Positions 1 to 64,000 of a stretch of 64,000 bases of DNA are shown in pieces (within the stretch, counting starts at the first letter, position 1; the number at the start of each line of letters is the position of its first letter). The DNA comes from Sulfurimonas denitrificans DSM 1251 (GTDB lineage: Bacteria > Campylobacterota > Campylobacteria > Campylobacterales > Sulfurimonadaceae). Both the position numbers and the translations under genes were made by a program. The notes under the pieces are model-generated. The model was not told the DNA's origin and made no database searches. It worked only from the letters and a program-made list of their open reading frames with translations. Location: assembly GCF_000012965.1 (NCBI RefSeq), contig NC_007575.1:434001-498000 (forward strand). The letters are read 5' to 3'.

Positions 1-1349
1 TTATCAAGCGCATGAACTGCCGAAATATCCCAAAAATGAGCTCTTCTTAAATCAATTATAACAGAGCCAATCTTCTCTTTAAAATCGAAAAAATCTACAA
101 ATCTATCGGCACTGTTAAAAAAAACTTGCCCGACTATTTTGTAAGTTTTAGCATCTTCGTCTTGAGAAGTCTCGCAATACATAAAATGGCTAATCTTATT
201 TGCAAAAAACAGAGATGCTAAAAGGACACCTGTTAAAACACCAAATGCCAAGTTGTGTGTACCAACAGTAACTACAACTGTTGAGAGCATAACTATGTTT
301 GTAGATAATGGCAAGGTTTTGAGTCTCTTAAACGAGCCCCAGTCAAATGTTCCAATAGAGACCATTATCATAACTGCAACAAGTGCTGCCATTGGGATAA
401 GTTTTAGTATGTCACTTAAAAAAACTACTAAGATAAGCAGAAAAAATCCAGCTACAAATGTTGATAATCTCTTTCGCCCACCAGAGCTTATATTTATAAC
501 AGATTGCCCAATCATTGCGCATCCTGCCATTCCGCCTATACAGCCACTCGCTATATTTGCAATTCCTTGACCTCTTGCTTCTGCTCTTTTATCACTCTTT
601 GTGTCTGTCATATCATCAATTATAGTTGCTGTCATAAATGACTCAAGAAGACCGACAATACTAAGAGCAAAAGCGTAAGGAGCAATGATTAGGAGCGTCT
701 CAAAGGTTAGGGGAACATTAGGCCATAAAAAGATAGGAAGAGTGTCTGGAAGGTCTCCCATATCGCCAACTGTTCTTACGTCTATACCAGCAAAAATTAC
801 AAAAACAGTTAAAACAACAATTGTAACCAAAGGTGATGGTAGAAGTTTTCCAATTTTAGGGACGTAAGGAAATAGATAAATTATGCCAAGCCCAGCGGCA
901 GTTAGTGCATATACATGCCAAGTTACATTTGTAAGTTCAGGAAGTTGCGCCATGAAGATAAGAATAGCCAAAGCATTTACAAAGCCCACAACAACAGCTC
1001 TTGCGACAAAACTCATTAACTTAGCAATACCAAGATAAGCAAGTATTATCTGAAACACCCCTGTTAGAAGTGTAGCAGCTAAGAGATACTCAAGACCATG
1101 CTCTTTTACTAAAGTAACCATAACTAGAGCCATAGCTCCAGTTGCGGCACTTATCATTCCAGTTCTTCCACCGACAAATGAGATAACAACGGCTATACAA
1201 AAAGAGGCATAAAGTCCAACTTTTGGATCAACTCCAGCGATAATAGAAAATGCAATAGCTTCAGGAACAAGGGCAAGAGCAACAACCAAACCAGACAAGA
1301 TATCTGCTCTTACATTTCCTAGCCACTCATCTTTTTTAAAAAAGTACAA
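1..1349 (-). CDS. SulP-family inorganic anion transporter, 3' end cut by window
   Basis: This is a polytopic inner-membrane anion permease of the SulP/SLC26 type, likely carrying sulfate, bicarbonate or a similar anion. About 449 residues lie in the window. The N-terminal part reads [19 protein letters not shown] followed by the family's hydrophobic [15 protein letters not shown]-type segment and many membrane helices. The last visible residues, containing VFFNSADRF and [20 protein letters not shown], match the start of a cytoplasmic STAS domain. The start is taken as TTG at 1349-1347, because an in-frame TAG lies two codons upstream and no ATG is available; no clear ribosome site is visible. 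It begins 10 bases after the cupin stop, so the two are probably co-transcribed. The substrate cannot be told from sequence. Confidence 0.88.
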
Positions 1350-1359
1350 AATCTAATTT

Positions 1360-1713
1360 TTATATAAGCGTTATAGTATCTTGCGCTTTTGGAACAAGAC
1401 ATAAAAAGCTGTAAGGTTCATCACCGATGGTTTTATAACTATGTGAAACTCCAGCTGGGATAAGTAAAATATCTCCTGCTTTTGCTTCTATCGTTTTATC
1501 CCCTAGTTGAACTTTAGCACGACCAGATAAAACATACTGCTCATGTTCAACACTGTTTGTATGAAGTGGCATAAACCCACCAGCTTGAATGATAAAGTTG
1601 CGCATTGCAAAGTTTGGCGACTCATCAGGCGAGAGAAGCATCTTCATAGATACGCCCTCTCCTGCCTTTTGAGCTATTGATTCGATAGAGTTAATCTCTT
1701 TGTGTATGTACAT
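1360..1713 (-). CDS. Small single-domain cupin protein
   Basis: A 117-residue protein that is essentially one beta-barrel cupin domain. Cupin motif 1 is seen as PLHTNSVEHEQYVLSG, with His and Glu ligands but Asn where the usual second His of HxH stands. Motif 2 is GDILLIPAGVSHSY. Such proteins bind a metal and act as small dioxygenases, isomerases or sensors; nothing here fixes the reaction. It precedes the SulP gene on the same strand by 10 bases and is divergent from cysK, with only 59 bases between the two starts, so both promoters must lie in that gap. Function is unassigned. Confidence 0.8.
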   Translation of the reverse strand: MYIHKEINSIESIAQKAGEGVSMKMLLSPDESPNFAMRNFIIQAGGFMPLHTNSVEHEQYVLSGRAKVQLGDKTIEAKAGDILLIPAGVSHSYKTIGDEPYSFLCLVPKAQDTITLI

Positions 1714-1772
1714 AATACCACCTTCTTATAATTTTTTTGGTAGCATATCATAAAAGTGTTTGGAGACTATTT

Positions 1773-2696
1773 ATGAAGATTGCAAAAAATATAACAGAAC
1801 TTATAGGAAATACTCCGCTTGTTAGGCTAAATAAAGCTTCTAAGGCGAGTGGCGCAAATATTATCGCAAAGTGCGAGTTTATGAACCCAACTAGTTCAGT
1901 AAAAGATAGAATCGGTTTTAATATGATAAGAAGAGCCATGGAAGATGGAACAATAAAACACGATACAACGATTATAGAGCCAACAAGCGGAAATACAGGT
2001 ATAGCACTAGCCGCAAATTGTGCAGCACTTGATTTAAAGCTAATCCTTACTATGCCAGAGTCAATGAGTATAGAGAGAAGAAAACTCTTAAAGGCTTTTG
2101 GTGCAGAACTGGTACTTACTCCAGCTGCACTTGGCATGAGCGGTGCTATCGCTAAGTCTGAAGAGCTCTCATGTATGATACCAAACTCTGTAGTTTTGCA
2201 GCAGTTTAAAAATAGAGCTAACCCAGAGATTCACATGTTAACAACAGCACAAGAAATTTTGCGCGACACAGATAAGAGTATTGATGCCTTTGTAGCAGCG
2301 GTCGGAACTGGTGGAACACTCAGCGGAGTATCAAAAGTACTCAAAGAGCAGATTCCAAATATTGCCATCTTTGCAGTAGAGCCTTTAAACTCGGCTGTTT
2401 TATCTGGAGAGAGCGCAGGTCCTCATGCTATTCAAGGTATTGGAGCTGGATTTATCCCAGATACGCTTGATGTAACTGTTTATGGTGAGATTATCAAAGT
2501 GAGCAACGAAGATGCTATAAAAACTGCAAAGATGTTGGCAAAAGATGAGGGATTACTTGTTGGTATATCAGCAGGGGCAAATGTTTTTGCAATTATGCAA
2601 ATAGCTTCAAGAGAAGAGTTTAAAGGCAAAACACTTTTAACAATTCTTTGCGATACAGGTGAGAGATATTTAAGCACAGACCTATTTGATGAGTAA
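1773..2696 (+). CDS. cysK: Cysteine synthase A (O-acetylserine sulfhydrylase)
   Basis: This PLP enzyme makes cysteine from O-acetylserine and sulfide in the cytoplasm. It has 307 residues, the normal length. Visible motifs are NITELIGNTPLVRLN at the N terminus, PTSSVKDRIG with the PLP lysine at residue 44, the substrate loop TSGNTGIAL, and the phosphate-binding GTGGTLSGV. An in-frame TTG at 1737 would add 12 residues, but ATG 1773 has a TGGAGA ribosome site 6-12 bases upstream and fits the family start. The stop overlaps the ATG of the next gene. In a sulfide-rich organism this is a key sulfur-assimilation step. A cystathionine beta-synthase is unlikely because the regulatory C-terminal domain is absent. 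Confidence 0.95.
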   Translation: MKIAKNITELIGNTPLVRLNKASKASGANIIAKCEFMNPTSSVKDRIGFNMIRRAMEDGTIKHDTTIIEPTSGNTGIALAANCAALDLKLILTMPESMSIERRKLLKAFGAELVLTPAALGMSGAIAKSEELSCMIPNSVVLQQFKNRANPEIHMLTTAQEILRDTDKSIDAFVAAVGTGGTLSGVSKVLKEQIPNIAIFAVEPLNSAVLSGESAGPHAIQGIGAGFIPDTLDVTVYGEIIKVSNEDAIKTAKMLAKDEGLLVGISAGANVFAIMQIASREEFKGKTLLTILCDTGERYLSTDLFDE

Positions 2697-3288
2697 AACT
2701 TTCTTTGAGACTATAAAAGCAGTTGATGGAGAGATTTTTCATCTCTCGTTTCATCAAAAAAGATACGAGAGCGTCTTGAAACATTTTGGTATAAAAGAGA
2801 TTCAAAACTTATCATTACATGTAAATCCTCCAAAAAATACTCTATATAGATGTCGTCTAACGTATGATTTATCCATAAATCCTCATAAGATAGAGGTAGA
2901 GTATTATGAGTATCAAAAAAGAGAGATTAGCTCTCTAAAGCTGGTTTATGATGATAGAATTGTATATGATTTAAAATCTACCAACAGAGAGAGGCTTGAA
3001 GAGTTATATGAGCTAAGAGAGAGTTGTGATGATATTTTAGTAGTTAAAAATTCGCTCATAACAGATACAACCATAGCAAATATAGCATTTTATGATTCAA
3101 AAAATTGGCTTACACCAGCTAAACCGCTTCTCAAAGGCACCACAAGAGATAGGCTGCTTAGTGAGAATAAAATATATGAAGCAGATATACATGTAAAGGA
3201 TTTAAAAAATTTTTCACATGTAGCACTTATGAATGCAATGATAGATTTTGATATAATTACAAAAAACAACAAGGAGTTTTTTTGTTAG
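2689..3288 (+). CDS. Class IV aminotransferase, PabC-like (aminodeoxychorismate lyase candidate)
   Basis: A 199-residue fold-type IV PLP enzyme. The segment DLKSTNRERL carries the likely PLP lysine, and SLITDTTIANIAFYDSKNWLTP matches the family's cofactor loop, with Asp in place of the more usual Glu. It is shorter than branched-chain aminotransferases (about 300), which favours a PabC-type lyase that converts aminodeoxychorismate to p-aminobenzoate for folate. A pabB gene is present in this window at 30837, consistent with that role but far away. ATG 2689 overlaps the cysK stop; the 3' end overlaps the next gene by 7 bases. The exact substrate is inferred. Confidence 0.75.
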   Translation: MSKTFFETIKAVDGEIFHLSFHQKRYESVLKHFGIKEIQNLSLHVNPPKNTLYRCRLTYDLSINPHKIEVEYYEYQKREISSLKLVYDDRIVYDLKSTNRERLEELYELRESCDDILVVKNSLITDTTIANIAFYDSKNWLTPAKPLLKGTTRDRLLSENKIYEADIHVKDLKNFSHVALMNAMIDFDIITKNNKEFFC

Positions 3289-3740
3289 ACAACATAATAG
3301 AAGATAGAGATTTCGCCGCTTTAATGCAAAAGAGTGTTGAGGGTTTGATTATCTATCTTTTTGAAAAAGATGAGCATTTTGGAATTCTTTGCAAAATAGA
3401 AAATATTACATTTGAGCCGCCTCTTCCAAGAGAGATAGCTTCAGAATTTAGAGCAATGACACTTTTCTTTTTGGCTGGCTATACGTTTGAAACAGCAAAT
3501 ATAATAGGTGAAAACTTAATTTTTGAGGCAGGATTTGGTTCTGATAACTTTGGAAGCATAGTAACAGTTCCACTTCACTCAATTGTTCAAATCATTGTAG
3601 ATGAAACACCTCTTCTTATAAATTTATCAAATTATAAAAAAGAGATAGAAAAAGTTAAAGTAGCAGAAACTCTAGGAGTTGAAAACTCAATGGCATCTTT
3701 TTTATCAAATCCAGAAAACTCTAAATTTTTAAAAAAATAG
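3282..3740 (+). CDS. Conserved hypothetical, possible SspB-like ClpXP adaptor fold
   Basis: A 152-residue soluble protein starting at TTG 3282, supported by an AAGGAG ribosome site at 3271-3276 and a 7-base overlap with the upstream gene. I do not recognise it with certainty. The central stretch has the order: strand (ENLIFEAGFG), a Gly-rich turn, then TVPLHSIVQIIVDETPLLINL. This resembles the core of SspB, the adaptor that hands ssrA-tagged proteins to ClpXP, where an F-x-A-x-F-G strand is followed by a VP-L-x-x-V-x-x-I segment. The short tail after about residue 120 could be the flexible linker that SspB uses to reach ClpX, though no XB-like end motif is evident. The assignment is an inference from pattern alone. 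Confidence 0.55.
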   Translation: MLDNIIEDRDFAALMQKSVEGLIIYLFEKDEHFGILCKIENITFEPPLPREIASEFRAMTLFFLAGYTFETANIIGENLIFEAGFGSDNFGSIVTVPLHSIVQIIVDETPLLINLSNYKKEIEKVKVAETLGVENSMASFLSNPENSKFLKK

Positions 3741-3746
3741 AGTTTA
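3715..3746. terminator. Candidate bidirectional terminator between convergent genes
   Basis: AAACTCT at 3716-3722 pairs with AGAGTTT at 3739-3745 around an A/T-rich interior that can partly pair (T run 3726-3730 with A run 3731-3736). It spans the stops of the two convergent genes, so it could end both transcripts. Stem GC is low; this is a structural call only. Confidence 0.45.
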
Positions 3747-4646
3747 AACTTTGTTTAGAGAAAGAAGATAGTTTACAACATTATCGACAAAAGCGTCATG
3801 TTTTCTATCTTTTAAATAGGCAATATAGAAATTTCTCTCTATTTTATAGTTTTTCAACCTTGCATCAAATAGTTTTCCCTCTGCTAATTCAGCAGCGATA
3901 ACATGTTTTGACATAACTGATACAACTGGTCTCTCAGAATTTGGATCTGCATGTAAAATTGACTCTTTAATAGCAGTGGGGCTTCCCAAAATACCTAGCA
4001 CATGGAAATTACTGCACTGAACACCCATCTCATCAAAAGCTTCACTGGTTAGTTTGCGTGTATGAGAGTGCTCATCTCTACAAATCCAATCAAATCCAAG
4101 TAAATCCTCAGCGGTTAGATGTTTTTTTAAAGGTTGATTTGAAAATACAACAAGCTCATCCAAAACCCACTCTCTATATACAATTCCATCTCTAAAAACA
4201 GGAGATTCAATGAGTGCAACATCTATCTTTTTGTCTTCAAGCTGATCAATTATTTCACAAGAAAGACCGACGTTCATATAAACATTATTGTTTATTCTGT
4301 TTTTGATTTCACTTAGGTAGTTTGGAAGAATATAGTTTCCGATTGCATTTGAAGAGCCCATAACAAACGTAAAATCTTTATTAATTATTTTTAAAATCTC
4401 TTTTTCGCTACCAGATATCGCTTTTTCAAGTCTTGTGGCAATTCTAAAGAGCTCTTCACCCTCTTTTGTGAGTAAAATACCATTCTTTTTTCTATCTACA
4501 ATTTTTGTATCAAGATAATCTTCTATAAATTTTATTTGTTGAGTTACAGCAGGTTGAGAGATACCTAGCTTCGCAGATGCTTTAGAGAAACTCTTCTCTT
4601 TTATCACCATTAAAAAGGTTTGTAACTTGGCAAAATCTTTTAACAT
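3744..4646 (-). CDS. LysR-family transcriptional regulator
   Basis: A 300-residue DNA-binding regulator. Residues 1-60 form the winged helix-turn-helix: LQTFLMVIKEKSFSKASAKLG then ISQPAVTQQIKFIEDYL. The rest is the periplasmic-binding-protein-like effector domain (for example DVALIESPVF). The effector is unknown. It is divergent from the UvrD-type helicase gene with 128 bases between, and a minus-strand TATAAT-like box lies in that gap, so autoregulation is possible, as is common for the family. Its other neighbours (cysK side) are convergent. A CysB-like role in sulfur control would be attractive given cysK nearby, but the sequence does not show it. Confidence 0.9.
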   Translation of the reverse strand: MLKDFAKLQTFLMVIKEKSFSKASAKLGISQPAVTQQIKFIEDYLDTKIVDRKKNGILLTKEGEELFRIATRLEKAISGSEKEILKIINKDFTFVMGSSNAIGNYILPNYLSEIKNRINNNVYMNVGLSCEIIDQLEDKKIDVALIESPVFRDGIVYREWVLDELVVFSNQPLKKHLTAEDLLGFDWICRDEHSHTRKLTSEAFDEMGVQCSNFHVLGILGSPTAIKESILHADPNSERPVVSVMSKHVIAAELAEGKLFDARLKNYKIERNFYIAYLKDRKHDAFVDNVVNYLLSLNKV

Positions 4647-4737
4647 AATAATTCCTATAAGTTTAAATAATAAGTGAAAGTATAACCCAAAATTATAATT
4701 AAAGCAATGGTTTCGTAATAATTTATATCTTTTTTGC

Positions 4738-4743
4738 TATAAT
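4738..4743 (+). promoter_or_regulatory. -10 box candidate for the UvrD-type helicase operon
   Basis: A perfect TATAAT lies 32 bases before the helicase ATG, preceded by a T-rich stretch (about 4729-4735). Campylobacterota sigma-70 promoters often have a strong -10 and no clear -35, which fits. Confidence 0.55.
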
Positions 4744-4774
4744 AAATTAAATCAATTAAGAGCAGTGGTGAAGT

Positions 4775-6823
4775 ATGGAAAAAATATTTGAAAAACTAAA
4801 TAATTCGCAAACTGATGCAGTTAAACAGACTGAGGGTCCAGTCCTAATCTTAGCTGGAGCGGGGAGTGGAAAAACTACTACCATTGTTTCTCGTTTAGCA
4901 TATCTAATAGAGGGTATTGGAATACCAGCTTCAAACACATTAACTCTTACTTTTACTAATAAAGCAGCAAAAGAGATGAGAGAACGTGCTTCTAACATGA
5001 TGAGCAATCTTGCTTATCCACCTTTATTGTGTACGTTTCATAAGTTTGGATTGCTTTTTTTAAAGTTTAACATTCATCTCTTAGGGAGGCAAAACAACTT
5101 TGTAGTAATAGATAGTGATGATAAAAAACGAATTATTAAAAAGATAAATAGTGAGCTGGCAACCCCATTGATTGCAAGCGAAATATCAAGATATAAAAAC
5201 TCTCTTCTTACTCCAGATGATGCCTATAAGCAGGCAGAATTTTTTAATTATCAACAAATTGCAAAGATTTATGAAGAGTATGAGAACTATCTTTTAGAGA
5301 ATAATTTAGTTGATTTTGATGACTTAATCGCTTTAACTTTTAAACTTTTAGATGAAAATCCAGAGTTAGCGCGAACAACTTCAGATAAGTATCGATACAT
5401 CATGGTAGATGAGTATCAAGATACAAATGAGCTTCAGCTAAAACTTCTGCAAAAACTCTGTAGTACTCATAACAACATCTGTGTAGTTGGAGATGATGAT
5501 CAGAGTATTTATGGATGGCGAGGTGCGCATATTAGGAATATCATGGAGTTTGATCAGGATTTTATAGGCACATCTGTTTTTAAATTAGAAGAGAATTACC
5601 GCTCTCGTGAGCCAATATTAAAAGTTGCGAATGCTTTGATTGAGCATAATCGCTCACGCTTAGGCAAGAAGCTTATTCCAACACGTGGTGGCGGTGAAGA
5701 TATTACTATTTTGAACTCTAGCGATGAAAATGAAGAAGCAAGAAAGATAGCTACAAAAGTCAATAAGCTCTTGGATTCTGGAGTTAAGGCTGAGGATATA
5801 GCAGTTTTATATCGTGTGAATGTTTTAAGTAGATCAATTGAAGATGGATTAAATCGTGCGGGCATTGCGTATAAATTAGTTGGCGGACTTAGATTTTACG
5901 ATAGAGCAGAGATAAAAGATCTCATAAGTTATCTTCGTGTTATCACAAATTTTCATGATGATTTTTCATTCAAGCGCATAGTTAATAAGCCAAAGAGAGG
6001 CATGGGCAAAGCAAGTGTAGATAAGATAGAGTTAGCGGCACATGCAAATGAGACATCAATCTTTGAATATATTGAAAAAATTGCTATCACAGATTTAGAA
6101 ACACTTGTTAAGAGCAAAAATGCAAAAACACTAAAAAAATTTGTAAAAGATATACGAAGTGTTGCAAATGCAGCAAAAGAGAGCACCTACAATTTTATAG
6201 ATATTTTAGAAGATACCTTTCATCTAAAAGATATCTATAAAGGGCTTCCAGATGAGGTTGAGAGAGTTTTAAATATGGATGAGTTCTATGGACTCTTTAG
6301 AGACTTTATAAAAAATTCTCCATCAGCATCTCTTGATGAGTTTTTAAACGAGCTTACACTTCAGAGTGAGCAAGATCAAGTTGAGGGCGATAGTATTTAC
6401 ATGATGAGTATTCACGCTTCAAAAGGCTTGGAGTTTGATCATATATTTATTATCGGGCTTGAAGAGGGCTTTTTACCTCTTGTCGGTGATGGAAGTGATT
6501 TAGAAGAGGAGAGACGTCTTGGATATGTATCTTTTACGAGAGCAAAAGACACTCTCACACTCTCACATGTAGATAGCAGATTTTACAAAGGAAGAAGAAG
6601 CGATTTGCAAAAGAGCAGATTTTTCAATGAAGCTGGACTCTGTGAGGGCTCTTTAATAGTTGAGAAAAATACAGCCTTTAAAAAAGGTGATTTGGTTCGT
6701 CATAAAATATTTGGTACGGGACGAGTAAATGGTGTTAGCAAGTCTGGACGAGAGTTTAAATTAAATATCAATTTTGCAGGTACAAAACGCGATATTTTGG
6801 CTTCATTTGTAGAGAGACTATGA
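4775..6823 (+). CDS. uvrD: UvrD/PcrA/Rep-type superfamily 1A DNA helicase
   Basis: A 682-residue 3'-5' DNA helicase used in repair and replication restart. The Q-motif-like NNSQTDAV and Walker A AGAGSGKTT (27-35) come first, then Walker B DEYQDTNELQ, motif III GDDDQSIYGWRGA, motif IV ENYRSREP, motif V SIHASKGLEFDHIFIIGLEEG, and motif VI RRLGYVSFTRAKD. The C terminus (FKKGDLVRHKIFGTGRV) is a Tudor-like segment typical of PcrA/UvrD. It starts an operon: its last four bases overlap truB (ATGA). UvrD, PcrA and Rep cannot be separated firmly by eye; Campylobacterota usually carry one such enzyme annotated uvrD. Confidence 0.9.
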   Translation: MEKIFEKLNNSQTDAVKQTEGPVLILAGAGSGKTTTIVSRLAYLIEGIGIPASNTLTLTFTNKAAKEMRERASNMMSNLAYPPLLCTFHKFGLLFLKFNIHLLGRQNNFVVIDSDDKKRIIKKINSELATPLIASEISRYKNSLLTPDDAYKQAEFFNYQQIAKIYEEYENYLLENNLVDFDDLIALTFKLLDENPELARTTSDKYRYIMVDEYQDTNELQLKLLQKLCSTHNNICVVGDDDQSIYGWRGAHIRNIMEFDQDFIGTSVFKLEENYRSREPILKVANALIEHNRSRLGKKLIPTRGGGEDITILNSSDENEEARKIATKVNKLLDSGVKAEDIAVLYRVNVLSRSIEDGLNRAGIAYKLVGGLRFYDRAEIKDLISYLRVITNFHDDFSFKRIVNKPKRGMGKASVDKIELAAHANETSIFEYIEKIAITDLETLVKSKNAKTLKKFVKDIRSVANAAKESTYNFIDILEDTFHLKDIYKGLPDEVERVLNMDEFYGLFRDFIKNSPSASLDEFLNELTLQSEQDQVEGDSIYMMSIHASKGLEFDHIFIIGLEEGFLPLVGDGSDLEEERRLGYVSFTRAKDTLTLSHVDSRFYKGRRSDLQKSRFFNEAGLCEGSLIVEKNTAFKKGDLVRHKIFGTGRVNGVSKSGREFKLNINFAGTKRDILASFVERL

Positions 6824-7641
6824 ATAGACTCTTTGTCGCATATAAACCAGCGGGTATTGGCTCAAACCTTTTTCTATCTCGCATAAAGAGAGAGTATAAA
6901 ACAAAAAAAGCTGGATTCTCTGGAACTCTTGACCCATTTGCCAAAGGGGTTTTAATTATTGGCATGGGGAGTTATACAAAACTCTTTAGATTTTTAGCCA
7001 AAGCACCAAAAGTTTATCGTGCAACTCTTTGGCTGGGTGCAAAAAGCGATACTTTAGATACTGAGATGATAGAAGAGGTTGAGATATTAGAAGAGTTTGA
7101 TGAAGCTGATGTTTTAAAAGCCATAAAATCACTAGAAGGCTCCTTAGAGTATGAGCCGCCAATATTTAGTGCAAAGCAGATAAATGGACAAAGAGCTTAT
7201 GATTTGGCTCGTGCAGGAGTAGAGTTTTCACTAAATAAGATAAATTCAACAATATATGAGACTAAGCTGGTAAGCTATTGCCACCCATTTGTAACTTTTG
7301 AAGCAATAGTTTCAGAGGGGACGTATATTCGCTCATTAGGGCTTATAATTGCAAATAGATTAGGTGTTAAAAACGGAAGTTTGAGTGCGTTAGAGAGACT
7401 TAGCGAGGGACGATTTAAATATGATAATCACAAACCTTTAGATATAAAAAAATCACTAAATATGATGCAAAATTTCTATCATGGAGATAGTGATAATCTA
7501 AAATATGGAAGAGTTCTTGCTTTAAATGATTTAGAGATTAAGAGTGATGGATTCTATTGGCTTGATAGTGGGAGTTTCATATCTATCATACATGTAAAAG
7601 ATGCAAAAGTAAATTATGAATTAGGCAGGATTGAATGTTAG
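6820..7641 (+). CDS. truB: tRNA pseudouridine-55 synthase TruB
   Basis: This enzyme makes pseudouridine 55 in the T-loop of tRNAs. It has 273 residues. The catalytic motif GFSGTLDPFAKGVLIIG holds the Asp nucleophile near residue 39, and RAYDLARAGVEF and the YIRSLG strand are the other family marks. The start is ATG 6820, inside the last codons of the helicase gene (ATGA overlap). The stop overlaps csrA by 7 bases. The extra 60 or so residues after YIRSLG fit the shorter C-terminal domain seen in this phylum. Confidence 0.93.
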   Translation: MNRLFVAYKPAGIGSNLFLSRIKREYKTKKAGFSGTLDPFAKGVLIIGMGSYTKLFRFLAKAPKVYRATLWLGAKSDTLDTEMIEEVEILEEFDEADVLKAIKSLEGSLEYEPPIFSAKQINGQRAYDLARAGVEFSLNKINSTIYETKLVSYCHPFVTFEAIVSEGTYIRSLGLIIANRLGVKNGSLSALERLSEGRFKYDNHKPLDIKKSLNMMQNFYHGDSDNLKYGRVLALNDLEIKSDGFYWLDSGSFISIIHVKDAKVNYELGRIEC

Positions 7642-7865
7642 TATTATCAAGAAAAATAGATGAAGCGATTGTAATTGGGGAGAATATTACTATAAAAGTT
7701 ATATCTGTAGAAAAAGGTGTTGTAAAACTTGGCATTGATGCGCCAAAAAATCTCTCTATTGTTAGAAGCGAGCTTTTAGAAGATGTAAAAGATTCAAATA
7801 TAGCAGCTTCTAAAGAGATAAATCTCTTAGATATTACTTCTCTTAGTGCTATTTTAAAAAAATAA
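7635..7865 (+). CDS. csrA: CsrA post-transcriptional regulator
   Basis: A 76-residue dimeric RNA-binding protein that binds GGA-containing hairpins in mRNA leaders, and in Campylobacterota controls flagellin and other mRNAs. The sequence starts MLVLSRKIDEAIVIGENITIKVI and continues with GVVKLGIDAPKNLSIVRSEL, covering the beta-strand core with the conserved Arg-rich edges. It is tightly packed between truB and ispE, overlapping truB. No FliW is seen in this window. Confidence 0.95.
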   Translation: MLVLSRKIDEAIVIGENITIKVISVEKGVVKLGIDAPKNLSIVRSELLEDVKDSNIAASKEINLLDITSLSAILKK

Positions 7866-7877
7866 GAGAGTATGAAA

Positions 7878-8672
7878 ATGAAGCTTTATAGAGCTTATGC
7901 AAAAGTAAATATTTTTTTAAAGATACAAGGCTCTAGAGGCAATTATCATGAAATAGTATCAAGATTTATGAGAGTCCCTTCTCTTTATGATGAGCTCTCT
8001 TTTGTCCCTAAAGAGAGTAGTGAAGAGTTTGAATTAATCGGCTCATTCTCTTGTAAAAGGGAACAAAATACAATATACAAAGCATATAGAGCACTGCTTG
8101 AATTTTTAGATGAAGCAAGTGGACTACATGTAGAGAACCTAATGCAAAAGTATGCAGTTAAAGTAACTAAAAATATCCCAACATTTGCAGGACTTGGTGG
8201 AGGAAGCAGTGACGCTGCAACATTTTTAAAGATGTGTAATGAAGTTTTGCATTTGGGACTTAGCCAAAATGAGTTAGCTCTAATTGGTTTGCATGTTGGC
8301 GCAGATGTTCCATTTTTCATTTATGGATATAACAGTGCAAATGTTAGTGGAATTGGAGAGGTTGTTGAGGAGTTTAAAGAGGAGCTCTTGGATATAGAGG
8401 TCTTTACGCCACAGCTTGAGATAAGTACTCCAAAAGTTTACAATTTGTACAGAGAAAATTTTTATAACCCAGTAGATGGATTTGAAGTTGAGAGACTTAA
8501 AAAAATATCATCAAAAGATGCTCTAAGCGCTATGAGCGCAGCAGAAGCAAATGATCTTTTTGCGCCAGCAATACAGCTTTATAAAGAGTTGAAAAATCAC
8601 TACAAATATGGATACTACTTCAGTGGAAGCGGAAGCAGTTTTTTTAGAGTAAAAGAGAAGGAAAACATATAA
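7878..8672 (+). CDS. ispE: 4-diphosphocytidyl-2-C-methyl-D-erythritol kinase
   Basis: IspE is a GHMP kinase that phosphorylates CDP-methylerythritol in the non-mevalonate isoprenoid pathway; Dxs, the entry enzyme of that pathway, is at 44383. The N-terminal [12 protein letters not shown] and the ATP loop [17 protein letters not shown] are diagnostic, with a third motif SGSGSSFF near the C terminus. Two ATGs are possible, 7872 and 7878; the GAGAG ribosome site at 7866-7870 is better spaced for 7878, giving 264 residues. The stop overlaps the smpB ATG by one base. Confidence 0.92.
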
Positions 8673-9124
8673 TGGGCGAGAATATAGCGAAAAATAAAAA
8701 AGCCTATTTTGACTATTTTTTAGAAGAGAAGTTTGAGGCTGGTTTGGTTTTAAAAGGGAGTGAGATAAAAGCTATAAGAGCTGGACGTGTAAACTTGAAA
8801 GATAGTTTTATCCGCTTTGTGCAAGGTGAGGCATTTCTTTTTAATGCCCACATAGGCAGGCTTGAGACGACTCATCACTTCTATGCACATGAAGAGCGTG
8901 GAAGCAGAAAACTTCTTTTGCATAAAAAGCAGATACAAAAGATGATAAAAGCAGTTGAAAAGGATGGCTACACTGTTGTACCGCTTCAACTCTATTTTAA
9001 TGATAGAAATATTGTAAAAATTCAGATAGCTATTGCAAAAGGTAAACAGTTACATGATAAAAGAAATGATTTAAAAGAGAAAGATATGAAGCGCGATATG
9101 GAGCGTTCCATGAAGGATTATTGA
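8672..9124 (+). CDS. smpB: SsrA-binding protein SmpB
   Basis: SmpB binds tmRNA and enters stalled ribosomes for trans-translation. It has 150 residues, the usual length. It starts [23 protein letters not shown] and continues with [23 protein letters not shown], the OB-fold core, and ends in the basic tail needed for decoding ([11 protein letters not shown]). It overlaps ispE by one base and the M23 peptidase start by one base (TGATG). The tmRNA gene itself is not in the window. Confidence 0.95.
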
Positions 9125-9981
9125 TGAATTTTCTTTTAATTTTGTTTTTGTCAGTTTCATCTCTTTTTGGATTTGAAGTTGAGTTTGCAAGCGGTATTGT
9201 AGAAAATGGAAAAGTTGCTCTTTTGGAGTTTAAAAAAGAGAAAAACATACTTTATGAAGAGGCACTTTTTGATGATAAAAAATATAAAATTTTAGCGCAT
9301 CCAAAAAAGAGTGAAAAATTTTATCTCCTCATTCCAATTGATTATGAAGAGAAAATAGCTAAAAAAAATATAGAGATTTTCTATAAAGATAGTGGTAAAG
9401 AGAAGAGTAAAGTAGTTGTTTTGGATATAAAAGAGGCAAAGTATGAGAAAGAGGCACTTCAGGTTGATAGCTCGAAGGTAACGCTTAGCAAAAAAGATAA
9501 AGCAAGAAGTGAAAAAGAGTATGCAGAGGCGATGAAGATATACAACACTTCAACACCAAAGAGTATGCTCACATCAAACTTTGTCGTTCCACTTGAGAGT
9601 AAAATTACAAGCGATTTTGGGAAGGCTAGAGTTTACAACAACACGCTTAAAGGCTATCATGGAGGAACTGATTTTAGAGCCTCTATTGGAACACCAATTA
9701 TTGCTGCAAATGATGGAGAAGTTGCTTTAGCTAAAGATAGATTTTATTCAGGTATGTCTATTTTGATAAACCATGGAGATGGAATCTATACATGTTACTT
9801 CCACATGAGCCGCTTTGATGTAAAAGAGGGGCAGAGAGTTAAAAAAGGCGAACTACTAGGGCTCTCAGGAGATAGCGGAAGAGTGAGTGGTCCTCATCTT
9901 CACTTTGGTGTAAGAGTTGGTGGAAAACAAGTTGATCCACTCCATTTTATGACACTTATAAATAAAAATTTACTACTATAA
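9124..9981 (+). CDS. Secreted M23-family (LytM-type) peptidoglycan endopeptidase
   Basis: A 285-residue exported metallopeptidase. The first 17-18 residues ([18 protein letters not shown]) look like a signal peptide. Residues up to about 150 form a beta-rich N-terminal domain, then a short linker, then the LytM zinc domain: YHGGTDFRASIGTPIIAANDG with the first His and Asp ligands, and GPHLHFGVRVGG with the final HxH. All expected zinc ligands are present, so it should be active. In this phylum such enzymes (Pgp3/Csd types) trim peptide cross-links and set cell shape; which one this is cannot be said. The ATG 9124 is chosen over an adjacent TTG 9121 because it overlaps the smpB stop. Confidence 0.88.
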   Translation: MNFLLILFLSVSSLFGFEVEFASGIVENGKVALLEFKKEKNILYEEALFDDKKYKILAHPKKSEKFYLLIPIDYEEKIAKKNIEIFYKDSGKEKSKVVVLDIKEAKYEKEALQVDSSKVTLSKKDKARSEKEYAEAMKIYNTSTPKSMLTSNFVVPLESKITSDFGKARVYNNTLKGYHGGTDFRASIGTPIIAANDGEVALAKDRFYSGMSILINHGDGIYTCYFHMSRFDVKEGQRVKKGELLGLSGDSGRVSGPHLHFGVRVGGKQVDPLHFMTLINKNLLL

Positions 9982-9993
9982 AAGGAATAAAAA

Positions 9994-10575
9994 ATGACAC
10001 TATTTCAGCTGCTGATGCTAGGGGCTTCTGCTTTTTTTGCATTTAAAGTTTATGAACATATACAAGGTTTAAAAGATTTACAACCACACAATGAAGAACC
10101 GCGTACTCCATCATCTTTTGATCCTGAGTTTCTAGTTCAAAAGGCTGAAGAGGCATTTGAAACGGGAGATTTACAAAAAGCATACGATTTATTTAATGAA
10201 GCAAACTCAAAAGTTGCACAAAGTAGTGAAACTCTTTTTAAAATGGGATATATTTTACAGCAACTAAAAAGAGAAGATGAAGCTCTTGAGTGTTATAAAA
10301 AAGCTCTTGAGGGAGATAGAGAAAATGAGTTTATTCATAACTCAATCGCATCTATTTATAGATTAAAAGAGGAGTTTGTCTCTGCTAAAATGCATCTAAA
10401 CGCATCTTTGTCAATAGATAATAAAAACCCAATAACATACTACAACTATGGAAATCTTTTAGTAGATATGAAACATATAGATGAGGCAAAAGAGATGTAC
10501 AAGAAGGCTCTTGAGATAGATGCAGATTTTGCAGAAGCTAAAGAAGAGCTAGAAAAACTAGAGAAGGCAGGATGA
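9994..10575 (+). CDS. TPR-repeat protein with N-terminal membrane anchor
   Basis: A 193-residue protein. Residues 2-20 (TLFQLLMLGASAFFAFKVY) are hydrophobic and probably form a membrane anchor. From about residue 47 there are four tetratricopeptide repeats, such as SETLFKMGYILQQLKREDEALECYKKAL and NPITYYNYGNLLVDMKHIDEAKEMYKKAL (split here by description, each about 34 residues). TPRs mediate protein contacts. It has a good AAAGGAA ribosome site and overlaps the Nif3 gene by four bases. No specific partner is evident. Confidence 0.8.
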   Translation: MTLFQLLMLGASAFFAFKVYEHIQGLKDLQPHNEEPRTPSSFDPEFLVQKAEEAFETGDLQKAYDLFNEANSKVAQSSETLFKMGYILQQLKREDEALECYKKALEGDRENEFIHNSIASIYRLKEEFVSAKMHLNASLSIDNKNPITYYNYGNLLVDMKHIDEAKEMYKKALEIDADFAEAKEELEKLEKAG

Positions 10576-11294
10576 AAATATCTCAAATATACGATTTTTT
10601 AGATAGCCTCTCGCCTTTTGAACTTCAAGAAAAATGGGACAATTCAGGTCTTTTAGTTGGAGACTTTAATCAAGATGTGAAAAAAATAGTTCTAAGCATT
10701 GATGTTGATGAATCACTTATTGACTCCATGGAAGAGGGAACTCTTCTTATAACTCACCATCCTATTATTTTTGGTGGACTAAAACAGTTGGAATTTAACA
10801 AATATCCAGCAAATTTGCTCCAAAAAATGATACAAAAAAATATATCAAATATATCGATGCATACAAATTTTGATCAAACACATCTAAACGAATATGTAGC
10901 TACAGAGATACTTGGGTATAAAATAGCCCAAAAAGATGGCTTTGTGGCATATCTTGATATTGATGAGGATTTTGATTTTTTTGCACTAAAAGTAGCATCT
11001 GCTTTTTCGCTTCCACATGCAAAATGCGTAAAGAGTTCACAAAGAGTAAAAAGAGTGGCTCTGACGACAGGCTCTGGTAGCTCTTTGATAAAGTCAATTA
11101 AAGCGGACTGTTTTTTAACAGGAGATATAAAATATCACGATGCGATGGAAGCAAAGAGCATAAATTTGTCTATGATAGATATCGGACATTTTGAGAGCGA
11201 GAGATTTTTTGCAGATATTTTATTTAAACATTTGAAAAATTTAGGTTTAGAAGCTATAATTTCATCATCAAAAAACCCTTTTACTTATATTTAA
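10572..11294 (+). CDS. Nif3/DUF34-family dinuclear-metal protein
   Basis: A 240-residue member of the NIF3 (YbgI, old name GTP cyclohydrolase I type 2-like) family, whose hexamer binds two metal ions. Metal-site motifs are LLITHHPIIFGG, SMHTNFDQ, LTGDIKYHDAM and DIGHFESE near the C terminus, all in the expected order. The biochemical role of the family remains uncertain; a metal insertion or damage-related function has been proposed. It overlaps the TPR gene by ATGA and is 37 bases before the zinc-ribbon gene. Confidence 0.88.
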   Translation: MKISQIYDFLDSLSPFELQEKWDNSGLLVGDFNQDVKKIVLSIDVDESLIDSMEEGTLLITHHPIIFGGLKQLEFNKYPANLLQKMIQKNISNISMHTNFDQTHLNEYVATEILGYKIAQKDGFVAYLDIDEDFDFFALKVASAFSLPHAKCVKSSQRVKRVALTTGSGSSLIKSIKADCFLTGDIKYHDAMEAKSINLSMIDIGHFESERFFADILFKHLKNLGLEAIISSSKNPFTYI

Positions 11295-11331
11295 GAAAAT
11301 CGGCACAACTATTTAATCCAAAAGGAGATTA

Positions 11332-12045
11332 ATGAACTTACATCTTAGACAGCTAATTGACCTATCACATATAGACAAAGCTATTGATGCTTTTGAACCG
11401 CAAATTGAGGAAGCTAACTATAAATTTGAAGCAGCACTTGCAAAGAAAAAAAGTATTGATTCTGATATTGAGAGCTTAGGTAATGAGATTAGAGACGAAG
11501 AGATAAAGAAGAAAAAGAACGAAATTCATCTTGGTGAACTCTCTCAAAAACTAGCCGATAACTCTAAAAAAAGCAATGAAGTAAAGACTGAGCGTGAAAT
11601 GAAATCTCTTCAACTTGAAGAAGAGATAGCAAAAGAGCAAGTTACTTTTGCAAATGAAGAGATTGAGAGACTTGAGAGAATTATTGACTTAAAAACATCT
11701 CAAATTGAATCAGCAAAAAAAGTTTTGGAAGAGTTAGATGCGAATTTAGCATCAATTAAAGCCGAAGTTGATGAAAAATTAGAAGTGATTAACAAATCTC
11801 GTCAAGATGTTTTTGTAAAAAAAGAGAAGTTGATTTCTGAGATGAATCAAAAAGGACTTGCATTTTATCAAAAAATTCGTAGATGGGCTAAAAATTCAAC
11901 AGTAGTACCAGTAGAAGAACAAGCTTGTATGGGTTGTCATATGCACATAAGTGACAAAGTTTATGCAGATGTTATAAAAGCTGAAGAGATTACTACATGT
12001 CCACATTGTGGTCGTATTCTCTATGTGGAAACTGATAAAGAATAG
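11332..12045 (+). CDS. Coiled-coil protein with C4 zinc ribbon, HP0958/FlgZ type
   Basis: A 237-residue protein. Residues about 15-170 are a long charged antiparallel coiled coil. The C terminus holds a C4 zinc ribbon, CMGCHM then TTCPHCGRILY. This is the architecture of Helicobacter HP0958 (zf-RING_7/DUF164), a protein that stabilises RpoN and helps flagellin mRNA reach the export gate. A flagellar role here is inferred from that family only. It has an AAAGGAG ribosome site at 11322-11328 and is followed by waaA after two bases. Confidence 0.85.
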   Translation: MNLHLRQLIDLSHIDKAIDAFEPQIEEANYKFEAALAKKKSIDSDIESLGNEIRDEEIKKKKNEIHLGELSQKLADNSKKSNEVKTEREMKSLQLEEEIAKEQVTFANEEIERLERIIDLKTSQIESAKKVLEELDANLASIKAEVDEKLEVINKSRQDVFVKKEKLISEMNQKGLAFYQKIRRWAKNSTVVPVEEQACMGCHMHISDKVYADVIKAEEITTCPHCGRILYVETDKE

Positions 12046-12047
12046 GC

Positions 12048-13214
12048 TTGAGGCCGTTTACACTTCTCTATTTTATCCTAAGTGTAGTGCTCTATCTTAT
12101 AGCACTGCCGCTTTTGGTATATCTCTCTTTTAAACAAAAATATAAAGAATCAATTCCTGCTCGTTTTTTTCTCTTTAAAAATCCAAAATTTAAAAGCAGT
12201 GGTGGTATCTGGTTTCATGCATGCTCACTTGGAGAAGCAAGAGCGTTAAAACCAGTTTTAGACCTCTTAAGTGGTTGTGATATAAAAATAACAACCATTA
12301 CTCAAACAGGTCAAGTAGAAGCCTTAAGATATAGTGTTGATGTTAGATATCTTCCATATGAGATGTTTTTGCCATTTTGGATTAAGAGACAGGATTTTTT
12401 AATTGTATTAGAAGCTGAATTTTGGTTTTTACTCTTTAGCGTTGCGAAAGCAAAGGGTGCGAGAGTTATACTCTTAAATGCTCGTATTTCCGAAAAAAGT
12501 GCGAAAAAATATCTCCAATTTGCATGGTTTTATAAAAAATTACTCTCACATGTAGAGATAATTTATGCGCAGAGCCAAGTAGATAAAAACCGCTTCTTAG
12601 CACTTGGTGCTAAAAATATAGAAGTAATTGGAAATATAAAACTCTCAGCAAATATCTCTAAAACAAAAGAGTACAAAAAACCAAAAGTTGAGGTTATAAC
12701 GGCTGGAAGCACTCATGAAGGTGAAGAAGAGAGTATCTTAAAGTCATTTGTAGAGTATAAAAAGCAGAGTGATGCGAAACTCTTTATGGTTCCAAGACAT
12801 CCTGAGAGATTTCAAGCTGTTTTTGAACTGATGCGAAGATATTGCGATAAAAATTCTCTTACGTTAAGTAGATTCTCAAATGATAAAGAGTTTGATACGG
12901 ACATGGTTCTTGTAGATGCTATGGGAGAGCTTAACAATATATATGCGATAAGCGATATAGCAATTTTAGGCGGTGCGTTTAGGAAAGATATAGGTGGACA
13001 CAATCCACTAGAACCTGCCTATTTTGGGTGCAAAATAATTACTGGCAAACATTTTTTTCATCAAAGTGAACTATTTAAGTATGTTTATCATGTTCAGTAT
13101 GTTGAGCCATCAGAGATTCATAAAGCACTTATGGCTTCAAGAGATTTGCCACCAAGTATGGTTGAAGAAAAAACAGATTTAAAACCTGTAATTGATAGAA
13201 TATTAAAAAATTAA
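12048..13214 (+). CDS. waaA: 3-deoxy-D-manno-octulosonic acid (Kdo) transferase
   Basis: WaaA adds Kdo to lipid A precursors at the cytoplasmic face of the inner membrane. It has 388 residues. An N-terminal hydrophobic segment (LLYFILSVVLYLIALPLLVYL) anchors the protein. The N-domain motif GGIWFHACSLGEARA and the C-domain VITAGSTHEGEEE, MVPRHPERF and GGAFRKDIGGHNPLEPAYFG are classical GT30 marks. The start is TTG 12048, two bases after the previous stop; no closer ATG fits the membrane anchor. It confirms a Gram-negative envelope. Confidence 0.93.
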   Translation: MRPFTLLYFILSVVLYLIALPLLVYLSFKQKYKESIPARFFLFKNPKFKSSGGIWFHACSLGEARALKPVLDLLSGCDIKITTITQTGQVEALRYSVDVRYLPYEMFLPFWIKRQDFLIVLEAEFWFLLFSVAKAKGARVILLNARISEKSAKKYLQFAWFYKKLLSHVEIIYAQSQVDKNRFLALGAKNIEVIGNIKLSANISKTKEYKKPKVEVITAGSTHEGEEESILKSFVEYKKQSDAKLFMVPRHPERFQAVFELMRRYCDKNSLTLSRFSNDKEFDTDMVLVDAMGELNNIYAISDIAILGGAFRKDIGGHNPLEPAYFGCKIITGKHFFHQSELFKYVYHVQYVEPSEIHKALMASRDLPPSMVEEKTDLKPVIDRILKN

Positions 13215-13225
13215 GGAATAAAATT

Positions 13226-13960
13226 ATGGCTACAGAAAAAGCGTATAAACTCTTAGCAGCGCAAGAGGGGATCTCAAACTCAGAAGCAAAGTCTATGATA
13301 GATCGCGGTTTAGTATATGCTGCGAACAAAAAAGTGATGATTGCACGTGGAGATATCGATACAAAAACTCTCTTCAAAGTTGAAAAAGTAGAGAAAATAA
13401 GACCAATCTTTGAAAATGATGATTTGGTTGTAGTTGATAAGCCAGCACATGTAAATTCAGATGAGATTGAGAGACAGTTTAAGCCAGCAGTGCTTTTACA
13501 TAGACTTGACAAAGAGACAAGCGGAGTTTTGATGCTTGTTAAAAATGAAGAGTTTAGAGAAAAAGCGATACAAGAGTTTAAAAAAGATAGAGTCTATAAG
13601 GAGTATATTGCGTGGATAGAAGGAATACTTAGCGAACCTGTTGATATCGATAGACCAATCCTTACAACTAAGAAAAACAACCGTGCATCTTCAAATGTTT
13701 CATCTAAAGGAAAACCAGCAAGAACAGAGGTTTTTCCTGATTTAGTGAGTGCAAACAAGACTAAAGTAAAATGTATAATTCATCATGGAAGAACGCATCA
13801 GATAAGAGTTCATTTAAGATATATAGAACATCCAATAGTTGGTGATGAACAATACGGCGGAAGACGTGCAAAAAGAGTCATGCTTCATGCACATAAAGTA
13901 AGACTTCTTGGCATGGAGTTCACTGCACCTGAGCCAAAGACATTTTTAACATTTGAATAA
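13226..13960 (+). CDS. RluA-family 23S rRNA/tRNA pseudouridine synthase
   Basis: A 244-residue RluA-type pseudouridine synthase. The first ~60 residues form an S4-like RNA-binding segment (AQEGISNSEAKSMIDRGLVYAANKKV). Then come VVDKPAHVNSD, the catalytic LLHRLDKETSGVLML with the Asp nucleophile, and HGRTHQIRVHLRYIEHPIVGDEQYGG. The target base cannot be read from the sequence; the small size is typical of Campylobacterota RluB/RluD-like enzymes. Its end overlaps the GIY-YIG gene by 8 bases. Confidence 0.9.
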   Translation: MATEKAYKLLAAQEGISNSEAKSMIDRGLVYAANKKVMIARGDIDTKTLFKVEKVEKIRPIFENDDLVVVDKPAHVNSDEIERQFKPAVLLHRLDKETSGVLMLVKNEEFREKAIQEFKKDRVYKEYIAWIEGILSEPVDIDRPILTTKKNNRASSNVSSKGKPARTEVFPDLVSANKTKVKCIIHHGRTHQIRVHLRYIEHPIVGDEQYGGRRAKRVMLHAHKVRLLGMEFTAPEPKTFLTFE

Positions 13961-14225
13961 TCCACATGTAGTATGGTTTGTTTACATGTTAAAGTGCAGC
14001 GATGATACTTTATATACTGGAATAACCATAGATTTAAGCAGAAGGCTTAATGAGCATAACAGCTCACAAAAAGCGGCAAAATATACGCGTACAAGAAGAC
14101 CCCTTGAGATGATATATTTTGAAGAGCATAAAGATAAAAGCAGTGCTTCAAAGAGAGAGCTTGAGATAAAAAAACTCTCAAGAGATAAAAAATTGGAGTT
14201 AATAAAACAGTGCGGCTTTTTATAG
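13953..14225 (+). CDS. Small GIY-YIG nuclease-superfamily protein (UPF0213/YhbQ type)
   Basis: A 90-residue single-domain protein. The GIY-YIG motif appears as FVYMLKCSDDTLYTGIT, followed by SRRLNEHNS with the conserved Arg, and YFEEHKDKSSASKRELEIKKL with the metal-binding Glu. Its start must lie upstream of the first motif; TTG 13953, inside the end of the pseudouridine synthase gene, is the only reasonable codon. YhbQ-like proteins are nucleases with poorly known roles in DNA repair. The end overlaps the next gene by 16 bases. Confidence 0.85.
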   Translation: MNNPHVVWFVYMLKCSDDTLYTGITIDLSRRLNEHNSSQKAAKYTRTRRPLEMIYFEEHKDKSSASKRELEIKKLSRDKKLELIKQCGFL

Positions 14226-14665
14226 ATGGTGATGCTTTTCCAAATACACTAAAACCGATTCTTTTCCGCTCAATCCAGAGACTAAATCTTGAAGTTTTTG
14301 TTGTCTCAAACAAGCCTGTAACGATAGGAAAATCAAAACTGATTAGATATCTTATAGTTGAACAAGGTGCAGATGAAGCGGATAATCATATAGTTGAACT
14401 TGTAGAAGAGGGCGATTTGGTTATTACCGCAGATATTCCCCTCGCAGATAGAGTTATAAGTAAAGCGGCACATGCAATTGATCATAGAGGTGAGCTTTAT
14501 AGTGTTGATAATATAAAACACTATTTAGCCATGAGAAATTTAATGGAAAAGATAAGAGAGAGCGGAGAAATGACAAAAGGACCAAAGCCTTTTAATCAAA
14601 AAGATGCTCATCAATTTGCAAATCAACTCAATAAATTCCTAGCTAAAAATATAATAAAAATATAA
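14210..14665 (+). CDS. YaiI/YqxD-family (DUF188) PIN-like protein
   Basis: A 151-residue UPF0178 protein. It begins with RLFIDGDAFPNTLKPIL, continues with the EQGADEADNHIVELVEEGDLVITADIPLADRV core (in two runs), and DHRGELYSVDNIKHYLAMRNL. Conserved Asp residues sit where PIN-like nucleases hold metal, so a nuclease activity is thought possible for the family but unproven. It starts with GTG 14210, overlapping the GIY-YIG gene by 16 bases, which suggests coupled translation. Confidence 0.88.
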   Translation: MRLFIDGDAFPNTLKPILFRSIQRLNLEVFVVSNKPVTIGKSKLIRYLIVEQGADEADNHIVELVEEGDLVITADIPLADRVISKAAHAIDHRGELYSVDNIKHYLAMRNLMEKIRESGEMTKGPKPFNQKDAHQFANQLNKFLAKNIIKI

Positions 14666-14745
14666 TAAAAGCAAACTTAAAGTAACTCTCAGATACAATT
14701 CGCAACTTTTTACATCCAAATAATAATTGAAAAGGAGAGGGTCAA

Positions 14746-16089
14746 ATGTTTGATATACTAACAGATTCATTTACAAATGCTATTAAAAAAATTCGTTTTA
14801 ACGATGATGATAAAGCCCTCACCAAGGCTCTTGACGAGCTTAAAAAATCTCTCTTAAGGGCTGATGTAAACCATAAAGTTGTAAAAGATTTAATATTTAA
14901 AGTTCAAATAGAGACTAAGAAAAATGGTATCGGAAAAGATCAATTTTTAGAAGCTTTGCGAAATGCTCTTTATGAACTCTTAGAGATTGGCGGAAACAGA
15001 GGTTTTGTTTTTGCTTCAAAACCTCCAACCGTTATTCTAATGACTGGACTTCAGGGGTCTGGAAAAACTACAACAACAGCAAAATTAGCAAACTATTTAA
15101 AAAACAAGCAAAAAAAAGTGATGGTTGTAGCAGCTGACTTACAGCGTTTAGCAGCGGTAGAGCAACTTCGCCAATTAACACAGCAGGTTGGAGTTGAGCT
15201 TTATGAAGATGAGAGCACAAAAAATCCAGTTGAAGTAGTAACTGCAGCGCTTAAAAAAGCAAATAGTGGAATATATGATGTAGTCTTGATAGATACAGCT
15301 GGCCGCCTAGCAATAGATAATGAACTTATGGATGAGCTAGAAGCTGTTAAATATGCAGCAAATCCTAGTGAAATATTCTATGTTGCAGACTCTATGACTG
15401 GTCAAGATGCAATAAAAACAGCAACTGCTTTTAAAGAAAAAATTGGAATAGATGGTGTAATTCTTAGTAAATACGATGGCGATTCAAAGGGTGGCATAGC
15501 TCTTGGATTATCATCTCAAGTTCAAGTACCTTTGCGTTTTATTGGTAGTGGCGAGAAGATAGAAGATTTAGAAGTGTTCTTGCCTGAGCGTGTTGTAAAC
15601 CGCTTGATGGGCTTTGGAGACATAGAGGGATTGGCTGAGAGAACTTCATCTGTAATTGATGAAAAACAGGCTAAAAAATTTACTTCAAAAATAAAAAAAG
15701 GTGAATTTAACTTCAATGACTTTTTAGAGCAGATGGAGAGTATGAAGAAGATGGGTAGTATGAAATCTTTAATGGGTATGATTCCAGGTATGGGAAATAT
15801 GTCCAAAGCCCTTAAAGATTTTGATCTTGAAAACTCAAGTGAGCTGAAAAATATAAAAGCTATGGTCTCTTCTATGACAATGAAAGAGAGAGAAAACCCA
15901 GATTTATTAAACAATTCCAGAAAGGGAAGAATTGCAAAGGGTTGCGGACTAGAGATAGTTGAGATAAATCGTATGATAAAACAGTTTAAAAATGCAGGAA
16001 AAATGGCAAAGAGATTTTCTGGTAAAAATGGAATGAAAGATCTTCAAGCTATGATGGGTCAAATGGGTGGAGCTGGAGCCTTTAGATAG
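14746..16089 (+). CDS. ffh: Signal recognition particle GTPase Ffh
   Basis: Ffh with 4.5S RNA targets membrane proteins to FtsY and the Sec translocon. It has 447 residues. The N domain is followed by the G domain with GLQGSGKTTTTAKLA, the DTAGRL switch and SKYDGDSKGG, then the methionine-rich M domain (MESMKKMGSMKSLMGMIPG and a Met/Gly-rich end) that binds signal sequences and RNA. An AAGGAGAGG ribosome site precedes ATG 14746. It leads the ffh-rpsP-khpA-rimM-trmD-rplS cluster, a common gene order. Confidence 0.96.
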   Translation: MFDILTDSFTNAIKKIRFNDDDKALTKALDELKKSLLRADVNHKVVKDLIFKVQIETKKNGIGKDQFLEALRNALYELLEIGGNRGFVFASKPPTVILMTGLQGSGKTTTTAKLANYLKNKQKKVMVVAADLQRLAAVEQLRQLTQQVGVELYEDESTKNPVEVVTAALKKANSGIYDVVLIDTAGRLAIDNELMDELEAVKYAANPSEIFYVADSMTGQDAIKTATAFKEKIGIDGVILSKYDGDSKGGIALGLSSQVQVPLRFIGSGEKIEDLEVFLPERVVNRLMGFGDIEGLAERTSSVIDEKQAKKFTSKIKKGEFNFNDFLEQMESMKKMGSMKSLMGMIPGMGNMSKALKDFDLENSSELKNIKAMVSSMTMKERENPDLLNNSRKGRIAKGCGLEIVEINRMIKQFKNAGKMAKRFSGKNGMKDLQAMMGQMGGAGAFR

Positions 16090-16102
16090 TAGCTCTATTT
16101 TA

Positions 16103-16150
16103 TTGAATGCAAACTTATAAATTTTTAGGAGTTTATAAATTTGCATTCAA
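16103..16150 (+). promoter_or_regulatory. Long hairpin between ffh and rpsP
   Basis: TTGAATGCAAA at 16103-16113 pairs perfectly with TTTGCATTCAA at 16140-16150, and TTATAAA at 16115-16121 pairs with TTTATAA at 16132-16138, with one C/A mismatch between. The loop is about ten bases. No T-run follows, so it is not a classical terminator; it could be a processing site, an attenuator or an mRNA-stability element separating ffh from the ribosomal genes. Confidence 0.6.
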
Positions 16151-16210
16151 ATGCAAAAATTTAATATATACAGTAAGTTGAAATATGACTTACGCAGAGA
16201 AGGACAAAAC

Positions 16211-16441
16211 ATGGCAACAGTAATTCGCCTAACTAGAATGGGAAGAAAAAAACAACCTTTTTACCGTATTGCGGTAACAGATTCACGCAAACGCAGAGAT
16301 GGTGGCTGGATAGAGTTAATAGGACATCACAATCCGATGGTAGCAGAGAAGACAACAGTTGTTGATAACGAGAGATTAGATTACTGGTTAAGCGTTGGCG
16401 CTAAAATGAGTGATCGTGTTAAAAAGATAACAGGTCGTTAA
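16211..16441 (+). CDS. rpsP: 30S ribosomal protein S16
   Basis: A 76-residue S16 starting [31 protein letters not shown], spelled here as two known blocks [18 protein letters not shown] and [15 protein letters not shown]16 binds 16S rRNA early in 30S assembly. ATG 16211 has a GAAGG ribosome site about 8 bases upstream. An in-frame ATG at 16151 would add 20 residues that do not belong to the family. It is followed after two bases by khpA. Confidence 0.96.
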
Positions 16442-16443
16442 TT

Positions 16444-16683
16444 ATGATAGCTGATTTTGTCGCACAGTTTGCAAAACTTATAGCATCTTATCCAGATGAT
16501 GTAAGAGTTGAAGTAAAAGAGGGCGATGAAACTGCTGAGATTCTTCTCTATGCTAATCAATCTGACATTGGTAAGTTGATTGGTAAAGAGGGCAAGATGA
16601 TTGGTGCAATCAAGACTGTTATCTCTGGCTGTAAAGCTAAAGATGGTATGAGTTACCGTATAAATGTCGAAGCAATCAAATAA
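16444..16683 (+). CDS. khpA: KH-domain RNA-binding protein KhpA
   Basis: A 79-residue single KH type II domain. The GxxG-type loop is seen in DIGKLIGKEGKMIGAIKTVI. KhpA pairs with KhpB/Jag in many bacteria and binds small and messenger RNAs. The gene sits in its usual place between rpsP and rimM. Its stop codon lies inside rimM (20-base overlap). Confidence 0.9.
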   Translation: MIADFVAQFAKLIASYPDDVRVEVKEGDETAEILLYANQSDIGKLIGKEGKMIGAIKTVISGCKAKDGMSYRINVEAIK

Positions 16684-17203
16684 ACTACTTCATATAGCAA
16701 CAATCGGCAAGAGTGTCGGTTTAGGCGGCGATATGAAACTTCATATAAAGAGTGACTTTCCAGAACAATTTAAAAAAGGTGTCTCTTTTTTCATCAATGA
16801 AAATGAGACTCTTACTCTAAGTGATATAAATCATGAACGTGCTCTTATTAAATTTGTTGGATACAACTCCCCAGAAGATGCTAAAAAACTTACAAATAAA
16901 AACTTATATACAACCATTGAGAGAACAAGAAAAGAGTGCCGCTTAGAAAAGGATGAATATTTCTGGTTTGATATCGAGGGTTGTAGTGTGGTTGAAGATG
17001 GGAAAGTTTTAGGCATAGTAGATGAGCTTGATAGAATGGGCATAACAAATTATCTCTGTGTTATAACTGATGAGACTCTTGTTAAGAGTGGCTTTGCAAA
17101 AAGTTTTTTAATTCCATTTAGGGAACCTTTTACAATAAATACAGATATAAAAGAAAAAATAATAACTGTTATCGGTGCTATGGATATACTAGAAGCTTCA
17201 TAA
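16664..17203 (+). CDS. rimM: 16S rRNA processing protein RimM
   Basis: RimM (179 residues) helps mature the 30S head with S19. The N-terminal KLLHIATIGKSVGLGGDMKLH is the beta-barrel start, and YFWFDIEGCSVVE leads into the PRC-barrel domain with FLIPF near the end. ATG 16664 overlaps khpA by 20 bases. The trmD ATG overlaps its last base. Confidence 0.92.
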   Translation: MSKQSNKLLHIATIGKSVGLGGDMKLHIKSDFPEQFKKGVSFFINENETLTLSDINHERALIKFVGYNSPEDAKKLTNKNLYTTIERTRKECRLEKDEYFWFDIEGCSVVEDGKVLGIVDELDRMGITNYLCVITDETLVKSGFAKSFLIPFREPFTINTDIKEKIITVIGAMDILEAS

Positions 17204-17898
17204 TGAAATTTACTTTTGTAACGCTTTTTCAAAATATAGTTGAGGGTTATTTTAACGACTCAATTTTAAAAAGAGCAATTCAAAAAGAGATTTTAGAAGT
17301 AGAATATTTAAATCCTAGAGATTTTAGTGACTCAAGACATAATAAAGTAGATGATAGCGCAGTTGGTGGTGGTGCAGGAATGGTTATGAATCCACAACCA
17401 CTTTTTGATGCGCTAGATGAGTTAAAAAGAGTGGATAGCGAAGTTCATATACTGTTTTTAACTCCAGTGGCAAAATCTTTTAAGCAGAATGACGCTAAGA
17501 GACTCTCTAAAAAACCCCATATAGCTTTTGTGAGTGGAAGATATGAGGGAATTGATGAGAGAGTTATTGAGAAATATGCTGATGAAGTTTTTAGCATAGG
17601 TGATTATATTTTAACTGGTGGAGAACTTCCATCTTTAGTTATTTGTGATGCTATCTCAAGGAACGTAGATGGAGTGCTTGGAAATAGTGACTCTTTAAGT
17701 GTAGAGAGTTTTGAAACAGAACTTTTAGAAGCACCATCTTTTTCTAAGCCAGAAATTTATAAAAACATAAGTGTTCCATCAGAATACTTAAAGGGAAATC
17801 ACAGTAAAATTCGCTCACTAAAATTAGCTCTGTCCACATGTAAGACTAAATTCTTCAGGCCAGAGCAGCTTTTAAAGCACAAAACTCAGTTGCATTAG
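17203..17898 (+). CDS. trmD: tRNA (guanine-37-N1)-methyltransferase
   Basis: TrmD methylates G37 next to the anticodon and so prevents +1 frameshifts. It has 231 residues. Trefoil-knot SAM site motifs are VDDSAVGGGAGMVM, FVSGRYEGIDERVI and SIGDYILTGGELPSLVICD. The catalytic Asp and Arg residues are in place. It overlaps rimM by one base and is followed by a 122-base structured spacer before rplS. Confidence 0.96.
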   Translation: MKFTFVTLFQNIVEGYFNDSILKRAIQKEILEVEYLNPRDFSDSRHNKVDDSAVGGGAGMVMNPQPLFDALDELKRVDSEVHILFLTPVAKSFKQNDAKRLSKKPHIAFVSGRYEGIDERVIEKYADEVFSIGDYILTGGELPSLVICDAISRNVDGVLGNSDSLSVESFETELLEAPSFSKPEIYKNISVPSEYLKGNHSKIRSLKLALSTCKTKFFRPEQLLKHKTQLH

Positions 17899-17901
17899 TG
17901 T

Positions 17902-17963
17902 GATGAGAGTCCTGCTGAAGGAAACCAAGTGTTAACGCAGATGGCGGAATTATTTCTGACATC
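17902..17963 (+). ncRNA. Candidate structured RNA / leader upstream of rplS
   Basis: The spacer after trmD can fold as one long arm. GATG 17902-17905 pairs with CATC 17960-17963, AGAG 17906-17909 with TTCT 17954-17957, and CTGC 17912-17915 with GCAG 17937-17940, around a 21-base loop that contains GAAGGAAACCAAG. This segment is more GC-rich than nearby spacers. It may be a leader controlling L19, or part of the trmD 3' region. I do not recognise an Rfam family. Pairing was found by eye. Confidence 0.4.
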
Positions 17964-17972
17964 GTTTTAAAT

Positions 17973-17999
17973 AAATGAAGTTTTTCTTCATTTTATGAA
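17973..17999 (+). promoter_or_regulatory. Two mutually exclusive hairpins before rplS
   Basis: AAATGAAG (17973-17980) pairs with CTTCATTT (17986-17993) over a five-T loop. The second arm can instead pair downstream as TTCAT (17987-17991) with ATGAA (17995-17999). The choice could affect read-through or access to the AAGGAA ribosome site at 18008-18013. Confidence 0.4.
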
Positions 18000-18020
18000 A
18001 TAAAATTAAGGAATTATCTT

Positions 18021-18380
18021 ATGAGAAATAAGTACATAGAAAACTTTGAAAAAGCGCAAGTAGTTGGAAAAAATATTCCAGATTTTCGTGCTGGTGATAC
18101 TGTACGTTTAGCGGTAACAATTAAAGAGGGTGACAAAACTCGTATACAAAATTATGAGGGTGTTTGTATTGCAAAAAGAGGTCAAGGTACTGGTCAAACT
18201 ATTACAGTACGTAAAATCGGTGCCAACAGCATAGGTATTGAGAGAATATTCCCAATATATAGCGACTCTATAAACGAGATAACAGTTATTCGTCGTGGTC
18301 GTGTTCGTCGTGCGAAACTATTTTATCTTCGTGACCTTGCTGGTAAAGCAGCGCGTATTAAAGAACTTAGAAGAAAATAA
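18021..18380 (+). CDS. rplS: 50S ribosomal protein L19
   Basis: L19 (119 residues) sits at the 30S-50S interface. The sequence contains [56 protein letters not shown] and the basic end [23 protein letters not shown]. The AAGGAA ribosome site precedes ATG 18021. It closes the ffh-to-rplS cluster and has its own structured spacer upstream. Confidence 0.96.
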
Positions 18381-18389
18381 TCTTCTAAG
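18366..18389 (+). terminator. Weak terminator-like hairpin at the rplS end
   Basis: CTTAGAAG 18366-18373 pairs with CTTCTAAG 18382-18389 over an AT loop that includes the stop codon. There is no strong T-run after it. Confidence 0.35.
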
Positions 18390-18649
18390 CTCTAAACTTA
18401 ACAACTACACACTTCCTCCCCAAAAAAAGCAAATTTTTCTATATAACTCGAAACATGTACTACATACTATAAGCAGTGATTAATGTAAGTTCCGCAACTG
18501 TTTTAAGAAACTTCAATAGCCCATTCAACAATCAAGCATAATAATCTTATTTTTAGACTCCTATTATAAATCCAATAAGCATAAGTAAAACAACAATTTA
18601 ACTCCTATATATAGTGCATAAGAATAGTCTATTGGGATATTACATAAAT

Positions 18650-18655
18650 TATAAT
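18650..18655 (+). promoter_or_regulatory. Upstream rRNA promoter -10 candidate
   Basis: A perfect TATAAT in an AT-rich stretch about 440 bases before 16S. It may be the distal rRNA promoter; no convincing -35 is seen. Confidence 0.4.
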
Positions 18656-18777
18656 AGCTTTTGATAGTGAGAACTATATAGTGATAATTAACGGATTTTT
18701 TTTATGTTATTTAGTAATACATAAAATCTTTTTTAAAATCTTTTTATAGTTTAAGAAACCGCTAAGCAATCCTTCCC

Positions 18778-18783
18778 TATAAT
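18778..18783 (+). promoter_or_regulatory. Proximal rRNA promoter -10 candidate
   Basis: A perfect TATAAT after CCTTCCC, about 315 bases before 16S and before the 5' processing arm, so transcripts from here would include that arm. This is the better placed of the two boxes. Confidence 0.5.
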
Positions 18784-18856
18784 TCCCATCCACAAACACA
18801 GAGACCTAAAGTTTAGGTATCTAAGCTTCGAGTAGGGGCTTATAGAGGTAGTTTGA

Positions 18857-18896
18857 GATCATTGAAAACTAAGCAAGTAAATAGACTTTAATAACT
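18857..18896 (+). repeat. Pre-16S processing stem, 5' arm
   Basis: This segment is nearly the reverse complement of 20678-20716; the core GAAAACTAAGCAAGTAAA is exact. The two arms bracket 16S and can form the long duplex that RNase III cuts in pre-rRNA. Confidence 0.8.
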
Positions 18897-19096
18897 AAAA
18901 CTAGTTATTATTTAAGTCGAGTAAGTTTACTTATAAAAACTAAATAACAACAACCGTCTATTCTATTTGGTCTCTATTAATTTAGAGATACCCAATAGTA
19001 TAGATACTATACAATAAAGTCCATCAAGTATTAAATTACATGATGGCAACATAAAGCCAATGATTTTTAAATCTTGGGCAAAGATTAAACAAACCA

Positions 19097-20620
<1,524 letters not shown>

Positions 20621-20677
20621 AGAGTAGAGTCAATCATTCATTTGAATTGACATACAAGAAAATCTCACAAGAGAAAC

Positions 20678-20716
20678 AGTTATTTTAGTCTTTTACTTGC
20701 TTAGTTTTCAGTGATC
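20678..20716 (+). repeat. Pre-16S processing stem, 3' arm
   Basis: Reverse complement of the 5' arm at 18857-18896, with a few mismatches, lying between the end of 16S and the tRNA gene. Confidence 0.8.
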
Positions 20717-20739
20717 ATTGTTCATTTGAAATTGAAAAT

Positions 20740-20815
20740 GGGGAATTAGCTCAGCTGGGAGAGCGCCTGCCTTGCACGCAGGAGGTCAGCGGTTCGATCC
20801 CGCTATTCTCCACCA
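20740..20815 (+). tRNA. tRNA-Ala (anticodon TGC)
   Basis: A 76-base cloverleaf with CCA encoded. The acceptor stem GGGGAAT pairs with ATTCTCC and includes the G3-T70 wobble that marks alanine tRNAs. The D-arm reads GCTCAGCTGGGAGAGC, the anticodon stem CCTGC/GCAGG carries loop CTTGCAC, and the T-arm has GGTTCGATCC. It lies in the 16S-23S spacer. Confidence 0.97.
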
Positions 20816-20913
20816 TTTCTTATTTATATAGATAAAAATTTAGAAAGTTTAATTCAAGTTCTTCAACTCAAGAGTTTGAATTAGACTTTATAGTCTATGT
20901 TCATTAAATTATT

Positions 20914-20931
20914 ATTGTTAAAGTCAACATA
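20914..20931 (+). repeat. Pre-23S processing stem, outer 5' arm
   Basis: ATTGTTAAAGTCAACATA is the exact reverse complement of 24072-24089, on the far side of 23S. Confidence 0.8.
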
Positions 20932-21034
20932 TAGTTATAAAAAGATAGCTAGATATATGTAAATATATTTAGAGATTAGTTTATAAATTATATCAACTAA
21001 AATAACTACAATTAAACAGGATACTGCCCTACAT

Positions 21035-21052
21035 TAAGTAAGGTAGTGAACG
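21035..21052 (+). repeat. Pre-23S processing stem, inner 5' arm
   Basis: TAAGTAAGGTAGTGAACG is the exact reverse complement of 24024-24041. A further AATAACTACA segment at 21001 also matches the far side, so the whole flank can pair. Confidence 0.8.
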
Positions 21053-21109
21053 CAAAACTAATGAAGTGATTTTAGCGTAAGCTAAAAAGTTTCTTTAGTA
21101 AATTAGAAT

Positions 21110-23998
<2,889 letters not shown>

Positions 23999-24023
23999 CC
24001 ATTCTATTTATAGAATAACAATT

Positions 24024-24041
24024 CGTTCACTACCTTACTTA
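24024..24041 (+). repeat. Pre-23S processing stem, inner 3' arm
   Basis: Exact reverse complement of 21035-21052. Confidence 0.8.
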
Positions 24042-24071
24042 GTGTATAGGTACCTGATGTAGTTATTTAGT

Positions 24072-24089
24072 TATGTTGACTTTAACAAT
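24072..24089 (+). repeat. Pre-23S processing stem, outer 3' arm
   Basis: Exact reverse complement of 20914-20931. Confidence 0.8.
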
Positions 24090-24177
24090 GATATTTTATG
24101 CATTAATTGCATAAAACTCACTCTAACTTAAGAACAATTACTTTTAAGTACACAAAACAGTGTATTTAAATGTGATT

Positions 24178-24296
24178 GTCTAGGTGGCTATAGAGAGAGG
24201 GAAACGCCTGGTCCCATTCCGAACCCAGAAGCTAAGCCTCTCATCGCTGATAATACTGATCCTTGCAGGATTGGAAATGTAGGTCGCTGCCTAGTT
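24178..24296 (+). rRNA. rrf: 5S ribosomal RNA
   Basis: The closing helix CTAGG (24180-24184) pairs with CCTAG (24290-24294). Conserved CCCATTCCGAACCCAGAAGC and GAAATGTAGGTCGCTGCC-type 3' elements are present. Length is about 118 bases. Ends are approximate. Confidence 0.93.
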
Positions 24297-24392
24297 GATC
24301 ATTTCTACTACTTACCAACACTTCTTTAACTTCAATCAAATCCACTTTTTAATTCTAGTCTAACTCTTTTATAAACTTTATTCATTTACTGT

Positions 24393-24448
24393 TTTAATTC
24401 TTTAATTCTTTAATTCTTTAATTCTTTAATTCTTTAATTCTTTAATTC
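24393..24448. repeat. Seven perfect 8-base tandem repeats
   Basis: TTTAATTC occurs seven times head to tail between the 5S gene and the convergent aat gene, followed by TTTTTGC. It is a low-complexity microsatellite and could vary in copy number. The 186-base gap holding it shows no gene. Confidence 0.9.
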
Positions 24449-24482
24449 TTTTTGCTAAAGCACTTCGTTGATTTTAATTTTA

Positions 24483-25169
24483 TTAGGTATTTACATGTAG
24501 TAATTCCCATTTATGATTAATTATATTCATATTTACTTTGTGAAGTCTATCTAAAAAATAGTCTCTGCTTACTTCTTTGGCACCTAGATTTTTTAGGTGC
24601 TCGGTTGGCACTTGGGCATCTATAAAATCATATCCCCATATTTTTAGATGATTAATTAAAACTGCATAAGCACTTTTTGAAGCATCATTTACGAGGGTAA
24701 ACATTGATTCTCCGCAAAAGAGACCACCAACTGCAACTCCATATAGTCCACCAACAAGTTCTCCATCAAGATAGCTCTCAACGCTATGAGCTATGCCCAT
24801 ATCATGAAGCACACTATAAGCTTCTATGATTTCATCTTGTATCCACGTTCCATCTTGTTTAACTCTTTTTATATTTTGGCAATTTTTCATAACGTTTATA
24901 AAATTAGTATCAAATCTATATTCAAATTTTTTCATACTTTTTCTAAGAGAGCGACTTAGTTTAAAATCATCAAGTTCCATAATAAGTCTGGGATTTGGCG
25001 ACCACCAAATAATGGGGTCATTTTTACCATACCATGGAAATATCCCATTTTGATATGCGCGGATAAGTCTTGATGGATTTAAATCACCTCCCCAAGCAAC
25101 TATGCCATCTTCAGTTGCATCGTTTGGATGAGGGAAAGTTAACTCATGTTTTAGAAGTTTTGGAATCAA
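24483..25169 (-). CDS. aat: Leucyl/phenylalanyl-tRNA-protein transferase
   Basis: Aat adds Leu or Phe to proteins with N-terminal Lys or Arg, making them ClpS-ClpAP substrates. It has 228 residues. Family motifs are WGGDLNPSRLIRAYQNGIFPW (core GDLNPSRLIRAYQNGIFPW), WWSPNPRLIMELDDF, TWIQDEIIEAY and GGLYGVAVGGLFCGESMF. The start is TTG 25169, overlapping the clpA stop by four bases. With clpS and clpA it forms a complete N-degron operon. Confidence 0.95.
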   Translation of the reverse strand: MIPKLLKHELTFPHPNDATEDGIVAWGGDLNPSRLIRAYQNGIFPWYGKNDPIIWWSPNPRLIMELDDFKLSRSLRKSMKKFEYRFDTNFINVMKNCQNIKRVKQDGTWIQDEIIEAYSVLHDMGIAHSVESYLDGELVGGLYGVAVGGLFCGESMFTLVNDASKSAYAVLINHLKIWGYDFIDAQVPTEHLKNLGAKEVSRDYFLDRLHKVNMNIINHKWELLHVNT

Positions 25170-27343
25170 TCTAACTCTTTAAACTTTAAGATAATTTTTT
25201 TGTTAAATGAGACATTTACGGTTCCACCATTTTTAAGTTTTCCAAAAAGAATTTCATCGCTTAGCTGCTCTGTAATATTGTTTTGGATATATCTTTTTAT
25301 CGGTCTAGCACCCATCTCAGGTGAGTAAGACTCACTAGCGATGAAATCCATAGCTTTTGGTGATAATGTTATAGCTATTTTCTTTTTTTTGAGTTCTGCA
25401 TTTAACTCGGCTATAAATTTCTTCACAATGTTTTTTACTATCTCTATATCTAACTGATTAAACTCTACTATTGCACTTAACCTATTTCTAAATTCTGGCG
25501 TGAAAAAGAGTTTTAACTCCTCATTTTTTGCCAAAGAAGAGTCTTTGTTAAATCCCATAACGCTTCTAGCTGTTGCACCAACGTTTGATGTCATTATTAA
25601 TATAACATTTTGAAAGTTTGCTTTGTATCCATTATTGTCAGTTAGAGTAGCATTATCCATGATTTGAAGCAGTATATTTACTAAGTCTGGATGCGCTTTT
25701 TCTATCTCATCTAGTAGCAAGACACTGTATGGATGCTTCTTTATAGCCTCTGTTAAGAGTCCACCTTGTTCATATCCAACATATCCTGGAGGTGCTCCTA
25801 TAAGGCGGCTCAGAGCGTGTTTTTCCATATATTCACTCATATCAAATCTCTCAAAATTTACGCCTAGAATTTCACTTAGACTTAGTGCTAATTCTGTTTT
25901 ACCAACTCCTGTTGGACCTGAGAAAAGAAATGATGCTATTGGTTTACCCTCAGGCGTTAACCCTGCTTTTGAGATTTTAATAGCTTTTGTTACCTCTTCA
26001 ACAGCCTTATCTTGTCCTATGACTCTTTGTTTTAAACTCTCTTGTAGATTTATAAGAGAAAGCGTCTCATCTTTAGAAACTTTTTGGTTTGAGATGCCAA
26101 CTATCTTAGAGAGAGTGTTTTGGATGTCAGTTGATGAGACTACTCTTCTTTTTACTTTTTTCAGATGAAATGATGCTGCACACTCGTCTATGAGATCTAT
26201 CGCTTTGTCTGGTAGAAATTTATCAGTTATGTATCTTTTTGATAATTCAACTGCTGATTTTAGGGCATTGTCTGTATATGTAACATTGTGATGAGCCTCA
26301 TATTTACTCTTTAACCCTTTTAAAATTTTGTAGCTTGTCTCAAGTGAGGGTTCATTTATATCGATTTTAGAGAATCTTCTACTAAGTGCTTTGTCTTTTT
26401 CAAAACCATTTCGATACTCTGCAAATGTTGTTGCACCCATGCACTTTAACTCTCCAGAAGCAAGAGCAGGTTTTAACTGATTTGCTGCATCCATAGAGCC
26501 GCTCGTTGAACCAGCCCCTATGAGTGTGTGAATTTCATCTATAAATAAAATTGCATTAGGAATGCCTTTTAACTCATCCATAATGCCTTTTAAACGTTTT
26601 TCAAAATCGCCTCTATATTTTGTCCCAGCGAGCATTGCCCCTAAGTCTAGTGCAAAAAGTTGAGAGTTTTGTATGATAAGAGGTACTTTTTTTGCAACAA
26701 TATTAAGGGCTAAACCCTCTGCAATTGCAGTTTTGCCAACACCAGCTTCTCCAACTAAAATTGGATTGTTCTTTTTTCTGCGGCAAAGAATCTGAGTTAC
26801 TCTTTGTATCTCATCATCTCTGCCAATGACAGGGTCTATTTTGCCATCTTTTGCTTTTTTAAGAAGATTAATCGCATATTTTTGCAGGTATGACTCACTC
26901 TCTTTAGTTGTCTCTTTCTCATCAAGAGTTGAGATAACTTCTAGGATATCAAGTCTTGATATTTTGTATTCAGTTAAAAGAATATAGGCAAAAGAGTTTA
27001 CTTCATCATAAATGGCAACTAATAAATCTGCTATATCAGCACTTTGTTGATTTGAACTTTGTATATGTTTTATCATATTGTCAATTAGTCTTGATAGTGC
27101 AACACTCTCAAAAGGCTCTTCGCTTATGTTTGGCGGAAGAGTTTGGCTGTTTGTGTCTATGTATTTTTTTATAACCTCTCTCATCTCTTCAACATCACCG
27201 CCACATGTAAAGATAATCTTTGCTCCCTCAGAAGAGTTTAAGAGCTGATAAAAGAGATGTTCTATAGTTATATATTCATGACGCAATCCTTTTGCATAAA
27301 GAATCGCTTTTTGAAAAACTTCATTAAGTGAGTAGCTAATCAT
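25166..27343 (-). CDS. clpA: ATP-dependent Clp protease ATPase subunit ClpA
   Basis: ClpA (725 residues) unfolds proteins and feeds ClpP. Two N-terminal Clp repeats (to about 145) are followed by the first AAA module with [16 protein letters not shown] and [14 protein letters not shown], and the second with [16 protein letters not shown] and [12 protein letters not shown]. The loop SVMGFNKD matches the ClpP-docking IGL/IGF loop. There is no ClpB-type middle coiled coil, so this is ClpA rather than ClpB or ClpC. A strong GGAGGAG ribosome site overlaps the clpS end (TAATG). Confidence 0.95.
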
Positions 27344-27642
27344 TACTCCTCCTCCATTGTTGCTCTTAGTGCAAAGCCATTGTCTCTAGCTTTTTTGTGT
27401 ACCTGCATAACTTTTGTCTCTGCAATTTCATAAGTATATATTCCGCAGATTCCTTTTGTTTTTTTATGTATCTCAAGCATTATTTGATGCGCCTGTTCGT
27501 AATTTTTATGAAATATAGTTATTAAAATATCTATAACAAACTCCATAGAGGTATAGTCATCATTTAAGAGAAGCACTTTATACTTTTTTGGGTACTTTAT
27601 CTTCACCTTCTCTTTAGTTTCTAAATCGATATTTGTTGCCAT
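27343..27642 (-). CDS. clpS: ClpS adaptor (N-recognin)
   Basis: ClpS (99 residues) binds destabilising N-terminal residues and docks on the ClpA N-domain. The sequence YKVLLLNDDYTSMEFVIDIL holds the Asn-Asp-Asp pocket, and HQIMLEIHKKTKGICGIYTYEIAE completes the core (family motif MLEIHKKGKG). The start ATG 27642 has an AGGAAAAT site. It is the first gene of clpS-clpA-aat. Confidence 0.95.
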   Translation of the reverse strand: MATNIDLETKEKVKIKYPKKYKVLLLNDDYTSMEFVIDILITIFHKNYEQAHQIMLEIHKKTKGICGIYTYEIAETKVMQVHKKARDNGFALRATMEEE

Positions 27643-27677
27643 ATTTTCCTCATAATAATTACCTTTAATAGTTAAAA

Positions 27678-27683
27678 ATTATA
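27678..27683 (-). promoter_or_regulatory. -10 box candidate for clpS-clpA-aat
   Basis: Read on the minus strand this is TATAAT, 36 bases before the clpS start. Confidence 0.5.
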
Positions 27684-27820
27684 ACTAAATTGAGACAATT
27701 GTGGAAAAATCCGCATATATTTCTTTAATCCCATCTTCATAGGTTTTTTTAGTGGAATTTTTATTAAGATATTTTTCTTTTAGATTATTTTGAATGCAAA
27801 GTTTTTTATCAACTCTCTAG

Positions 27821-27847
27821 CAAACTTTATCTTGTGGATAAAGTTTG
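27821..27847. terminator. Hairpin downstream of the MetZ/MetY-like gene
   Basis: CAAACTTTATC (27821-27831) and GATAAAGTTTG (27837-27847) form a perfect 11-pair stem over TTGTG. It lies 24 bases past the stop of the minus-strand gene. No clear T-run follows in either direction, so termination may need Rho. The rest of the 228-base gap holds the clpS promoter side and no gene. Confidence 0.6.
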
Positions 27848-27870
27848 TATTTTGTTTAGCGTTAAAAACT

Positions 27871-29106
27871 CTATTTTGCAGATATTAAGAAGTCTTCAAT
27901 AATATCTTTTGGGTTTTCAAGTCCTATTGATACTCTGATTAAACCATCTGTTATGCCTAAGAAGTTTTTTGTTTTTTCGTCAAAATCACTGTATATAGTT
28001 GATGACATGTGTAAAGCTAAAGTTCTGCTGTCGCCAATATTAGCTGTTATTGTAGCTATTTTGGTTTTGTTTAAAAATGCAAATGCTCTCTCTTTTGTGA
28101 GCATATCTATAGTTAAAAGTGTTCCACAGCCATTTGGAAAATCACTTAAATATCTTTGATGGTGCGGATGTGTATCTAAGCAGGGATGATTTATGTTCAA
28201 TCCGTTTTTATGAAGTTCTTTCGCAACTGTTTCTACACTTTTTACGATTCTATCCATTCGTAGTGCAAGAGTTTCAAGCCCAAGCATGGTTAGGTAACTT
28301 GAGTGTGCATTAGCGCTCATTCCGAAATCTCTCATAGCTCTTTTTTTGGCATTTACAACAAGTGCCATTTTCCCCATATTTTTTATGAATTTTTCCAACT
28401 CTTTATATCTTGGAGTTTTAAATTTATCATCTTTCTCTTTTATTGCTCTAAATACTACACATCCGCCAAGTGCTGATGAATTTCCTGAGATAATTTTGGT
28501 TGTAGAGTAGATGCATATATCGGCGCCAAGTTTTAACGGTAAGATGCTTAGTGGAGTTATTGTGTTGTCAACCATTAGAGCAACACCGCACTCATTTGCT
28601 ATAGCAGCTATTTTTTTGATATCTGGAAGTCTCATGTTAGGATTTCCGACGCTCTCTAGAAATATTATTTTAGTATTTTCATTTACAGCATTTTTAATAT
28701 TTTCCAACTCATCCACATCAAAAAAATGTGTTTTAACTCCAAAACGACTTAGGGTTTCACTAAAAAATGAGTAAGTTCCACCGAAGAGTCCGCCAATACT
28801 TATAATCTCATCTTTACATGTTAAAAGCGACATTACAGCAAGTGCTATGGCTCCCATTCCTGAGCTTGTTGCAATTGCTCCTACTCCATCATCCATCTCC
28901 GCCATAATAGATTCGAGCTTGGAAGTTGTTGGGTTTCCCATTCTTGAATATAGCGGTTTTTTAATGCTTCCGTTAAAAATGCCCTCCGCAATCTCTGGCG
29001 TTTCATAGGCAAAAGATGCCGAATTTACTATAGTTGGAGAGACTGCTCCATCCTTACTCCCTACACTCTGAACAAATTTGGTACAATACTCTTCAAAATA
29101 ATCCAT
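27871..29106 (-). CDS. Cys/Met-metabolism PLP enzyme (O-acyl-homoserine sulfhydrylase type)
   Basis: A 411-residue fold-type I enzyme of the cystathionine gamma-synthase family. Motifs are PLYSRMGNPTTSKLE, ATSSGMGAIALA, LESVGNPNMRLPDI, MVDNTITP and the PLP-lysine region ICIYSTTKIISGNSSALGG, followed by the C-terminal RVSIGLEN. It likely forms homocysteine from O-acetyl- or O-succinylhomoserine and sulfide (MetY/MetZ), fitting a sulfide-rich lifestyle. Cystathionine gamma-synthase or methionine gamma-lyase remain possible. It is divergent from bioD. Confidence 0.85.
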   Translation of the reverse strand: MDYFEEYCTKFVQSVGSKDGAVSPTIVNSASFAYETPEIAEGIFNGSIKKPLYSRMGNPTTSKLESIMAEMDDGVGAIATSSGMGAIALAVMSLLTCKDEIISIGGLFGGTYSFFSETLSRFGVKTHFFDVDELENIKNAVNENTKIIFLESVGNPNMRLPDIKKIAAIANECGVALMVDNTITPLSILPLKLGADICIYSTTKIISGNSSALGGCVVFRAIKEKDDKFKTPRYKELEKFIKNMGKMALVVNAKKRAMRDFGMSANAHSSYLTMLGLETLALRMDRIVKSVETVAKELHKNGLNINHPCLDTHPHHQRYLSDFPNGCGTLLTIDMLTKERAFAFLNKTKIATITANIGDSRTLALHMSSTIYSDFDEKTKNFLGITDGLIRVSIGLENPKDIIEDFLISAK

Positions 29107-29201
29107 TTATCAACCTTTAAATAATAAATGATTGTATCAAATAAGGAATAATTATAACTTTAGAAAATAGATAAACTTAAGTAATAATATACAGGTAAAT
29201 A

Positions 29202-29864
29202 ATGAAAAAACGAATTTTTATAACAGCTACAAACACTGATATAGGAAAAACATACACAACAAAACTTCTTTTAAAAGAGTTCGCATCTCGTGGGCTTCTA
29301 GTTGGTGTTATTAAGCCCATAGAAACAGGCGTTGTGGATGGATATGCAGATGATGGTGAGGAGTTACTGCAATATGTTAAAGAGCTTAATCCAAAGCTAT
29401 GGTCTTTAGAGGTTGAAGATATAGTTCCAATTACATACGAGTTGGCAGCAGCTCCGTTTGTAGCGTCAAATAACACACCTCTTGATTTAAGAAAAATCAA
29501 AATCAAGATTGAAGAGATGGAAGCTTCTTGTGATATTGTAATCATTGAGGGAGCTGGTGGGCTTTATGTTCCCATAGATGATAAATATATGATGATAGAT
29601 TTGCTTAAAAAACTTGATGCCGTAGCGTTATTGGTTACGCACTGCTCACTTGGTTGTATAAATGATACACTACTTAGCAAAGGGGCGTTGGAGGCAAAAG
29701 AGATACTACATGTAGTTGCTTTTAACTGTAAAAATAAGGATGACAATTTTGACAAAATTTCAGAACCATATTTTTTGAAAACAGATTTTAAGGTGTTTAA
29801 AGTGGACAAAGATATTGAAAAAATATGTGATGTCTTGTATAATCTATCTGATGTTAAACGCTAA
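29202..29864 (+). CDS. bioD: Dethiobiotin synthetase
   Basis: BioD closes the ureido ring of dethiobiotin from DAPA, CO2 and ATP. It has 220 residues. The P-loop ITATNTDIGKTYTTKLLL (cut: ATNTDIGKTYTTK) is diagnostic, followed by VIKPIETGV with the substrate lysine, and IIEGAGGLYVPI. The ATG 29202 follows AGGTAAATA. No other bio gene is in the window. Its stop lies within a hairpin. Confidence 0.93.
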   Translation: MKKRIFITATNTDIGKTYTTKLLLKEFASRGLLVGVIKPIETGVVDGYADDGEELLQYVKELNPKLWSLEVEDIVPITYELAAAPFVASNNTPLDLRKIKIKIEEMEASCDIVIIEGAGGLYVPIDDKYMMIDLLKKLDAVALLVTHCSLGCINDTLLSKGALEAKEILHVVAFNCKNKDDNFDKISEPYFLKTDFKVFKVDKDIEKICDVLYNLSDVKR

Positions 29865-29941
29865 AACGAACAAGTCCGTTTTAGCGACAGGGACTGAAGT
29901 CCCTACAATCCCCTAAAGCTACGAAAAAACAAGTTTTTTCG
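29859..29941. repeat. Three consecutive hairpins between bioD and pyrB
   Basis: Hairpin A pairs CGCTAAAACG (29859-29868) with CGTTTTAGCG (29877-29886) and contains the bioD stop. Hairpin B pairs AGGGAC (29889-29894) with GTCCCT (29899-29904). Hairpin C pairs CGAAAAAAC (29922-29930) with GTTTTTTCG (29933-29941). Together they fill the 107-base gap. A and C could terminate; the cluster also resembles repetitive extragenic palindromes. Confidence 0.7.
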
Positions 29942-29971
29942 AGAAATATAAAATTTTAAAAAAAGAGTGAT

Positions 29972-30847
29972 ATGAAACATTTAATTCGCACAGATGATTT
30001 TACAACCCAAGAGATAGAGTCTATTTTAGCAGATGCAGAACTTTTTAGTGATGGCAGATTTGATAGAATTTTAAGAGACAAAATCATAATAACACTCTTT
30101 TTTGAAAACTCAACAAGAACAAGAAGCTCTTTTGAGATAGCGGCAAAAAGACTTGGCGCTGAGATAGTCCATCTTGATGTTGCAAACAGTTCTACGAAAA
30201 AAGGCGAAACGCTGGTTGATACCGCTATGAACCTTGATGCGATGGGTCCACACGCAATCATTGTCAGACATCAAAACTCAGGTGTTGCTAAAATTCTCTC
30301 AAACCATACAAAAGCCTCAATCATAAATGCAGGAGATGGCGCTCATGCACACCCAACACAAGCGCTCTTAGATCTCTTTACACTAAAAAAACATTTTAAA
30401 AATCTTGAGGGGAAAAAGATAGCAATTGTGGGTGATATTAAAAACTCAAGAGTTGCAAACTCAAACATAGAGCTTCTTAGCAGATTTAAAATGGAGGTTA
30501 TTTTAGTTGCCCCGCCTCAGTTTTTGCCTCAGAGTGATTTGAGAACAACGCACTATTTAGAAGATATTATTGATGAAGTAGATGCTATCATGAGCCTTAG
30601 AACACAAACAGAGAGACACTCTTCTCAAACTTATGCTTCACTAAAAGATTATGCGAGTGATTTTTGTATAACAAGTGAAGTTGTTGGCGATAGAGATATA
30701 ATCATTCTTCATCCAGGTCCTGTTCATAGAAATATAGATATTTGTGACGCGCTCTTAGCGGATAAAAGATGTAAGGTTTTAGAGCAGGTAGCAAATGGTG
30801 TTGCAATAAGAATGGCAGTGCTAAAAAAATTAATTTATGACGTTTGA
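29972..30847 (+). CDS. pyrB: Aspartate carbamoyltransferase catalytic subunit
   Basis: PyrB joins carbamoyl phosphate and aspartate in pyrimidine synthesis. It has 291 residues. The carbamoyl-phosphate site [49 protein letters not shown] and [12 protein letters not shown] are all present. Its stop overlaps pabB by 11 bases. No pyrI regulatory subunit is nearby. Confidence 0.95.
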
Positions 30848-31775
30848 GGATATAAACTCTCTTGGGTCTAAAAGAGAGCCTTTTTTATTTATAGTTGATT
30901 TTAAAGCTCAAAATATAGCTCTTTTGCCTCTAGATAAACTTAAACAAAACGATGTAGAGTTTGAGATAAATGAAGAGTATAAACTAAAAGTTCACGAAGA
31001 TTTTTTACAAAAAGATGGTGTATCTTTTGAGACATACAAAGAGAAGTTTGATTTTGTGATAGAGAAGATAAAAGATGGAGAGACATATCTTTTAAACCTC
31101 ACCCAGCCTACATATATAAAAACACCATTAACACTCCAAGAGATATATAGTGCGGCAAATGCTCCCTATAAATTAAGATACAAAGATAAGTTTGTCTGCT
31201 TTTCTCCTGAGAAATTTATCTCTATAAAAGACTATAAAATCTCGACATTTCCTATGAAAGGCACAATTGACGCTTCAATCTTAAATGCAAAAGAGATAAT
31301 TTTAGAAGATAAAAAAGAGATGGCGGAACATGTTATGGTTGTTGATTTGCTTAGAAACGATCTCTCTATGGTTGCCAAAAATGTAAAAGTTGAAAAGTTT
31401 AGATATATAACAAAGATAGAAGCTGGAGAGAAAAAACTTCTACATGTAAGCTCACATATAAGCGGTGATGTTGGAGATGATTGGCATAGCAAAATAGGGG
31501 ATATTTTAAAATCACTTCTTCCAGCTGGAAGCATAAGCGGAGCGCCAAAGAAGAGTACTCTTGAGATAATCCATCTAGTTGAAGGGTATGAGAGAGGTTA
31601 TTTTAGCGGTGTTTTTGGAGTATATGATGGAGAGGTGCTTGATAGTGCTGTTATGATTCGTTTTGTGCAAAAAACCAAAGATGGTTACATGTATAAAAGT
31701 GGCGGCGGAATTACACTTGATAGCGATGTAAAGAGTGAGTATAATGAGATGTTAGATAAAGTTTATCTGCCGTAA
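30837..31775 (+). CDS. pabB: Aminodeoxychorismate synthase component I
   Basis: A 312-residue chorismate-binding enzyme lacking most of the usual N-terminal half (typical PabB is about 450), as seen in Campylobacterota. Core motifs are [31 protein letters not shown] with the catalytic Lys, [15 protein letters not shown], and [18 protein letters not shown] with [11 protein letters not shown]. It should make 4-amino-4-deoxychorismate for folate; PabC may be the gene at 2689. An anthranilate synthase is less likely given the KGT and SISGAPK motifs and lack of a trp context. ATG 30837 lies inside pyrB. Confidence 0.88.
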
Positions 31776-31790
31776 AACAAGGGGTTATAG

Positions 31791-33188
31791 ATGTTTAAGA
31801 TTAATGGGTTTTTTACAAGCGGATGGTTTTTTGATGAGTCTGAGTGTGAGTTGAAAAACAGATATCAGATGATAAATATTGGTATTTTACTCTCTGCAAG
31901 TGGGCTTGTTTATGGGATTATTGGGAATTATATAAGAGGGACAGATGGATTTATTCCTCTTGAGTTGGCTCTTTTATGTACTAATATTATGATGTTTTTT
32001 GCACTTAGGATGTATCGTAATTTTTTTGAATTTTTTGCAATTACTATGACTTTGCAGTACACTTTTTTATTTCTATTTCTTATTTATGTTGGTGAGCCTA
32101 GTGATTTAAAACATCTTTGGATTTTTACCTACCCAATTATTCTTCTGTACTTTCAAAAAACTATACACGCTCTTTATTGGTTAGGATTTATGCTTGTTAT
32201 GTTAATTATTGCACCTCTGCAGGGTTTTGTATCTACTAATTACTCTATGTATCAAGTTACATATCTCTCTTTTGTTTTGGCTGTTGTTAGCATAATTATC
32301 TATTTTTATAAAAAAAAGATTGATGAAGCAAAGAACACAATACTTGAGCAACAAAATATGCTTAAAAACTTTAATTCAGAACTTGAGAGACAGGTAAAAG
32401 ACAAAACAACGGAGCTAATAAAGCTAAATGAATCTCTAGGGATTAAAGTTGAGCAAAAACTAGAAGAACTTAGAAAAAAAGATCAAATTTTAGAACTACA
32501 GTCAAAGCAAGCGGTTATGGGTGAGATGATAAGCATGATAGCTCATCAGTGGAGGCAACCGCTCTCTAACATAACTCTTCAAATTGCAAATTTACAACTA
32601 AAACATATGCTCGATAAAGAGAGAAGATGTAGAGATGTCGATGATGCGCTAACAAATATTAGCAATACTATAATTTATCTCTCTGATACCATTGATGATT
32701 TCCAAACATATTTTTGTCCAAATAAAAAAATGGATACTATTGAAATTCATGAGCTTTTTCAAAGAGCAGTGAATTTTTCGCAATCAAGAGTTCAAGATAA
32801 TGATATAAAGATATCAATAAATAAAGAGATTAAAATATCTATTACTGTATATATAAATGAGTTAATTCAGGTTATTCTTAATATTTTAAATAATGCAATA
32901 GACGCACATAATGAAGTAAAGCCTAAAAATCCTTCTATTATTATGGACGCGACAGATGATGATGAAAATATCTCTCTCTTAATAACTGATAATGCTGGAG
33001 GTATAGATGATGAACATATGTCGCATCTTTTTGAACCATACTATAGCACTAAGGGAAAAAATGGTACAGGTTTGGGGCTTTATATGAGTAAAATGATTGT
33101 AGAAAAACAGTTTAATGGAGAGATAGATGTTCAAACTTCTAGTGTTGGCTCAACATTTATTATTAAAATCCCAAAAAATATAAAGTGA
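31791..33188 (+). CDS. Orphan membrane-bound sensor histidine kinase
   Basis: A 465-residue sensor. Six hydrophobic segments fill residues about 30-180 (for example LYWLGFMLVMLIIAPLQGF), with no periplasmic loop large enough for a binding domain. A coiled coil follows (180-240), then the H-box GEMISMIAHQWRQPLSNI with His 252, the N-box ILNILNNAIDAH, G1 DNAGGI and G2 GTGLGLYMSKMI. It has no adjacent response regulator; neighbours are pabB and transaldolase. A role in sensing membrane or redox state is a guess. Confidence 0.9.
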   Translation: MFKINGFFTSGWFFDESECELKNRYQMINIGILLSASGLVYGIIGNYIRGTDGFIPLELALLCTNIMMFFALRMYRNFFEFFAITMTLQYTFLFLFLIYVGEPSDLKHLWIFTYPIILLYFQKTIHALYWLGFMLVMLIIAPLQGFVSTNYSMYQVTYLSFVLAVVSIIIYFYKKKIDEAKNTILEQQNMLKNFNSELERQVKDKTTELIKLNESLGIKVEQKLEELRKKDQILELQSKQAVMGEMISMIAHQWRQPLSNITLQIANLQLKHMLDKERRCRDVDDALTNISNTIIYLSDTIDDFQTYFCPNKKMDTIEIHELFQRAVNFSQSRVQDNDIKISINKEIKISITVYINELIQVILNILNNAIDAHNEVKPKNPSIIMDATDDDENISLLITDNAGGIDDEHMSHLFEPYYSTKGKNGTGLGLYMSKMIVEKQFNGEIDVQTSSVGSTFIIKIPKNIK

Positions 33189-33208
33189 TAAAAATGAGAA
33201 GTTTGAGA

Positions 33209-33214
33209 TATAAT
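33209..33214 (+). promoter_or_regulatory. -10 box candidate for tal
   Basis: TATAAT 27 bases before the tal ATG, in the 52-base gap after the histidine kinase. Confidence 0.45.
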
Positions 33215-33240
33215 TTATTAAAATTAAGAGAGGTTTGTAC

Positions 33241-34221
33241 ATGTATTTAAAAGATTTAAAGTTCTCCCTGTGGGCGGATTTTATAGAAAGAGACTATTTG
33301 GATAATGAGTTTAAAGAGTTAATAGATAAAAAAATAATTAATGGAGCTACTTCAAACCCTGCCATATTTAAAAATGCGATACTTAGTTCAAGCGCTTATA
33401 AAGAGCAACTCCTTAGCCTCAAAGCACTTAGTCCAAAAGAGAAATATGAGGCAGTAGCTGTCTATGATATACAAAAAGCAGCAGATATACTAAAACCTCT
33501 TTATGATGCAGGCGATGATGGTTATGTTAGCATAGAGGTAGATCCGTTTCTTTGTGATGACGCTGATGCAACGATAAAAGAGGGAAAGAGACTCTACAAA
33601 AGCATAGGCAGAGCAAACGTGATGATAAAAATTCCAGCAACTGAAGCTGGTTACATTGCAATGCGCTCTCTTACATCAAAAGGAATACCAGTAAATGCAA
33701 CGCTTATTTTTAAAAAAGAGCAAGCACTCTCATGTGCAAAAGCTTTTAGCGAGGGAGTTAAAGAGTTTGGGTCTTCAGTTGATACAGTTATAAGTGTTTT
33801 TGTAAGCCGAATCGATAGAGCCTTAGATGAGATACTTGCAAAAGCTAAGATAAAAAGAGCGCTTAGCGGAATATATAACAGTGCAGAGATATATGAGGCA
33901 GTCCAGAGACTCGATGTTGAGGGGTGCAGAGTACTTTTTGCAAGCACTGGCGTAAAGGATGATTCACTCCCGCCTCACTACTACATTGAGGGACTTTTAG
34001 CATATAACAGCATAAATACAGCTCCAGTAGATACTATAAAAGCATTTCATGCAAATGGGTCTAAAATTGCTTCGCTTCCAATATCTAGCGAGAAGATAAG
34101 AGAGCATTTTGAGGCTATAAAATTTTTAGGTATAGATTTTGATGCTATTTTGGATAAACAGATAGAGGATGGATTACAATCTTTCAAAGATGCCTTTGAA
34201 GATATATTAAAATCGTTATGA
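33241..34221 (+). CDS. tal: Transaldolase
   Basis: Transaldolase moves a dihydroxyacetone unit between sugar phosphates. It has 326 residues. Motifs are NGATSNPAIFKNAI near residue 35, VSIEVDPFL, the Schiff-base lysine region VMIKIPATEAG and SKGIPVNATLIF, and VSVFVSRIDRALDE-type strand (seen as ISVFVSRIDRALDE). ATG 33241 with GAGAGG at 33228-33233 is preferred to a TTG two codons upstream. It belongs to the longer transaldolase type found in Campylobacterota. Confidence 0.93.
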   Translation: MYLKDLKFSLWADFIERDYLDNEFKELIDKKIINGATSNPAIFKNAILSSSAYKEQLLSLKALSPKEKYEAVAVYDIQKAADILKPLYDAGDDGYVSIEVDPFLCDDADATIKEGKRLYKSIGRANVMIKIPATEAGYIAMRSLTSKGIPVNATLIFKKEQALSCAKAFSEGVKEFGSSVDTVISVFVSRIDRALDEILAKAKIKRALSGIYNSAEIYEAVQRLDVEGCRVLFASTGVKDDSLPPHYYIEGLLAYNSINTAPVDTIKAFHANGSKIASLPISSEKIREHFEAIKFLGIDFDAILDKQIEDGLQSFKDAFEDILKSL

Positions 34222-34320
34222 GTGAAGCAAAATAGAAAAAACCGATAAATATAGTTTTGCAGAGGATGATGTTTTTAATTAAAAATAGATTTTTTTAACG
34301 GCAATTAAAGCTTAAAGAGA

Positions 34321-34326
34321 TATAAT
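34321..34326 (+). promoter_or_regulatory. -10 box candidate for rplY-pth-LptFG
   Basis: TATAATTGCG with a perfect TATAAT, 28 bases before the rplY ATG. A T-rich tract precedes it. Confidence 0.55.
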
Positions 34327-34353
34327 TGCGGACATTTTTATTAAGGATTTAAT

Positions 34354-34890
34354 ATGTTAGAAGGCATCATTAGAGAGAGTATTGGCAAAAAAGGCACGAA
34401 AGCACTTCGCCGCGATGGATATCTAATTGCAAACATTTACGGAAAAGGGTTACAAAACCTACATGCTGCATTCAAAGAGAATGAGTATATCCGTACTGTT
34501 CGTAATAAAGAGACTCTGTCTTTTCCTATCAAAGTAGATTCAAAAGAGATGAATGTTGTTGTTCAAGCTTATGAAGCACACCCAGTTACAGGTAAACTTT
34601 TACATGTAGATTTAATGGTAGCACAACCAAATGTAGTAACACACTATCATGTGCCTGTTGTTACAGAAGGTGATGCAATTGGTCTTAAAAACAAAGGTCT
34701 TATTCATATTTCAAAGCCTCGTTTAAGAGTAAAAGCTACTATTGAAAATACTCCAAACAGCATAGTTGTTGATGTTACTAAAATGGATGTTGGTGACGCT
34801 AAAATGGTACGTGATATAGCGAAAATAGCTAATGTAACGTTCACAGATGCTGATCGTGTATCTGTACTAAGCGTAATCAAAGCTAAGTAA
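34354..34890 (+). CDS. rplY: 50S ribosomal protein L25 (CTC-type)
   Basis: L25 binds 5S rRNA. At 178 residues it is the long CTC form, with an N-terminal L25 domain ([24 protein letters not shown], core [19 protein letters not shown]) and a C-terminal beta domain ([19 protein letters not shown]). AAGGA precedes ATG 34354. It starts a three-gene run with pth three bases later. Confidence 0.94.
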
Positions 34891-34893
34891 GTT

Positions 34894-35448
34894 ATGCTAA
34901 TAGTCGGTCTGGGTAATCCTGGAGCGAACTATGAGCGCACTCGACATAACATAGGCTTTATGGTTATAGATGAGTTAGTAAAAAAACAAAACGCTCAAAA
35001 AATCTCCTCATCATTTGATGGAACACTTTTTAAATTTTCAAATCATTTTTTATTAAAACCACTTACTTTTATGAATCTATCAGGCTCTGCAATTAGAGAT
35101 GTTAAACAATTCTATAAAATTGATGAAGTCGTTGTAATACATGATGATTTAGATCTTCCATTTGGCACTCTGCGTTTTAAAAAAGGTGGCGGACACGGCG
35201 GACATAACGGTCTTAGATCAACTGATGAGCACATCTCCAAAGAGTATATAAGAGTGCGAATGGGCATAGGCAAACCTGAGCATAAAGGTGAAGTTGCCTC
35301 TTATGTTTTGAGTAATTTTACAAAAGATGAACAAGCGCATTTAGATGAGTTTATTACCTTTACATGTAAGGCAATTGAGGCTCTTTTGACAAATACCCTA
35401 GAAGACGTTAGTTCTAAATATACAATTAAAAATTTTCCGCTAAAATAG
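34894..35448 (+). CDS. pth: Peptidyl-tRNA hydrolase
   Basis: Pth frees tRNA from peptides dropped off the ribosome. It has 184 residues. Motifs are LIVGLGNPGANYERTRHNIG with the catalytic His, FMNLSGSAI, IHDDLDLPFGTLRFKKGGG (core HDDLDLPFG), and GHGGHNGLRS. The rplY-pth pairing is widespread. Confidence 0.96.
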   Translation: MLIVGLGNPGANYERTRHNIGFMVIDELVKKQNAQKISSSFDGTLFKFSNHFLLKPLTFMNLSGSAIRDVKQFYKIDEVVVIHDDLDLPFGTLRFKKGGGHGGHNGLRSTDEHISKEYIRVRMGIGKPEHKGEVASYVLSNFTKDEQAHLDEFITFTCKAIEALLTNTLEDVSSKYTIKNFPLK

Positions 35449-35478
35449 CATTAAACTTCTCTACTTGGATCTGAATTA

Positions 35479-36558
35479 ATGCTTGTTTTTAAATATATCA
35501 CTTTTCATTACATTAGATATTTTATTATCATTTTGTTAGCGTTAGTTCTTTTTTTGGTTGGATTCGACTACATGGGAAATACTGAAAAGCTTGATATTTC
35601 AGCAAATTTATTTCTTATTTATGTAGTTTACAAAACATTTTATGCCATCGATATGCTTCTGCCTCTCTCTTTAATATTTGCCATGATTAGTACAAAAATC
35701 TTTCTTATCCGCTCAAATGCGCTAGTTTCATTCTACTCACTTGGTTATTCAAGGATAGATATATTAAAGCCTTTTGTTGTTGTTGCTACTGCTATGATTA
35801 CTCTTTTTATCTCTTTGCACTCTATCTCAAATTTTGCAAGAGCAGATGAGTTTGCAAAAAATATTCGTAAAAATGCCCAGTATTTAAGCCCAACAAGAGA
35901 CCTCTTTTTTACATACAAAGATAAATTTGTCTATTTTTCAAAGTTGTTGCCGCTGCAAGAGAGCGCTGAGAATATACGTGTATTTAGTTTTGTTGACAAC
36001 TCCTTAAAAGAGGTCCTAGTAGCTAAGAGGGCAAGCTATAGAAATGATGCATGGTTGATAAAAATGGCTGATATTATCACAAAACCAGACGATATAAGTT
36101 TTGATTCTTTAGGTATAAAAGTAACTCAGAAAGATAATTTAGAGATTCTTCAAGGATTTCGTCCAAAGATGCTTGATCAAGTTTATGAAGGTAAAGTGAA
36201 TTTTTCTATAAAAGATGCAATAGACGCTTATTGGCTCTTGAGGGATCAAAATATTAATACCAACATAGTAAAGAGTGCTCTTTATAAAATATTTGTATAT
36301 CCATTTTTTGTTCCTAGCTTAGTAGTTATTATTTTCTTTTTTGTTCCAGTTAGTGTGAGATTTTTAAATGTTTCTCTATTTAGTTTTGCAGCAATTATCT
36401 CCTCTTTGATGATTTGGGCATTTCTATTTTCGCTAGTAGAACTCTCAAATCACAAAACTATACCAAGCGAACTCGGTATAGTTTTACCAAATTTACTGCT
36501 TTTTCTATTTGCATTAAGGCAGTGGATAAAATATCGCACATCACCAATAAGCGACTAA
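35479..36558 (+). CDS. LptF/LptG-family lipopolysaccharide export permease
   Basis: A 359-residue YjgP/YjgQ protein. There are three N-terminal membrane helices (FIIILLALVLFLVGFDYMG; DMLLPLSLIFAMIS; ILKPFVVVATAMITLFISL), a periplasmic jellyroll domain from about residue 125 to 260, and three C-terminal helices. It acts with LptB and a partner permease to lift LPS from the inner membrane, and fits with WaaA in this window. F versus G cannot be settled by eye. Confidence 0.88.
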   Translation: MLVFKYITFHYIRYFIIILLALVLFLVGFDYMGNTEKLDISANLFLIYVVYKTFYAIDMLLPLSLIFAMISTKIFLIRSNALVSFYSLGYSRIDILKPFVVVATAMITLFISLHSISNFARADEFAKNIRKNAQYLSPTRDLFFTYKDKFVYFSKLLPLQESAENIRVFSFVDNSLKEVLVAKRASYRNDAWLIKMADIITKPDDISFDSLGIKVTQKDNLEILQGFRPKMLDQVYEGKVNFSIKDAIDAYWLLRDQNINTNIVKSALYKIFVYPFFVPSLVVIIFFFVPVSVRFLNVSLFSFAAIISSLMIWAFLFSLVELSNHKTIPSELGIVLPNLLLFLFALRQWIKYRTSPISD

Positions 36559-36649
36559 CGCAGTAGATAATTTTGCTCCGCACACTCTCTCATAACAAAA
36601 ATATAAGTACTTTTTAGATAAAATTCATTAAAAAATATTTGGGATGTTT

Positions 36650-37861
36650 ATGATAAATTTTAAAGAACTAGCAGCCACTTATAAAACACCTTTGTATGTC
36701 TATGATTTAGACTATATGAGTGCACAATATGAAGAGTTAAAAAGCGCTTTTAAGGGTAGAAAATCTATTATGGCATTTGCTATAAAATCAAACTCAAATC
36801 TTAGTGTTATTAAACATTTTGCTACTTTAGGAAGTGGAGCTGATTGTGTCTCTATTGGTGAGGTATATCGTGCCGTTTTAGCGGGAGTACCTAACTACAA
36901 AATCATTTTCTCTGGAGTCGGAAAGAGTGATGATGAGATTACTCAAGCTATTAAGTTAGATATTTTATATATTAACGTAGAGAGTGAGGCAGAGCTTGGC
37001 CGTGTAGAGCTTATAGCAAAAGAACTTGGTGCAAAATGTAGAATAAGCATCAGAGTAAATCCAAACATAGACCCACAAACTCACCCTTATATATCAACAG
37101 GGCTTCACGATAACAAGTTTGGAGTAGAGATAGATACTGCTAAGAGAATGTACATAAAGGCAAATAACTCTGAGTATTTAGACCCAGTAGGTATCCACTT
37201 TCATATAGGTTCACAGCTTACAGAACTGAAGCCTATATATGAGTCGGCAGAGATTGTAGCTGATTTAGTGCGTTCACTTCAAAATATAAAAATAGAGCTA
37301 AAGTTTTTCGATATAGGCGGAGGTCTCGGAGTAAAATACAAAGATGAGACAACGATAACTCCATATGATTATGCACAAGCTATTTTATCAACTCTAAAAG
37401 GTTTAGATTTAACAGTTATTTGTGAACCAGGAAGATTTTTAACTGCAAATGGCGGATATTTTTTAACTAAAGTTCTTTATGAAAAAAGAAATGGCGATAA
37501 AAGATTTGTTGTAGTTGATGGCGGTATGAACGATTTATTGAGACCAAGTTTATATAAAGCGTACCATAAAATAGAAGCAATTACTGAGAGTTTGACAAAA
37601 CTTAGTGAAGCAGATGTTGTAGGACCAGTTTGTGAAAGTGGTGATTTTTTTGCAAAAGGGTACTTGCTTCCAACTCTAGAGCATAACGATCTCTTGGTAA
37701 TTCACAGTGCTGGAGCGTATGGCTTTGGTATGGGAAGTAACTATAACACAAGAGGAAGAAGTGCTGAGGTGGCGATAAAAGGCAAAGAGGTTAAACTTAT
37801 TCGCAAACGTGAAGAGTTTGAGGATTTGATAGCATTAGAAAAAGAGTATTTGGACAATTAA
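36650..37861 (+). CDS. lysA: Diaminopimelate decarboxylase
   Basis: LysA makes lysine from meso-diaminopimelate. It is a fold-type III PLP enzyme of 403 residues. The PLP lysine lies in MAFAIKSNSNLSVI; GSGADCVSIGEVYRA, HFHIGSQLTEL, FDIGGGLGVKY, CEPGRFLTANGG and GPVCESGDFFAKG follow in family order. ATG 36650 with GGGA at 36641 is chosen; ATG 36644 is also possible and adds two residues. Confidence 0.95.
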   Translation: MINFKELAATYKTPLYVYDLDYMSAQYEELKSAFKGRKSIMAFAIKSNSNLSVIKHFATLGSGADCVSIGEVYRAVLAGVPNYKIIFSGVGKSDDEITQAIKLDILYINVESEAELGRVELIAKELGAKCRISIRVNPNIDPQTHPYISTGLHDNKFGVEIDTAKRMYIKANNSEYLDPVGIHFHIGSQLTELKPIYESAEIVADLVRSLQNIKIELKFFDIGGGLGVKYKDETTITPYDYAQAILSTLKGLDLTVICEPGRFLTANGGYFLTKVLYEKRNGDKRFVVVDGGMNDLLRPSLYKAYHKIEAITESLTKLSEADVVGPVCESGDFFAKGYLLPTLEHNDLLVIHSAGAYGFGMGSNYNTRGRSAEVAIKGKEVKLIRKREEFEDLIALEKEYLDN

Positions 37862-37862
37862 G

Positions 37863-38639
37863 ATGTATTTTATTGATGTACAAGGCACTCTTATTAGCGA
37901 CAGTGACAAGTCCCCTGTTCGTGGAAGTAGAGAGTTTATTGATGAACTAAATAAGAGAAAAATTCCTTATATGATTATTACAAACAGCACAAAAAAAGCT
38001 CCTATTGATTTTTTTAACTTCTTAAAAGCTAAAGGGTTTAATATAGAGTTCTCTTCATATCTTGATCCGCTTATGCTTCTTGAATCACATGTAGAAAAAA
38101 GTGCAGTTGCTCCTTATGGCGCAGATGAGTTTTTAGATGTGCTAAAGAAGATGGGGTATATATTTAATTATAAAAATCCAAAGACAGTGTTAATCTCAAT
38201 TAAAGAAAATTATACATCTGAAGAGTTTGCCCAAATAATAGACTTTATATTGGCGGGCGCATCGTTAGTTGGAATGCACGAAACATCTATTTATGCAAAA
38301 AATTCTAAAAGATATCCAGGTGTTGGCGCTATTTTAAAACTTCTTGAATTTGCAACTTCTACTTCATACACAGTTGTTGGAAAGCCAAGTGAGGCTTTTT
38401 ACAGCGAAGCTTTGATGCTGCTGTGTAAACAAAAAAGTGGTGTTAAGTTTAGTGACGTAACAATTATAAGTGATGATGTTAAGGGAGATTTAGGAGGGGC
38501 TAAAGAACTTGGGATGAAGACTATATTTGTAACAAGCGGAAAATATAAGAGTGCCGATGAGATAGTCCCTTTTTTAAAGCCAGAGTTAAAACCTGACTAT
38601 GTCTATGCCGACATGCAAGAGATTTTGGAGAAAATATGA
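37863..38639 (+). CDS. HAD-IIA family phosphatase-like protein with altered motif I
   Basis: A 258-residue NagD-like HAD protein. Motif I reads FIDVQGTL, so the nucleophile Asp5 is kept but the usual second Asp (general acid) is Gln7. Motif II is MIITNSTKK, and motifs III/IV fall in VVGKPSEAF and IISDDVKGDLGGAKELGMKT. NagD-type proteins hydrolyse sugar or nucleotide phosphates; the Q change could lower or alter activity. It lies one base after lysA and overlaps pheA by four bases, suggesting a link to amino-acid synthesis. Confidence 0.88.
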   Translation: MYFIDVQGTLISDSDKSPVRGSREFIDELNKRKIPYMIITNSTKKAPIDFFNFLKAKGFNIEFSSYLDPLMLLESHVEKSAVAPYGADEFLDVLKKMGYIFNYKNPKTVLISIKENYTSEEFAQIIDFILAGASLVGMHETSIYAKNSKRYPGVGAILKLLEFATSTSYTVVGKPSEAFYSEALMLLCKQKSGVKFSDVTIISDDVKGDLGGAKELGMKTIFVTSGKYKSADEIVPFLKPELKPDYVYADMQEILEKI

Positions 38640-39727
38640 AAACTTTAGAAGAGTGTAGAGATGGGATTGATGCAATTGATAATAAAATATTGGAGCTTTT
38701 AAATCAGAGAATGGTTGTTGTTAAGCGTGTTGGAGAGATAAAAAAAGATTCCAAAAGCGCTATATATAGACCAGAGCGAGAAAAAGCCATAATTGAGCGC
38801 CTGACATTACAAAGCGTAAATGATAAGGGACTCTTAAATCAAGATGCAATAGAAGCTATATTTTTAGAGATATTTGCAGTCTCTAGAAATTTAGAGTTGC
38901 CAGAGCGTATAGCATATTTAGGACCTGAGGGGAGCTTTACTCATCAAGCAGCAGAGAGCCGTTTTGGGGCTATGAGCGACTATATGCCAATGAGATCTAT
39001 CTCTCATGTTTTTAAAGAGTTAGAGACTAAGAGAGCAAAGTTTGGAGTAGTTCCAATTGAGAACTCAAGAGATGGAGTTGTCGGCGAAACGCTTGATCTC
39101 TTAGCTAAGAGCTCTGTAAAAATAGTCGCAGAACTGTATATGCCAATTCACATGTCATTTGTAACAAAAGCAAAAAAAATATCAGATATCACTAAAATTT
39201 ACTCAAGAGATAAAGGCTTTGGGCAATGCAGAGAGTTTTTGCAAGAACACAACTTATCTAATGTTGAGCTTATTCCAGTAGAATCTACCGCAAAAGCAGC
39301 AATACTAGCTTCAAAAGATGATAGTGCTGCGGCAATTTGTAGCCATATAGCAGCAAAATTGTATAACGTTCCAACGATGTTTGATCATGTAGAAGATAGC
39401 ATTGGCTCTCAAACTAGATTTTTTATACTAAGTGACTTTAAAAATGAGAAGAGCTATGATGATAAAACCTCTATATTGGTAAGATTAAAAGACTCTGTAA
39501 AGGCTGGCTCTCTTGTGCATTTCTTACAAGATTTTGAGCACGAGAGTATAAATCTCTCTAAAATAGAGTCTCGTCCATCAAAAGAGAAAGGTGGTTTTGA
39601 GTACTGGTTTTTTATAGATTTTTATGGTCATGTTGATGATGAAAAGTTTCAAAAAGTACTACAAAAACATAAAGAAGAGGTAACATGGCTTGGAAGCTAT
39701 GTAAAAGGAGAAGAGATTGAAGTTTAA
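38636..39727 (+). CDS. pheA: Bifunctional chorismate mutase / prephenate dehydratase
   Basis: PheA (363 residues) turns chorismate into phenylpyruvate. Residues 1-85 are an AroQ chorismate mutase ([20 protein letters not shown], core [16 protein letters not shown]). The dehydratase starts at [20 protein letters not shown] and includes [18 protein letters not shown] and [13 protein letters not shown]-terminal ACT domain with [18 protein letters not shown] provides phenylalanine feedback. Its end overlaps hisC. Confidence 0.95.
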
Positions 39728-40811
39728 TAAACATTTGCAAAATATAAAAACGTATGAAGCAGGAAAGCCTATAGAACTTGTTGTAAGAGAGTATGGAATT
39801 GAGCCTCAAGATATAGTAAAACTAGCATCTAACGAGAATCCACTTGGATGTTCGCCTAAAGTAATTGATGCAGTTGGCAAAATTTTAACAAAGATGTCGT
39901 TGTACCCAGATGACTCAATGATAAGCTTAAAAAATGCACTTAGCAAGAGATATAATGTTGATAGCGAAAATGTAATAATTGGCTCAGGAAGTGATCAAGT
40001 AATAGAGTTCTTAATTCATGCAAAAGCGCATAGTGGTTCAAAGATTTTGATGAACAGCATAACGTTTGCTATGTATGAAATTTACTCTAAACATGTAGGT
40101 GCCGATGTTATAAGAACATCTTCGCAAGAGCATGATTTAGATGAATTTTATGAGCTTTACAAGCAAGAAAAGCCAGAGATTATATTTATTTGCACACCAA
40201 ACAATCCAACTGGTGATGCACTTGATGCGCAAAAAATATATAACTTTTTAGAAAAAATAGATAATGATACTTTAGTTGTAGTAGATGCAGCTTACATGGA
40301 GTATGCAATAGTCAAAGATGCAAAAAAAGAGATAAATGTTAAAGAGCTTATTCAAAAACACTCAAATGTTATCTATCTTGGAACATTTTCAAAAGCTTAT
40401 GGCCTTGGTGGAATGAGAGTAGGTTATGGTATATCAGAAGCAAAAATAATCAAAGAGCTTTATAAGCTAAGACCGCCTTTTAACATCACTACTCTCTCCC
40501 TTGAAGCAGCAACAGTAGCGCTTAGTGATGAGGAGTTTGTACAAAAAAGTACAGCTCTTAATCTAGAGCAGATGAAACGCTATGAAGAGTTTGCAAAAGA
40601 GCAAAAAATAGATATAATAAACAGTTATACAAATTTTGTCACATTATCTCTTGGTTCTAATCAAAATTCTACAAAAATAGCGAGTCAGCTACTGCAAAAT
40701 GGTATGATTGTAAGAGACTTAAGCAGTTATAACATGAACGCAATTAGAGTCACTATTGGTACACAAGAGCAAAACAGTCGTTTTTTTAAATTAGTAATAA
40801 AATTTTTATAG
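39717..40811 (+). CDS. hisC: Histidinol-phosphate aminotransferase
   Basis: HisC (364 residues) is a fold-type I PLP enzyme of histidine synthesis, and may also act on aromatic amino acids next to pheA. Motifs are [38 protein letters not shown] and [17 protein letters not shown] with the PLP lysine. It starts at TTG 39717 inside pheA, with AAGGAG at 39706. No other his gene is nearby. Confidence 0.92.
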
Positions 40812-40829
40812 TATAAAAACGGGAAGTTA

Positions 40830-42530
40830 ATGGATTTTAAGGTACTTTTTTCACAACTAGCCACCCTCTACGATAAGCTTACAAAACAACAGAAGCTTAT
40901 TATAAGTGGGGCAGTTGTAGGTATTGTAGCATTTATAGTTTTTCTTGTAGTATATACAGAAAAGAGAGATGCCCTAAGTAAATACGAGACTCTTTTTGAC
41001 TCTCTTAGCTCAGAAGATGCTGCAAAAGTCATAGAACAGCTAGAAAAAGACAATATACCTTATGAGATATTAGACAACAATATTATCAAAGTTCCAAAAA
41101 ATGCAGTTTATAAAGAGCGCATCGCAATAGCTTCTTTGGGGATTCCAAAAAACAGTGGTGTTGGATTTGAGCTTTTTGATAAACAGGAGTTTGGAGCTAC
41201 TAGTTTTGATCAAAATGTGAAATATCTGCGTGCTATTGAGGGTGAGCTATCAAGAACAATCAACTCGCTTGCTCCAATAGAGAGCGCAAGTGTTAGTTTG
41301 GCTCTTCCAAAAGAGACACTATTTGTTGAGAAGCAAGGAGAACCAACAGCCTCTGTTATGATTACACTGATTGAGGGCAGAAAACTCTCCTCAAAGCAGA
41401 TTAGAGGTATTAAAAATTTAGTCTCAGCGGCAGTTCCAAATCTTAGTGCATCAAATGTCATGTTAATAGATAATGACGGCGAAACATTAGGCGATGATGA
41501 TGAAATGGCTCAAATGGGTGAATTGTCTTCGGTACAACAGAACTTTAAGACAAAAGAGGAGAAAAAGAAGCAGAGAAAAATTATAGAAGTTGTCTCTCCT
41601 TTTGTTGGCGGAGAGCAAAAAGTTGTTGCTCAAGTGACAATAGAGTTTGATTTTTCTATTCAAAATTCTACTTCAGAGGTATATGATCCAGAAAACGTTG
41701 TAAGAAGTGAGCAGCTTAGTGAAGAGAAACGTGATGGTTCTGCTCCTGCTGAAGTCGGTGGGGTTCCTGGAACTGTTAGTAACATCGGTCCAGTAGAAGG
41801 TCTTGCAAGTAATAAAACAATTGAAAAATATGAAAAAAATACAGGAACTACAAATTATGAAGTTGGAAAAACTGTATCAACTACAAAAAGTGAATTTGCT
41901 CGTATTAAAAGAGTTACTGCTGCTGTCGTTGTTGATGGAAAATACAACTATAAGAGTGATGCTGATGGAAAACCAACCAGCGAGCTAGAGTATGAAGCTC
42001 TCTCAGAGAGTGATTTAGAGGCTCTTAGAGCGCTTGTTAGTCGCTCAATAGGTATTAGTGAAGATAGAGGCGATCAAATAAGCGTTCAAAATCTTCAGTT
42101 TAAAAGAGCAGATAGTGACCCTAGTAAAGAGAGAGTTAACCAAGTTGTTTCATTCTCACAAACATATTTAGCACCATTTTCTGAGCTATTTAAGTATATT
42201 TTTGTACTTCTGTTACTTCTTATTCTTTATAAAAAAGTTATCTCTCCATTTGCGCAAAGAATGCTTGAAATATCAAAAGAAGAGGATGACATCGGTAAAC
42301 CTATTTTAGATATAGAAGATGATGAAGATGAAGATTTGGTTGAAAAAGTTCAATCAATGCGTAAAAAAGTTGAAGAGCAGTTAGGTGTTGGAAATCATTT
42401 TAATGAAGATGAATTAAAATATGATGTTCTTCTTGAAAAAATTAAGAGCATGACCGATGAATCTCCTGAAGCAGTAGCACATGTTCTTCAAGCACTTCTT
42501 ACAGAAGAATCTGACGTAACGACAAAATAG
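40830..42530 (+). CDS. fliF: Flagellar MS-ring protein FliF
   Basis: FliF (566 residues) builds the MS-ring and anchors the export apparatus. It has an N-terminal membrane helix (LIISGAVVGIVAFIVFLVVY), the ring-building motif region GVGFELFDKQEFGATSFDQNVKY, a variable middle, and a second helix near 450 (YIFVLLLLLILYKKVI). The acidic C-terminal tail binds FliG. It starts fliF-fliG-fliH-dxs. There is no promoter box that I can assign. Confidence 0.95.
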   Translation: MDFKVLFSQLATLYDKLTKQQKLIISGAVVGIVAFIVFLVVYTEKRDALSKYETLFDSLSSEDAAKVIEQLEKDNIPYEILDNNIIKVPKNAVYKERIAIASLGIPKNSGVGFELFDKQEFGATSFDQNVKYLRAIEGELSRTINSLAPIESASVSLALPKETLFVEKQGEPTASVMITLIEGRKLSSKQIRGIKNLVSAAVPNLSASNVMLIDNDGETLGDDDEMAQMGELSSVQQNFKTKEEKKKQRKIIEVVSPFVGGEQKVVAQVTIEFDFSIQNSTSEVYDPENVVRSEQLSEEKRDGSAPAEVGGVPGTVSNIGPVEGLASNKTIEKYEKNTGTTNYEVGKTVSTTKSEFARIKRVTAAVVVDGKYNYKSDADGKPTSELEYEALSESDLEALRALVSRSIGISEDRGDQISVQNLQFKRADSDPSKERVNQVVSFSQTYLAPFSELFKYIFVLLLLLILYKKVISPFAQRMLEISKEEDDIGKPILDIEDDEDEDLVEKVQSMRKKVEEQLGVGNHFNEDELKYDVLLEKIKSMTDESPEAVAHVLQALLTEESDVTTK

Positions 42531-42548
42531 AAGTATAAGGAGAAGCAG

Positions 42549-43577
42549 ATGACTTTAAATCCTACACAACAAGCAAAATTTGATGAGATGAGTATGGGGC
42601 AAAAGGTAGCAATTTTACTTATGCAGATGGGTGAAGATGCAACAGCAGCCATATTTTCTAATATGAGTATTGACGCAATTACAGAAGTGTCAAAACATAT
42701 CGCTACTAATAAGAGTGTAGAAAAGAGTGTCGCTACTGCTATTTTAGAGGAATTTTATGCAATATTTCAGTCGGGGCAGTTTATTACTGCAGGTGGATTA
42801 GAGTATGCAAGAGAACTTTTATATAGAACATTAGGTCCAGAAGAGGCTAAGAAAATTCTTGAAAAACTATCAAAAAGTATGCAAGAGACACAAAATTTTG
42901 CATATCTTTCAAAGATTAAACCACAACAACTCTCAGATTTTATAATAAACGAACATCCTCAAACAATTGCACTTATTATGGCTCATATGGATGCAACTGA
43001 GGCTGCTGATACGCTGCATTTCTTCCCTGATGATCTTAGAAGTGAAGTCTCAATGAGAATGGCAAAACTCGGAGACATCTCCCCTTCAGTTATTAAAAGA
43101 GTCTCTGCGGTGCTCGAGTCTAAACTTGAATCTCTTGCTTCATATAAAGTTGAAGTTGGTGGACCTCGCGCTGTTGCAGATATCTTTAACCGTCTTGGTG
43201 CAAAAGCTTCTAAAGAGACATTAGCTAAAATTGAAGAGCGTGATGAAGAGATGTCAAATCAAATTAAAGAGATGATGTTTACGTTTGAAGATATTGCAAA
43301 ACTTGATAAGAATGCAATTACTGAGATATTAAAAGCTATTGATAAACCAGATTTAATGCTAGGTTTAAAGAGTGCTCCTGAAGACTTAAAACAGAAATTC
43401 TTTAGTGCAATGAGTGAGCGAGCAAAAGAGGCATTTGAAGAAGAGATGCAGTTCATGGGGGCTGTCAAAATGAAAGATGTTGAGGGTGCTCAAAGAAGAA
43501 TTGTTGAGATAGTAAATGGTCTTGCAGAAGCAGGAACTATTCAGTTAGGAACTTCATCCGAAGAGATGGTGGAATAA
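42549..43577 (+). CDS. fliG: Flagellar motor switch protein FliG
   Basis: FliG (342 residues) links the MS-ring, the C-ring and the stator. The sequence GQKVAILLMQMGEDATAAIF and the armadillo-type EHPQTIALIMAHM are present. The C-terminal torque domain ends in KMKDVEGAQRRIVEIVNGLAEAG (core KDVEGAQRRIVEIVNGL). An AAGGAGAAG site precedes ATG 42549. Confidence 0.96.
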   Translation: MTLNPTQQAKFDEMSMGQKVAILLMQMGEDATAAIFSNMSIDAITEVSKHIATNKSVEKSVATAILEEFYAIFQSGQFITAGGLEYARELLYRTLGPEEAKKILEKLSKSMQETQNFAYLSKIKPQQLSDFIINEHPQTIALIMAHMDATEAADTLHFFPDDLRSEVSMRMAKLGDISPSVIKRVSAVLESKLESLASYKVEVGGPRAVADIFNRLGAKASKETLAKIEERDEEMSNQIKEMMFTFEDIAKLDKNAITEILKAIDKPDLMLGLKSAPEDLKQKFFSAMSERAKEAFEEEMQFMGAVKMKDVEGAQRRIVEIVNGLAEAGTIQLGTSSEEMVE

Positions 43578-43578
43578 C

Positions 43579-44373
43579 GTGACTAATATAATTAGTAGCG
43601 AGAAAATTAATCGACATAAAGTTGATAAATATAATTTTAAAGTTTTATCGGTTACAGAAGAGCTAAACACAGAAATTCCACAGAGTAATGTTTTTGCAAA
43701 TGACTCTTTTGTGGATAATAACGAATCTATTAAAGAGCGAGAAGTTGACTCAAGTTCAATGACACAAAGTTCTAAAGACTCTTTAATAGAGTCTCTTTTA
43801 AACAAGACAGATGAGATGTCATCAAATTTTATAAAACTTCAAATGAAGTTAGAAAATATGACGCAAGAGCATAAAGAGGAGCTTCAAAAAACTAAAGAGG
43901 ACTCTTTTGCACTAGGGATAGAAGCTGGAGTTGAAAAAGCTTTAAAAGATGATAAAAATAGCATAGCTAGCGTAATGACACAATATAACGCTTCAATTCA
44001 AAAATTAGAAAAAAATGCCACAGAGTTTGAGAGTGCCCTTGAGAAGATAAAAGAGGAGTTAATTGGTGCGGCTCTTGATATCTCAAAAGAGGTGCTCAAG
44101 GTTGAATTAAGTGAAAACTCTCATAAAGTAGCAATACTTCTTGCAAAAGAGTTGATAAAAGAGCTTCAAACATCTTCTAAGATTACTCTGAGGGTAAATT
44201 CAAAAGACCACGGAGAAGTGTCTCAAGCACTTGGAAGTTTAGCACATGTAGAAATTATTTCAGATAGTGCGGTAAGCGTAGGCGGTGTGATAGCCATAAG
44301 CGAAGCTGGAAATATAGATGCGCAAATTAGTAAAAGATTTGAACGTGTAAAAAGAGCGGCATTAAGTGAGTAG
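43579..44373 (+). CDS. fliH: Flagellar export regulator FliH
   Basis: FliH (264 residues) binds and regulates the FliI ATPase. It has a divergent N-terminal half with charged coiled coil (residues 75-150), then the conserved C-terminal region ALDISKEVLKVELSENSHKVA and HVEIISDSAVSVGGVIAISEAGNIDAQI in shorter conserved blocks. It starts at GTG 43579, one base after fliG. FliI is not adjacent. Confidence 0.88.
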   Translation: MTNIISSEKINRHKVDKYNFKVLSVTEELNTEIPQSNVFANDSFVDNNESIKEREVDSSSMTQSSKDSLIESLLNKTDEMSSNFIKLQMKLENMTQEHKEELQKTKEDSFALGIEAGVEKALKDDKNSIASVMTQYNASIQKLEKNATEFESALEKIKEELIGAALDISKEVLKVELSENSHKVAILLAKELIKELQTSSKITLRVNSKDHGEVSQALGSLAHVEIISDSAVSVGGVIAISEAGNIDAQISKRFERVKRAALSE

Positions 44374-44382
44374 AGAATAATT

Positions 44383-46203
44383 ATGAATATAAAAGCAAGC
44401 AGAATAAAAGAGCTAGAGACTCTTTGCAAAAATATAAGAGAAGAGATACTAAGAGTTGTTAGTAAAAATGGCGGACACTTAAGTTCAACGCTCGGTGCGA
44501 CAGAGATTATTGTCGCTATGCATGAAGTTTTTGACTCCAAAAAAGATCCATTTATTTTTGATGTTTCACACCAATCATACGCCCATAAACTTCTAACTGG
44601 AAGATGGGATAAGTTTGATACGCTTAGAGAGTTTAATGGTTTATGTGGATATACAAAACCAAGCGAGAGTGAACATGACTATTTTGTTGCAGGGCATAGC
44701 TCCACATCTATATCTTTAGGTGTTGGCGCTGCAAAAGCTATAGCTCTAAAGGGTGAACAAAACAGCCGAATTCCTGTTATTATGATTGGCGATGGCTCAA
44801 TGACTGCTGGTATGGTTTATGAAGCATTAAATGAGCTTGGCGAGAGAAAATATCCGATGGTAATTATTTTAAATGATAATGAGATGAGCATCTCTAAGCC
44901 AATAGGCGCAATAAGCAGAATTCTAAGTTCAGCTATGGCATCTCCTTTTTATCAAAATTTTAAAAAACATACTGAGAACTTTGTAGATAATTTTGGAGAT
45001 GGTGCAAGGTATATTGCAAAGAGAATGGAAGAGTCTCTAAAACTTATAACTCCTGGAATTATGTTTGAAGAGATGGGAATTGATTATATCGGTCCTGTTG
45101 ATGGACATAATATAGCCTCTTTGATAGAGATACTTCAAAAAGCAAAAGAGTTGAAAAAACCAGTTATTGTTCATGCACAAACACTAAAAGGTAAAGGGTA
45201 TGAGATAGCTGAGGGCAAAGATGAGAAGTGGCATGGAGTTGGTCCTTTTGATTTGGATAGCGGAGCCGCATCTAAAAAAAGCTCTGCAAAAAGTGCTACT
45301 CAAATTTATGCAGAAGCACTGCTTCATCTTGCAAAAAATAATGACAAAATAGTAGGTGCAACTGCCGCAATGCCGAGTGGAACAGGTTTGAGTGAGCTTA
45401 TAGAGTTATACCCAAATAGATTTTGGGATGTTGCAATTGCAGAACAGCATGCGGTTACATCGATGGCAGCACTTGCAAAAGAGGGCTTTAAGCCATTTTG
45501 TACAATCTATTCTACATTTTTACAACGTGGCTATGACCAAGTTATTCATGACACATGTCTGATGAATTTGCCAGTTGTGTTCGCCCTTGATCGTGCTGGA
45601 ATAGTTGGAGAAGATGGAGAGACTCATCAAGGAGTGTTCGATGTGAGTTTTTTAAGAGCTATTCCAAATATGACTCTTTTTGCGCCAAGAGATGAGAAGA
45701 GTTTTCATCAAGCAATGGCATTTGCTGCGCAGTATCAATTTCCGTGCTCACTACGTTATCCAAGAGGTTCATTTACGCAGACAAGTTTGCCAGAATCGTC
45801 GCCATTTGAGTTGGCAAAATCACAACTTTTGCAATCAAACAAAGGTGATGTCCTTTTTATAGGGTATGGAAATGGTGTTGGTCGTGCTTATGAAACATCA
45901 AAACTCTTAGAAGAAAAAATTAGTATTTTGGATTTGAGATTTATCAAACCTCTTGATAAAGAGATGCTTCGTGATATGGCAACCAAACACAACAAATGGT
46001 TTATATTTTCCGATAGCGCAAAAATGGGCGGAGTAGGTTCGGCTATTTTAGAGTTTTTTGCAGATGAAAAAATTCTACATGTAGAGCTTGAGAGTTTTGA
46101 GTATGAAGATAGTTTTATAACTCATGGAAAAACAAAAGATGTTGAAGAGTCATTAGGGCTTCTGCCTGCGCAACTTGCACAAAAAGTAAAGGCGTTAATT
46201 TAA
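44383..46203 (+). CDS. dxs: 1-deoxy-D-xylulose-5-phosphate synthase
   Basis: Dxs (606 residues) joins pyruvate and glyceraldehyde 3-phosphate with thiamine diphosphate, the entry to the MEP pathway that also uses IspE (7878). Motifs are NGGHLSSTLGATEI, AGHSSTSISLGVGAA, the ThDP fold GDGSMTAGMVYEALNELG, VGPFDLDSG, the catalytic AIAEQHAVTSMAAL and DRAGIVGEDGETHQG. It follows fliH by 9 bases. Linkage to flagellar genes is known for this phylum. Its end overlaps the convergent pgeF by 9 bases. Confidence 0.96.
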   Translation: MNIKASRIKELETLCKNIREEILRVVSKNGGHLSSTLGATEIIVAMHEVFDSKKDPFIFDVSHQSYAHKLLTGRWDKFDTLREFNGLCGYTKPSESEHDYFVAGHSSTSISLGVGAAKAIALKGEQNSRIPVIMIGDGSMTAGMVYEALNELGERKYPMVIILNDNEMSISKPIGAISRILSSAMASPFYQNFKKHTENFVDNFGDGARYIAKRMEESLKLITPGIMFEEMGIDYIGPVDGHNIASLIEILQKAKELKKPVIVHAQTLKGKGYEIAEGKDEKWHGVGPFDLDSGAASKKSSAKSATQIYAEALLHLAKNNDKIVGATAAMPSGTGLSELIELYPNRFWDVAIAEQHAVTSMAALAKEGFKPFCTIYSTFLQRGYDQVIHDTCLMNLPVVFALDRAGIVGEDGETHQGVFDVSFLRAIPNMTLFAPRDEKSFHQAMAFAAQYQFPCSLRYPRGSFTQTSLPESSPFELAKSQLLQSNKGDVLFIGYGNGVGRAYETSKLLEEKISILDLRFIKPLDKEMLRDMATKHNKWFIFSDSAKMGGVGSAILEFFADEKILHVELESFEYEDSFITHGKTKDVEESLGLLPAQLAQKVKALI

Positions 46204-46917
46204 TATAATTACGCCGCTAAACCTTCCTGTTTTTTGCTCCGCTCTGTAAGAGAAATATGTTTTTGTGTTACAACATGTACACTCATTTAAAAACTCTATA
46301 TTTTCCTCTTTAACATTACATGATAAAAGTTGAGATTTTAGGATTTTGTTTACATCAAGATAATATTTTTCATCTCTTATATCAAGAGCATACTCTAAAC
46401 CTAACCCTTTTGCCTCATTGTAAATCTCCACTCCAACTTCATAACAACATACGCCAATACTCGCACCAACGCTTACATGTATATTTTTAGCTTCACTCTT
46501 AAAATCATCTATAAAACTCTCAATACACTTTTTAACTATATTTTTAAATGCGCCTTGTCGCCCAGCGTGAAGGGCGGCTATCACTTTTTTCTCACTATCA
46601 TAAAAGAGCATGGGTGAGCAGTCTGCTACCATAACCATAAGCGGTGTGTTAGGTTTGTTTGTTATTAGCGCATCACATGTAGGAGGCGCCTTAAACTCCT
46701 CATCTGTTACAACATGAACTATGTCAGAGTGAATCTGCTTCATATAAACAAGCGAATCTTTGCTATATGAGAGCTCCTTTGCCAAAAGCAGATGGTTTTT
46801 CTCTACATCTAGTTCATTATCATCAACATGAAAAGCTAAATTTTTGCTATGCTTTGTAGTAAAAGCATGTGTGATGTTTGGAAATTGTGCTAATTTTTTA
46901 CTATAATAGAATTTCAT
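46195..46917 (-). CDS. pgeF: PgeF/YfiH-family purine nucleoside phosphorylase (laccase domain)
   Basis: A 240-residue protein once called a multicopper polyphenol oxidase; family members have purine nucleoside phosphorylase and adenosine deaminase activity and assist peptidoglycan editing. Motifs are VYMKQIHSDIVHVV, PLMVMVADCSPMLFYD, AALHAGRQGAFKNIV, and the zinc Cys and final CTCCNTKTYFSYRAEQKTGR. The zinc His/Cys residues are present. It is divergent from ovoA with 28 bases between starts. Confidence 0.9.
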   Translation of the reverse strand: MKFYYSKKLAQFPNITHAFTTKHSKNLAFHVDDNELDVEKNHLLLAKELSYSKDSLVYMKQIHSDIVHVVTDEEFKAPPTCDALITNKPNTPLMVMVADCSPMLFYDSEKKVIAALHAGRQGAFKNIVKKCIESFIDDFKSEAKNIHVSVGASIGVCCYEVGVEIYNEAKGLGLEYALDIRDEKYYLDVNKILKSQLLSCNVKEENIEFLNECTCCNTKTYFSYRAEQKTGRFSGVIILN

Positions 46918-46945
46918 AGAAAAATTATATCCTAAAGGTACTATT

Positions 46946-49051
46946 TTGAGTAGATTAAGTCTTTATCCAGTTACATTAGATGGCACAGATGAACATAAAA
47001 AACGTCAAGAGATACGAGAATATTTTCGCAACACATTTTCATTGTTTGAGAAGGTTTTTGAAGTTTTAATTAATGATGAGGTTTTTTACAATAAGTCAGA
47101 GATTACAAGACATCCAATGATATTTTATTTTGGTCATACAGCAACTTTCTTTATAAATAAACTTATAAATATGAAGATAATAAAACAGAGAATAAATCCA
47201 GAGTTTGAATCGATTTTCGCTGTGGGCGTTGATGAGATGGCGTGGGATGATACGCAGAGTGCAAACTACATGTGGCCAAAGGTTGGTGAGGTAAGAGAGT
47301 ACAGAAATAGGGTAAGAGAGATAGTTGATGAGCTTATATCAACACTCCCAATGCCTTTGCCAATAACTGACAACTCGCCTATGTGGATAATTTTGATGGG
47401 GATAGAGCATGAGCGCATACATGTAGAGACTTCACTTGTCCTTCATCGTCAAATGCCTATAGAGTTTGTAAAAGATGTAAAAGAGTTTAATCTCTGTTCT
47501 CATAGCGCACAAGCTCCGCAAAATAGCATGATTGAACTCAGAGGCAAAAGTGTTCTACTTGGTAAGGAGAAGTCTCATAACCTTTATGGTTGGGATAATG
47601 AGTATGGAAAATATGAAGAGAGCGTAGAGGATTTTAAAGCGTCAAAGTTTCTTGTAAGTAACGGCGAATTTATGGAGTTTGTGCAAGAGGGAGGCTATAC
47701 AAATGACGAGTTTTGGGATGAGGAGGGAAAGAAATTTTTAGAGATAAGTGGTGCAAAATATCCTACTTTTTGGATAAAAGATGAAGACACTTACATGTAC
47801 AGAACTCTGAGTAAAATTATAGAGATGCCATATAATTGGCCTGTTGATGTAAATGCACTTGAGGCAGAAGCATTTTGTCGCTATAAGAGTAAAAAAGATG
47901 GAGTAAAGTACTCTCTGCCAAGTGAAGCGGAGTATAGAGTGATTTATGATTATGCAAAGCTAGAGGATATTCCAGACTTTCACGAGAGCAGGGCAAACTT
48001 GAACTTTTATCACTACTCTAGCTCATGCCCAGTAGATGAGTTTAGCTTCAATGGAATATATGACGTAGTCGGAAATGTTTGGCAGTGGAGCAGAACTCCC
48101 ATTTTCGGCTTTGAGGGTTTTGTGGTACATGAAGCGTATGATGACTTCTCAACCCCAACTTTTGACAATAAACATGCGCTAATTTTAGGTTCATCGTGGG
48201 CTAGTAGCGGAAACCTTATCATGAAATATTCACGTTACGCCTTTCGCAGACATTTCTACCAAAATGCTGGATTTAGATATGTAATCTCAAACTCAAAAAT
48301 AAAAACACAGAGTGATGTTTATGAGAGCGATGAACTTGTTTCGCAATACTGTGAGTTCCAATATGGAGATGACTCTTTTGGTGTAAAAAATTTCGCTCTT
48401 GAGAGTGTCAAAATAGCCACAAAATTTGTTAAAAATAGAACAAAAGCGCTTGATTTGGGATGCGCAACAGGACGAGCAACTTTTGAGTTGGCACGCACTT
48501 TTGATGAGGTAGAGGGAGTTGATTTTTCTGCTAGATTTATAGGAGTAGGGGTAAAACTTAAAAATGATGACTACATCGCTTATAGAGTAAAAACAGAGGG
48601 TGACTTGAGTGTGGATAAAAAAATCTCCATAGAAGAGTTGGGATATGAAAACATAAGAGATAGAGTCTCTTTTTGGCAAGGCGATGCTTGTAATCTAAAG
48701 CCAAATTTCAACTCATATAATTTAATATTAGCTAAAAACATAATAGACAGATTATATAATCCAAAACTTTTCTTAGGTAACGTACATGAGAGGCTGGAGA
48801 GTGGAGGCATTTTAGTCTTAACTTCCCCATACACATGGCAGGAGAGCTCAACAAAAAGAGAGTTTTGGCTGGGTGGATACAAAGATGAAAATGGCACAGA
48901 AGTTAAGACTATGGATACTTTAAAAAGTATTTTAGGTAAAAATTTTGAGCTTCTACATGTAGAAGATTTGGAGTTTGTCATAAAAGAGACAGCAAGAAAA
49001 TTCCAACACAGCATTGCAGAGGTTAGTGTTTGGAGGAAAATAGACCTTTAG
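46946..49051 (+). CDS. ovoA: 5-histidylcysteine sulfoxide synthase / methyltransferase OvoA
   Basis: OvoA (701 residues) is the non-heme iron enzyme that couples cysteine to histidine with O2 in ovothiol synthesis; its C-terminal domain methylates the product. The N-terminal DinB-like domain carries the iron motif GIEHERIHVETS, with His155, His159 and Glu161 (HX3HXE). The FGE-sulfatase domain (about 185-450) has SLPSEAEYRVIYDYA and VVGNVWQWSRTP. A Rossmann SAM domain follows, with ALDLGCATGRATFELA near 502-517. The start TTG 46946 is preceded by AAAGG. It is a three-domain full-length OvoA, not EgtB, which lacks the methyltransferase. Confidence 0.93.
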   Translation: MSRLSLYPVTLDGTDEHKKRQEIREYFRNTFSLFEKVFEVLINDEVFYNKSEITRHPMIFYFGHTATFFINKLINMKIIKQRINPEFESIFAVGVDEMAWDDTQSANYMWPKVGEVREYRNRVREIVDELISTLPMPLPITDNSPMWIILMGIEHERIHVETSLVLHRQMPIEFVKDVKEFNLCSHSAQAPQNSMIELRGKSVLLGKEKSHNLYGWDNEYGKYEESVEDFKASKFLVSNGEFMEFVQEGGYTNDEFWDEEGKKFLEISGAKYPTFWIKDEDTYMYRTLSKIIEMPYNWPVDVNALEAEAFCRYKSKKDGVKYSLPSEAEYRVIYDYAKLEDIPDFHESRANLNFYHYSSSCPVDEFSFNGIYDVVGNVWQWSRTPIFGFEGFVVHEAYDDFSTPTFDNKHALILGSSWASSGNLIMKYSRYAFRRHFYQNAGFRYVISNSKIKTQSDVYESDELVSQYCEFQYGDDSFGVKNFALESVKIATKFVKNRTKALDLGCATGRATFELARTFDEVEGVDFSARFIGVGVKLKNDDYIAYRVKTEGDLSVDKKISIEELGYENIRDRVSFWQGDACNLKPNFNSYNLILAKNIIDRLYNPKLFLGNVHERLESGGILVLTSPYTWQESSTKREFWLGGYKDENGTEVKTMDTLKSILGKNFELLHVEDLEFVIKETARKFQHSIAEVSVWRKIDL

Positions 49052-49091
49052 TCTTGTTTTTATATATTAGTTTTTATCATAATATAGAGTG

Positions 49092-49097
49092 TATAAT
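49092..49097 (+). promoter_or_regulatory. -10 box candidate for the RM gene
   Basis: TATAAT in the 87-base gap after ovoA, 42 bases before the ATG of the restriction-modification gene. Confidence 0.45.
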
Positions 49098-49138
49098 ATT
49101 TTAAAAATTTATAAACACCAATTATTTAAAGAAGAGAG

Positions 49139-51865
49139 ATGATAAGCTTAAGAGAGATACGAGAACGAAGCATAAAGTTTGCCAAAGAGTGGGAGGGTGC
49201 TTCTCATGAAAAACAAGAAGCGCAGAGTTTTTGGATAGATTTTTTTAAAATATTTGATGTAAGTCCACGAAGTATGCAGTTTGAGTATCCCATCAAAAAA
49301 ATAGACGGCTCTTATGGTTACATAGATGTTTTTTGGAGAGGGCAGCTTCTTATAGAGCAAAAAAGCAGAGGCAAGGATTTAGTAAAGGCAAAAGAACAAG
49401 CGTTAGAGTACCTTCCAAATCTAAAACAGAGAGATTTACCGAAGTTTATTTTGGTTTGTGATTTTGTAAGCTTCTATCTTTACGATTTGGACACAAATCA
49501 AGATTATAAATTTCTACTCCATGAGTTACCAAAAAATATAGAGCTGTTTTCATTTATAGCAGGATACACAAAAAAAACCTACAAAGAAGAGGAACCGACC
49601 AACCGCAAAGCCGCCGAACTTATGGGTAAACTTCATGACAAGCTACTTGAAAACGGTTACAGCGGACATCAACTCGAACTCTTTTTAACAAGGCTTCTTT
49701 TTTGTATGTTTGCAGAAGATACGGGCATATTTGCTAAAAACTCTTTTCGTGAATTTATAGAAAATCAAACAGATGAGAGCGGCAGAGATTTAGGCTCGCA
49801 GATAAGCTACCTCTTTGAGCTTTTTGACACTCCAAATGAGGAGCGACAAAAAAATCTTGATGAGAGTTTTACTCAGTTTCCTTACATCAACGGCTCAATT
49901 TTTACAGAACAGCTCAAAACAGCCCACTTTGACCGCTCCATGCGTGAAATGCTTTTGGATGCGTGTGCCTTTGACTGGAGTTTGATAAGTCCTTCCATTT
50001 TCGGTTCAATGTTTCAAGCTTCTATGGACGTTAGTAAAAGAGGCGAACTCGGTGCGCACTTTACAAGTGAGACAAATATATTAAAAGCCATCAAACCGCT
50101 ATTTTTGGATGAACTTAGCGAAGAGTTTGCAAAAATAAAAAACAACCCAAAACAGCTTCAAATTTTTCATGCAAAAATCTCAAATCTCAAATTTTTAGAC
50201 CCAGCATGTGGAAGTGGGAACTTTTTGGTAATCGCTTACAGAGAGTTGAAGCTTGTAGAGTTTGAAGTGCTGAAATCTCTTAAAATACTCACACAACTCG
50301 TCCATATAGACCAATTTTATGGTTTCGAGATAGAAGAGTTGCCAAGTCGAATAACTCAAACTGCGATGCTTCTCATCGACCATCAAATGAACCTGCTTTT
50401 TGCTCAAATGTTTGGAGAGCCACATTTTAATATCCCCATAAAAGATAGTGCAAATATTTTTAATGTCAATGCTTTGAGGGTGGATTGGGAAAAGATTTTG
50501 GATGGTGTGAAAATTGATTTTATTATTGGAAATCCGCCGTTTTTAGGTTCAAAAATGCAATCTAAAGAGCAAAAAGAGGATATGGCAGAGGTTTTTAGCG
50601 GTGTTAAAAATGGAAAAGAACTTGATTTTGTAACGGCTTGGTATATAAAATCTGCAAAATATTTACAAGGTAAAAACACAAAAGTAGCCTTAGTTTCAAC
50701 GAACTCCATTACGCAAGGCGAACAAGTAGGGATTTTGTGGCAAGAGATGTTTAACAAATATAAAATCAAAATCCACTTTGCACACAAAACTTTTAAATGG
50801 AATAATGATGCAAAAGGCGTTGCACAAGTTTATTGTGTAATTATCGGTTTTGCGGGGTTTGACATCAAAGAAAAAAGACTTTTTGAGTATGAGAGCGTAA
50901 AATCTGAACCGCATGAGATAAAAGTTGCAAATATAAATCCCTATCTTGTAAACGGAGATGATTTTTTTATCAGCTCAAGAAGAAAGCATATACAGAGCTT
51001 TATACCTCAAATAGTTTTTGGAAGTATGCCAAATGACGGTGGTAACCTGCTTTTTGACGATAAAGAAAAAGAGGAGTTTTTAGCCCTTGAACCAAAAGCA
51101 GAGCTGTACATGAAGCCTCTTATCTCTGCAAAAGAGTATCTTAACGGCAAAACAAGATGGTGTTTATGGCTAAAAGATTGTCCGCCAAATGAACTAAAAT
51201 CTATGCCCAAAGTGATTGAGAGAGTTGAAAATATCAGAAAACTTAGGAACGAAAGCTCAAGAGAAGCAACTCAAAAATTAGCAAAGTTCCCAGCACTTTT
51301 TGGAGAAGATAGACAGCCTGAGAGTGATTATATTTTTATTCCTCGTGTATCGTCAGAAAACAGAGATTATATTCCAATGGAATTTTTTACAAAAGATTTT
51401 ATTTGTGGAGATACTGGACTTGCCGTTCCAAATGCCACACTTTTTCATTTCGGAATTTTGACTTCAAAAATGCACATGGACTGGGTGCGGTATGTTGCTG
51501 GAAGATTAAAAAGTGATTATAGATATTCAAATGAAATTGTTTATAACAACTTCCCTTTTCCTTTAGAAATAAACGACAAACAAAAAGATCAAATCGAACA
51601 ATTAGCACAAAATATTCTAGACATAAGAGCCGAATTTGTAGGAAGCTCTTTAGCCGATTTGTACAATCCTCTAACTATGCCACCAAAACTCCTAAAAGCT
51701 CACGAAACGCTAGACAGAGCAGTAGATAAACTCTACTCAAAAACACTCTTCAAAACAGATACAGAAAGAGTCGCCCATTTGTTTGAATTAAATAAACAAC
51801 TTACTAGCTTGATTGTGGAAAATGAGAAAAAAGCTAAAAAAGTTAAAAAAATAATAACAAAATGA
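49139..51865 (+). CDS. Single-chain MmeI-like (type IIL) restriction-modification enzyme
   Basis: A 908-residue protein joining nuclease, adenine methyltransferase and target recognition. The nuclease motif is D63-X9-E73-X-K75, the same spacing as the D-X9-EXK of MmeI. A helical linker leads to SAM motif I FLDPACGSGNFLVIAY (about 353-368) and the catalytic IIGNPPFLGS (about 462-471), which is the gamma-class adenine type. The C-terminal part after about 640, with SENRDYIPMEFF and YSNEIVYNNFPFP, is the recognition region. Such enzymes methylate one strand and cut at a fixed distance. The length and motifs are intact, so it looks active. The recognition site cannot be predicted by eye. Confidence 0.88.
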   Translation: MISLREIRERSIKFAKEWEGASHEKQEAQSFWIDFFKIFDVSPRSMQFEYPIKKIDGSYGYIDVFWRGQLLIEQKSRGKDLVKAKEQALEYLPNLKQRDLPKFILVCDFVSFYLYDLDTNQDYKFLLHELPKNIELFSFIAGYTKKTYKEEEPTNRKAAELMGKLHDKLLENGYSGHQLELFLTRLLFCMFAEDTGIFAKNSFREFIENQTDESGRDLGSQISYLFELFDTPNEERQKNLDESFTQFPYINGSIFTEQLKTAHFDRSMREMLLDACAFDWSLISPSIFGSMFQASMDVSKRGELGAHFTSETNILKAIKPLFLDELSEEFAKIKNNPKQLQIFHAKISNLKFLDPACGSGNFLVIAYRELKLVEFEVLKSLKILTQLVHIDQFYGFEIEELPSRITQTAMLLIDHQMNLLFAQMFGEPHFNIPIKDSANIFNVNALRVDWEKILDGVKIDFIIGNPPFLGSKMQSKEQKEDMAEVFSGVKNGKELDFVTAWYIKSAKYLQGKNTKVALVSTNSITQGEQVGILWQEMFNKYKIKIHFAHKTFKWNNDAKGVAQVYCVIIGFAGFDIKEKRLFEYESVKSEPHEIKVANINPYLVNGDDFFISSRRKHIQSFIPQIVFGSMPNDGGNLLFDDKEKEEFLALEPKAELYMKPLISAKEYLNGKTRWCLWLKDCPPNELKSMPKVIERVENIRKLRNESSREATQKLAKFPALFGEDRQPESDYIFIPRVSSENRDYIPMEFFTKDFICGDTGLAVPNATLFHFGILTSKMHMDWVRYVAGRLKSDYRYSNEIVYNNFPFPLEINDKQKDQIEQLAQNILDIRAEFVGSSLADLYNPLTMPPKLLKAHETLDRAVDKLYSKTLFKTDTERVAHLFELNKQLTSLIVENEKKAKKVKKIITK

Positions 51866-51930
51866 CATATTTTTACAAAAAAACACATTATTTTAGTACT
51901 ATGGATAAAAATTTAATATAAAGGTACAAC

Positions 51931-52467
51931 ATGAACTCAAACGATAAATATAATATGCTAGCAAGAGAAATACCTAATTCAAAAAATAAAAACATCTATC
52001 CAAAAACTTTTGGACTTGATAGTCAAGAGTTTAAAGCTATTGTTGATGAAATTGAAAATGATAGTCTATTTGAAAAAGGATAGTGGGGTTTAGGTGGTTT
52101 TTATATCTTCAATAACCTAACTTTTAATGGTAGAGGTTTTTTAGAAAATAATGATAAAAAAGAGTATCACAAAATTGAAAAAACTGAGATAGCCTATCAT
52201 AACAATATAAATGTCGGTGAAAATAATCATGGAAATATTATCACAGGCAACAATAATATCGTAATTTCAGAATTTGATAGAAAGCTTGATGAACTCATAC
52301 AAGCTATAAAAAACTCTAGCATTCAAGATAAAGAGTCAATTGTTTTAGAATTGAAAAATAATAAAAACGGTGAAACATCATTAAAAAAATCTTTAGGTGC
52401 TGTTTTAACAAAAGGTGCAGAAATTAGCTCAATTGTTTCAGCTGTAAGCGCATTGTTAAGTTTATGA
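51931..52467 (+). pseudogene. Winged-helix-like protein interrupted by one in-frame amber codon
   Basis: One reading frame runs 178 codons from ATG 51931 to TGA 52465, broken only by TAG at 52081-52083 (codon 51). The frame is not shifted, so this is a point nonsense change (TAT or TAC to TAG is one step), a sequencing error, or read-through. Before the stop: IYPKTFGLDSQEFKAIVDEI. After it: WGLGGFYIFNNLTFNGRGFLE, which looks like the wing and last strand of a winged helix of YjcQ/DUF2513 style. Then comes an Asn-rich HNNINVGENNHGNIITGNNN segment and an amphipathic C terminus ending SIVSAVSALLSL. Function unknown. An AAAGG ribosome site precedes the ATG. Confidence 0.75.
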
Positions 52468-52512
52468 ATTTAACAATGAATGAAGAAATAACAAAATAAA
52501 AGGAAAACTAAA

Positions 52513-53328
52513 ATGGCAAAAATAATAGTTCAAGAACAAGAAATTACCATTTTAAAAATAAATAATGAAGATTACATTTCGCTGACTGATATGTTGAGAG
52601 CTAAAGATGGAGATTTTTTTATCTCTGATTGGCTCAGAAATAGAAATACAATTGAGTATCTAGGTATTTGGGAGAAGATTTACAATCCAGATTTTAATTA
52701 TGGCGAATTCGCCATAATTAAATCTCAAGCAGGATTAAATAGTTATAAACTTAGTGTAAAAGAGTGGAGTGAAAAAACAAATGCGATAGGTTTAATTGCT
52801 AAAGCAGGGCGATATGGTGGAACTTATGCTCATCAAGATATAGCTTTTGAGTTTGGTATGTGGATTAGTGCAGAGTTCAAAATCTACCTTATCAAAGAGT
52901 TTCAAAGATTAAAAGAACAAGAGTTTACACAGTGTGGATGGGATATTAGAAGAAATCTTACGAAAATGAACTATCGTATACATACGGATGCAATTAAAGA
53001 AAATCTAATCCCTAAAGAACTCACACCATTGCAAATAAACTTCGTCTATGCAAGTGAAGCAGATATTTTAAATGTGGCACTTTTTGGGATGACAGCTAAA
53101 GAGTGGAGAGATAAAAATCAAACTTCTAAAGGTAATATTAGAGATGAAGCAGATGTGAATCAACTTGTATGTTTGGCAAATCTTGAGTCGCTTAATGCAC
53201 ACTTTATTCACGAAGGATTATCACAAAATGAGAGACTTCAAAAGCTAAATCATTTGGCTATTACTCAGATGAAGATACTGAGTAGTGATAATCAAAGAGA
53301 ATTAGAAAGTTTAGGAAAAATAAAATGA
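52513..53328 (+). CDS. KilA-N domain protein
   Basis: A 271-residue protein. Residues about 8-115 are a KilA-N DNA-binding domain (NNEDYISLTDMLRAKDGD, WLRNRNTIEYLGIWE, GGTYAHQDIAFEFGMWISAEF). The C-terminal half has a conserved helical part, ADILNVALFGMTAKEWRDKN and LANLESLNAHFIHEGLSQNERL. KilA-N proteins are common in phages, defence and mobile regions, and as lone chromosomal genes. It follows the interrupted gene by 45 bases and has AAAGGAAAA as ribosome site. Confidence 0.85.
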   Translation: MAKIIVQEQEITILKINNEDYISLTDMLRAKDGDFFISDWLRNRNTIEYLGIWEKIYNPDFNYGEFAIIKSQAGLNSYKLSVKEWSEKTNAIGLIAKAGRYGGTYAHQDIAFEFGMWISAEFKIYLIKEFQRLKEQEFTQCGWDIRRNLTKMNYRIHTDAIKENLIPKELTPLQINFVYASEADILNVALFGMTAKEWRDKNQTSKGNIRDEADVNQLVCLANLESLNAHFIHEGLSQNERLQKLNHLAITQMKILSSDNQRELESLGKIK

Positions 53329-53423
53329 TAAAAGAGCTACCATTATCAACACTAAAAGAAAATCAACTCTCTCTAAAATCTCAACAAACTCAAAATTATA
53401 GTAAAGAGTACAATACAAAATGA
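53325..53423 (+). CDS. 32-codon ORF bridging KilA-N and patB-like genes
   Basis: ATG 53325 overlaps the KilA-N stop (ATGA), and TGA 53421-53423 overlaps the next ATG. The product would be 32 residues, rich in Gln, Ser and Lys (SQQTQNYSKEYNTK end). It may be a real small coupled ORF or a scrap left by an insertion event. No family recognised. Confidence 0.35.
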   Translation: MIKELPLSTLKENQLSLKSQQTQNYSKEYNTK

Positions 53424-54604
53424 AATATACCTTCCAAACTTCTACATGTAGAGAAAACACAAACGCAGAGAAGTACGTCCTAAGAGAGAAGCTATTTGGC
53501 ACAAACGAGGTTATGCCTCTTTGGGTGGCGGATATGGACATTGACACTCCTGATTTTGTTCTTGACGCTGTAAGAAAACGCTTAGAACACCAAATTGTGG
53601 GGTATGAAGAGTTGCCGCAAAGTGCATTTTTGGCTCAAATTGAGTGGATGAAAAAAGAGCATGGAGTTGAGTTTGCGCTTGAGGAGATGCTCTATTCGCA
53701 CTCGGTGGTTGCCAGTATGAATGTCGCCATCGAAGCATTTACCGAAAAGGGTGATAAAGTTATCGTCCAAACACCTGTTTATCCTCCGTTTTTTCATAGT
53801 GTGATAGAGCATGAGAGAGAGCTTTTGAAAAATCCGTTAAAGCTAAGAGATGACGGAACTTACACTTTTGATATAGAGGATTTAAAATCAAAGATTAATG
53901 AGAAAACAAAACTTCTTCTTCTCTGCTCTCCTCACAACCCTGTTGGGAGAGTTTGGAGGAGAGAGGAACTTGAGCAGATTTTAGAGCTATGCGTGAAGCA
54001 TAATATAGTTGTCTTTAGCGATGAGATACACTCTGATTTGGTATATGCGCCAAATGTACATATCCCGTTTGCCTCTTTGAGCGCTGATGCAAGAGATATA
54101 ACAGTTACTGCTATTGGAATTGGAAAGAGTTTTAACATGGCTGGTTTTGCCATTAGTAGTGTGGCGATACAAAATAAAATTTTAAGAGAAAATTTTTTAA
54201 AAGTTTATAATCGCACACACTTTGCCAATGGAAGCACTCTTTCACATGTAGCGTTTGAAGCGGCATACAGAGATGGCAAAGAGTGGCTAGAGGAGCTTAA
54301 AATCCATCTTTATAAAAACTTTTATATGTTAGATGAGTTATGTAAAAAATATCCGCATTACATAAAACTAACTCCGATTGAGGGGACTTATCTTGCTTGG
54401 CTTGATTGTAGAGGTCTTGGGTTTGGCGATAGAGAGTTAAGAGATTTTTTTATTCACAAAGCTGGACTTGGACTTAGTGCTGGGATAAGTTTTGGCAGAG
54501 AGGGAAGCGGTTTTATGAGGTTGAATTTTGCAATCTCGTCTGATAAGATGTTGGAAGTAATTAAGAAATTAGATGAAGCACTTCTGCTAAAATGTCGCCA
54601 ATAG
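53420..54604 (+). CDS. MalY/PatB-family C-S lyase (PLP)
   Basis: A 394-residue fold-type I PLP enzyme. Motifs are MPLWVADMDIDTPDFVLDAV (core WVADMDIDTPDF), LLCSPHNPVGRVW, VFSDEIHSDLVY and GIGKSFNMAGFA with the PLP lysine, then GFMRLNFA near the end. This family cleaves C-S bonds in cystathionine and other cysteine conjugates. Because it sits beyond the inserted block after ovoA, it could be the sulfoxide lyase (OvoB role) of ovothiol synthesis; a methionine-pathway cystathionine beta-lyase is the alternative. Confidence 0.88.
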   Translation: MKYTFQTSTCRENTNAEKYVLREKLFGTNEVMPLWVADMDIDTPDFVLDAVRKRLEHQIVGYEELPQSAFLAQIEWMKKEHGVEFALEEMLYSHSVVASMNVAIEAFTEKGDKVIVQTPVYPPFFHSVIEHERELLKNPLKLRDDGTYTFDIEDLKSKINEKTKLLLLCSPHNPVGRVWRREELEQILELCVKHNIVVFSDEIHSDLVYAPNVHIPFASLSADARDITVTAIGIGKSFNMAGFAISSVAIQNKILRENFLKVYNRTHFANGSTLSHVAFEAAYRDGKEWLEELKIHLYKNFYMLDELCKKYPHYIKLTPIEGTYLAWLDCRGLGFGDRELRDFFIHKAGLGLSAGISFGREGSGFMRLNFAISSDKMLEVIKKLDEALLLKCRQ

Positions 54605-54646
54605 TGGAAAGTTAGAAAAAGAGCTATAAAAGCATAGGAGCTAGAG

Positions 54647-54883
54647 TTGGTTGAGATAAATTGGGAAGATTTTAAATTTTTTAAACAATATAGCAATAAA
54701 AAAAATGATAACTTTGAAATCCTATTAGATTTCTTAAAAAATTATTGCAAAATAACTTCACCAAAAGAGATGTTTGAGACAATGCTAAATGATGAGACAG
54801 CACAGCTTATGTTAAAAAAGCGAGAGATGTACACACTAGAGGATTTAGAACGCCATCTTTACAAAGATTTTAATGCAAAATAA
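54647..54883 (+). CDS. Small hypothetical protein
   Basis: A 78-residue acidic, helical protein (INWEDFKFFKQYSNKKNDNF, ITSPKEMFETMLNDETAQLM). TTG 54647 with TAGGAG at 54635-54640 is the likely start. It overlaps the next gene by 11 bases, so it probably belongs to the same mRNA. I do not recognise a family. Confidence 0.6.
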   Translation: MVEINWEDFKFFKQYSNKKNDNFEILLDFLKNYCKITSPKEMFETMLNDETAQLMLKKREMYTLEDLERHLYKDFNAK

Positions 54884-55301
54884 TCTCTTAAAGATAGAGG
54901 CATTTTTGCAAAAGCATCATGTCTTATCACTCTGTACAACAGATGCTCTTGAGCTAAGTGCTTGTAATCTATTTTATGTTTTTGATGTTTTAAGTAACTC
55001 TTTTGTGGTAGCAAGCAGTGATGAGACAACACATGTAAAAAATATTTTACAAAATCCAAAAGTTGCAGGAACAGTCGTTCTTGAGACAAAGGCAGTCGGT
55101 AAAATAGAGGGAGTCCAGTTTAGAGGTGATTTTTTGGCACTTGAAGACAACGCCCTAAAAAAGCTCTATTTTAGCCATTTTCCTTATGCGCTTGCTATGA
55201 ACCCAAAACTTTGGCAGATAAAAATCAACTACTTTAAACTAACAGACAATAGGCTTGGTTTTGGAAAAAAAATTATTTGGAAGAGGAACTCTTTGGAGTA
55301 G
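54873..55301 (+). CDS. YhbP/UPF0306-like split-barrel flavin-type protein
   Basis: A 142-residue protein with the pyridoxamine-phosphate-oxidase split-barrel pattern: HHVLSLCTTDALELSACNLFYV, FVVASSDETTHVKNILQNPKVAG (cut to key blocks SSDETTHVKNI), and IKINYFKLTDNRLGFGKKI. These match UPF0306 (YhbP), whose ligand and role are unknown. It overlaps the preceding small gene and its end overlaps the minus-strand Cys-rich gene by 29 bases. Confidence 0.82.
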   Translation: MQNNLLKIEAFLQKHHVLSLCTTDALELSACNLFYVFDVLSNSFVVASSDETTHVKNILQNPKVAGTVVLETKAVGKIEGVQFRGDFLALEDNALKKLYFSHFPYALAMNPKLWQIKINYFKLTDNRLGFGKKIIWKRNSLE

Positions 55302-55461
55302 ATTTCTCTTTAAACATTGAGCAATCACTTCCGCTACTTTGAAATACTACAAGTGATGGTATTTGAGGTGATTTAAAACCATACGCTCTGCATCCATGAG
55401 GCCTTTGTGCTTCCCAAGTAACAAAATAGTGCTCACATCTTCTACAATTAATTCTCTTCAT
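55273..55461 (-). CDS. Small Cys-rich protein (often labelled uracil-DNA glycosylase-related)
   Basis: A 62-residue protein starting MKRINCRRCEHYFVTWEAQRPHGCRAYGFK, given here in the blocks INCRRCEHYFVTWE and RPHGCRAYGFKS. Four Cys plus His form a likely zinc knuckle (CxxC then C, and C near residue 47). It is conserved in proteobacteria and often annotated as related to uracil-DNA glycosylase, but it is far too short for a glycosylase. Role unknown. Its end overlaps the upstream gene on the other strand. Confidence 0.7.
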   Translation of the reverse strand: MKRINCRRCEHYFVTWEAQRPHGCRAYGFKSPQIPSLVVFQSSGSDCSMFKEKSTPKSSSSK

Positions 55462-55555
55462 TTAGCTCTCATTTTAAGTTCGCTATTTTAGCATATTTGG
55501 TACAATGCTTAGATAAAAAAATCTCTAATATGAGCAATTAATCAAAGGAAATTGA

Positions 55556-56248
55556 GTGGATAAAATACTACTTATGTTACAGCTTCAAGCTACTCTAAAT
55601 GAGGCAACTAATGGGGATGGGTGGACTAGCGGAGTTACAAAAAACTCTAAAGTTATAAACTGGAAGCGCTGTATCTACATGGAGTGCGCTGAGATGATTG
55701 GCAGTTTCTCTTGGAAACATTGGAAAAATATTGATCAAGAAGCTGACTGGGCAAACTTGCAGATAGAAGTTGTTGATGTTTGGCACTTTATTATGAGCTT
55801 GGCAATTGAGAATTATGCAAACAGCCATAAAGGCGGTGTTGAGGAGTTAGCGCTTGACATATCAGAACTAGAAAATTTTTGTAAAATTGATACTAAAAAT
55901 GAGCTTTTCGCCTCTCAAGATGAGATTATGCAAAAAGTAGAGTCTATAATATTTAATGTGTTAAATAGAGATAACTTTGAATTAGAAAAACTTATAGAAG
56001 AGTTTTTTGATTTGGTTGTTATGAGTGGACTTGATTTAGAGACTCTTTATAAACTTTATGTTGGTAAAAATATTCTAAATCAATTTAGACAAGACAACGG
56101 CTATAAAGATGGTTCATATATAAAAGTTTGGGCAGGTGAAGAAGATAATGTAGTTATGAAGAGAGTCTTAGATGAGAGTAGCAATTTCTCGCCAAATGAG
56201 TTATATAATGAGTTGACTAAGCTCTATCTATCGTTAAATAAGAGTTAA
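55556..56248 (+). CDS. dut: Dimeric dUTP diphosphatase
   Basis: This 230-residue all-helical MazG-like dUTPase removes dUTP and feeds dTMP synthesis. The metal motifs ECAEMIGSFSWKHWK and EVVDVWHFIMSL are characteristic of the dimeric (Campylobacter and trypanosome) type, unrelated to trimeric Dut. The start is GTG 55556 with AAAGGAAA upstream. It is followed after one base by the ABC ATPase. Confidence 0.92.
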   Translation: MDKILLMLQLQATLNEATNGDGWTSGVTKNSKVINWKRCIYMECAEMIGSFSWKHWKNIDQEADWANLQIEVVDVWHFIMSLAIENYANSHKGGVEELALDISELENFCKIDTKNELFASQDEIMQKVESIIFNVLNRDNFELEKLIEEFFDLVVMSGLDLETLYKLYVGKNILNQFRQDNGYKDGSYIKVWAGEEDNVVMKRVLDESSNFSPNELYNELTKLYLSLNKS

Positions 56249-56249
56249 A

Positions 56250-56819
56250 TTGTATAGCGTATTGGAGGTTGAGAACCTCTCTTTTGGTTATAAAAAAGAT
56301 TTTTTACTTTTTGATAATCTCTCTTTTACTTTAAAAAAAGGGGAGATAAAAGCTATAGTTGGCGCAAGTGGAGCTGGAAAAAGCACACTTTTTGAACTTA
56401 TACTAAAAAATCTCCGCCCATTTAGTGGCACTGTGCAGAGCTCTTTTTGCTCAGAAGTTTTTCAAGACCCCTACAGCTCTTTTCATCCAAGTTATACACT
56501 TTTAAATCAGATAAATGAAGTGGCAAAAGTAGATGAACTTGAGACCTATATAAAAAAATTAAATCTTGATTATGAGCTTCTTTTAAAACTTCCACATGAA
56601 CTCTCAGGCGGACAACTTCAGCGTGCTTCTATACTTAGGGCGATGCTTATGAAGCCAGATTTACTGCTCTTAGATGAACCGACTTCCGCGCTTGATAATA
56701 TTACACAGCTAGAAGTTATGAAAATGTTTTTAGATAACCTTGAAAATATGGGGATGCTTCTTATAACACACGATTTGGACCTTGCAAAGTGGTGTGCAGA
56801 TGAGATTATTATGCTCTAA
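56250..56819 (+). CDS. Orphan ABC-transporter ATPase, peptide/nickel type
   Basis: A 189-residue ATPase with no permease or binding protein beside it. Walker A is GASGAGKSTLFELIL, the Q-loop region is EVFQDPYSSFHP, the signature is LSGGQLQRASILRAML, Walker B is LLLLDEPTSALD, and the switch His is in LITHDLDLAKW. The Q-loop style resembles DppF/OppF/NikE. It is short (usual 250-330), lacking the C-terminal oligopeptide extension. It starts with TTG 56250 and overlaps crcB convergently by 11 bases. Confidence 0.85.
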   Translation: MYSVLEVENLSFGYKKDFLLFDNLSFTLKKGEIKAIVGASGAGKSTLFELILKNLRPFSGTVQSSFCSEVFQDPYSSFHPSYTLLNQINEVAKVDELETYIKKLNLDYELLLKLPHELSGGQLQRASILRAMLMKPDLLLLDEPTSALDNITQLEVMKMFLDNLENMGMLLITHDLDLAKWCADEIIML

Positions 56820-57204
56820 GAGATAGCTTTATTATATAAAATCCACCGCCTGCCATTAAGATAGAGCCAAAAGCATTTAAAGAGATATTGGCAAGAGCTA
56901 ACGCTATATGACCGCTATTTAAAAGTAAAAAACTCTCTATTGCAAAAGTTGAGTAAGTTGTAAGAGCGCCTAAAACACCAGTGCTTAAAAAAGACTTTAC
57001 ATGTAGTGAAAAAATGGTGCTGTACATAAAATAAGCTATCAAAATACCCATAATAAAACTACCCACAAGATTTACACCAAGAGTTCCAAACGGGATATCA
57101 TGCGGCATTTTATGCGATATAATGCCGTTGAAGTATGCTCTAAGAACTGCTCCTATAAAGCCTCCACTACCTATTGCTAGAATTGTTTGCCAACTCATCA
57201 TCAT
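56809..57204 (-). CDS. crcB: Fluoride channel CrcB/Fluc
   Basis: A 131-residue four-helix membrane protein of the Fluc family that exports fluoride as a dual-topology dimer. Motifs are GGFIGAVLRAYFNG, GTLGVNLVGSFIMG with the pore Asn, and GVLGALTTYSTFAIE with the Phe-box. Start ATG may be 57204, 57201 or 57198; all overlap plsC by 32-38 bases. It is last of the seven-gene minus-strand run. Confidence 0.93.
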   Translation of the reverse strand: MMMSWQTILAIGSGGFIGAVLRAYFNGIISHKMPHDIPFGTLGVNLVGSFIMGILIAYFMYSTIFSLHVKSFLSTGVLGALTTYSTFAIESFLLLNSGHIALALANISLNAFGSILMAGGGFYIIKLSLRA

Positions 57205-57865
57205 AAACCTTTTGCATCTTTACTCTTAAATTATTTAACCACTCACTATCTTTTTTATCAGCAACAAACGAGTCTAAGAATATAACTTTTATGCAGCCTG
57301 GTTTATAATAAAACTCTTTTGTATTGTAACGCTTTGCGCTCTCAATAAGTACGACTGGCTGAACTATGAGTGAGTTTGAGTCAGCTAGAAGTTTAGCACC
57401 TGACTTAAAAGGGAGCATAACTCCTTTTGAAGAGCGTGTACCCTCGGGAAACATTGCAATAGCTCTATTGGTACTTAGTACATTTTTTGCGTCTTTTAGA
57501 AGTTTTATAAGAGATGTTTTGCTATCTCTTTGTACTGCTATATCTTTTGGGAGCCGAAGTGCTAAACCAAAAAACGGGATGTCAAAAAGCTCTTTTTTCG
57601 CAACCCATGCTATATCTCTATTTGAGACAGTCTCAATAACAGCAATATCCAAATCACTTTGATGATTTATCAAAAAGAGCTGAGTGTTTGGATCCTCCTT
57701 GCCTTTTATAGAAGTTGTAAAAAAGATAGTTAATCTAATGAGCCAAGCAGCTAGTTTTCTGCTATAAGGCTTTGGAAAAATATAAAATGTCACTATCATA
57801 ATAGTGAGCGAAGCTAAAATTATTATTGTCGCAAAGAGCCAACTAATGTGAGCAAATATCTTCAT
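57167..57865 (-). CDS. plsC: 1-acyl-sn-glycerol-3-phosphate acyltransferase
   Basis: PlsC (232 residues) acylates lysophosphatidic acid at the inner membrane. An N-terminal helix (LFATIIILASLTIMIVTFYIF) is followed by NHQSDLD, which gives the HX4D catalytic pair His68-Asp73, and FPEGTRSSKG. It overlaps the SH3 membrane gene by 23 bases and crcB by 38, hinting at coupled translation. Confidence 0.92.
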   Translation of the reverse strand: MKIFAHISWLFATIIILASLTIMIVTFYIFPKPYSRKLAAWLIRLTIFFTTSIKGKEDPNTQLFLINHQSDLDIAVIETVSNRDIAWVAKKELFDIPFFGLALRLPKDIAVQRDSKTSLIKLLKDAKNVLSTNRAIAMFPEGTRSSKGVMLPFKSGAKLLADSNSLIVQPVVLIESAKRYNTKEFYYKPGCIKVIFLDSFVADKKDSEWLNNLRVKMQKVYDDELANNSSNR

Positions 57866-58988
57866 TTTTTACCCAGCCTATTTTTTTGTTATTTAATTGT
57901 ACTTTTATCCAGCCATTTACTTCTGCTTCTTTTTGCAAGTTGTATTGGGATGCTGCTTTTTCAAAAATGGTCCCATTATTCATTGGAAGCAGGTAAATAG
58001 AAGAGCCTTCTTTAACGCATACCTCTTTGGAGGGAAGAGCAATTGATAAGATGTAACCAAGAGGAATAAAGATAAAAATAAGGTAGATATACCTCTTTCT
58101 CCATAAAATAATTAAAAAAGCTAGAAATGCAACTGTTGCAGCAACTCCCATTTTAATCATCTCATTTGATTGATCAGTTGGTTTTAAATCACTTTGTGTA
58201 GTTACACTATCATCACTCACAATAAGCGGAATATTGACAAAAATAAATCTATTTTTTAAAACATTAAAGTATGAAAAGGAGAGATTGCTCATGCTTTTGC
58301 CAACAATAGCATAATAGGTAATCTTAGAGTCGTTACCTGTGTGCGTTGCTGATTCTATACCCTGCTTATAAACGCCATTTAATTTAAGTGCGGAAATATC
58401 AGAATTTATGGCAGTAGCGACAAAAACAACTATATTGTGAGTTGCATCATAACTAGTTGTTTTATACTCTATAATATCAAAAGAGTTTGCTATAATATTT
58501 GAAAAATCACTCTTAGGATTTAAAGAAATTACGTTTAATTTCTCTCCTGATAATATAGTTGTTTTGTAAGCTTTTTCGCCTGTATCAATTAAAGTTGCTT
58601 CGAAATCAGGAAGCTTTGCATTTTGAGATGTCGCTATAAAATAGAATGTATCATAATAGTATTTTGAATCTTTTTGCCTTGATGGTAAAGGATTGAGTAT
58701 TTTTAATCCCGTTTCATTTGAGAGTTTGTAGGTAATATCTACAAAGTTTTTAACAACACAAAGGTTTTTTATAGTTATTGAAAATATCTCCCCCTTTAAT
58801 ACTCTTTGAGGTATCTTTTCATAATTTAAGTAGATGACTTTTGAGAGGGTATCTAGATTCTCTTCATAAGGAACATCCTCGCCACCAAACTCTTGTTTTT
58901 GTGTTGAAGTTTGAATATTGTTGGCATCGTCAATATTAGCAAATAAAAGAGCATGAAAAAAGAGCCATGCTAATAAAAATTTTATCAC
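57843..58988 (-). CDS. Membrane protein with signal peptide, two membrane helices and C-terminal SH3 domain
   Basis: A 381-residue protein. A signal peptide (IKFLLAWLFFHALLFA) precedes a beta-rich exported region (20-280) that recalls BatD-type domains (RVLKGEIFSITIKNL). Two helices follow (MGVAATVAFLAFLIILW; YLIFIFIPLGYILSIAL), then an SH3b-like domain (CVKEGSSIYLLPMNNGTIFE, GWIKVQLNNKKIGWVKNEDI). It may bind peptidoglycan or peptides. It overlaps purQ by four bases. Function unknown; the purine context looks coincidental. Confidence 0.8.
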   Translation of the reverse strand: MIKFLLAWLFFHALLFANIDDANNIQTSTQKQEFGGEDVPYEENLDTLSKVIYLNYEKIPQRVLKGEIFSITIKNLCVVKNFVDITYKLSNETGLKILNPLPSRQKDSKYYYDTFYFIATSQNAKLPDFEATLIDTGEKAYKTTILSGEKLNVISLNPKSDFSNIIANSFDIIEYKTTSYDATHNIVVFVATAINSDISALKLNGVYKQGIESATHTGNDSKITYYAIVGKSMSNLSFSYFNVLKNRFIFVNIPLIVSDDSVTTQSDLKPTDQSNEMIKMGVAATVAFLAFLIILWRKRYIYLIFIFIPLGYILSIALPSKEVCVKEGSSIYLLPMNNGTIFEKAASQYNLQKEAEVNGWIKVQLNNKKIGWVKNEDICSH

Positions 58989-59659
58989 GCTCTTAAAAAT
59001 CCTTGAAGCATTTTTATACCATCATCACTACCCAAAATAGCTTCCATAGCACGCTCAGGATGAGGCATCAGACCAAAAACATTTCTCTCTTTATTGCAAA
59101 TTCCAGCAATAGAGTCGATACTGCCATTTGGGTTTTTATCGTTACCATTTTCATCACAATACTTTAGAAGAACTTGGTTGTTTGCATATAACTCTTTTAA
59201 GCCACTATCATCAATATAGTAGTTGCCATCATGATGAGCGATAGGAATATTTACAATATCACCCTTATCAAGTTTTTCTAAAAAAATATTTTCATTGTTT
59301 ATAACTTTTAAATGGTGGTGTTTTGATAAAAAGTGCAGACTCTCATTTCGCTTTAATGCACCAGGAAGAAGTCCAGACTCTGTTAAAACTTGAAAACCGT
59401 TGCATATTCCTAAGACTTTGCCACCATCATCCGCATATTTTATTACAGCTTTCATAACAGGGCTAAATTTAGCAATAGCACCGCTTCTTAAATAATCGCC
59501 ATAACTAAAGCCACCAGCAACGATTAGCAGATCTGTATCGGAAGGAATAGTGTCAGATTTATGCCAAAGTATTTCAGTCTCAGCGCCTAAGGATTTAAAT
59601 GCATGTTGTGCGTCATACTCACAATTTGTACCAGGAAACTGCAGTATTGTTACTTTCAT
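58985..59659 (-). CDS. purQ: FGAM synthase glutaminase subunit PurQ
   Basis: PurQ (224 residues) supplies ammonia to PurL in purine synthesis. Motifs are VTILQFPGTNCEYDAQHAF, FSYGDYLRSGAIA, GICNGFQVL with the catalytic Cys, and GLMPHPERAME with His and Glu. It is coupled to purS (ATGA). PurL is not in this window. Confidence 0.95.
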   Translation of the reverse strand: MKVTILQFPGTNCEYDAQHAFKSLGAETEILWHKSDTIPSDTDLLIVAGGFSYGDYLRSGAIAKFSPVMKAVIKYADDGGKVLGICNGFQVLTESGLLPGALKRNESLHFLSKHHHLKVINNENIFLEKLDKGDIVNIPIAHHDGNYYIDDSGLKELYANNQVLLKYCDENGNDKNPNGSIDSIAGICNKERNVFGLMPHPERAMEAILGSDDGIKMLQGFLRA

Positions 59660-59898
59660 TTTACTATCTCGATTGTATAGTCCTCAATAACAGTGTTTGC
59701 CAAAAGGTCTTCACACATTCTAGTAACATCTTCCATCGCCTTTTTCTCATCACTCTCATTTAGCTTAAGAACAATTTGCTTGCCGACTCTAACATCACTA
59801 ACATTTTCAAAGTGTATAGACTTCAGTGCATGATGAACAGCTTTCCCTTGAGAATCTAGTACACCAGCTTTTAAAAAAACATTTACAACTACTTTCAT
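59656..59898 (-). CDS. purS: FGAM synthase subunit PurS
   Basis: An 80-residue PurS, which bridges PurQ and small PurL. It has VNVFLKAGVLDSQGKAVHHAL and SDVRVGKQIVLKL. The presence of separate PurS means the organism uses the small, multi-subunit PurL. ATG 59898 follows AGGAATAG. Confidence 0.95.
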   Translation of the reverse strand: MKVVVNVFLKAGVLDSQGKAVHHALKSIHFENVSDVRVGKQIVLKLNESDEKKAMEDVTRMCEDLLANTVIEDYTIEIVK

Positions 59899-59929
59899 TA
59901 CTATTCCTTGAATTTATTTATTTTAATTA

Positions 59930-60643
59930 TTACTTAGCTAGGATACGACTTAAAACTTGCTCGTAAGCTACCCTAAGACCGCCTAAGCCTTGACGGAATC
60001 TATCTTTATCCATCTTCTCGCCACTCTCTATATCCCAAAAACGGCAATTGTCAGGACTTATTTCATCGATAAGAATAATATTTCCACTGCTGTCTTTACC
60101 AAACTCTAGTTTGAAATCAACTAGATTTAACCCTTTTTGAGCAAAATATGGCTTTAATATATCATTTATTTGTCTTGCCATTCTGCGAAGTTTATCAAGC
60201 TCATCTTGATACTCAACAAGTCCTAAAATAAGCGCATGTTGGTCATTTAGCTTTGGATCTCCAAGAGCATCATTTTTATAATCAAACTCTACTAAAGTAA
60301 AAGGAAGAACTGTTCCATCTTTTATACCAAGATTTTTTGATAAGCTTCCAGTTGCGATATTTCTAACAATTACTTCAATAAGGATAACTTTTGTTTTTTT
60401 GTGAAGCAGATGATTGTCATCTAGCATCTTTACAAAATGAGTTTGTATGCCACTCTTTTCTAAGAGTTTAAAAAGTTCTGTTGAGATTTTATTGTTAAGT
60501 GCGCCTTTTCCAACCTCACTTGATTTTTTTTCTCCATTAAATGCTGTCAAATCATCTTTAAATTCTGATATAAGCAAATTCTCATCATCAGTACTAAATA
60601 ACTTTTTTGCTTTACCTTCATAAATCAGCTCTCTTTTTTCCAT
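59930..60643 (-). CDS. purC: SAICAR synthetase
   Basis: PurC (237 residues) links aspartate to CAIR. Motifs are [51 protein letters not shown] and [14 protein letters not shown]. It starts one base after ctpA stops and precedes purS by 31 bases. Confidence 0.96.
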
Positions 60644-60644
60644 A

Positions 60645-61964
60645 TTATTCTCCTTTTGTGATTATTAATGCTTTTAAAATATCTATAGCAGTCTTGAGCT
60701 GAAGATCTTTGCTAATCATCTCATTACTAATAACTAACTTTGAATCAGGCTCTGGTAGTTGTGCTCCTTGTTCGCCATCAACTTTTTCTAACTCTTCTAC
60801 TAGGTGTTTCTTTAAATCAGCCTCTTTAAGTGCAAACTCGTTTTTAGTGCTTTTAACTTCTCCAGGGAAAACTTCAATATCTGGCTTTACTCCGACTGCT
60901 TGGATAGTACGTCCACTAGGAAGATAGTATCTTGCAACAGTGAGCTTAATCGCCTCTTCATCAGTTATTGGGAGTACAACCTGAACGCTGCCTTTTCCAA
61001 AAGTATTTTGACCAACTACAATTCCACGTTTATGATCTTGAAGAGCTCCACTGACAATCTCACTAGCACTAGCACTTCCACCATTTACAAGCACAACAAG
61101 AGGCACTTTTGTAATAGTGTTACTTGATTTTGCGCTATAACTCTCATCATCTGCTTTGTTTCTACCTTTTTGTGAAACAATGTCTCCACTATCAACAAAA
61201 ATATCTACAAGTCCAACAGCTTGGTCAAGAAGTCCGCCTGGGTTATTTCTTAAATCAAGAACTATTCCCTTAGTCGTAGCTTTTTTCTCTTTTATCGCTT
61301 TTGCGACATCAGTTACAACTTTTTTATCAAAACTTGTAACTCTGATATATTGTATATCTGTTCCAACAGATTTTGCATAAACTGACTCAATTGTAATTAT
61401 CCCTCTTGTTATGGAGATTGCAAGTGGTTTTGTCTCACCTTCTCTAACAATTGTAAGCTCAATTTTTGTTCCAACTTTTCCGCGCATAATTGAGACTGCT
61501 TCATCAATAGTCATGTTAAGAGTTGATTTTTCATTGATTTTAAGAATAATATCACCAGCTTTTATACCAGCCTTATCAGCAGGAGTTCCCTCTATGGGAG
61601 CAATTACTGTAAGTGCACCATCTTTTACGCCAACTGTAATTCCAAGTCCGCCAAATTCACCATTTGTTTGAACTTTTAAATTTTTATAATCTTTTTGTGT
61701 GAGATAGTTTGAGTGTGCATCAAGATTGTTCATCATGCCCTCAAGTGCTTTGTTCATAAGCTCTTCAATTGTTACATTGTCAACATTATATTGTTCAACT
61801 ATACTGATAACTTTTGTAAATTTAGCCAAAGCTTCAAGTCTTGATGCCTCTTTACTTTTCTCTTTTTTATCAGCAACTGAAGCAAAAAGATTTGTAGAAA
61901 ATAAAAGGGCAAGAGCTACTGTTACTGAGGCAAAACCAAGAGTAATTAGTTTTTTGTTTTTCAT
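60645..61964 (-). CDS. ctpA: C-terminal processing peptidase (S41)
   Basis: A 439-residue exported protease. An N-terminal helix ([21 protein letters not shown]) leads into a PDZ domain ([30 protein letters not shown]). The catalytic part has [30 protein letters not shown] with the Ser nucleophile, and NTFGKGSVQ with the Lys. It degrades or trims periplasmic proteins. It heads the minus-strand run to crcB. Confidence 0.93.
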
Positions 61965-61992
61965 TATTTATCCTATAGAAATTAAAAGGGAT

Positions 61993-61998
61993 ATTATA
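61993..61998 (-). promoter_or_regulatory. -10 box candidate for ctpA
   Basis: TATAAT on the minus strand, 29 bases before the ctpA start. Confidence 0.5.
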
Positions 61999-62070
61999 GT
62001 AAAAAGCTGTTTAAATAACAATTAGAATAGATTATTGATACGCAGTAATTTCTATTTAAATTATTTTTAA

Positions 62071-62076
62071 TATAAT
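62071..62076 (+). promoter_or_regulatory. -10 box candidate for the hemerythrin gene
   Basis: A perfect TATAAT after a T-run, 30 bases before ATG 62106. Confidence 0.55.
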
Positions 62077-62105
62077 ACGAAAAATTAATCATTAGGGGTA
62101 TATTG

Positions 62106-62546
62106 ATGAGTTCTATAAAAGAGTATTTAAGTGAAGACCATGGTCGTTGTGATGAGCTTTTTGCAATAATGGAAGATGCTGCTGCAAAATCAATAGAGAG
62201 TGCGAAAGAGGCTTATGATGAGTTTGCTAAAAATACAGAGAGACACTTTCAAATGGAAGAGCGTGTAATGTTTTTAGAGTTTGAGCAAAAAACAGGTATG
62301 ACACAAGGACCTACTGCGATAATGAGACATGAACATATACAGATGAGAAATCTGCTTGAAGAGATGCGCAAAGCAATTGAGGCTAAAGATAAAGATAAAT
62401 TTTTTGGAAACAGCGAAACTTTGATGATTTTAATGCAACAACACAACATGAAAGAGGAGCAGATGCTATATACGATGGCGCAGCAACATTTAAGTGCTGA
62501 TGCAGAGCGTATCATAGATATGATGAACTCGATGATTGTTGAGTAG
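62106..62546 (+). CDS. Hemerythrin-like diiron protein
   Basis: A 146-residue four-helix protein. Likely iron ligands are His in LSEDHGRCDELF, His/Glu in NTERHFQMEERVMFLEFE, HEH in IMRHEHIQMRNLLEEM, and His with Glu in QQHNMKEEQMLYTMAQQH. Such proteins bind O2, NO or protect and repair iron centres (DNRLRE/RIC types are longer). AGGGGT gives good spacing to ATG 62106. The next gene, 12 bases on, is a His-rich membrane protein, so a shared O2/NO role is plausible. Confidence 0.87.
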   Translation: MSSIKEYLSEDHGRCDELFAIMEDAAAKSIESAKEAYDEFAKNTERHFQMEERVMFLEFEQKTGMTQGPTAIMRHEHIQMRNLLEEMRKAIEAKDKDKFFGNSETLMILMQQHNMKEEQMLYTMAQQHLSADAERIIDMMNSMIVE

Positions 62547-62558
62547 AGAAGCAGAGAT

Positions 62559-63857
62559 ATGGATTTTGATGGATTGTCGGTAGATCAAGCGCCACCGATA
62601 TCAGCACCACTTAGATTTTTTCTAACTGCGCCACTCTTTGCTATTTTAGCAGGAGTGTTAATTCTCTTTAGCGATGTGCTTACTCTCTCTAGCCGTTATT
62701 CAATTGAAACTATCGCTGTTACACATGCCATAACAATTGGGTTCTTAGGCTTTGTAATGCTTGGTGCGCTAGTTCAGATGCTACCAGTACTAGCAGGAGT
62801 TAAAATACCAAAAGTAGATATTATTTCTAAAATCTCATATATTTTATTGCTCTTTGGAGCCCTTTTTATGATTTTTGGATTGTGGTTTAGCATGTCAAAA
62901 ATTATACTCCTAGCATCACTTTTTCTTACATGTGGTTTTCTTATACTTATTATCTCAATGCTTCTGGCCTTTAGAGATGTTATAAACGTTACAGCTAGCA
63001 TACGAGCTATGATTACTAGTCTCTTTTTTGCTCTTTTTATAACGCTTCTGGGTGCGCACTTATTAGCATCTTATGGAGTTGGAAAATTTTCTGAGTTGCA
63101 CCATGTTTTTGCAAACGTTCACAGTGTTTGGGCTATATTTGGATTTGCTGGAATTTTAATAATCGGGGTTGCTTTTCACGTTTTGCCCATGTTTTATGTG
63201 GCTCCAAGGTTTAAGAAATTTTGTAAAAAAAGTGTTGTTTTGCTTATTACAACAGGACTTGGGCTTTGGCTCTTTTTAAACCTATTTTTTGACTCTTACT
63301 CAACTATCGCCAAGATATGGATAGCGCTCTTTTTTTGGGCATTTTCGACGACTGTTTATCTGAAATTAAATGCTAGAAGAAGAAAAGTTAGTGATGTTAC
63401 TGTCTGGTATTGGAAGAGTGCGGCTATCTTTATGACACTTGGAACATTTGCATGGAGCATAAATGACTTTTTTGGTGAAAAATATATTGTTATCGTCTCT
63501 GTTTTGATAGGCGGTGGTTTTATATTTTCTATAATGTCTGGAATGTTATATAAGATTGTTCCATTTTTAGTCTGGTTTCACTTAAATGCTAAAGGCTACA
63601 TGAGCATACCTACTATGAATGAGATGATTGATAAAAGGCTTTCTAAGGCTCAATTTATACTTTTTATACTCTCTTTAGTCGGTTTTATTTTCTCATTTTT
63701 TATAGCTTCACTTATGCCTATTTTTGCAGTTAGCTTTATTTTAAGTATGGCTATTTTAGAGTACAATATCGTATCTGTAGTTTTGATATATTACAAAACA
63801 TTAAAGAGAAAACCAGATTTTGATATGAGTATGTTTACAATGAAAGCAGAGAATTAA
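62559..63857 (+). CDS. Polytopic His-containing membrane protein, heme-copper-oxidase/NnrS-like
   Basis: A 432-residue protein with about 11-12 membrane helices. Conserved-looking His lie at helix positions: IAVTHAITIGFLGFVMLGAL, SELHHVFANVHSVWAIFGF, LIIGVAFHVLPMF and FLVWFHLNAKG. This pattern recalls heme-binding helices of heme-copper oxidase subunit I relatives and NnrS. It lacks the paired HH of the copper site as far as I can see. It follows a hemerythrin gene, consistent with NO or O2 handling. Precise function unknown. Confidence 0.7.
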   Translation: MDFDGLSVDQAPPISAPLRFFLTAPLFAILAGVLILFSDVLTLSSRYSIETIAVTHAITIGFLGFVMLGALVQMLPVLAGVKIPKVDIISKISYILLLFGALFMIFGLWFSMSKIILLASLFLTCGFLILIISMLLAFRDVINVTASIRAMITSLFFALFITLLGAHLLASYGVGKFSELHHVFANVHSVWAIFGFAGILIIGVAFHVLPMFYVAPRFKKFCKKSVVLLITTGLGLWLFLNLFFDSYSTIAKIWIALFFWAFSTTVYLKLNARRRKVSDVTVWYWKSAAIFMTLGTFAWSINDFFGEKYIVIVSVLIGGGFIFSIMSGMLYKIVPFLVWFHLNAKGYMSIPTMNEMIDKRLSKAQFILFILSLVGFIFSFFIASLMPIFAVSFILSMAILEYNIVSVVLIYYKTLKRKPDFDMSMFTMKAEN

Positions 63858-63859
63858 AA

Positions 63860-64000
63860 GTGAAAAATATAGTACTTATAGGTTTTATGGGCGTAGGCAA
63901 GGGAAGCGTGGCTAGAGAGATTATAAAATTGTCAGACTACATGTCAGTAGATACGGACGATTTGATAGAGAGTATGGAAAACAGAGTTATTAAAAAAATT
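63860..64000 (+). CDS. aroK: Shikimate kinase, 3' part beyond window
   Basis: Only the first 47 residues are visible. The P-loop LIGFMGVGKGSVAREI and the shikimate-binding VDTDDLIES identify AroK, which phosphorylates shikimate on the way to chorismate; PheA and PabB in this window use that product. The start is GTG 63860, two bases after the previous stop. The frame is open to the window end. Confidence 0.88.
   Translation, partial: MKNIVLIGFMGVGKGSVAREIIKLSDYMSVDTDDLIESMENRVIKKI

Follow-up and report, generated by a model that had tools for sequence, protein, structure and literature searches.

The frame at positions 51931–52467 raises the question of whether a lone in-frame TAG marks a lost gene, an error of the assembly, a codon that is read through, or the boundary between two genes. 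The window, i.e., the whole 64,000-nucleotide stretch of Sulfurimonas denitrificans DSM 1251 analysed here, corresponds to bases 434001–498000 of the host genome. Translation of the 178-codon frame gives 50 residues, a TAG at 52081–52083 (codon 51), a further 127 residues, and a closing TGA. As a preceding inspection of the letters alone (the sequence-only reading) had claimed, the frame is open except for this one codon and contains no other internal stop, frameshift, or indel. The 5' part (51931–52083, forward strand) comprises the first 50 codons, encoding most of a winged-helix-like head, together with the TAG itself, while the 3' part (52084–52467, forward strand) encodes the wing, an Asn/Gly-rich linker, and an AbiTii-type helical tail, all out of reach past the stop. 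There is no usable in-frame ATG, GTG, or TTG start in codons 52–140, the earliest such codon past the TAG being a TTG at codon 141 (52351), and no second copy of the gene was found in its own genome.

We searched 397 genomes of the phylum, with an additional scan of genome contigs, for homologues of the joined 178-residue product. Four relatives (G289/L015, G186/L017, G203/L018, and L016) align with it end to end and without gaps at 76–78% identity, indicating that the interrupted frame is not a chance one and that the two halves are indeed a single protein, as had been proposed along with the search for intact homologues. More distant relatives occur in G200, G264, G265, G219, and G182, and when a profile of the family was run against 399 genomes of the order, no additional full-length homologue came up. 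All relatives found carry the gene whole except for the one in G182, and the close homologues are all one 178-codon gene. At the column of the stop the homologues hold several different ordinary residues and no conserved stop codon; the column is variable and thus neither conserved nor recoded. No homologue found ends naturally at the first stop, the pattern named beforehand as incompatible with a single broken gene: the only short relative, that in G182 (90 codons), runs past the position of the TAG and looks like a separate remnant.

Two further observations concern individual relatives. At L027 9894–10166, only the head of a family member is left and no tail could be detected in the vicinity, which represents an independent loss. 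The title of the L016 record names a MAG of Helicobacter pylori PMSS1, yet the record encodes a protein 77–78% identical to the Sulfurimonas one; judged by this close relationship, its organism label is doubtful.

The age of the lesion was assessed from substitution patterns. Pairwise dN/dS among intact copies is 0.07–0.17 overall, compared to 0.13–0.23 in comparisons that involve the window copy; past the stop, the window copy gives 0.12–0.20, versus 0.07–0.14 among intact copies. Judged by these alignments, the second half of the broken gene appears to keep the signature of purifying selection; dN/dS downstream of the TAG is still low, and a recent loss would leave no trace of itself there. 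Among the lineage-specific changes of the window copy, 12 alter a residue and 2 are synonymous, a ratio that hints at relaxation, but one intact relative shows a comparable 9 to 1 (the others show 6 to 8, 11 to 7, and 8 to 6), so relaxation is not clear. Approximately 5.6% of point changes placed at random beyond the TAG would create another stop, and up to approximately 52 neutral changes in these 381 bases are compatible (95%) with the absence of any further stop. The intact downstream frame, with this many neutral changes allowed, indicates either a recent loss or a wrong base. Both fit the data alike, and the prior favours loss.

We therefore consider the gene to be, very probably, a recent nonsense-mutation pseudogene, in which one nonsense change struck codon 51 of a 178-residue gene. 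The observed basis for this is the frame with its lone stop, the whole homologues, the lack of a suppressor tRNA (see below) or a restart codon, the single copy, and the position in a variable slot; the relative in G182, which is without a tail, represents a second loss in the family and was counted in its favour. Recent loss is thus the best supported of the options previously put forward, given also the variable column and the undecayed second half. On the other side of the balance, the downstream half is without clear relaxation, which would also be expected if the base were miscalled or if read-through gave a functional protein. The nonsense change would leave a 50-residue fragment lacking wing, linker, and tail, and on these grounds the function is most likely lost in the host genome.

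An error of base calling in the reference assembly, which would leave the gene whole, is improbable but deserves the most attention among the alternatives, as the TAG call rests on one assembly, the stop is isolated with no other lesion, and the downstream half is undecayed. However, the genome is a single closed contig of 2,201,561 bases with 100% completeness and 0.36% contamination, the chance that a stop-making error falls in a given gene is presumably far below the rate at which horizontally gained genes are broken, and a broken relative is known elsewhere in the family. Read-through of the amber codon to a useful extent, yielding the full protein, would agree with a downstream frame that is open and was under purifying selection until recently, yet we regard it as very improbable. 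None of the 43 Rfam-detected tRNAs of the genome, all typed by ARAGORN and all with ordinary anticodons, carries a CTA anticodon; PylS gave only sub-threshold model matches in the host genome, with none above the cut-off; and the ordinary, varied residues of the homologues at the column show no conserved recoding. The amber suppressor tRNA that the sequence-only reading had suggested looking for is accordingly not among these 43, and its read-through option is unsupported. Hardly credible at all is a natural 50-residue protein followed by a separate downstream gene: nothing speaks for it except the stop itself, while the close homologues are undivided and codons 52–140 offer no in-frame start. 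The stop is thus best read as ordinary gene loss and not as a novel decoding of the genetic code.

The broken gene lies in a variable slot (49052–53419, no strand assigned) that is flanked by two conserved genes, an FGE-sulfatase/methyltransferase gene (46946–49051) and an aminotransferase gene (53420–54604). We surveyed this slot in 30 Sulfurimonas loci (including L099, L100, L101, L103, L104, L105, L107, and L021), reading downstream of the counterpart of the 46946–49051 gene. It is empty in 17 of the 30, where the aminotransferase gene directly adjoins, and elsewhere it contains restriction, methyltransferase, KilA-N, ORF6N, or RhuM genes. These contents include RhuM in G432, MmeI with ORF6N in G446, ORF6N in G340, and methyltransferase-like cassettes, assigned by eye from the sequence, in G200, G460, and G427; in G186 the slot holds a member of the broken gene's family and KilA-N without MmeI. 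The slot is a chromosomal site at which defence genes are swapped in and out, and the broken gene is part of its cargo, drawn from a small Campylobacterota family.

In the window, the gene is preceded by an intact MmeI-family type IIG/IIL restriction-methylation enzyme of 908 aa (49139–51865, forward strand; PADLOC REase_MTase_IIG), in which Pfam recognises the complete set of five MmeI domains (N-terminal nuclease, helical, methyltransferase, TRD, and C-terminal) and which is probably SdeAI. SdeAI is a cloned MmeI-family enzyme (PMC4752239). The gene is followed by a 271-aa KilA-N domain protein (52513–53328, forward strand; Pfam KilA-N 2.7e-25) that matches the PADLOC candidate defence family PDC-S22 (1e-129). 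The MmeI-like and KilA-N neighbours recognised in the sequence-only reading are thus real by their Pfam domains. Compared to its counterpart in G446 (L101 3654–6380), the MmeI gene is approximately 90% identical in DNA over the first two thirds, but only approximately 59% identical in the target-recognition region (~51000–51450), versus approximately 75% for the flanking genes. From these identities, the MmeI gene looks like the product of a horizontal exchange with a swapped recognition domain.

A link to restriction-modification had also been suspected, and it stands in part. Of nine family-bearing genomes, four (G000, G200, G264, and G219) encode the gene within approximately 2.3 kb of an Eco57I/MmeI-type enzyme domain, and in L016 it occurs downstream of a type IIG enzyme with two genes between. 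With roughly 4.4 such domains per 2.3 Mb genome, the chance of one within 3.5 kb is about 1.3% per genome, so that four of nine would arise by chance about 4 times in a million in a rough hand binomial, a figure that is in truth less extreme as G264 and G219 are of one genus. An MmeI neighbour is not obligatory, however: five of the nine members lie away from any type IIG enzyme, and G186, G203, and G265 have none adjacent.

An intact homologue was modelled from five sequences, with low overall confidence (mean pLDDT 57). In this model, three helices are followed by a hairpin of two strands, and a disordered Asn/Gly stretch leads to a helical tail; the helices (3–16, 24–27, and 31–43) and strands (57–60 and 63–66) of the head are placed with low confidence, while the tail reaches a pLDDT of approximately 69–91. 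The TAG falls just before the predicted hairpin, which fits the sequence-only reading, according to which the stop interrupts the wing of a winged-helix-like unit. At this mean pLDDT a fold search with the model is not meaningful, and a sequence search against solved structures gave no significant match. Pfam, PHROGs, PADLOC, and NCBIfam returned nothing convincing for the joined protein or its close homologues, and no match indicated a phage, plasmid, or viral-contig origin. Given the composition of the Asn/Gly linker, bacterial amyloid signalling (RHIM-like BASS) was considered as a candidate association.

The tail provides a clearer lead. Searched against 2,395 translated frames, a tail profile matches, outside the family, the C-terminal region of a protein in G323 (hmmsearch E 7e-10; hhalign 95.7%, with 31% identity over 62 columns) that carries the Pfam AbiTii domain (1.6e-40). 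AbiTii takes its name from a gene for abortive infection in Lactococcus, and fusions of it to HEPN RNase domains occur elsewhere (PMC3710099). The G323 AbiTii gene comes immediately after a type IIG-like enzyme that is split. At L119 6301–10034, the type IIG-like enzyme that precedes an AbiTii gene is divided between two frames of 589 and 380 aa. In the predicted mode of action of the intact protein, the winged-helix-like head would recognise DNA or some other ligand, the Asn/Gly linker would mediate assembly, and the protein would act via its hydrophobic helical tail, which resembles that of the AbiTii abortive-infection protein, serving as a second line beside restriction enzymes.

The gene is a small one and probably related to phage defence, and an abortive-infection role linked to restriction-modification is a plausible prediction for the intact family. 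We tentatively propose, as one possibility, that the family represents an undescribed abortive-infection accessory linked to RM. Its Asn/Gly linker and helical tail would be shared with AbiTii proteins, with a winged-helix head in place of the AbiTii domain, and the tail would be a module for killing or assembly that can be interchanged and is carried downstream of type IIG enzymes. The intact family could instead be a controller (C-protein-like) regulator of the adjoining RM genes, which is compatible with the pseudogene interpretation and for which one can cite the winged-helix-like head and the fact that members often lie close to type IIG genes. This seems rather unlikely, as members also occur without an adjoining type IIG gene (G186, G203, and G265) and an AbiTii protein has a homologous tail. 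The lead is modest: an unnamed small family whose tail recurs in an AbiTii protein and whose members are often encoded close to type IIG restriction enzymes. Both this family and the Sulfurimonas slot, which exchanges restriction genes and KilA-N, ORF6N, or RhuM genes, could be used in a survey of defence systems.

As a lesion, the broken gene resembles ordinary nonsense-mutation pseudogenes of defence islands in its single stop, whole relatives, and variable locus, with no notable difference. As for the family, DUF2513 (PF10711), for which no papers were found in the literature, matches residues 2–79 of the most divergent member (G219, L026) with an E-value of 5.4e-6, at 27.1 bits just under the curated cut-off of 29.6; this match covers the head of that member, while the remaining members give none and the closely related heads match no family model. 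The AbiTii-domain proteins (PF18864) differ in that the head of the broken gene's family is not an AbiTii domain, and no match to that domain was obtained within the family. Nonetheless, the tail of the G323 protein is homologous to that of the family, both are built from a head that a linker joins to a helical tail, and type IIG enzymes are found next to both.
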